Shown: positions 1 through 41,416 of the stretch, one piece after another
Layout of the letters: each line of letters starts with the position of its first letter
Position numbering within the stretch: the stretch's first letter is position 1
DNA from: Chromera velia
Taxonomy: Eukaryota > Sar > Chromeraceae
Length of the DNA: 41,416 bases
Reading direction: 5' to 3'
Assembly: GCA_018398765.1 (NCBI GenBank)
Contig: JAHBMJ010000750.1
Coordinates: forward strand, 1 to 41,416
Notes under the pieces: generated by a model
The model's input: only the letters and a program-made list of their open reading frames with translations
The model's database searches: none
Told to the model about the DNA's origin: nothing
Program-made: the position numbers and the translations under genes

Positions 1-7
1 GGTTTTC

Positions 8-123
8 TGTGAAGGAAAACTCGATCCCCTTTGGGGTTCAGATCAGCTTTTCCTCCCTTCATGCTTCAGAATCCCCCTCCTCGCTTCTGTCCTTCTCTTC
101 TGCCGACTTCCTTCTCACCGCCG

Positions 124-159
<36 letters not shown>

Positions 160-1294
160 TAGAGAGAGAGAGAGACACACACGTACTTACTTACACTTAC
201 ACTTACACGCATGGACGGACGGGAGAGGGAATGTGAAAGATGGAGAGCGCCAGAGAGATGGAGAGATACAGAAAGAAGCAGGAGCGCAAACTGACTGACA
301 CGTGGAGGAAAAGGAAGCAGAGAGCCCAGCAGAAGGGCCCACGACGACGACCGGACCCAAAGCCTGACAACACAAGTTCAGGCCAGCACAAGGAATGCCG
401 CCGGCCGGAGAGGAAGGGCGAGAAAAGTCCCCAACAACCACTCAGAAGCCGCGATGTACGTCTCCCTCCTCCATTCTGTCCCTGCAACCGTGCAGAAAAA
501 GAAAGGGCGGCAGGGACAAGGGAAGAGAGCAACAAAAAGGCGCAAATGAATTAATGCAAATGATAAACAATTCAGCAGAAGGAAACGATTCTCTTCTTCT
601 ATTGCGTCCTAGTGATGTCCACCGGCTATCCGGCTTGATTTCTTTCCTTCGACAAAGGGGAATGAGTGCATGGGTTGGGAGGAACAGCACACAAGTAAAA
701 GCAACACCAGTCCGTTCGTCAGTCACGCCTCTAGCCCTTCCTCTCTCTCTTTCTGCTACTTCCTTTCTGTCTTTCCCTCCCTCCTGTTTTCTTCTTTCCT
801 TCCTTTATTCCTATTTTCTTCTTTCCTTTTTTCCTTCCATTCTTTGCTTCCTTCCTTCCCTTCGTTCCTTTCTCTTTCTTTCTTTCTTTCTTTCCTTCCT
901 TCCTTCCTTCCTTCTTCTTCGTTCGTTCATTTTTTTCTTTCTTTCCTTGTTTGTCTTACTTGCGTTCACTTGTCGGCTTTCTTTTTTCTTCTTCTTCTTC
1001 TTCTCTTTGTTTTCCGTTAACTTTTCATCTCTGGGAACGAAGCAAGAAAGCTGGAAAGCTGTTAATCTGAACCTGAAGATATCAAGGGAACTACACCCCA
1101 AGCATCTTCACCATTCACCGCTTCATCTCTCGCATGAAACCGCACCACCACTCCCCAGACCCACAGATGTGACTACACACAAAAGGGGGCAGGGGCGCGA
1201 CGGAGACACTCTCGAGCGATCGAAGGACAGACGTGACGGCCACGGGAGAGTACTTGTCAACAGCATAAACTCTCAGAGACAACCCGCAGTTTCC
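8..1294. repeat. satellite unit 1 (1287 bp)
   Basis: The CA tract ends in a GAGA run (about 122-176). The unit lacks the 36-bp insertion found in units 3 to 6, and it carries the pyrimidine tract at about 740-1010. Confidence 0.9.
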
Positions 1295-2569
1295 TGTGAA
1301 GGAAAACTCGATCCCCTTTGGGGTTCAGATCAGCTTTTCCTCCCTTCATGCTTCAGAATCCCCCTCCTCGCTTCTGTCCTTCTCTTCTGCCGACTTCCTT
1401 CTCACCGCCGTCCACACATACACACACACACAGAGAGAGAGAGAGACACACACACACACGTACTTACTTACACTTACACTTACACGCACGGATGGACGGG
1501 AGACGGAATGTGAAAGATGGAGAGCGCCAGAGAGATGGAGAGATACAGAAAGAAGCAGGAGCGCAAACTGACTGACTCGCGGAGGAAAAGGAAGCAGAGA
1601 GCCCAGCAGAAGGGCCCACGGCGACGACCGGACCCAAAGCCTGACAAGACAAGTTCAGGCCCGCACAAAGAATGCCGCCGGCCGGAGAGGAAGGGCGAGA
1701 AAAGTCCCCAACAACCACTCAGAAGCCGCGATGCACGTCTCCCTCCTCCATTCTGTCCCTGCAACCGTGCAGAAAAAGAAAGGGCAGCAGGGACAAGGGA
1801 AGAGAGCAACAAAAAGGCGCAAATGAATCAATGTAAATGATGAACAATTCAGCAGAAGGAAACGATTCTCTTCTTTTATTGCGTCCTAGTGATGTCCACC
1901 GGCTATCCGGCCTGATTTCTTTCCTTCGTCAAAGGGGAATGAGTGCATGGGTTGGGAGGAACAGCACACAAGTAAAAGCAACACCAGTCCGTACGTCAGT
2001 CACGCCTCTAGCCCTTCCTCTCTCTCTTTCTGCTACTTCCTTTCTGTCTTTCCCTCCCTCCTGTTTTCTTCTTTCCTTTCTTCATTCCTATTTTCTTTTT
2101 CCCTTTTTTCCTTCCATTCTTTGCTTCCTTCCTTCCCTTTGTTCCTTTCTCTTTCTTTCTTTCTTTCTTTCCTTCCTTCCTTCCTTCCTTCCTTCTTCTT
2201 CGTTCGTTCGTTTTTTTCTTTCTTTCCTTGTTTGTCTTACTTGCGTTCACTGGTCGGCTTTCTTTTTTTTTCTTCTTCTCTTTGTTTTCCGTTAACTCTT
2301 CATCTCTAGGAACGAAGCAAGAAAGCTGGAAAGCTGTGAATCTGAACCTGAAGACATCAAGGGAACTACACCCCAAGCGTCTTCACCATTCACCGCTTCA
2401 TCTCTCGCACGAAACCGCACCACCGCTCCCCAGACCCACAGATGTGACTACACACAAAAGGGGGCAGGGGCGTGATGGAGACACTCTCGAGCGATCGAAA
2501 GACAGACGTGACGGCCACGGGAGAGTACTTGTCCACAGCGTAAACTCTCAGAGACAACCCGCGGTTTCC
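1295..2569. repeat. satellite unit 2 (1275 bp)
   Basis: It has a short CA tract with a GAGA tail, lacks the 36-bp insertion, and is the shortest full unit. Confidence 0.9.
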
Positions 2570-3898
2570 TGTGAAGGAAAAATCGATCCACTTTGGGGTT
2601 CGGATCAGCTTTTCCTGCCTTTGGGCTTCAGAATCCCCCTCCTCGCTTCTGTCCTTCTCTTCTGCCGACTTCTTTCTCACCGCCGTCCACACACACACAC
2701 ACACATACACACACACAAACACAAACACAAACGTACTTACTTACTTATACTTACACTTACACGCGCGGGCGGACGGGAGAAGGAATGTGAAAGATGGAGA
2801 GCGCCAGAGAGATGGAGAGATACAGAAAGAAGCAGGAGCGCAAACTGACTGACACGCAGAGGAAAAGGAAGCAGAGAGCCCAGCAGAAGGGCCCACGACG
2901 ACGACCGGACCCAAAGCTTGACAACACAAGTTCAGGCCAGCACAAGGAATGCCGCCGGCCGGAGAGGAAGGGCGAAAAAAGTCCCCAACAACCATTCAGA
3001 AGTCGCGATGCACGTCTCTCTCCTCCATTCTGTCCCTGCAACCGTGCAGAAAAAGAAAGGGCAGCAGGGACAAGGGAAGAGAGCAACAAAAAGGCGCAAA
3101 TGAATCAATGCAAATGATGAACAATTCAGCAGAAGGAAACGAAACTTGAAGTCTCAGGACGAGTCAATCAAAACAAAATTCTCTTCTTCTATTACGTCCT
3201 AGTGATGTCCACCGGCTATCCGGCCTGATTTCTTTCCTTCGTCAAAGGGGAATGAGTGCATGGGTTGGGAGGAACAGCACACAAGCAAAAGCAACACCAG
3301 TCCGTACGTCAGTCACGCCTCTAGCCCTTCCTCTCTCTCTTTCTGCTACTTCCTTTCTGTCTTTCCCTCCCTCCTGTTTTCTTCTTTCCTTTCTTCATTC
3401 CTATTTTCTTTTTCCCTTTTTTCCTTCCATTCTTTGCTTCCTTCCTTCCCTTCGTTCCTTTCTCTTTCTTTCTTTCTTTCTTTCTTTCCTTCCTTCCTTC
3501 CTTCCTTCCTTCCTTCTTCTTCGTTCGTTCGTTTTTTTCTTTCTTTCCTTGTTTGTCTTACTTGCGTTCACTTGTCGGCTTTCTTTTTTTCTTCTTCTTC
3601 TTCTTCTCTTTGTTTTCCGTTAACTCTTCATCTCTGGGAACGAAGCAAAAAAGCTGGAAAGCTGTGAATCTGAACCTGAAGACATCAAGGGAACTACACC
3701 CCAAGCGTCTTCACCATTCACCGCTTCATCTCTCACACGAAACCGCACCACCACTCCCCAGACCCACAGATGTGACTACACACAAAAGGGGGCAAGGGCG
3801 CGATGGAGACACTCTCGAGCGATCGAAGGACAGACGTGACGGCCACGGGAGAGGTACTTGTCAACAGCGTAAACTCTCAGAGACAACCCGCGGTTTTC
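2570..3898. repeat. satellite unit 3 (1329 bp)
   Basis: The CA tract ends in AAACAC repeats instead of GAGA. This is the first unit to carry the 36-bp insertion, at about 3143-3178. Confidence 0.9.
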
Positions 3899-5189
3899 TG
3901 TGAAGGAAAAATCGATCCCCTTTGGGGTTCAGATCAGCTTTTCCTCCCTTTGTGCTTCAAAATCCCCCTCCTCACTTCTGTCCTTCTCTTCTGCCGACTT
4001 CTTTCTCACCGCCGTCCACACACACACACACACACAAACACAAACACAAACGTACTTACTTACTTACACTTACACTTACACGCACGGGCGGACGGGAGAG
4101 GGAATGTGAAAGATGGAGAGCGCCAAAGAGATGGAGAGATACAGAAAGAAGCAGGAGCGCAAACTGACTGACACGCCGAGGAAAAGGAAGCAGAGAGCCC
4201 AGCAGAAGGGCCCACGACGACGACCGGACCCAAAGCCTGACAACACAAGTTCAGGCCCGCACAAGGAATGCCGCCGGCCGGAGAGGAAGGGCGAGAAAAG
4301 TCCCCAACAACCACTCAGAAGCCGCGATGCACGTCTCCCTCCTCCATTCTGTCCCTGCAACCGTGCAGAAAAAGAAAGGGCGGCAGAGACAAGGGAAGAG
4401 AGCAACAAAAAGGCGTAAATGAATCAATGCAAATGATGAACAATTCAGCAGAAGGAAACGAAACTTGAAGTCTCAGGACGAGTCAATCAAAACAAAATTC
4501 TCTTCTTCTATTGTGTCCTAGTGATGTCCACCGGCTATCCGGCCTGATTTCTTTCCTTCGACAAAGGGGAATGAGTGGGTTGGGAGGAACAGCACACAAG
4601 CAAAAGCAACACCAGTCTGTACGTCAGTCATGCCTCTAGCCCTTCCTCTCTCTTTCTGCTACTTCTTTTCTGTCTTTCCCTCCCTCCTGTTTTCTTCTTT
4701 CCTTCCTTTATTCCTGTTTTCTTCTTCCCTTTTTTCCTTCCATTCTTTGCTTCCTTCCTTTTTCTTTCTTTCTTTCTTTCTTTCTTTCCTTCCTTCCTTC
4801 CTTCCTTCTTCTTCGTTCGTTCGTTTTTTTCTTTCTTTCCTTGTTTGTCTTACTTGCGTTCACTGGTCGGCTTTCTTTTTTCTTCTTCTTCTTCTTCTCT
4901 TTGTTTTCCGTTAACTCTTCATCTCTGGGAACGAAGCAAGAAAGCTGGAAAGCTGTGAATCTGAACCTGAAGACATCAAGGGAACTACACCCCAAGCGTC
5001 TTCACCATTCACCGCTTCATCTCTCGCACGAAACCGTACCACCACTCCCCAGACCCACAGATGTGACTACACACAAAAGGGGGCAGGGGCGCGACGGAGA
5101 CACTCTCGAGCGATCGAAGGACAGACGTGACGGCCACGGGAGAGGTACTTGTCAACAGCGTAAACTCTCAGAGACAACCCGTGGTTTCC
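3899..5189. repeat. satellite unit 4 (1291 bp)
   Basis: The CA tract has the AAACAC tail. The 36-bp insertion is at about 4462-4497. A 4-bp loss after GAATGAGTG near 4574 and a shortened pyrimidine tract account for its smaller size. Confidence 0.9.
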
Positions 5190-5306
5190 TGTGAAGGAAA
5201 ACTCGATCCCCTTTGGGGTTCAGATCAGCTTTTCCTCCCTTTGTGCTTCGGAATCCCCCTCCTCGCTTCTGTCCTTCTCTTCTGCCGACTTCTTTCTCAC
5301 CGCCGT

Positions 5307-5339
<33 letters not shown>

Positions 5340-6509
5340 GAGAGAGAGAGAGAGACACACACACGTACTTACTTACACTTACACTTACACGCACGGATGG
5401 ACGGGAGAGGGAATGTGAAAGACTGAGAGCGCCAGAGAGATGGAGAGATACAGAAAGAAGCAAGAGCGCAAACTGACTGATACGCCGAGGAAAAGGAAGC
5501 AGAGAGCCCAGCAGAAGGGCCCACGACGACGACCGGACCCAAAGCCTAAAAAGACAAGTTCAGGCCAGCACAAGGAATGCCGCCGGCCGGAGAGGAAGGG
5601 CGAGAAAAGTCCCCAACAACCACTCAGAAGTCGCGATGTACGTCTCCCTCCTCCATTCTGTCCCTGCAACCGTGCAGAAAAAGAAAGGGCGGCAGGGACA
5701 AGGGAAGAGAGCAATAAAAAGGCGCAAATGAATCAATGCAAATGATGAACAATTTAGCAGAAGGAAACGAAACTTGAAGTCTCAGGACGAGTCAATCAAA
5801 ACAAAATTCTCTTCTTCTATTGCGTCCTAGTGATGTCTACCGGCTATCTGGCCTGATTTCTTTCCTTCGTCAAAGGGGAATGAGTAGGTTGGGAGGAACA
5901 GCACACAAGTAAAAGCAACACCAGTCCGTTCGTCAGTCACGCCTCTAGCCCTTCCTCTCTCTCTTTCTGCTACTTCCTTTCTGTCTTTCCCTCCCTCCTG
6001 TTTTCTTCTTTCCTTCCTTTATTCCTATTTTCTTCTTTCCTTTTTTCCTTCCATTCTTTGCTTCCTTCCTTCCCTTCGTTCCTTTCTCTTTCTTTCTTTC
6101 CTTCCTTCCTTCCTTCCTTCCTTCCTTCTTCTTCGTTCGTTCGTTTTTTTCTTTCTTTCCTTGTTTGTCTTACTTGCGTTCACTTGTCGGCTTTCTTTTT
6201 TTTTTCTTCTTCTTTTTCTCTTTATTTTCTGTTAACTCTTCATCTCTGGAAACGAAGCAAGAAAGCTGGAAAGCTGTTAATCTGAACCTGAAGACATCAA
6301 GAGAACTACACCCCAAGCGTCTTCACCATTCACCGCTTCATCTCTCGCACGAAACCGCACCACCACTCCCCAGACCCACAGATGTGACTACACACAAAAG
6401 GGGGCAGGGGCGCGACGGAGACATTCTCGAGCGATCGAAGGACAGACGTGACGGCCACGGGAGAGTACTTGTCAACAACATAAACTCTCAGAGACAACCC
6501 GCGGTTTCC
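5190..6509. repeat. satellite unit 5 (1320 bp)
   Basis: The CA tract has the GAGA tail, as in units 1 and 2, but the unit also has the 36-bp insertion (about 5771-5806) of units 3, 4 and 6. It is a mosaic of the two variant classes. The + strand ATG of the recurrent small ORF is lost near 5422. Confidence 0.9.
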
Positions 6510-6629
6510 TGTGAAGGAAAAATCGATCCCCTTTGGGGTTCAGATCAGCTTTTCCTCCCTTCATGCTTCAGAATCCCCCTCCTCGCTTCTGTCCTTCTCT
6601 TCTGCCGACTTCCTTCTCACCGCCGTCCA

Positions 6630-6667
<38 letters not shown>

Positions 6668-7839
6668 AACACAAACGTACTTACTTACACTTACACTTAC
6701 ACTTATACGCACGGACGGACGGGAGAGGGAATGTGAAAGATGGAGAGCGCCAGAGAGATGGAGAGATACAGAAAGAAGCAGGAGCGCAAACCGACTGACT
6801 CGTGGAGGAAAAGGAAGCAGAGAGCCCAGCAGAAGGGCCCACGACGACGACCGGACCCAAAACCTGACAAGACAAGTTCAGACCCGCACAAGGAATGCCG
6901 CCGGCCGGAGAGAAAGGGCGAGAAAAGTCCCCAACAACCACTCAGAAGCCGCGATGCACGTCTCCCTCCTCCATTCTGTCCCTGCAACCGTGCAGAAAAA
7001 GAAAGGGCGGCAGGGATAAGGGAAGAGAGCAACAAAAAGACGCAAATGAATCAATGCAAATGATGAACAATTCAGCAGAAGGAAACGAAACTTGAAGTCT
7101 CAGGACGAGTCAATCAAAACAAAATTCTCTTCTTCTATTGCGTCCTAGTGATGTCCACCGGCTATCCGGCCTGATTTCTTTCCTTCGACAAAGGGGAATG
7201 AGTGCATGGGTTGGGAGGAACAGCACACAAGCAAAAGCAACACCAGTCCGTACGTCAGTCACGCCTCTAGCCCTTCCTCTCTCTCTTTCTGCTACTTCCT
7301 TTCTGTCTTTCCTTCCCTCCCGTTTTCTTCTTTCCTTTCTTCATTCCTATTTTCTTCTTCCCCTTTTTCCTTCCATTCTTTGCTTCCTTTCTTCCCTTCG
7401 TTCCTTTCTCTTTCTTTCTTTCTTTCTTTCTTTCTTTCCTTTCTTCCTTCCTTCCTTCCTTCCTTCTTCGTTCGTTCGTTTCTTTTTTTCCTTTCCTTGT
7501 TTGTCTTACTTGCGTTCACTTGTCGGCTTTCTTTTTTTTTTCTTCTTCTCTTTGTTTTCCGTTAACTCTTCATCTCTGGGAACGAAGCAAGAAAGCTGGA
7601 AATCTGTGAATCTGAACTTGAAGACATCAAGGGAACTACACCCCAAGCGTCTTCACCATTCACCGCTTCATCTCTCGCACGAAACCGCACCACCACTCCC
7701 CAGACCCACAGATGTGACTACACACAAAAGGGGGCAGGGGCGCGACGGAGACACTCTCGAGCGATCGAAAGACAGACGTGACGGCCACGGGAGAGTACTT
7801 GTCCACAGCGTAAACCCTCAGAGACAACCCGCGGTTTCC
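6510..7839. repeat. satellite unit 6 (1330 bp)
   Basis: It has the AAACAC-type tail and the 36-bp insertion at about 7089-7124. It is the longest unit. Confidence 0.9.
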
Positions 7840-8255
7840 TGTGAAGGAAAAATCGATCCCATTGCCTCCTTTTTTTCTTCCTTCTCTCCTTCCGTCCGTC
7901 CGTCCGTCCTTGCTGTCATCCCTTCTATCCTTTCCTCCCTTCTTTCCATTCTCTTTCGTTCTTTTTTTCTTTGTTTCTCTCTTTCTCTTTTTCTTTTTTC
8001 CTTTCTTTCTTTCGTTCTTTCTTTCTTTCCTAGTGATGACACACACACACACACACACATAAACACACCCTTGCTTACATAAACGGATGGACGCACGGAC
8101 GGACGGGAGAGGGAAAGATATGGAGAGGGCTAAAGAGATGGAGAGATACAGAACGAAGCAGGAGCGCAAACTGACTGACACGCAGAGGAAAAGCAGGCAG
8201 AGAGCCCAGCAGAAGGGCCCACGACGACGACCGGACCCAAAGCCGGGGAGGAAGT
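7840..8255. repeat. broken terminal satellite unit
   Basis: The first 22 bp match the other units. The sequence is then replaced by an unrelated pyrimidine tract with TCCG repeats (about 7862-8035). It rejoins unit sequence at a CA tract near 8040 and follows the unit to about 8242, where homology stops within the ORF region. This marks the right boundary of the array. Confidence 0.8.
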
Positions 8256-9106
8256 TGAGGCCCTTGACATGTCAAAAAATCGATGTCACGGTTTGTGGAT
8301 CGGACTGATTACTGAGAACGTCGTCTGTGACAGTGATCATATCAATTGTATAGACATCAACATATGCGGGATGTTATGTGATTTGTTGTTGTAGAGAATC
8401 GTTGTGCCATGATCTGACAGTCAATGACAGTCATGTCAGATCAATCGCTAATCGATCTGACATCGTTGTCGATTCGTCAGCGCTGCTGGCAGGACAACAA
8501 CAAAAAGATACAAAAAGTTCAGATGCAGGCATGGAAACCGCCGGGGCCGCGCGGGCGCGGTCGCGGGTGTAGGAGAGCGCGGCGCGGCGTCCCCCGCCCC
8601 CCGGACCCAGCGAGGCGCGGCGCCGTGCAGGCCCCATTTTCTGGAGACGCCAAATTGCCAGCCTATATACCATGCCTATGCCATGCATGCAGCCTCAGCA
8701 TGCCTCAGCTGGCTAACCAAATCTTCAGCAATGTGATGCCCTTATATATGATGCCCTTGCACATCTCTCCATCATCAAGTCAGTCATTGATCTTCAGCCC
8801 GTTTGCATATCGGGTCTCAGCTGGTTTCTCAGCAGAAAAGCGAAGTGTATATCGTTCTTTCAGATCCTCCGCAGAGTCATCGTAAGAAGTGAGCACGGAA
8901 GCAGGATAAACGCTTTCGCGCAGAAGAAGTCGCCTCTTTTAAAAACTACCCTCGGATCTGCAACAGAGTCTGGGGTGTCCCCTCTTTCTCGCAGGGAGGG
9001 AATCTGCATTCCAGGCCCTCTTTGTGTGTTTCATCTAATACTATCCATCTCCTTGGGGTGAAAAATCGACACAGTGTTTCACACTGTTTTTTCCCTCCAC
9101 GGTGAA
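8256..9106. other. spacer and probable 5' region of the FHA-FKBP gene
   Basis: No convincing coding sequence is seen. The stretch holds a short inverted repeat (8411-8442), an extremely GC-rich patch (about 8534-8640) in otherwise moderate sequence, and a CATGC-rich stretch. It should contain the promoter and 5' UTR of the gene starting at 9107. No specific promoter motif could be assigned. Confidence 0.5.
8411..8442. repeat. 9-bp inverted repeat (hairpin)
   Basis: GATCTGACA at 8411-8419 is the reverse complement of TGTCAGATC at 8434-8442, leaving a 14-nt loop that itself contains GACAGTCA-like repeats. Function is unknown. Confidence 0.6.
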
Positions 9107-11945
9107 ATGGCGTCTGTAGAGCATCCGGGCGAAGTTTCGTCCGCAAAGTCTCGGGGAGAGCTCTCTGCTTCAGAGGTTTTGTTGGGCGAAACAGCAGTGG
9201 TTATTTTGGAGGCTTTAAATACAGGAAAGAAACTTGTGCTGCCTGTTTCTGAGTTGTATCAAGGGGAAAAGACAGTTGGAAGACGACAAGACAATGATTT
9301 CATGCTCAGTGCGGAACACATTTCGTGTCTTCACTGTAAATTTCAGTGGACTGTCGACGAACGAGTGAGTGGGACAGGAGATGTGCTGAGAAACTTGGAG
9401 CTGTTGTTGATCGATGAATCGTCCAATGGGACTTTCGTGGACAACAACCGCATCCCCAAAGGCAAACCTGTTCGCCTCGGAGATGGGCAGACTGTCTCCT
9501 TCGCAAAACAGAAGTGTTTCGACGATGGTCAGTTGGGAGATGAGGGAAGGAATTCCGAACAAGATGTCTCTTTGTGTTTGTTCATCTCTTGTTCGCTGTC
9601 GTTTCTTCCTTGCAACTCCCATTCTGCGTACTTCTGTACTGTTGCGTGCGTACAGGAGGGAACTGTGACCCCATCCGAGTCCACGTCAAAGTCCAAAGAT
9701 TCGCCACGCCCCTCCCTCCCGACAACGTGAGTGAGTTCGTCGTCAACGCCCCATCCCCAATGCATCTCGGAGGCCCAGGGGGGTTCCTAGGTGCACCCTC
9801 GGCGGCATCAGCAGCAGCTTCTGGTAGTTTGGTGACTTCTACCGAACGAGGCAAGTCCCTTAGGCCTGGTGGGTTGGGAATCTTTTTTTTAATCATCCCA
9901 GAAACACTACAGTCTGACGGTGTTGGGTTTTTCTTTTCAGCCCTTCTCCTTGCGGTGAAAGGGCTCTTCATGTCGGCATTTGGTCACTACCTCTCTTCTT
10001 TTTCTGTGGATTCGCACATGCGTTCAATCGGCGGGTCATTTTTGCTTCCGCAACGCGCCTTCCTTGCCGGGCTTGCTTTTGTCAAAAGAGTGAAGTCTAG
10101 CTGACGCTGAAGGAAGTGAAGTCTAGCTGAAAGTGGAGAAGTGTCTTCGATCAGAAAGAGAAGCTGAGTCGACAAAACGTGTTTCTTTATTTTTCTTCAC
10201 CTTCGATTGATTGAAGTGGTGTCTTGGGATCCGTTTCGACCCGAAACAAATCTTCTCACTCTCTCGTTACCCTTCTCCTTGCGTTCAGAATGTTCTTTCT
10301 AGAGGCTCTTCATGGTTGCGCTGGCAAACCGTTCTCTCTTCTCCTTTTTCTGTGCATTCAGACATGCGTTCAGCGGGTTCATTTCGCATCCCCCTTTTAT
10401 CTGACTTGCCCCTCTTTCCGTCAAAGGAGCCCTCTCCATTTCTGTAAGTATGCATGATTAGTTCACTCCACTGTTGCTCTGCTTGTACTGCAGTCAACAA
10501 CAGAGAACCGACACCGCGCAAGTCGTTGAAGAAGAAACGGCAGCAAAGAGAAAGAGAAAGGTCGGCCGAAGATGTCAGGCGACTGAGAGCAGACAGAAGA
10601 ACGGCAGTGAGTGTATTAATTTTCTGGTGAATCGATCAAAATGATCCGTTTACAGTTGTTTCAGCCTTCCTAGTGAACCTTCAGCTGCCTTCTTGTGCCC
10701 ACATATCGATGAGTGGCTCCTCGGTCCATTCTTTTCTCCAGTTGCGTCGTCTTGATTGTTGCCGAGATAACATGAATGTGCATGTCCGTCTGTTCGTTTC
10801 CTGTCAGTTGCGGTCATGGAGAAGAGGCAAAGGAGCTCGGGCTTGAACAGGCTGCGTTTGAAAAGCAGATGGCAGAGAACCCAGATGACAGCCGGTTCAT
10901 CTCAAACGACCAGACTACAGAAGGACACGCACGTGGGTGGTCTCCCCCTGTTCTTCCTTCTGTGTTTCTCTTATTTAGTCTCCCTACGTCCCTCTCGCCC
11001 CCTCAGCCTTCATGCTGATCCTCATTCACGCCTTCCCGGACTTCCCTGAATTCGTCTGATCCTCAAACGACCCACCCACTCTGGGGAAAAGCCCGCAAAC
11101 TTTTTCCTGTGGATGTCCACTGATTCTGTCTTCCCTCAGCGGGACGGCTGGAAGGAACTCAAAGAGAAGAGAAGAGAAGAGAAGAGAAGAGAAGGAATTA
11201 AGGGACTTGATGCAGTGTTAGGCAAATCTGTCTCGTCTTCTCTTCTTTCCTCTGGCCCCATTTCTCTTCTTTGTCTGCCCTTTCAGTTCATATTGGCTGA
11301 AGGAGTGATGGAATGAGTGAATCAAGGGTACTGCTCCAATTCTGAACAAAATGGAAGGAAAGGCACCAAAAGCTCCGCGTGTTTTCTGCCCTCTACCTGC
11401 CTCGGATCTGCTCCCTTCTTGAATTCCTCAATTGTATGACGGAAGATGTGGAGTTCCTGCCTTTCTTTGGTTTTCTCGTTCCCCTCTTTCTCCCCTGCAA
11501 TATTCGTCTTCTGATGGATGCACACTCGCACACACGACCGTACGACTGCAGCCGTGGAGGAAGACGATGAGGAGGGCTCGGAGGAGCCTCACTCTGACAG
11601 CCTGAAGCCGGAAGAGCGAGACGATCACGAGATGGACCATCCCCTCGAGCAGCGAGAGCATGAGGAGGAGGAGACTTACGACATCTGTGGGGACGGGACT
11701 GTGATGAAGACAGTGCTCGTCAAGGGAACCGTCGCCGAGAGCCCCTCGGTCGACCAAGAAGTGACTGTGAACTATGTCGGGAGGCTGAGAGACATACAAG
11801 GTGGGCTGATCTTTGTTCCTCTTTATTCTTTAGATGCATCAGCACGGAGTCAGGCAGAAGGGAAGAACCAAACGAGCATGGACAGACACAGACACTTTGT
11901 CTCAGTTTCTGTACTTGCATTTGCTCTCCCTTGGCTCTCAGATTT

Positions 11946-12013
<68 letters not shown>

Positions 12014-12441
12014 TTTTGTGGTTGATTTCTTTGTAGAACCATGGATGAGGCAGGCACACATAGCCACTCTGGGATACGCTGCTGCTACCTTTTCGTTTTT
12101 CCCCCCTGAGATTTTTGCAGTGCTTTGCTTTGTTCCTACATGTCTGTCCCTCTTTTCCGCCTGTCTGACTGTGACTGTGACTGTGACCAGACTGACCACT
12201 TCTTTTTCCATCGGATTGTAGTGTACAGAGCGAATCAATCCTAGAAGCTTTTTGTGATGCGTGACTGCTTACGCTTCCCTTCCCTCCTCTGCAGAAGAAT
12301 TCGATCGGAACGACGGGTTCACCTTCAAACTCGGAAGCGGCGTCATTCAGGGCTGGTCTGACTGCGTGGCAACAATGAGGAGAGGTGAGTGGGCAACAGA
12401 GTCTTTCAATGGAGGGTTTATTCGGGTTGCTTATCTCTTTT

Positions 12442-12480
<39 letters not shown>

Positions 12481-14246
12481 GTGCAAGGAGTGTGGGGTGT
12501 ATGGGTTCCTGAGAAGAGAGGGGGATGGATGAAGGGAGCTGAGAAACATGACAGACAGGATGGTGGGTCGTGGCAGCCACCTGTGCTCTTTTGTCTTCTC
12601 TCCTCTTCCTTTGAGCGTGATTTGCTTACTTGCTCGAGACAGCGATGCGAGAATCCCATAGCACCCTCTATCTCTCTCTCTCTCTCTTTGGCTACCCTGG
12701 TGGAACAGTCTGGTGGCTGATCATTTGGCCGTGCTTCTCCCTTCTTTTCCCTGAGAACAAGACATCCCTTTCGTTGCCTTTCGGTGTCTTTGTGTGTGCA
12801 GGTGAGAAGTGTCGAGTCATCCTGGCACCCGGGAAGGCTTACGGTGCGAGGGGCGCAGGAGACAAAATCCCTCCCAACTGCACATTGGAGGTACTTGTGT
12901 TTCTGTGCACCTGTCTCGTGTGTCTCTGTGCACCTGTCTGGTGTGTTTCTGTGCACCTGTCTGGTGTGTTTCTGTGTACCTGTCTTGTATGTTTCTGTGT
13001 ACCTGTCTAGTGTGTCTCTGTGTACCTGTCTTGTGTGTTTCTGTGCACCTGTCTTGTGTGTTTCTGTGCACCTGTCTTGTGTGTTTCTGTGCACCTGTTT
13101 TGTGCGTTTCTGTCAACCGGCCAACCTGTCTGTGTCTCGTCTCTGTTCGTCGCTCTCAGCGGGTCTGCTTTTTTCTGTCGGGTTTGTGGGAAGTGGTGAA
13201 AACTCGTCTTTCTCTCCGTCTTCAATCCATCCGCCTACTCTCTTCAATCCATCCGCCTACTCTCTCCTGATTCGAAAAGATGGAGTGCGTCTCTTGACTC
13301 ATCCATCTACGGCACACGTACACTTTGCTTACACGGAAAAAAACAAAGTACATACGGAAGTGTACACGAGTAGTCCCCTGTCTGTCTGTCTGGATAATGC
13401 AGTTTGAGATTGAGTTGGTCTCTTGGATCAACGAGGAGGACATGTCTCCTAACCTCGACGGGTCGCTGCTGATGATGAAGACGAAGGCCGGAGAAGGATG
13501 GCAACATCCTAGAGATCTATCTCGCGTGAAGCTCCAGTATGTGATGAAGGTGAGAGAAGGACAGGAAGGAGGAGAGGAGCAGACGACGACCATCAGGGAC
13601 ACCTACGCTGGTCGGTCTGCTCAATCTGTCTGTCTGTCCACGCGAGGGAGGAGTGACTCTTCCATGCATTCAATCGGGCATTCCGGTAAACTCTTTTTGG
13701 AAGTGAACACACAGTCTCTGCATCTGTAGGTGCATGCATGCTTTTGCGTCCGTACTAATGAACTTCATGTTTATGAATTCTCTACATCATGTCCTGTCTG
13801 CATTGCAGAAGGCGCTCCCCACGAGTTTGTCCTTGATGATGCTGACGACTTGCCGATCGCTGGCTTCGATTGCGTAGTGCGTCGGATGAAGAAGGGCCAA
13901 GAGGGAGATCTGATCATTGCAGGGGATTCCGAGTTTGCCTTCCGGTCGGGTGACGAACATTTCGGGAAGGACGTCTCTCTGTCTACCCGAGACTGCGCAG
14001 GTGGTGGTGGGGACCTCGAGGACTTCGGTGATGAAGACGGCACGCTCTCTGCAGGTCTGTCTATCTGTCTATCTTCTGTTTGTCGGGGGGAAGGGGTAGA
14101 GGGAGACCTTCTTCTCTCTCTTCTATCTGTCTGGCGCCATCGGCATGGAGCTCTGGTACTCTTCCACTGTCAGTGACAGCGCGCCAAAAGAAAGAAAGAA
14201 ACGGAGAGAGAGAGAGGGAGAGAGAGAGAGAGGGAGAGAGAGAGAG

Positions 14247-14281
<35 letters not shown>

Positions 14282-16277
14282 AAAAAGGAAAGGAAAAAGG
14301 AAAGGAAAGGAAAGGAAAGGAAAGAAAGGAAAGAGAGAAAGAAAGGAAAGAAAAGAAAGAGAAAAGAGAGAGAGAGAAAGAAAGAAAGTAAGTAAGAAAG
14401 CAAGGAACGGAAGCTCATCCATTATCACAATCAGTGAAAAAGAAAGAAAGGAAGAAAATAAAAAAAGAAGAAGAAAATCATATAGTCTGTCTGTGAGAAA
14501 ACCAATCGATGCTTCCGGTCGTGCGCATCGCAATTTTTTGTCTTAATGGAAGAGAATGGTTGTTTTGTGTGTGTAGATGTATGTGTGTGTGTGTGTGTCG
14601 CAGCTCTGGAAAAAAATAAGTACGCCAAGAAGGCCCAGAGAGTGCAGCTCGGGCGCTCTCATCTGAACAAAATCCTTTCGAGGGAGGAAATTCTGAAGCA
14701 GGTGGAGGCGGCGGCAGAAGCCAACGGGATCATACTACCTCATCGTCTCGAGCTGCTGGATGACAGAATTCTCTCTCAGCCCCCCCCCGGACATGTGGTT
14801 GTGATGAAGCAAACAGGCTCGGAGTCCGAAGAAACTGAGTTCTTCTACATGCCCCTCCAATTGCCTCCAACGCGTCTGCTGAACACTGCCACTGGGATTG
14901 GGACTTCGCACTCATTGACAAAGATACCAATCCATGCAAAGCATGTCGAGAGTGGCAAGGTGGGCCGGGTGTGAATGGAGAAAGGGTTTTCAAGGGTGTG
15001 GAAACAGACAGACAGACAGACAGGCAGACTTGTGCGGGCCTTTGTGTTTTGTCTTCACGCTTGATCTATCTGTTTTTCCCCTGTCCTTGCCTTGTCTCTC
15101 TATCATCTCGTTGCGGGGCAAGCACGTAAGCAGAAAGGCATGAGAGCGGTTAATGCGGTTATATTCTGGCGTCGTTGGCTGCCTGGCCCTGAACGCGCAT
15201 GCTTCTTTTCTCTCTTCTGGCTGTTTTTGCATACGTTCAACCCTTTGCAGAACGACGCATGAATGCCCGTTCGTTCCTCTTCTCTCCTCTCCTCTCCTCG
15301 CAAAGACTGATGGATCGATGCATGGTGTAACGAGACTCATGTTCACCGTCGCAGTGATTTTCTTTTCGCCGCCACTCTTCGCTTGCAGATTCGTGTGTTC
15401 TCGTCTGTGCGGGTCTGTGCTGACGCTCTCAACATCAACCCGGGAACGATCAGTAGAGCACTGCAGTGCAAGGTTGGCCCGGGGGGGCAAACCAATATGA
15501 CAGGCGGCTGGCAGTTCAACAAGCTGACAGACATACCAGAGGGGATCCCCGTGGGCTGTGAGATAGAAGAGAGAAAGAAGGCTCACTGCCTGTCTTCTGA
15601 GGTTGGTTTCCTGTGAGTCTTTTTTCTCTCCCTGTTCTATCTTGGTTGCCTCCTTCTTTTTTCCTTTCGTTTCGTGACTGCTGTCGTCGTTGTGGTTGTC
15701 TTTCCGTGTTGTGCTGCAATTTGAGTATGCTGCTTTTTGTAGTCACCTCCTTCCTTCGGCCTGACTGCGTGCCGGTACACGTCTGCTCAATTTATTTGCG
15801 GCTCCTTTCCGGCCTGTTCTCTTCTTTCCTTCCTTGTCTGTCTGGCTGTCTGTCTGTCTGTTTGTCTGTCTGTTTGTTTATCTTTCTGTCTGTCTGTCTG
15901 TTTGTCTGTCTGTTTGTCTATCTATCTTTCTGTCTGTCTGTCTGTTTGTCTGTCTGTTTGTCTGTCTGTCTGTTTGTCTGTCTGTCCGAAAGAAAGGAAG
16001 CAATTTGGAAAAAGTGTAGTGAAGAAACGACGATATAGTCTGTCTGTGTGTGTCTCTGTCCATCTGTCCGCAGGATCCGACAGAGAAGGGTATCGGCACT
16101 TTTTCTCGCACGAACTCGACTGGGGCTGATAGAAGGAGAATGTGCATGGGGGGGGATGTCAGAGTTGGCGACGACGAAGGGGGGAGTGCATATGACGGCG
16201 GTGGGAGGGCACCTGATAGGGAATCCTGCAGACGTTCCCTCGAGCCTCCGCAAGTGTCTTCTGAAGGGGCTCTGTGA
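9107..16277 (+). CDS. FHA - FKBP (x2) - NUMOD1-like HTH fusion protein, 12 exons
   Basis: Model: 9107-9527, 9656-9850, 10494-10606, 10827-10932, 11552-11800, 12295-12384, 12802-12890, 13403-13610, 13809-14054, 14604-14959, 15389-15601, 16074-16277; 829 residues. Residues 35-140 are an FHA phosphothreonine-binding domain (GRR 58-60, S73 and H76, SSNGT 105-109). Residues 206-243 are strongly basic and 280-320 acidic. Residues 319-428 are an FKBP domain with every classic pocket residue: Y353, F364-D365, F372, V378-I379, W382, Y405, I414, F422. It should be an active peptidyl-prolyl isomerase. Residues 430-560 look like a second FKBP with a degraded pocket (GF in place of GW). Residues 692-735 (ADALNINPGTISRAL, later GWQF) resemble the NUMOD1 DNA-binding helix-turn-helix. 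The ATG has a good context (GAAATGG). Intron 2 is GC-AG. The acceptor of exon 4 (10826) is weak and was chosen by phase. An alternative end is a donor at 15613 with exon 12 read to 16689. A nuclear role is inferred. Confidence 0.8.
9851..10493 (+). other. GC-AG intron of the FHA-FKBP gene
   Basis: The donor reads GAG|GCAAGT, the strong consensus typical of GC-AG introns, and the acceptor is TGTACTGCAG. Joining keeps the frame. The intron contains an old internal duplication of about 329 bp: CCCTTCTCCTTGCG recurs at 9941 and 10270, and the ACATGCGTTCA region follows in both copies. Confidence 0.65.
11160..11198. repeat. GAGAA microsatellite
   Basis: Perfect five-base repeat in intron 4 of the FHA-FKBP gene, just after an unused pyrimidine-CAG site. 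Confidence 0.9.
11949..12012. repeat. compound (CT)n(GT)n microsatellite
   Basis: About 30 bp of CT followed by about 30 bp of GT in intron 5 of the FHA-FKBP gene. Confidence 0.95.
12441..12479. repeat. (GT)n microsatellite
   Basis: GT run in intron 6 of the FHA-FKBP gene, about 56 nt after the donor. Confidence 0.95.
12896..13112. repeat. 21-bp minisatellite, about 10 copies
   Basis: Units of the form TGTGTTTCTGTGCACCTGTCT start only a few bases inside intron 7, right after the donor at 12891. The unit length is a multiple of three and lacks stops in several frames, so retained transcripts would read through it. Copies differ at a few positions (CGTG/TGTG, GCAC/GTAC). Confidence 0.9.
14193..14400. 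repeat. GA/GAAA purine tract
   Basis: Almost pure purine on the + strand, about 200 bp, inside intron 9 (14055-14603) of the FHA-FKBP gene. It gives false lysine/arginine/glutamate ORFs. Confidence 0.9.
14582..14598. repeat. (GT)n acting as acceptor tract
   Basis: This GT run directly precedes the acceptor TCGCAG (ending 14603) of exon 10, in the place of a pyrimidine tract. Confidence 0.8.
15834..15987. repeat. CTGT/TTGT microsatellite
   Basis: About 150 bp of CTGT-type repeats in intron 11 of the FHA-FKBP gene, upstream of the acceptor at 16073. Confidence 0.9.
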
Positions 16278-17830
16278 GTGGGCAAGAGACAGGGGTCTCA
16301 CGATAGGGTTCAGCATTCAGGAGGGGGAATTAAGGGGAGGAGGAGGTCTATCTGGTGTCTCACGTTTAGCAGGGCTCCGTGCGTGCGTCAATCGATCGAT
16401 CATGCAAGAGACGTCCTCGCATGGGGGAAAAAGAGCGTTGTGGAAATTCAAATGGTGCATGGGGGAAACGGGGAGTGAGGGCGGAACATGCAGGGTGCAT
16501 GGTGGGAGGGAGGGAGGAAAAGATATACGTGCGCAGACGCATATATTCAGACCGACTGGTATGATCATTCGGTCGTTGCAGGAAGCTGGTCGTGATTGTC
16601 AACACAAAAGGTCGAGGTGCGGTGATAAATGGTTGGGTCAATGCATTCATTCAACGTGGGTGACGTCAGTGGGAATAAGCAGTGGGTGAATGAAGGCATA
16701 CTGAAGGCACAGAATTCAGAAACTCGGGGCCCCGGGCGGGAAGATAGGCAGAGTCGGAGGGAGACGGACAGTGAATTCGTTCTTGCATGTTCTCGCTATG
16801 GGTACAAACAGACTAGACAAACAGACAGACAGACCGACCAATGTATGAACAAAGTGTTGCTGAAGGGGCACATACGCAGACAGGGGTGCGAGGGAAGGCG
16901 AGAGGCGGACAGAAAAAGAAACGGAAGAAAAAGAAAGTAAAGCGTGAAAGAGGCATGGCTCAAATACGAAAGTCAATATGGAAAAAGAAGCGTTCAGCTG
17001 GCAAAGGTCCTGCGCTGGAATTTCTTCTTTTGGGGGTTAGAAACACGCCCGAATGAAGTGAATGAAATCTTGGTCAGATCGATAAAACGGAACCTTCTAT
17101 CTCTTGCTTTTCTTTTTGGCGTTCTCTCATTCCTTGAGGTTCCCCTACGTTCTCTGTGTATAGAATCGGTGCCGACGGCCTTTCTTTTGCACCTGCAACG
17201 AACTTCGATCATGTTGGGTGGATTAGCAGGCAGCTCCACGGTAGTAGCCTCCACTATACATTCATTCAGCCTGGCTGTATGGGTAGGTGGGTGGGTGGAG
17301 CTCTGAGCGAGAGAGAGGGGGTGCTGCATCCTTTGATCTTTCAAATAGGTGGGTGGGAATATGGAAGGGATTTTCGTTGACCATGCACTCTTGAGCGTGA
17401 GTGCGGTGAACATCAGAGGGGTGCAGGCACACCATCATTGTGCTGGTTTTTTCTCTTCTTTGTCGACTCTTTTTTCACTTCTCTCACATCTCGGCATCCA
17501 CACGTGGTTCAATGGCGATGATCGATCTCAATTCCCCGCTGTTTGTTGTCCAAATGTATTGGACCGCTTTCAAGTTCATCTCATGTGCTATGTCCTGGCA
17601 CGCGTTTTCTGTTTTTCCATCTTGAATATGAATGGAAGACCGTGCAGAATACCGTGTGTGAAGTGTATTCATTTTGTGTATCTTCTCCAATTCGTGTCAC
17701 TTGTCAATCTGCTGTTCGTAGCTGTATCATTTCTCTTCCAGGAGTCTTCCTCTGCCGAGCAGCCAGAAACTCCGCAGAGAATGCTGGTAAAACTGTATTA
17801 AAAGAAGTATAATTCTATATGAGTGAACTA
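16278..17830. other. downstream region of the FHA-FKBP gene
   Basis: It contains an open frame to 16689 that may be an alternative terminal exon, then G-rich and mixed sequence with several long but unconvincing ORFs on both strands. No conserved domain or consistent exon chain was found. Composition changes abruptly to AT-rich near 17830. Confidence 0.4.
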
Positions 17831-19401
17831 ATGTAAGCTGGATGAATTGAATTAAAGGCCAGCTACGTATGTCATTACTAGTATTCAAGATTGTACAAGA
17901 TCGTAACTTTGATCGCTAATCATTATATTTTGATAGTGTAAAAATCTAAGACTAAGATTTTAAGTAACAATAATAGTCGTATTCTAGAGTTATATTAGTA
18001 TAGGAAATTAGGAATAGATTCCGAATATAGTAATAGACCTAGTAATAGACTGTAATACTAGTAGTAATAACTTGAATAATAGTAAAAGCCGATCTATGTA
18101 AGATAGAGGCAAGAAACTGGTTGTGGATTAGCTTTAGAATAGACGTTATCATATATATAAAGCTAGATTTTGAAGAATTGAATCGACCTTCAGATTATCT
18201 CTAGGATTATCTTCCAGATTTTTAATAGACTAGTTAACAGGCCGGTCGACCTAAATTTAACTCTAAATTCTATTATCGTCTATTCAAGTTAATCCATAGT
18301 TTAAAATATGAGAAGACATGCCACATATAACGCTGGACAAACTATCCCAAAAACTATCACACTAAAACGTACGTATGCATGTCTAGGTATGATCTGTAAA
18401 GTTATTTTTATATTAATTATTTTATAATAAAGTCTAACCACAGACTTTGGACTTTAAAACTTTTTTGATTTAAAAATTTTAAAAATAAATTTAAAAGCTT
18501 GAACACATGCATTGATGTGTCGTTTTCGATTGTTTATAGCCTTTTAAAACATTTTTTAATGTATGACAAAAGATTTTTAAAGTGCGTTTCAAAAGTTATA
18601 TTTTAGAGTCTACTGTCTACAGACTCAAACCAGATTTTAAACTTTATTTCACTTTAAAACTTTACAGATCACACCTAGGTGCATGTGTATGCATGTAGGC
18701 ATGACATGATTTTTACCGATCTTCTAGGCGCCGGCTAGAGAAAAAAAAAAAAAATCTCCCTAGATCGTGTTTTTTTTTTTTTTTTCTTTTTCAGTCAAAC
18801 AACGGTTGTTCAACTGTTACACAAGTGTTGTTTGTGTGTTACACAACTGTTGTTAAGTGTTGTTCAGGGTCAAAAAGTAAAAAAGAAAAAAAAAAAGATC
18901 TCCCGAGATCGTCTACTTTTTTTTTTTCTTTCTCTCTAGCCGGCGCCTAGCCGATCTTACATATATTAAACTTCAATACATTGTATTTTTTTTTATGCAT
19001 ATGACAATGTGCTGCACGCGTATCGCAGCCATACAGACAACCCTTATAAAGTCTGACGCCGACGTTTTTCATCATAAATTTTATATAAGTCTGTTCTAAG
19101 ATATAAACTTATTTTTTAAAAACATAAAGTTATTTTTTTTATAAATTGTACAGCTGATTTTACTGTAACCATTCAAATCGTTCCTTATAAATCGTCCCTC
19201 TATTTGAAAACTATTTCTCTTAAAAATTCTCTAGCTATTTCTCCAGCTCTGATTAAACGTTACTATCCAAAACTTAAAATTGAAAACTTGGAATTGAGCC
19301 TAGAATTGAGCTTTAATTACAATTGGGGGCTCGAGATATGAAGTAAATGATAAATGTGAAGTCGAACATTGCAATTTTGCAACAAAATTGGACCAATTGC
19401 G
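17831..19401. other. AT-rich gene-free block
   Basis: Strongly AT-rich, without ORFs of note on either strand. It carries the foldback element at 18717-18957. It separates the 3' ends of two convergent genes (FHA-FKBP + strand, PDCD2-like - strand). Confidence 0.6.
18717..18957. mobile_element. foldback / MITE-like element
   Basis: CTAGGCGCCGGCTAGAGA at 18724-18741 reappears as its reverse complement at about 18934-18951. Inside each arm come poly-A or poly-T runs and a second short inverted motif (CTAGATCGTG against CGAGATCGTC). The central loop is built of TGTTACACAA and ACAACTGTTG-like repeats. The whole can fold into one long imperfect hairpin. No ORF is present. It fits a non-autonomous inverted-repeat element; target-site duplications were not clear. 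Confidence 0.55.
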
Positions 19402-21704
19402 TCAAAGTCCTTTTTGCACAAATACTTTTCCCTCTTTCAGAACACACCCCTGCTCTGCCATGCTCCTTTCTGCTTTCTCTTCGAGACGGCTTTCGTCTGC
19501 GTCCAGTCCGCAGTCATTTGCACAGGAAAAGAAAAGCACAGATCCCCATTCTCCTTCAAACAGCCCTTTCCAACCGGTAGAAACGGAAGACTCCGAGAAG
19601 GATGCCGAGAGACCCAGTGCCTTCGCAGCATTCGAAAACAAGGAGGGCATCAACTGTGCCTCAAATAACATGGACTCTCCGCAAAATTCACACCTTGACT
19701 CCTCTTGTCTGATTTTTTCAGTCTGTGCAGAATAGCGCACAGAAGAGCCAGTGGCGATCCTCTCTCGATTTTTCTGACTCGTCCTTGTGTCTTCTCCTTC
19801 GCATTTCTCTGTTGATTGAATTTCCTTCCCCGTGCCCCCCACCTTCTCTCCACCTGCGTGACCTTCCATCCCACCCTTACCAACAGCGGGTCTGTCAGAG
19901 GAATCTATGGGGGGTTTCTGCCTCTGGGCGTTGGAGGAAGATGATGCAGAGGCAGATCCTGCCTGACCGACCGATCCTTCATTTCCGATATTAAGGAGCC
20001 GAACTGACCCCGGAACCACTTTGTCTCTACCAACAAAGAGAGGGGGTCCACCGAACTCATACCGCAAGACCTCCTCTGGTAAAAGACGCGCACGGCGAAC
20101 GAGGCGGGACAGCATCCGATCCTCCGCACCACTCCCTTCGTAGCCCTCCTCACCCCACTCCCCCTTCCTCGCCTCTCCATTTCCCCCCTGCTCATCAAAT
20201 AAATCCACCGGGTCGCCTCCCTCTCCCTGCTGCTGTCTCTGTCTGTACTCTTCCAACAACTCCCGCGCTCTCAATGCGATCGGGTCGTCACTTTCGTCCT
20301 CCTCTTCATCCTCTTCCTCTTCTTCCTCCTCGAAGGCTGTCTTGAAACTGCCACCCGAAAAAAAATCAGTGGACGGCAATGCCTTTTCAGGAATGCCGGG
20401 GCCAATACACAAGCGAAACACAGGTAGACATTCTAACTGCGCATCTTTCCCGCCCTCCCTTACAAAATTCGGTTTCCCCTTTTCCTTTTTCTTCTCTCCC
20501 TTGCCGCCCTGACTCTCCTCCCTCAAACGTGTCTGTGGATTTCCTTCTATTGTCTCATTCACCACTTGCGAAGAAGAAGACGAAGAGGACGGCTTGGCTG
20601 CAGATGCAACCTCTCTCTTCCCCTTTGACCCTTTTTCCTTTTCTTCTTCTTCTTCTTCTTCTTTCGATTGAAAACCTTCAAGCGAATCGTCTCGCAACTT
20701 CAGCAGACGGGAAAGCTCCAGGTCCACACCACCCCCCTCTCTCGTTTCTGAATCACCCCCCCACACAGCAGGATCAATCCCCGTCTCCATTCCCATACCA
20801 GCAGAAGACCCAAAAAGAGAGCCAGCCTGAGGCTCCGCAACGGAACCAAAACCAAAGACAGACCCCGCTCCCCAGTCATCAAAAGGTACACTGCCTGCCT
20901 CCATGGCGGCCTTGCCCTCACCCTCTCCGCCTCCCTTCTCGCCCCATGGATCATGGGATTCAACAGCGGAGCTTCCGAAGAGCTGCACACTCACCGTTTC
21001 TTCCCCAAATCCCCCTCCTCCTCCTAAAACTGCGCCCCCGTCTCCTTCTGCCCCGTCTCCCTTTCCCTCCGCTGAGGCCGATGTTGTCGGTTGTTTTGGG
21101 TTTTTCTCGATGATCGCCCTGGGGCGGAGAGGGAAGAGGAGACGGACGAGACGCCAGTTTTGGGGGTCCAGGGCGCCCACACCTTCACGGAAGCACGAGA
21201 AGGCCGCGAGGACACGCCGGAACGAAGACGTGTACGTTGACTCTGCCTGCAATGAAGGGGCGGAGGGAGGGGCCAGATAGACGACGACAGAGATGAATGA
21301 AATGGTTTCTTTCGTCCAACAAGATACGTGCATGCAAAACCGAACGAGCAGGTGCTGTGCAAGGATAAGTAAGTGTCTACGCACAAGAAAGAACACATGG
21401 CTCCTCACTCCAGCTTCCGTGTGGTTCCGTGTTACGATAGCAAGAACTTAAATGCTGCAGCCAGATATTGACGAACCTGAAAAACTAAGTGAAGTGGCTT
21501 CTTGCAGAGCGTGCAGAGAGGGAGGTTAGACAAAAAGGCCTGAACCTCTTTGCACTCTTCAAACCCACTGAGGAACCCTCCGAATTTGCACACTGAAATC
21601 GCCCTCTCGAGGGCCCCCTCCCTGTCCTTAGGGCCTTCACCCCCATCTCCAGAAAGAGAAGCCCCCGCAGCCCCTGACTTCACCAAGCTACCAGTAAACG
21701 CCAT
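19402..21704 (-). CDS. PDCD2: PDCD2/TSR4-like protein, 2 exons
   Basis: Exon 1 is 21704-21477 and exon 2 is 21246-19402, giving 690 residues. The intron (21476-21247, GTTCGT...TTGCAG) joins in phase 0. The N-terminal part has the zinc pair CTLC followed by KPLHLVFQ (residues about 62-76), then SSFRRVLAAFSC across the junction, as in the PDCD2 N-terminal domain. The C-terminal PDCD2_C domain shows EEVLRYEFGGPPL, CEFCGESMLFEAQLMPSLF (from about 595), the tryptophan-glycine stretch EGEWGSVLFFSC and CANDC (about 651). PDCD2 and yeast Tsr4 chaperone ribosomal protein uS5 (RPS2) for 40S assembly, so the same role is likely. Between the domains lies about 450 residues of low-complexity sequence with poly-Glu and poly-Ser runs, making the protein nearly twice the usual length. 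The ATG context (CGTATGG) is good. Confidence 0.85.
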
Positions 21705-22478
21705 ACGCTCGGTACGTCTCGAGTTTTGGAGAGATCAGAACGTCAAATGCTTCGTGTGGCCGCAATATGATCAAAGCGGTTGTCGTTGGTCAGCGTGTGA
21801 GCATGTGGGAACTTCCCAACGCACCGCCACACCCACGCCGGCAAACTTGACGACAACTGCGCTAGCGGAAGCAGTTCACTATTTCAAACCTCAACGAAGG
21901 CACCTTGCTGATGTGTCTAGAGGACGCAGTACATTGATGTGTGAGCTGACAGATACAGACCTCAAGGCCAACCCATTCACTTGAGTTGGATGAGGAGGCA
22001 TACATACTTCGCAGCGTTGCACTTCATACTTGCGTTTCTGACAGACACTTCATACTTGCGTTTCTGACGGTCTGTCTGAGTCCTCGACGGTCAGTTGATT
22101 AGTCGATCCTTTTTGCCGTCTCCTTGCTTGGGGGGCACGTACACTAGGACGTGCGAACAGATCTTCAAAGTTGAAGCCTTCGCATGCACTCCTTTCGCGG
22201 CTCAGTATGGCTCAGTCGATCTGCTTATTGTCAGAATTGCCTTCACGTCGTGACAGCTTTGTGACTGCATTGACATTCATGCTCGAGAAGGGTGGCGGGG
22301 TGAAGAGTGCTTCCGTCTGGCTTGAGTGATGAACACGCGATTGAGAACGCTGTGAGCTAGGGTGACTCCCTCTGGCACACGTCTCCGAGCAGTTCCGTCT
22401 CTCTTGTTTGACTTTGAGTTTCTTTGGTTCTTCTTCCGTCCTTGTAGCAGTACGTACGTTTTTTATATTTAGGGCTTT
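21705..22478. promoter_or_regulatory. shared upstream region of two divergent genes
   Basis: These 774 bp separate the start codons of the PDCD2-like gene (-) and the BAH-TFIIS gene (+), so promoters for both must lie here or nearby. A 26-bp tandem duplication sits in the middle. No TATA-like box or known factor site was assigned with confidence. Confidence 0.4.
22021..22072. repeat. 26-bp tandem duplication in the divergent promoter region
   Basis: ACTTCATACTTGCGTTTCTG followed by ACAGAC or ACGGTC, two copies in direct contact. Confidence 0.85.
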
Positions 22479-24178
22479 ATGAGTGGCAGTGGGAGACGAG
22501 AGCTTCTGTGGGAGAAGCCGGGGATGGGGGGAGAGCCCAGCGAAAAATATTGTTTGGGCGATAATGTTGAGCTGAACGTTCCAGAAGGTTGTCAAGACAG
22601 ATGGCTTGCGCGTCTCGTGGGCACAAATGCTCAGAACGTCGACTCAGGGGAGGGGGGGGGTGGGGAATTTCAGTTGCTTTTTCAGTGGTACTACACCTTT
22701 GACGACCTTATGGAAACGTTAGAGAGTGAGGAGGATCGGCGGAAGCATCGGTGGCTGTCTCCGTTTATGGGGGCAAAGGAGAGGATTGTCGTGGAAAGTC
22801 ACAAGGACTATCAAATGCCCGACGTTATCAAATGCAGGGCCACGATTCTTCCCTATGAAGAATGGGTAAAGAAAAATGCCGCACCGCGGAAAACTGAAAA
22901 CTTCTACCGTCTGACTTTCGATGGTGAATCTCACGAGGGGTTCAAAGAGCCTCTTCCCTGTGAGGTTTATGGAAGGCTCACAGACGGGGGACCAATCGAA
23001 CTTCTCCCACGAAACCCCGACGATGTCATGCACCGGTGTGAGATTGATGGCGTCTCCGTGGTTTACCACCCGTCTCTCCTTTCGAGGAGTCGTCCTTCCA
23101 TTCGATCCCATGACAAGGTCAAGAAAAAGCCCTGGCCGAGTTACGAAGACACCAAAACCGGGACTCCTGCCGATCTTATTCAGGAATTCCGTCGGTTGAT
23201 GAACGTCAATCAGGGGGCTGCCGGTGTGGAGGGCAGTGGGGGTAGGTCGGGCAAAGGTGGTTCTGCGCCGTTGGCCCGTACTGGCCCTGGCGCTTCTTCC
23301 TCATCTTCCTCATCTCTGTTTCCCCGGAGAATCAAACCGACAATTGCACAAAGAAACGCGCACCGACAGGGCTCCATGGATGCCTTTGTGGCAGAGGCGG
23401 AGGCGGTAACCCTGGTTGAGCAGGAGAGCACGAACCCCGACAGGTTGAGGTTGAGACGTGCTTTGTTCGGCGCTCTGGTGCACCTCTTGGAGATCGCATC
23501 TGAGGAGATGAAGATGGACGGCGAGAGGGTGCAAGTGACCAACGTCGAGGTCAGTCAGACACTCAGACAGATAGGCAGGCAGGCAGACAGACAGACGGAC
23601 AGACAGACAGACAGACAGCCAGCCAGACAAACACACAGACAGACAGACAGACAGACAGACAAGACAGACAGACAGACAGACAAGACAGACAGACAGACAG
23701 ACAGACAGACACGGGGACATAGACAGACAGACATCTACAGATATACATACAGACAGACAGACAGACCAGATAGACAGACACACAGACCAGACAGACAGAC
23801 GGACGGACAGACTTACATGCAGACAGGCAGATAGGCAGACAGACAAGACATACAGGCGGACGGACAGACAGGCAGACATATAGGCAGACAGACAGACAGA
23901 CAGACAGGCGCACGGACAGGCAGACAGACAGACAGACACACAGACAGACACACAAACAGACACACAAACAGACAGACAGAGAGACAGACAGGCAGACAGA
24001 AAGAAGGAAGGAAGGAAAGACAGAAAGAAAGAAAGAAAGACAGAAGGGAAGAAAGAAAGAAAGAAAGAAAGACAGAAGGGAAGAAAGAAAGAAAAAAAGA
24101 AAGGAAGGAAGGAAGAGAGGAAGAAAGAAAGAAAGAAAGAAAGAAAAGACAAGAAAGAATGCCAACAGATAGACAGAC

Positions 24179-24209
<31 letters not shown>

Positions 24210-24471
24210 GAGAGAGAGAGAGAGAGAGAGAAGAGAGAGGAAAAAAGAGGAAAAAGAAAGAAAGAAAGAAAGAAAGAGAAGAGAAAAGAAAAAAAAGGGG
24301 GGGGGAGAAAGGAAGGAAGGAAGGAAGAAACGGCAGATAAACAAGAGAACGGACGAAGAAAACAAGCAAAGACAGACAGACAGACAGACACGGGGACATA
24401 GACAGACAGAAATCTACAGATACACATACAGACAGACGGACAGACAGACAGACAGACAAGACAGACAGTCG

Positions 24472-24511
<40 letters not shown>

Positions 24512-27500
24512 CACAGACAGACAGACAGACATATAGGCAGACAGACAGACAGACGGACAGACTTACAGGCAGACAGGCAGATAATGAGACAGACAAGACA
24601 TACAGGCGGACGGACAGACAGGCAGACATATAGGCAGACAGGCGCACGGACAGGCAGACAGACAGACAGACACACAAACAGACACACAAACAGACAGATA
24701 GAGAGACAGACAGGCAGACAGAAAGAAGGAAGGAAGGAAAGACAGAAAGAAAGAAAGAAAGAAAGACAGACAGAAGGGAAGAAAGAAAGAAAAAAAGAAA
24801 GGAAGGAAGGAAGAGAGGAAGGAAGGAAGGAAGGAAGGAAGAAAGAAAGAAAAGAAAGAAAGAAAAGACAAGAAAGAATGCCAACAGATAGACAGACAGA
24901 CAGACAAGAGAATGAAAAAACAAAGAACAAATGAAAGAAAGAAAGATCGAAAGACAGACCCACCGACTGGATGAAAAAAAGAGGGGGGGGAATGGAGGAA
25001 GAAAGAAAGATTTCTGTCTCCTTCCATTCGTAACCGTCACTCAATCACTTCTATGACATCTCTTTTTTCTCCTCCCACCTCACCGTTCCGCCCCTTTCCT
25101 TTCATTGTTTGTCTTAGCTGATCCGTCAAGGCATCAACCTCCATTCGCACTCATTCGTTTTCTGTTTTGTTGTTTTTCGACCTTCCTTTCTCTCTCTCTG
25201 TTCCCCCCCCCCCCTTTGCAGGAGTTTGCCCTAGGTGCCGAGCACGCCGTGTACTCCCATTTCAAGAAGATGGACAAGCAAGAGTACGCAAGTCGAATCC
25301 AGATCATCACCAAAAATCTGAGGGGCAAAGAGAGGACAAGTCCAAACCACGAAGGCGAGGGGGGATATGCAGAAGTTCACCACGATATTTCTTTTGCGAA
25401 GAGAGTCATCAAGGGACTCTTCTCTCAACAGGACTTCGCAACGGCGGACACAATTGTCTGTCTGTCCTGACCTTTCTCCTGCCCCCCCCTGTGTGTTGTT
25501 CATTGGACATGTCTGCCCGTCTGTCTGTCTGTCTGTTTGTCTGTCTGCCCGTCTGTGTGTGTGTGTGTGTGTGTCTGTCTGTCTGTCTGTTCCTCTTTTT
25601 CCGACCTTCCTCCCCCCCTTCAACACTTCTGGGCAACAAATTCACAAGAGAGAAAAATGTGAACACGCGAGAAATGCACACGACAGACATTGTATTGCTG
25701 CATTGGGGAAACAGAACATCACCCACGTGATCGGAAAATGTATGCAGGCAGGCAGAGAGAAGGGCAGAGGAGAGAACGGCTCTCCTGTGTGTGCATGCAT
25801 GCATCTGGCTGAATGAAGGCAAGCAGACAGACAGACAGACAGACACTCAGACAGAAATGAAGCGGTGCCTTTCCTCCCTCAGAATTTTCATTCAGACTGC
25901 CAGCTCACACGCACTGGCAGAAGGCAAACAGAGAAAGAGAGGGAGGAGAGAGTCGATGCTCAGAGGCAAAACGTCCACTCGGGTACGTCCTTCCCATGTT
26001 GCATGACCGACAATCATTGCACAAGCTGACTGTCTGTCTGTCTGTCTGCAGGCAATGGGAACGGATGAGGACTTACGATTCCGCAGAGAGCAGCAGGAGC
26101 GCCACTTGAAGGATATCGTCATTCACGAAGATTCCAATGCAAACACGGGACCCCGCCTGGTGAAGACCCACAAGGGGGATCACTACGTCGGCGTGGAGGG
26201 GGAGGAGGTGGGCATTGCGGCCTTGCTGGGGGGGAAGTCCAAGTCCCCTGCCGTGAAGCCAGCGAAGAAGCCCCTGGGAGTGGACCCATCCCAGCCACAG
26301 ATGGGTCTAGGACTAGGTCTAGGTCTAGGTCTGCCAGAGACTGAGAAGGAGAGAGAAAGAGAGAAGAAACGAATAAGGCAAACCGACCACAGTCCCACAG
26401 AAAGTGACGGCCCGTGGCACCAGTCACCAACAGAAAGTGAAACCGGTCGAATGGCCCCCCCCAGGGGATTGACCCTCACTTCCTCTTCCTCTTCTGCCGC
26501 TGCCACCACCTCCCTTCTCGTCCCTTCGGATGAGATGGGAGGAAGAGCTCAACACGATGAGATGGAGAGGAGACAGCAGAAAAGACCGAAACCCTCCGCC
26601 ATCACTACTACGCAAAATCGACACAGTCTTTTAGAACCCCCCCACACGCACCTAGATGCTGGAGTCGATAATCCCGACTCCCTCATGGGTCACGGTCTCA
26701 GTCCCTACGACGAAGAACAGAGAGACATGGACGTGTCGATGGAAGATCCCGCTGCCGAGACGGCGGCTTTCGCACGCGACAACAGGAGGAGGATCGAGTC
26801 TCAGTCTCCCACCAAGGCCCATGCTGGCCAGGGGGCCCTCAGCAGATCCCCCCTCCCCCCCGCCGCGACGTCCACGGAGGTCGAGTACGAGTTTTACGAT
26901 GAGGATGAAGACGACGATATGGAGGTGCCCCTCGCAGGTGAGGGTGACGATGGTTCCGTCTCTTCCCATATGGGCGGGGGGGGGAGCGAGGAGGGCATGG
27001 GCGACGGGGACGAACCTGCAATTGAGGGGGGAGGGGCGGCCGCGGCGTCGGCAGGCACTTCTGCCCATGGGGGGGGGGGGCAGTTTGGGATGTTGGATGC
27101 GTTTGAGATAGTCGCAGGAGACGAGGGTATTGCCATGGTGGGCACCGCTGCTGACAAACAGTACGAGACAAAGTTGGCAGCCTTCCTGGAGATTCCCCCC
27201 CAGGCCGAGGGGGGGGGGTCTCTCCGTAGCGCTACGGGTCTTTTGGGGTCGTTCCCTCACCGAGCGATGGGACGGTCTCTTACGACTCTGAGGCTGGAGT
27301 CGCTCAGGATGCTTTGTCCGGATATCTCTCAGAGGTTGGTGGACATGGAGGGCTGCCAGGTAGCTCGTGGTCTGATGAAAGCAGAGGTGCCTTTCCTTTC
27401 AATTTTTCTGGAAGTGGACAGACACTCTGAAGGGCATCTGCATGTTGTGTCTGACACATGATCCAAGTACAATGAACGTCGCTTTCCCTCCAATGAAGCT

Positions 27501-27725
27501 CGCTGTATGCTTCTTTTAGTGGCTGTGCTATGCAGTCAGTTTGTGTGTCAGACGTTTTCCGGTTGCGTGCACTGAGTCAAACGTTGTCTGTCGTCCGGTT
27601 CGACCATGCACCCTTGTGTTACTCAACTGTTTGCCGCGAGAAGCTGGTGTGCGGTCAAAACGAACAGAGTCATCTCCCGACGCTCTGTCTCTCTTTCTCT
27701 CCCGCCCTCTCCCCCGCCCCCCGCC

Positions 27726-27761
<36 letters not shown>

Positions 27762-28190
27762 GGCCGCGCACAAATGTTTTCCAGGGACAAGGAAAGAAAA
27801 GACACACATTAATTGGATTCACATCCGCGTGGAAAGGTTGCGCTGGAGGGGCACGATACTTGCGTTTCATGCTCTGGCTGTTTGCTGCATCTCTGCAGAC
27901 TGTTTGAGCACGTGAAAGCGGAGACCAAACGGGTCTCGGAGTCGGCAAGGAATCCGACTTACGACTCTGTCTGCTCCCCCCTTCCTTCTTTTGAGGAAGT
28001 ACAACGGCAACTCGCAGTGGCAAGGCAGAGACTGCGCAAGCGAAGAGACGCTGACGGGTCTGATCGTGATGACGATGATTGGAGTCCCGCTGAGCAGCCT
28101 GGGCATGAGGAGAGGACCATCTCACCTCAAGACAGTGCAGGCAGCTTCGGGAGCAGCAGAACACCCCAATCTACACCTGGGGGCTTTTAG
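22479..28190 (+). CDS. BAH and TFIIS-central-domain protein, 5 exons
   Basis: Exons: 22479-23549, 25222-25455, 26052-27386, 27536-27597, 27899-28190; 997 residues. The sum is divisible by three and all junction phases match. Residues about 25-125 are a BAH domain (CLGDNVEL, DRWLARLVG, FQWYYTFDDL, KERIVVESHKDY, VIKCRATIL), followed by a basic linker. Residues about 321-465 match the TFIIS central domain (RLRRALFGALVHLLE, EHAVYSHFKKMDKQEYASRI, KNLRGKE, DFATADTI joined to AMGTDEDLRFRREQQ). The BAH plus TFIIS-M order is known in plant chromatin proteins, and BAH domains often read methylated histone tails, so a nuclear role in transcription control is inferred. Residues about 470-780 are low complexity, rich in Ser, Pro, Gly and acids. 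The C-terminus (about 790-930) looks helical and has no assigned family. The 62-nt exon 4 rests mainly on phase agreement. A start at the second Met (22524) is possible. Confidence 0.8.
23550..25221 (+). repeat. intron 1 of the BAH-TFIIS gene: duplicated GACA/GAAA microsatellite mosaic
   Basis: The 1,672-nt intron (donor GAG|GTCAGT, acceptor CCCCTTTGCAG) is filled from about 23560 to 24960 by GACA, GAAA, GGAA and GA repeats, all purine-rich on the sense strand. The block is itself a tandem duplication of about 680-720 bp: CGGGGACATAGACAGACAG recurs at 23712 and 24391, and AAGAATGCCAACAGATAG recurs near 24156 and 24875. The minus strand of this tract yields long Cys/Leu/Ser/Val ORFs that are artefacts. 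Confidence 0.9.
25456..26051 (+). repeat. intron 2 of the BAH-TFIIS gene, bounded at both ends by CTGT repeats
   Basis: The donor is GTCTGTCTG and the acceptor is CTGTCTGTCTGTCTGCAG, so both splice sites sit in the same microsatellite type. A further CTGT/GT block lies at 25511-25590. Confidence 0.75.
27729..27759. repeat. (GT)n microsatellite
   Basis: GT run in intron 4 of the BAH-TFIIS gene (27598-27898). Confidence 0.95.
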
Positions 28191-28644
28191 CCGTATGGCC
28201 CTGTGTGGCAAGTATGTCTATTCATACTTATTTTTGCGACGTACTCGATCGATGCGAGTGTATCCGCAGTGATTCCGCACATTATTTCACTACACTTTTC
28301 AATTGTATAGGACGATTGATGATTGATCGATTAAGCGCGTGAAGCTTCGAGCTTGAATTCGAGTATGCAGTCGGCTGCTAGTCACTGCCTGGTTCACTGG
28401 TCAGATCTAGGGTCAGATTCAAGTTCAATTTGGAATGCATTCTTTCATAGCATGAATCTGCATGGTAACTGGATTTTCATTTAATAATGATTGAGTGATC
28501 AGCAAAACTAACATGCAGTAAAATTAATAGTGTTTAATTAAGTGATAAGTGTTTCAGTGGTATTTTAATTTTGATAGCCTTTAAAGCAATACCATTAGAA
28601 CTGAAAGCAATATTATGTGTATGATCGCCGTTTTAATTCAAAAA

Positions 28645-28725
28645 TTAATTGTCTTATAGACTAGTTTATAGAGGTTACTCCTGCAAACGGCAGCTCTAGC
28701 AGCAGCTAGGGGGGTCCCATTATGT
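28645..28725 (-). mobile_element. LINE 3'-end fragment, inverse orientation
   Basis: TTGTCTTATAG, TATAGAGGT, GCAAACGGCAG and GGGGGGT follow in the same order as in the reverse complement of 37990-38040, downstream of the zinc-knuckle ORF of the LINE remnant. A 12-bp insertion and other changes separate the copies. Confidence 0.5.
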
Positions 28726-28753
28726 TTACCATTATGTTTGTAACAGTTTGTTC

Positions 28754-28773
28754 GATCGATCCTAGGATCGATC
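28754..28773. repeat. 20-bp perfect palindrome
   Basis: GATCGATCCTAGGATCGATC is its own reverse complement. It is embedded in further GATC/CTAG-rich sequence. Possibly a random product of local composition. Confidence 0.7.
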
Positions 28774-29017
28774 TAGATCGATCATCATCAATGATGGTCT
28801 ACCTAGTTTATTTGATTTAGTTGTCTATTTGTTAAACTAGAAGTGCTTATATGATGATGTGTGAGGTTAAAGCCGGTAAGCCGTATAGGCTCTAGCCAAC
28901 CTAGTATTTCCTGCATAGATTCAATCCTTCGACCTAGGCCCCACTGGAGCATTTGATAGGCTTGAAGAAAACAAAACCTGCATCCTAGCTAGCCTGCATC
29001 ATACAAAAAACCACCCT

Positions 29018-29321
29018 GATGTGTTCAAGGCTAGCAACCTACGTATAGGGTCACATGATAAATGGAGATGCATCGGCCGTATTAAGTCCAAGGACTGTCA
29101 GATGGGGCTAGAAGAGGAAGGAGGTTTCAACCAGTCACTACAGTATAGATCGATCTGAGTGAAGAGTGAGCAGAAGCAATTATTCTACCGTTCAGGGTTG
29201 ATCCAGCCGTGGCCCCCGCGCCCGCACATGCGTGGGCGAGGTGCCTGGCCAGGGCATGCCGGAACCACTGTGTGGGACGATGTGGGACGCACCATACGAC
29301 ATCACAGCGGTACACAACACG
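29018..29321. repeat. direct repeat, copy 1 (304 bp)
   Basis: It matches 30318-30622 with scattered mostly G/A and C/T differences. It includes a GC-rich core (CCGCGCCCGCACATGCGTGG) within AT-rich surroundings. Confidence 0.85.
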
Positions 29322-29489
29322 CATACCTTTTCCTTCTTTTTCTTTCTTTTTCAAAGAGGAAATGGAAAGAGGATGAAGAAGTGAAATAAGTGAATGAAGG
29401 GATTGATCTGCTTGTATTTCTGCTTTCTCTGATGTCTGTCCCCCCTGCATGTTCTGCCCCACACAGAGTCGCCAAGCGTCATCCAAGCA

Positions 29490-29625
29490 TCGCCAAACTG
29501 GCACCTCCTTTAATAATGTAGAGGATTTTTCGCTAAAACATGGGACCCAACCCTCTGAGTCTCCAAACTGATACCTCCTTTGTGGAGGATTTTGTATCAA
29601 AACATGGGATCTAGCCCTCTGGATT
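29490..29625. repeat. about 72-bp imperfect tandem duplication
   Basis: CCAAACTG..ACCTCCTTT, GAGGATTTT and AAAACATGGGA recur about 72 bp apart, each followed by a CCCTCTG motif. Confidence 0.7.
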
Positions 29626-30317
29626 CTACCCTCTGGGGTCTGCCATTTGTGGTCTGCCCTCTGGGGTCCGTCCGGGTCCGTCCTTTGAATCTGGATGAAA
29701 AGGCAACAAACTTGGGGACAACTGTATGGGTGGGATAAAAGGAGAAGCAGGTGGTCTCGTCGTCGGTGGGTTTGTTGTTGTAAGGCAGAACCAAAAAATG
29801 GGTTGCCATCGCCGTGGTGATAAAACAGGAAAAGTGGACAGTGGAAGAGAAGTGGTTGAGAATATGGCTAGGGATATGGTTGATGTCGTCTTGTCCAGGA
29901 CAAAAGAGGTCTGCACGAAGTGCGACCGGAAAAAGCTTCCTTGAGGATGGTAGGGCTCTACACGGTGGGTTGGAAGCAAAGCAGGGGCTTTCACGTTCCC
30001 GTCTTTATTGAGGGCTTGATGCGGTTACTCCTCCGCTTGCTCATTGCAAAGGAGACGGTGAACTAGATAGAAGAAGGTTTTCAAGTTTTCACTTGGTTTT
30101 TGTGTTTTGGCACTTTATACCGTCTTCCTGCAGTTTTTGGCCACTGATGGGGAAAGGACGAATATAAAATATGGGGCTGGCAAGGAGAGTGATCACATGA
30201 GGCCCTTTTCCATGCAAGTGAATCGCCCGGAAGGAAATTTCAGAGACGAGAAGAGAAAGAATTCTTGTTGTTTTGAAGTGGCTAGCATATTGAAGGATCT
30301 TTCTAGCTCTGCTACCA

Positions 30318-30622
30318 TGATGTATTCAAGACTAGCAGCCTGCGTATAGGGTCATATGATGAATGGAGATGCATCAGCTGTATTAAGTCCAAGGACTGTC
30401 AGATAGGGCTAGAAGAGGAAGGAGGTTTCAACCAGTCACTACGGTATAGATCGATCTGAGTGAAGAGCAAGCAGAAGCAATTATTCTGCCGTTCAGGGTT
30501 GATCCAGCCGTGGCCCCCGCGCCCACACATGCGTGGGCGAGGTGCGTGGCCGGGGCATGCCGCAACCACTGTGTGGGACGATGTGGGACGCACCATACGA
30601 CATCACAGCGGCACACAACACA
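30318..30622. repeat. direct repeat, copy 2 (305 bp)
   Basis: Second copy, 1,300 bp downstream of copy 1 and in the same orientation. The 1 kb between them has no recognised ORF. No primer-binding site follows copy 1 and no polypurine tract precedes copy 2, so an LTR reading is weak. Confidence 0.85.
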
Positions 30623-30754
30623 CCCCCTCAGAGGATCCTCAGACTAGTCCTCAGAAGCCTTCTTAGTCTTCTTTGCCCCCACACGCACCCGGCGGGACCT
30701 GTGGGAGGGCATCAAAAACTAAAGGACGGCAATCATGGGATCGACAGCTAGCTA

Positions 30755-30815
30755 GTGGCCAATAAGTGATAAGTGATATAAGTGATTTATTGGTGCATGC
30801 CCTAGTGTAGGCCCT
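30755..30815 (-). mobile_element. possible LINE tail fragment, inverse orientation
   Basis: AAGTGATAAGTGATATAAGTG followed by a TTGGTGCATGCCCTAG-like stretch resembles the reverse complement of the tail at about 38050-38085 of the LINE remnant. Match is short and imperfect. Confidence 0.35.
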
Positions 30816-31627
30816 AGTATAGGCATCCCTAGGCCAATATCTAGCAATGTTTTCTTAAGCTGGATCCTACGCTAGTAGATGTCACATAATAATTTTAAAA
30901 AGTCAATTTAAGAAGTTTTTTTGATATGAGATTTTTTGAAATGTACTTCTGCTTAAATCATGTCAGTGTAACCTTCACTGGTCAACGGTTACCTCTTGAA
31001 CCTGTTCAGCCAATCATTTTAGAACAACTCACTGGCAGCAGGCAAGAATGATTAGACATGCTGGTATACATATTAAAGGAATCCCTCAAAGAATAGTACG
31101 GCGCAAAAGCCAAAAACGCCGCACAAACCCGGCCGGCAGTACACGTCAATTGGTGTATGAGTAGAATGGCCTGTTAGACGAATTGACGAATCGGTGGACC
31201 GATCTGGTTGGATCTGGTGCTTTTCGTCAATAAAACAGCAAAATTAATGAGATGCATGTATGAACAGTGCATGAGGGACGATGCATAGCGTGGAATGTAC
31301 AAAGTGACAGAGACAGAGATAAAGACGGCGTCCGCGTTAACGCGATCGAGCTGTGCGAGGGAGGCATGCGGATCGTTCGATTCGGAGGGTCCCGACAGAC
31401 TCTCCTTGTTTGTTCGTGTCTTCGTTTGTTGGGGCACCATTCTGTGTGTGTGTGTTCCTCGTCGATAAGAATGACCCGCGATGAAGGAAATAGAAGAAAA
31501 ACGCTTCCCTCACTTTGGCTCCGGCCTGTGTTTTCGAGCCGCAGATGGCACTTCATCTCCCTCGCTCTCCCTCCCTCAATGTCTGTCTGTCCGTCCGTCT
31601 GTCTGTCTGTGACTGTTTGTGTGTGTA

Positions 31628-31631
<4 letters not shown>

Positions 31632-31659
<28 letters not shown>
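31632..31659. repeat. (GT)n microsatellite
   Basis: GT run just beyond the stop codon of the minus-strand gene that ends at 31683. Confidence 0.95.
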
Positions 31660-31664
<5 letters not shown>

Positions 31665-31682
31665 GCCCATGCCCGCATGCAG

Positions 31683-32472
31683 CTAGTTGATTCCGAGATC
31701 AGCATCCTGACAGCCCAGAGGAGGCGAAGGGCTTCCTGCCCGCCCCTCCTCCTGCAGACATGCTGCCACCCCTCCGTCTCCGCCTACCAAGGGCATCATG
31801 TGGGGATGATGCACCGCGCCTGCAGGCGGCGGCACGGACATCAGCAGCTTGTGCTTCGCGTCCCCCGCCCCTGCCTGTCCCTGTCCCTGTGATTCGTTTA
31901 ATTTTGGAATCTCTGGGGCGGTCTGTCGGGGCTTTGCAAACCGCGTTTCCCCGATTCTTCGGTACGCCTCCTCTCGTTGAGTGGGGCTCCCGTGGAAGGG
32001 CTCACGGAATTCCTGCCCTGCAACAGACAGAGGACACAGAGAGAAAACACATTTGCTCCCTGACAAAGAATACTGTATGAAGGTCAATGTATGCACGGAA
32101 TTCCTGTCCAGCAACAGAGGAAAGACAGGAAAACGCACATACATCTTAGAGACCACAAAACAAGCAGGGACACAAAGAGAGAGAGGGAGAGAGAGGGAGA
32201 AGAACGCCTACGGCAACAAGAGAAAAAAAGGGCAGGAGGAAATGGAGGCGGAGGGGTGCGCAGGAAGAGTGTCAGAGGGAACAAAAAAGACAGAGAGATC
32301 AAAGGCAAATCATTCGACTGGAAGTGAAACAACACCACACACTTCAAAGATTGCAACAACAGTACACGCCTAATGACTTGTGGACGGGAGAGACTCGTAC
32401 AAGAAGATCACATTTGACACGATCAAACACAAAAAAAGTCACGCAGGAAGGAAACCAATTTAGTTCTGCAAC

Positions 32473-32510
<38 letters not shown>

Positions 32511-34929
32511 TCTTCAGAGTCCAAAAACACCATTCATCACTCGACCACAAACAAAACCTGCACGCAAGAATATTGTTGAATGCAGGCAGGCTTGTGGCCC
32601 CCTTTTTCGGTCGACCTCTTCCTCCACTGACTGACTAACTGACCGTATGCGGAGACGAAGGGCACCCTTGCTTCTGCCTGGCCCCACCCATGCGTTGCGC
32701 CCTTCACCCCCTCAAGCCACGGGAACGCGGGAACGGGCATCGGGGGGGTGTCATAAGTCTGCATGCATGCAGTGCAAGCAGACAGGCAGACAAACCGAAA
32801 AAGAATTCGGGTATCTTCATGGAATTATGGATTTGGGGCGCTGGGAGGTATAAGTACGTGGTCACGACCCCAGGGAAAGTTGCACCGACATGCAGACAGG
32901 AATATTTCGATCTCAGGTCGGACGGGAAATCAGATGATCATCAAATGAAACAGAAAGGAGGGAGAGGAAGATGCTGATCGCAGGTTGCGCACACTGGTGA
33001 CAATCACAATTACGTACGCTGACTTTTCAAGCAAATTGTCCTCTTCTTTTCTTGTTCTAATTCCCCCCCACGCAAACAACCCACGCATGCACTCTAGGCA
33101 CCCTAGCTCGCGTTCTTCATCTGCGCGCATGCATCGATTCGTCATTTTTCTTCCTGCCTCCTTGAAAGAACGCCTGACCTTTTCCTCCCCATTTGCAGCT
33201 TTCATTTCCATTTCCTTCTTCCTCTGTGCTTCTTCGAAGAAATTTCTTCGAGACTCCCTCTGTACTCCCTCCATCCTCGCGACCATGTCTCTGTTCCGTT
33301 CCTTGTGGTGGAGCCCTGGGGGCACTCCCACAGACAGACCCACCGGGTGGCTCCAGTAGGCCACTCCATAGGGGGGGTGTCTGCCTTTCAGATAGGCGCG
33401 GTGTCCGTTGAAAGCGAAGGGGTCGACAGACTGCTGCTGGTATTGTTGAAATTTTGCAGAAGGATTCAGAAGGTAGTGGTGCTGCTGCTCTCTGTGACGT
33501 CGCATCCGCTCAGCCACTGCTCTCTCTGCGGAGCCATCCGCGTGAGTCGTGTTCGGGCGCCTTCCGCCTCCACGCGCAGATGTCCTCATCACTGAATCGT
33601 ACGTGCGTCGTGCCGATCTCTCCACTGATTGCTCCCCGTCCCCCCCCAGTTCGACGTGAGGCTGCGACCCCTCCAGAAAGATCGCAGCTCGGGTAGATTC
33701 GTTAGCTCGGTCTCTTTCTGTGCTGTTGTTTTGCATGCCCCCCATTGGGCCTCCGTGCTCCTCTTGTCCGGGGGGAATCTCGAGAGGCGGAAGAAGGGTG
33801 AGGCGGTGTTGGGCCGAAGTTGAAAATGCGGGGATTTTGGTTTGTTTCTCTGAGGCCGGGCCGAGACGTGCATTGACCGTGTGGTCTCCTCCTCCCGCAG
33901 TGAGTGTCTTGAGGGAGGGGGGAGCATGGTTGCTCTGAAGGGGGTGAAGAATGTGCTTGGGGGTGTCGCCTTCTAGGTGGGAGAGGTTTGCTGGGTAGAC
34001 GCCGAGGTCAATTCCTTCGTCGTCGGGTCTGTTCGTCTCCTTCTCTTTCTTCTTCCCTCCTTTTGAGCCTTTTTCCTTTTCGGCTAGCTTCCAGCTGCAT
34101 CATGCAAAGAAGGATTGATGATCGATGGAGAAATGAAAAATAATTTGTTCAGACCCTTTATTATTCGTTCATTCATTCATTCATTCATTCATTCATTCAT
34201 TCAAAGGCATACACACACACGCACGCACGCACGGAAAACGGGAGTCAGAAAGGACGAAGGCATGCCTGCATGCGTGGATGGAGATCGAAAGAAAGAAAGA
34301 AAGGAAGGAAGGAAGGAAGCAATAGAAATAGAAATAGAGAGAGAGAGAGAGAGAGAAAGAGAGGGAGAGAAGAAAGGAAGAAAGGTAAAGGAAGAAAGGA
34401 AGAAAAGAGGCAAGGAAGAATATGTGAAAAAGAGAGAGAGGGAGGGAGGGAGAGAGAGAGAGAGGAAGAGAGAGAGAGAGAGAGAGAGGGAGACTGACCA
34501 GACAACGCTTGCAGAGTCCATGTCGAAAACAGATCCCTCCCCGTCTCCGATGGGACAAACAGAGGGGGCCCCTCCTCCCCTTCCTGCTGTGCCTCCTTTT
34601 TGTCCCTGCTGCTGCTTCTGTTGCTGCTGTTGATGCTTCTGCCACTGTCCCAGCCCAGCCTGCATCATGCTGGAGGCAACGCTCGCAGGGCGTCTGTGGA
34701 CAGAGGAAACGACAGATCCATTCCCCCCCTTCCCACCTCTTCCATTTCCATTCCCATGCCGGAGAGATCCGAGGTCCACTTCCAGGGACTTGGGCTGAAG
34801 TGCCCCCCCCGTTGCGACTGTTTGTGGTCGAGGAAGGAGGGCCACTGGGGCCTCTGCACCGGGGGACCCTCTGGGAGGAGAGTCAGCAATGGCCTCGGGA
34901 CACCTGCATCTCATGCAAATGTACATATA

Positions 34930-34973
<44 letters not shown>

Positions 34974-35545
34974 TATATGTTGCAATACAAAAGTGATATA
35001 TACCAAAAAACAGAAAATCAAGGGGACGACAACAAGCAACACACGCTCTTAGCACAACAGGGAAATGGAGAAGAAAAACCCATTTTGATCCCATGCACTA
35101 CGAGAAGCAACTGCAGCAGATATATAGGAAGTTAATTGTGTCGGGGAAGGACGCACCTGTCAGCATACTCCTCCACACAGGCAAATTCTTTTTCGGCACC
35201 CGAGTGACAGCTGTTGTTTTCGCCTATCGCGGTGCCGTCTGTGACCAGAGCTCCCCCTGCACTGCACGTGTGCCTCCCTCCCTCTGCCCTCTGGTGTTGC
35301 TGTAGCTCTGGGACCTTTTCCTTCTTGAAGTACCACTCACAGAGCTCTTCTGGAGAGAGCAGGTAGGGGGAGAAGAAATCGTCCATGGGGTCTTCTTGAA
35401 ATCTCAGTGTGTCCAGAGCATTCAGACCATATTTTGAGACTGCATGGACTGTGATGGGACCTCGGATGCGTTTGTTCGTGTAGTCCGAAGTCCGTAAAGG
35501 GATATTCTTCGGAATGTAAACGGGTTTGTATGTTGCCTTTCGCAT
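31683..35545 (-). CDS. uncharacterised protein, 4 exons
   Basis: Exons: 35545-35157, 34903-34499, 34094-33085, 32017-31683; 712 residues, frame and phases consistent. Introns start GTGCGT, GTCAGT and GTGGGT, and end ATGCAG, ATGCAG and TTGCAG. I do not recognise a family. The N-terminus (KPVYIPKNIPLRTSDY, then SKYGLNALDTLRFQEDPMDD and PEELCEWYFKKE) looks ordered. A Gln-rich and Gly-rich linker follows. Around residues 460-590 an ordered stretch appears (VDPFAFNGHRAYLKGRHPPY, GVAYWSHPVGLSVGVPPGLH) and then a charged, probably helical stretch rich in Arg, Glu and Lys. The tail is again low complexity. No signal peptide or membrane segment is seen. The last intron (33084-32018) is the least certain, since a small exon within it cannot be excluded. 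The ATG was chosen as the first in the open N-terminal frame. Confidence 0.65.
32476..32507. repeat. (GA)n microsatellite
   Basis: GA run in the last intron of the uncharacterised minus-strand gene. Confidence 0.95.
34162..34203. repeat. (ATTC)n microsatellite
   Basis: ATTC repeats in the second intron (34498-34095) of the uncharacterised gene; GAAT on its sense strand. Confidence 0.95.
34285..34492. repeat. GA/GAAA/GGAA purine tract
   Basis: About 200 bp of purine repeats on the + strand (pyrimidines on the gene's sense strand), starting next to the donor of the second intron. Confidence 0.9.
34936..34979. repeat. (TA)n microsatellite
   Basis: TA run in the first intron of the uncharacterised gene, close to its acceptor at 34904. 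Confidence 0.95.
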
Positions 35546-37199
35546 TCTCGACTGGTGTAATCAATACACGGAGAAATTTCTGCACCGAGCCTTGATTGAA
35601 TGTCGAAACACACGGTATTAATATATCTGCTTGTTCAAACAACACGTCTTCGCAAAACTTACCAAACCGTTTTTGACTTCCGGTTTCTCCTGCTCACCCA
35701 GGTTCCACTTTGTGCTGAGCCTCTTTGCTTGGTGGACCTTACAGCAATGTAATTGCTGCATCAAGAACGTCTTGTTCTCTCATCAGCTGGGCATGTAGGT
35801 CAGCACATATATATGCGTCTCGATCTGTTGCATGTACGTACGCCTATAGAGGAAATGCATGCACGCATGTACACTTATAATATATAATAAAAGATTTTAT
35901 TAATAATTTAACTTATTGATAATTTTCAATTTTAAGGAAAATTACTACGAAAAAAAGTGAGTTCGCGCGTATCGCGCGCATCCAATGATTTCCTGGTCCA
36001 TGATCACCTCCGCGCCGCCCCCGCGGACCGCGCACAAAGGACATACTCAGAAGAAAAGTGATAGTCGGACCATAGAACATGCAAATCGGTTCGGTAGAGT
36101 TTCTTAACTATTCTTAACGTTGTCATCCCAAAATTTCTGGAATTGTGCTAAGATGTGCTTCCGCAAGACGTTTAAAAGTCATTCTTGTTGCGATTCAAAC
36201 AAGCTGGGCGCATTAATATAAAAATTGGGAACTACTCCCAAGAAGGCTTCCTATCGTCATACAATCGGTGAGCCGCACAAAAGCCCGGGTGCCGAAGGTG
36301 CCTGGGCGTAGAAGCCCGACCGCGTCGAAAGGAACAAAACTTTTTCAGGCTAGGTCACTCTGAAAATCCTAAAGTTATGGTCAGACTGTTCAAAAAGCAC
36401 TCAAACATTCACAGAACTTAATTACTAAAGTTTGAAGGCTCAGCTCATTATCTTTTATCTAATTTTTCCTCTTACTATTTAAATTAGTACGTACAAATGG
36501 TTGTTAAAAGTTTCTCAATTGTACAGCCCAGTACGGGTGTTGGGCACACCACTCAGCCTGCATGGCAGTTTAAAGTTTAGTTATATCCAGTTAGCAACGT
36601 TATTAAAAGTTTCTTAATTGTACGGCCCAGTACGGGTGTCGGGCATACCACTCAGGCTGCATGGCAGTTTAAAGTTCAGTTATATCCAGTTAGCAACAGA
36701 TGGCTTACTAAAAAATTCACTAAAAATATGTTTATATTGAGGGTAAATTAAATCTTCAAAGTTGTAAAACAGTTCATCTGTACGTTTTAAAAATTGAATT
36801 AAAATGTCCATTTATGCATGTTAACTTAAAAATAGTTGCAGTTTTGAAAATTAAAAACTAATATATATCACTCAATCGATGGTAAGAATACTGATAAAAA
36901 TCTAAAAGCCTTGTTCGTAAGACACCATAATCGACGTGCAGTGGTATGTGCCTAAAAGTGGTTAGAGAAATGAAGATCGCATGTGGATGCTAGTGTGGAT
37001 GCAGCGCACAAGTGTAAGCGCACACATCATATATCAATACAACAGAATTTACATCCGAATTAATTCCATAAATTAATTAATACAGAGGCTGATTTGTATC
37101 GAGTGAATTAATTACTAGATTATTATTAATTATTAGTATCATTGCACATGCAGTCACTGTAGTATTATACTAATATAATTATTCTAGGTAGCATTGCAT
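35546..37199. other. upstream region and AT-rich spacer
   Basis: It must contain the promoter of the minus-strand gene starting at 35545. From about 35870 it is AT-rich with a GC-rich island near 35960-36040 (GCGCGTATCGCGCGC) and another near 36265-36335. No supported coding sequence was found. Confidence 0.45.
36501..36697. repeat. 99-bp tandem duplication, two copies
   Basis: Copies start at 36501 and 36600 (TTGTTAAAAGTTTCT against TTATTAAAAGTTTCT) and share GCCCAGTACGGGTGT, GCATGGCAGTTTAAAG and TTATATCCAGTTAGCAAC, with a few transitions. Confidence 0.9.
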
Positions 37200-38090
37200 T
37201 AACTTCAACCATCTTTCCAAAGCATAGAGAAGGAGAGCAGCCTATAGAGTAGGAGACAGGACGTTAGCGGGAACAAAAGGAAAAGTGTCAGAAAGAGGAG
37301 GGCAGAGAGTGCCGTTAGAGGAGAGACTCTGCCCTTTTTGTAAAGGATAGATGGAAACAGAGGTGTTGGAGGACGAGATCCATATACTGACTGAGTGTCC
37401 GATTTATGATAGAGAAAGAACGCACATGTATAGAACATTAGGAGCAGACTGTAATGAGGGAAAAGAAAAGAGAGCAAGAGAAGTTTGCAGAGAGAAAAGA
37501 GAAGGACAAAGAGGAAGACTACACACTGAGGCTCTGTTCAAATTCTTGATGAACGAAGGGTATAGTGCGGTGGATGAGTTTCTGGGGAGGGCGGCGTTCA
37601 GAAGAAGAGTATTTAAGGAAAGCCCAGGAAGGTACGCACCTGGAAGCTCATTAGATGAAACAGTGCTAGCACAGAAACACGGAGTGATCACAAAAAGAAA
37701 GGGAGGAACGGAAAGAAGAAAAGAAGAATACAAGACTATCTTGGAAGCAATGGAAGCAGAAAGACAGCTGAGGGAGGGAGAAGGAGAAATCGCTGAGAGA
37801 AGAATGGAGAGAGGGCATGCACAAAACCAAAGTGTCCTTTCGTCCTGTGTCATTGGATCGATTTTTGGAGCAGTCCCTTCTGAGCAGCCCATAAACCAAA
37901 ACATGCAAAGCATAGATAGATTGTTGTTTGTTAGTGGCCTAGGAAACCAGGCGGGCCACGGGGTGTAGTCTGAGCCTCAGCGATGAGGTACACCCCCCTG
38001 CCGTTTGCGGGGGCGACCTCTATAAGACAAAACGGCGACAGTGCTCTAGGGCACCACTAATCACTTATTACTTATCACTTATAGAGAGAT
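37200..38090 (+). pseudogene. 3' end of a non-LTR retrotransposon (LINE), decayed
   Basis: In one frame 37225-37968 reads AAYRVGDRTLAGTKGK, then CPFCKG, an in-frame TAG at 37348, then ETEVLEDEIHILTECPIY and a charged tail. The C-x2-C...H-x4-C spacing is the zinc-binding motif found after the reverse transcriptase of many LINEs, so this is the end of the ORF2 product. The reverse transcriptase and endonuclease parts are absent here, as expected for a 5'-truncated copy, and the internal stop makes it inactive. Downstream comes a 3' UTR with a hairpin-like CCCCCCTGCCGTTTGCGGGG stretch and an ACTTATYACTTAT tail, parts of which recur elsewhere in the window. Confidence 0.7.
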
Positions 38091-38669
38091 TTATGGACAG
38101 ACAGTCTTACTAGCAGTTTTATAACACTCAGAGGTCATAGTCTTTCTAGCAGTCTTTCTGAAAGAACATAATAGAACAGACAAAGAGACGGAGTGCAAGT
38201 GCTAGGACAAACAAACAGCAAGGGTTTATTTGAGTCAATCGTCTCCCAAGCTAGCCCCTGGGCTTTTTTTTATCAAATACTGATAATTAATCAATAAATC
38301 AATCAATTATGATTCAAACTTAAAAACTTAAAAATGAATACATTGAATAGTAACGATTAAGTAACGATTCAAGTTTACATTTATTCAAATTCAAGAACGA
38401 ACCAGGAATCAAATTCTATTAAAATAATTAGAAATAATTCAGGTTCAATTTTCTAATCAACGTCAGAAAACAATGTGTGGGTAAACAGATTATGTGTAAC
38501 AGATCCACTAGCAGATCCAGCTAGAGATCCACTTAACGATTCGATTATGATGAATATGGATCGTTTTCCATACTCAGGCTCTCAGGTTGTCAGGGCACTA
38601 ACGCTGCCGGTCACACAGCGATTTAGATCACTTTAGCTCCCTGCTGCTTAATTATCTTGGTCGAGGTCA
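38091..38669. other. AT-rich spacer
   Basis: No ORF or RNA gene is seen. It covers the sequence between the LINE tail and the stop codon of the TMEM208-like gene, including that gene's 3' UTR. Confidence 0.5.
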
Positions 38670-38985
38670 TTACCGTTTCATAACTTTATACTTTGGTTTT
38701 TCTGCTTTTCGTTCCTTCTTTTCCATTCGTTTGCGAGTCGCCTCGTCCTCAGGCTGCACGCACGCATCGAACAAGATCATAGTCACACTGAGCAAGCGAG
38801 AATTTGGCTTTTCTGCAGGCCGTGGAGGAATCAATGCGCTCTGCATACATGTACGGCTCTTCGTTTCCAGGGGAAACTTCTGGTTCTCCTCCTGTGCATG
38901 TGGCTTGATTAGATTGCATGTCATGAAGAGGAACTCTTGCGGAGTGGCATGGTCAGAGAGAGGAAGACAAGCAATGCATGCGCTC

Positions 38986-39028
<43 letters not shown>

Positions 39029-39579
39029 TGACAGAGAGCCCACAGGTGTTCTTTATTTGCTATTTTTTCTGCTTTCGAGCAAACAGCAACACAACAAAAG
39101 AAAATAATCATATAGACAAGCTAAGAAACTATCAACAATCAGACAGACAACGCAGAACGGGGCCCGACGGACACACAGAGACTTAAGTGCCCCTAGCGTC
39201 TGCTCCCCCAATGAGCTTTTTGGATCACTTCCACAAGAACAGAGAGACAGGCAGACTATTTGTTTCTTCTTTTCATACATAATGTATAATACGTTTCTCA
39301 GACAGACTGTATGGTTTTCTTCCCTCCTCTTCTTCATGAACACAACAGAAAAAAAAGAAAGAAAGCAACACAAACAAAATAACATCACGACAACTTAGAC
39401 AAAGTGGGCAGGGGGCCCGAAAGGTGCGAGTTAAGCGCCCCTTGCCTCTCCACCTCCCGACAGACTTTCACGTGATCACTGGGTTCACACGTTAGTCCTC
39501 TGCTGCTTCCACTCAAGACAAGAAAGAGAAGAAAAGAAGAAAAAACAAAAAAGACTCTCAGACAGACAGACACACAGAC

Positions 39580-39611
<32 letters not shown>

Positions 39612-41184
39612 TATATGTTTCTCCTTCTCCCTTTTTTTCTTCATGTACACAACAGAAAAAAAGAAAGAAAGAAAGCAACAAAGACAAAGCAACAGAACCA
39701 ACAATCAAACAGCGTGGGCAGGGGGCCCGAAAGGTGAGAGATAAGCGCCCTGGCCTCTCCATCTCCCGACAAACTTTCACGTGATCACTGGATTCACACG
39801 TTAGTCCTCTGGTGCTTCCACTCAAGAAAAAAAAGGAAAAAAGAGAAAAAGAGACAAAGAAAAACCGAAAAAAGAAAGACGTGCTGTATGTCAAACAAAT
39901 ACATACAACATAGGGGGAACCGGCACCATCATGTTCTTTAAGCAGGGGTTGGGGGGGTGGGGGGGCGCCCCTACGGAGGGGGATTCTTCTGATGCTTTGT
40001 CTGCGTCTGTTGCGGAATGACGCTTTCGACGGTAACGAAACTCTCCAAAGTCCCATAACAAAAGAGCGACGGTGCTCGGTTGGGCCGTGAACCTTCTCCA
40101 AAACCTCTTTTCTCTCCTCAGGACTCTTGCTCTGACGGCGAGTCATTCCAGGACCCATTGGTTGCGCGCTCGCTGTGGGGTGAAAGGGAACGAGCGGATC
40201 CAGCTGTGAGGGGGAAAGGGAGCTCTCCCCCCATCTGTTCTTCGTGGGAGAGTGGGTCTTGATGTTGTTGGTCTGTGGAGACCGGGATTGGGGCGGGAGC
40301 TGGAACGGGTCCAGCAAGGGCGGCTGCACTGGAAGTGGAGCTGTCCTCATCTTCTGTGTAATCTTCTTGACTTTCCTGGTGAGGATCTTCTCCAAGGGGG
40401 GTGTTTAGGGTGGAGGGTTTATTTTTATTCGAGAAAAAACAGTTTGAAGCAGAAAGACGAAGAGACAAAGAGGAAAGAGCAAAGAATGAAAGACAGAACG
40501 GAAGAGAGGTTTATGAATATTCGAGAACAAAAAAAGCAAGAAGAAAGAAAGAAAGAAAGAAAGAAAAGGGGGGGCTTTTGTACGTTTGAACGGCGAGAAA
40601 AGAAAGTAAGGCGAAAAAGAAGAAAACAGAAAGGGAAAGAAGACCCACCCTGCAGGGTCAATTAGAAGGGAAAAGAAACTGCACCTCGCTTTTCAAAAGG
40701 GAGGAGGCGGAAGATTTGACACACAGGAGGCGGGTCAAATACTTTCACCGAAAAAGGGCAGGATGCAGAAAGAAACAATCCGATTTTGGTGAGTGACTAC
40801 CTGACTACCTGACTGCCAAACTGACAGACTCAATTAATGAATGAATGATTGATGGATCTGACGCACGCATGCGGACGAACGGCCTTGAAAAGTCAACAGA
40901 AGTTTCCGACTGGTGCACTTTTCAACGCCTTCCGTTGTGACGAATGAATCAATTGAAGAATGGGGGATGATTGATCGAATGAGCTTGAATTGAATGACTG
41001 CTTGATTGATTGAAAGGAAGAGACATGACTGACCACATCTGGTGTAAAGATCCATTTCAGCAGCATGTTTCCCCCGAGGTAGAGAAGATACCCGGGAACG
41101 GAGAGGTAGATCAACCAGCCCCAGGTGGTGAAGCTGGTCACAAACTGGGTCGCCAGATTCACGATGAAAATGTCGTTGCAGTAC
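38670..41184 (-). CDS. TMEM208: TMEM208/SND2-like ER membrane protein, partial (last two exons)
   Basis: Exons 41184-41034 and 38753-38670 join in phase 0 across a 2,280-nt intron (GTCAGT...CGTGCAG). The penultimate exon starts in phase 2, so earlier exons lie beyond the right edge. The first exon reads YCNDIFIVNLATQFVTSFTT, then WGWLIYLSVPGYLLYLGGNM and LLKWIFTPDV: the conserved last membrane hairpin of the TMEM208 family, with the Trp plus IP/VPGY signature. The last exon encodes only 27 residues, PEDEATRKRMEKKERKAEKP and a basic end, which matches the charged cytosolic tail of the family. TMEM208 (SND2 in yeast, SND pathway) assists SRP-independent targeting of proteins to the endoplasmic reticulum. 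The N-terminal membrane segments are missing from the window. Confidence 0.75.
38991..39028. repeat. (GACA)n microsatellite
   Basis: GACA repeats in the large intron of the TMEM208-like gene, about 230 nt upstream (on its sense strand) of the acceptor. Confidence 0.95.
39080..39840. repeat. 310-bp tandem duplication in the TMEM208-like intron
   Basis: GTGGGCAGGGGGCCCGAAAG occurs at 39404 and 39714, each followed by CTTTCACGTGATCACTGG and TTCACACGTTAGTCCTCTG and preceded by CAACAGAAAAAA-type sequence. A more decayed third copy seems to lie at about 39080-39200 (CGGGGCCCGACGG, TTAAGTGCCCC). GACA repeats sit at the copy junctions. Confidence 0.8.
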
Positions 41185-41336
41185 CTGCATGAAATCACCG
41201 GAAGGGGGGAGGTGTTCAAAGACAAGACAGACCGCTAAAACAGAAGGGGAAGCGATGAAGAAGAGTGCATGCATAGAGAGTCTTCGTCTGCAAGCGAATG
41301 CGAGCTTTCACACACGCACACGCACGCGCACACTCA

Positions 41337-41375
<39 letters not shown>

Positions 41376-41380
41376 ACACA

Positions 41381-41411
<31 letters not shown>

Positions 41412-41416
41412 CACAC
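41185..41416 (-). other. upstream intron of the TMEM208-like gene, with (CA)n at the window edge
   Basis: The acceptor TTTCATGCAG ends at 41185 on the minus strand. 41310-41416 is a CA repeat interrupted by ACCAC motifs and running off the window. No exon was found in it. Confidence 0.6.

Follow-up and report, generated by a model that had tools for sequence, protein, structure and literature searches.

Does a single gene of Chromera velia join a phosphothreonine-binding FHA domain, an FKBP prolyl isomerase and a NUMOD1-like DNA-binding helix-turn-helix, as the initial annotation of this locus proposed, or do these parts belong to neighboring genes? The window, by which we mean the whole stretch of DNA analyzed, is one entire contig (C749; 41,416 bases without any N) in a genome of 177.8 Mb. 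On its + strand, between 9107 and 16277, 12 exons can be joined in frame to a final TGA stop under three splice choices between exons 3 and 4, which yield products of 829 (model A), 842 (model B) or 820 amino acids (model C); a variant that skips exons 3-4 reaches the same stop. All donors are GT except that of exon 2, which is GC, and the acceptors are AG. The predicted order of domains is FHA, basic linker, acidic linker, two FKBP domains (FK1 and FK2), a conserved region that we call X and the NUMOD1-like module, with no TPR:

9107..9527, + strand: exon 1, FHA domain (core 9272-9511); Pfam, PDB match, own-genome FHA search
9656..9850, + strand: exon 2; GC donor GAG|gcaagt, phase 1 to phase 1 with exon 3
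10494..10560, + strand: exon 3, basic linker; three candidate donors, 10560 (AAG|gtcggc), 10606 (GCA|gtgagt) and 10626 (CTG|gtgaat)
10808..10932, + strand: exon 4; three candidate acceptors, 10808, 10827 and 10869; start of the copied block at 10825
10825..13975, + strand: segment common to the C257 immunophilin gene, introns too; blastn, identity per exon and intron
11552..11800, + strand: exon 5, acidic linker and first part of FK1; Pfam, counterpart on C257
12295..12384, + strand: exon 6, FK1; gene model, PDB matches, C257 comparison
12802..12890, + strand: exon 7, FK1; gene model, PDB matches, C257 comparison
13403..13610, + strand: exon 8, end of FK1 and start of FK2; gene model, PDB matches, C257 comparison
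13809..14054, + strand: exon 9, FK2; departs from C257 after 13975, donor 14054 CAG|gtctgt
14604..14959, + strand: exon 10, conserved region X; paralogs on C700 and C1470, alternative in-frame acceptor 14577
15389..15601, + strand: exon 11, helix-turn-helix of the NUMOD1-like module and its GGWQF strand; with the end of exon 10, the module spans 14924-15517
16074..16277, + strand: exon 12, C-terminal tail and stop TGA; gene model

Exon 1 encodes an FHA domain. In the Pfam scan of the spliced product it passes the gathering cut-off (PF00498, 48.5 bits, E 1.2e-12; cut-off 20.7), and it scores 53.5 bits in an FHA search of the same genome. The Dun1 FHA domain is the sole PDB match to this part at E<=0.001 (2.2e-5), and in alignment with it VGRR, HISCLH (S73, H76) and SSNGT are all present, confirming the signature residues (GRR, S73/H76, SSNGT) that had been read from the sequence. 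FHA domains bind phosphothreonine, and we take the GR, S..H and N to be the residues that contact it.

Downstream, what had been described as a single FKBP domain proved to be two in tandem, both of which pass the Pfam cut-off (PF00254, 21.1 bits): FK1, at 81.2 bits, and a degenerate or truncated FK2, at 26.4 bits, which covers profile positions 2-71 of 94. An FKBP query also led to a second locus, on contig C257, that resembles the window exon by exon. Positions 10825-13975 of the window match it at 86% identity over 3203 alignment columns, introns included (blastn); exons 4-8 are 88.8-97.2% identical and introns 4-8 86.9-93.8%, so that exons are no better preserved than introns across the block. 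Past the end of the block, the C257 gene runs on into TPR repeats, whereas the window product has no TPR match at E<=1. Because this FK1-FK2-TPR arrangement is the usual layout of large immunophilins, we infer that the original layout persists on C257 and that the window carries a copy. On this view, what was captured recently is the FKBP core, not the helix-turn-helix.

The copied block begins within the first bases of modeled exon 4 and ends inside exon 9. The breaks that the initial annotation had named as doubtful, between exons 3 and 5 and between exons 9 and 10, were thus the right places to doubt, since they coincide with the two edges of the segmental copy. The acidic linker, which had been read as a sign of a nuclear FKBP, loses that meaning: it lies inside the block and is also present in the C257 gene. 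Signs of selection on the block appear mixed. The common coding part has 62 differences in 909 bases with no frameshift and no stop, and the chance of zero stops over this length under neutrality is 0.12-0.34; dN/dS between the two loci is 0.48 (0.28-0.89), and the window and C257 copies match the FKBP profile about equally well.

We then asked how well the exons on either side of each edge can be spliced together. At junction 9/10, scored with a matrix from which its own sites were omitted, the top four of 195 splice pairs are in frame, as are 11 of the 18 positive-scoring pairs. At junction 3/4, out-of-frame pairs take the first three ranks among 195. The leading pair that keeps the frame, 10560/10808, comes fourth, with 10606/10869 the next of its kind, and 7 of 30 positive pairs are in frame, no more than expected by chance. 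One combination, 10606 with 10808, runs into a stop at codon 256. Splice scoring therefore supports joining across 9/10; across 3/4 a join can be made, but with no advantage over chance. Because the best pairs keep the frame at 9/10 and not at 3/4, a single protein comprising FKBP, X and the NUMOD1-like module is better supported than the FHA junction: we consider the former probable, and give the addition of the FHA domain to it about even odds. Of the fusion order first claimed, each domain stands and the 9/10 joining is favored, but the 3/4 joining is at chance level. The domains are real; the single protein that holds them all can be read in frame and is a predicted, not a proven, product.

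Two arrangements could account for this locus. In the one that we prefer, though tentatively and at somewhat less than even odds, it is a young chimeric gene composed of FHA, a copy of the FKBP core and X with the NUMOD1-like module, the TPR having been lost. A segment of roughly 3.2 kb that carries exons 4-9 of an FK1-FK2-TPR gene, that of C257, would have been copied into a recipient locus between the FHA exons on the upstream side and, on the downstream side, a DNA-binding unit of X and the NUMOD1-like module, and all would be read as one transcript.

The other arrangement, which we judge to be a serious contender that likewise falls a little short of an even chance, is one of neighboring genes. 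Here an FHA gene would end soon after exon 3, and the partial FKBP copy would either be joined to X and the NUMOD1-like module, with a start in exon 4, or be stranded beside a separate X-NUMOD1-like gene. The common block does end at both doubtful junctions, and the three out-of-frame pairs that lead the ranking at 3/4, the stop at codon 256, the equal divergence of exons and introns and the dN/dS value all fit this arrangement. The homology of exon 10 to its paralog on C700 begins at the exon edge, and decayed fragments of the same kinds occur elsewhere: C2883 carries a stretch that runs from the end of exon 1 through intron 1 into exon 2, with stops, and C700 carries a decayed module and a fragment of X with a stop. 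Against it, in-frame pairs are available at 3/4 and dominate at 9/10, and exons 9 and 10 lie just 549 bases apart. Moreover, a start upstream of exon 10 that kept the whole of X would have to read through a TG repeat, and the common coding part is free of stops and frameshifts and retains its fit to the FKBP profile.

If the chimeric gene is made, the state of its isomerase matters. FKBPs turn or bind X-Pro. The best PDB matches of the FKBP part are wheat FKBP and FKBP52, relative to which FK1 lacks three residues in the segment that holds F36-D37. To call the pocket complete was therefore too strong, although the other pocket positions are present: by alignment, FK1 retains equivalents of Y26, R42, F46, V55, I56, W59, Y82, I91 and F99, in the numbering and with the roles that we assume for FKBP pockets. 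The F-D of EEFDRN could also occupy the F36-D37 place under another alignment. An alternative that we consider less likely than not is that the FKBP part serves only to space the other domains or as an inactive binding surface, in what would be a phospho-regulated DNA-binding factor of FHA and NUMOD1-like module. The short loop and the truncated FK2 point that way, but the nine retained pocket equivalents do not, and the three-residue shortfall is identical in the TPR-bearing C257 gene.

A precedent for such an inactive domain exists in TbPar42, in which an N-terminal FHA domain, a linker and a prolyl isomerase domain without catalytic activity have been proposed to form a recruitment platform (PMC6468809). 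FHA-parvulins also occur in Toxoplasma (TgPar96, an apicomplexan example of FHA with an isomerase) and in kinetoplastids (PMC11357558). Like the window product, the Par42-type proteins (TbPar42, TcPar45, LmPar47 and TgPar96) are protist proteins that combine FHA with a prolyl isomerase, and TbPar42 is the closest functional parallel. Their isomerase, however, is a parvulin, and the accessible portions of these papers mention no DNA-binding module, whereas the window has tandem FKBP domains and a NUMOD1-like end, and its product has no parvulin (PpiC/Rotamase) match in Pfam. FHA-isomerase fusions are thus already known with parvulins. We found no description of the FKBP version: a literature search that covered few subscription papers returned no FHA-FKBP or NUMOD1-FKBP fusion, and such fusions may exist in other alveolates. 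Compared with FKBP51, FKBP52 and the plant 70 kDa FKBPs, with which it has the FK1-FK2 core in common, the window product has lost the TPR and gained its FHA and X-NUMOD1-like ends.

Those C-terminal parts belong to families of their own. Region X (exon 10) has paralogs on C700 (52%, E 4.9e-18) and C1470 (45%, E 1.6e-12) and no Pfam match, and its structure prediction is of low confidence (pLDDT 52.7); the AP2 matches beside X, 14.0 bits on C700 and 11.1 on C1470, are far under the cut-off of 33.3. The last 12 codons of exon 10 provide the first strand of the module, ADALNINPGTISRAL...GGWQF. On the spliced product the NUMOD1 HMM does match, but below its gathering score (16.7 bits, cut-off 22.8), as does PF22083 (17.6 bits, cut-off 27), hence our label "NUMOD1-like"; the E-values are 0.0027 for I-HmuI_NUMOD-like and, for NUMOD1, 0.0091 on the C-terminal part and 0.059 on the whole product. 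Because the window's own helix-turn-helix is under the cut-offs, its identity rests on paralogs and fold. At E<=0.01 the family was found at 25 places across the genome, the window included, some of which exceed the Pfam cut-offs, and the two NUMOD models are matched by 17 of 20 and 16 of 20 members. A copy on C901, related to the window module at E 6.6e-13, passes the Pfam cut-off, and its fold matches that of the C-terminal modules with which I-HmuI and I-TevI bind DNA. The helix-turn-helix call thus stands: the stretch is a real NUMOD1-like module by its paralogs and fold, with the window copy itself scoring below threshold. A mere chance resemblance to such a DNA-binding module, which the two sub-threshold scores and the lack of any PDB sequence match to this stretch would allow, is highly improbable in view of the 25 places, the family's matches to the NUMOD models and the fold.

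The module family thus has the profile and fold of the I-HmuI C-terminal domain and of the NUMOD1 modules of homing endonucleases. Unlike those enzymes, the window product has no nuclease domain (HNH, GIY-YIG or LAGLIDADG) in Pfam, none was reported in 13 distinct module-bearing paralog frames, which are unspliced and in some cases cut by locus ends, and the window gene has introns. When viral contigs were scanned with one pattern, no relative could be confirmed there. In view of the 25-place family, the lack of a nuclease domain in the frames scanned and this viral scan, the suggestion that the helix-turn-helix was captured from a mobile element may hold only in a remote sense.

Returning to the chimeric gene, we propose that the NUMOD1-like module would hold the protein at DNA, presumably in the nucleus, and that the FHA domain, if its exon is joined, would recruit threonine-phosphorylated partners. 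FK1, weakly active or binding only, may then act on the X-Pro bonds of these partners or offer a docking surface.

To our knowledge, few transcription-factor families are known in the algal relatives of apicomplexans. For AP2, an endonuclease origin has been cited for the plant domain, and a bacterial origin with myzozoan expansion proposed for that of alveolates (PMC4501334). ApiAP2 factors offer a possible parallel to the module family, but with a different module. A broader reading, which we regard as speculative and rather unlikely as a whole, is that a homing-endonuclease module became a nuclear DNA-binding family of 25 places, a second case beside AP2, and that a recent copy then made a DNA-anchored, phosphothreonine-directed FKBP. 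NUMOD1-like modules are candidates for another set of DNA-binding domains of endonuclease origin, alongside AP2, in these algae. The locus may show a multidomain regulator in mid-assembly, with its donor gene and block edges still legible (62/909 coding differences).

Parts of the gene recur at other loci of the genome. A decayed copy of the FHA part, interrupted by stops, spans intron 1 together with the end of FHA exon 1 before it and a portion of exon 2 after it:

L056 (C2883:66500-74500), about 2376-2713, reverse strand: decayed copy of the FHA part

Each of two fragmentary loci, L043 (C700) and L044 (C1470), carries a NUMOD1-like module, region X (the conserved stretch in exon 10 of the gene) and a stretch weakly resembling AP2; in L044, region X stands both before and after the module.

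Upstream of the gene, with its end about 800 bases from the ATG, we found a tandem array by repeat-family comparison; the window also holds an open frame on the other strand:

Window 136-8323: tandem array of ~1.3 kb units
Window 19405-21447, minus strand, opposite to the gene: PDCD2-like gene, open frame (PDCD2_C, 45.4 of 30 bits)

The array consists of one repeat family, with six copies at 90-100% relative to the reference and an additional weak seventh copy at 61%. Its unit exceeds the period limit of the tandem-repeat search (500 bases), by which we also observed a 23-base minisatellite of 9.5 copies in intron 7 (window 12896-13113). A CAGA array of ~300 copies occupies 1.2 kb at window 23552-24774, with strong strand asymmetry. 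An Rfam search of the window gave no match.

Finally, AT-hook-like RGRP cores share an open frame with a NUMOD1-like module in 5 of 18 frames:

L018 (C435), L028 (C3913), L031 (C569), L016 (C797) and L030 (C597): AT-hook-like RGRP core plus NUMOD1-like module
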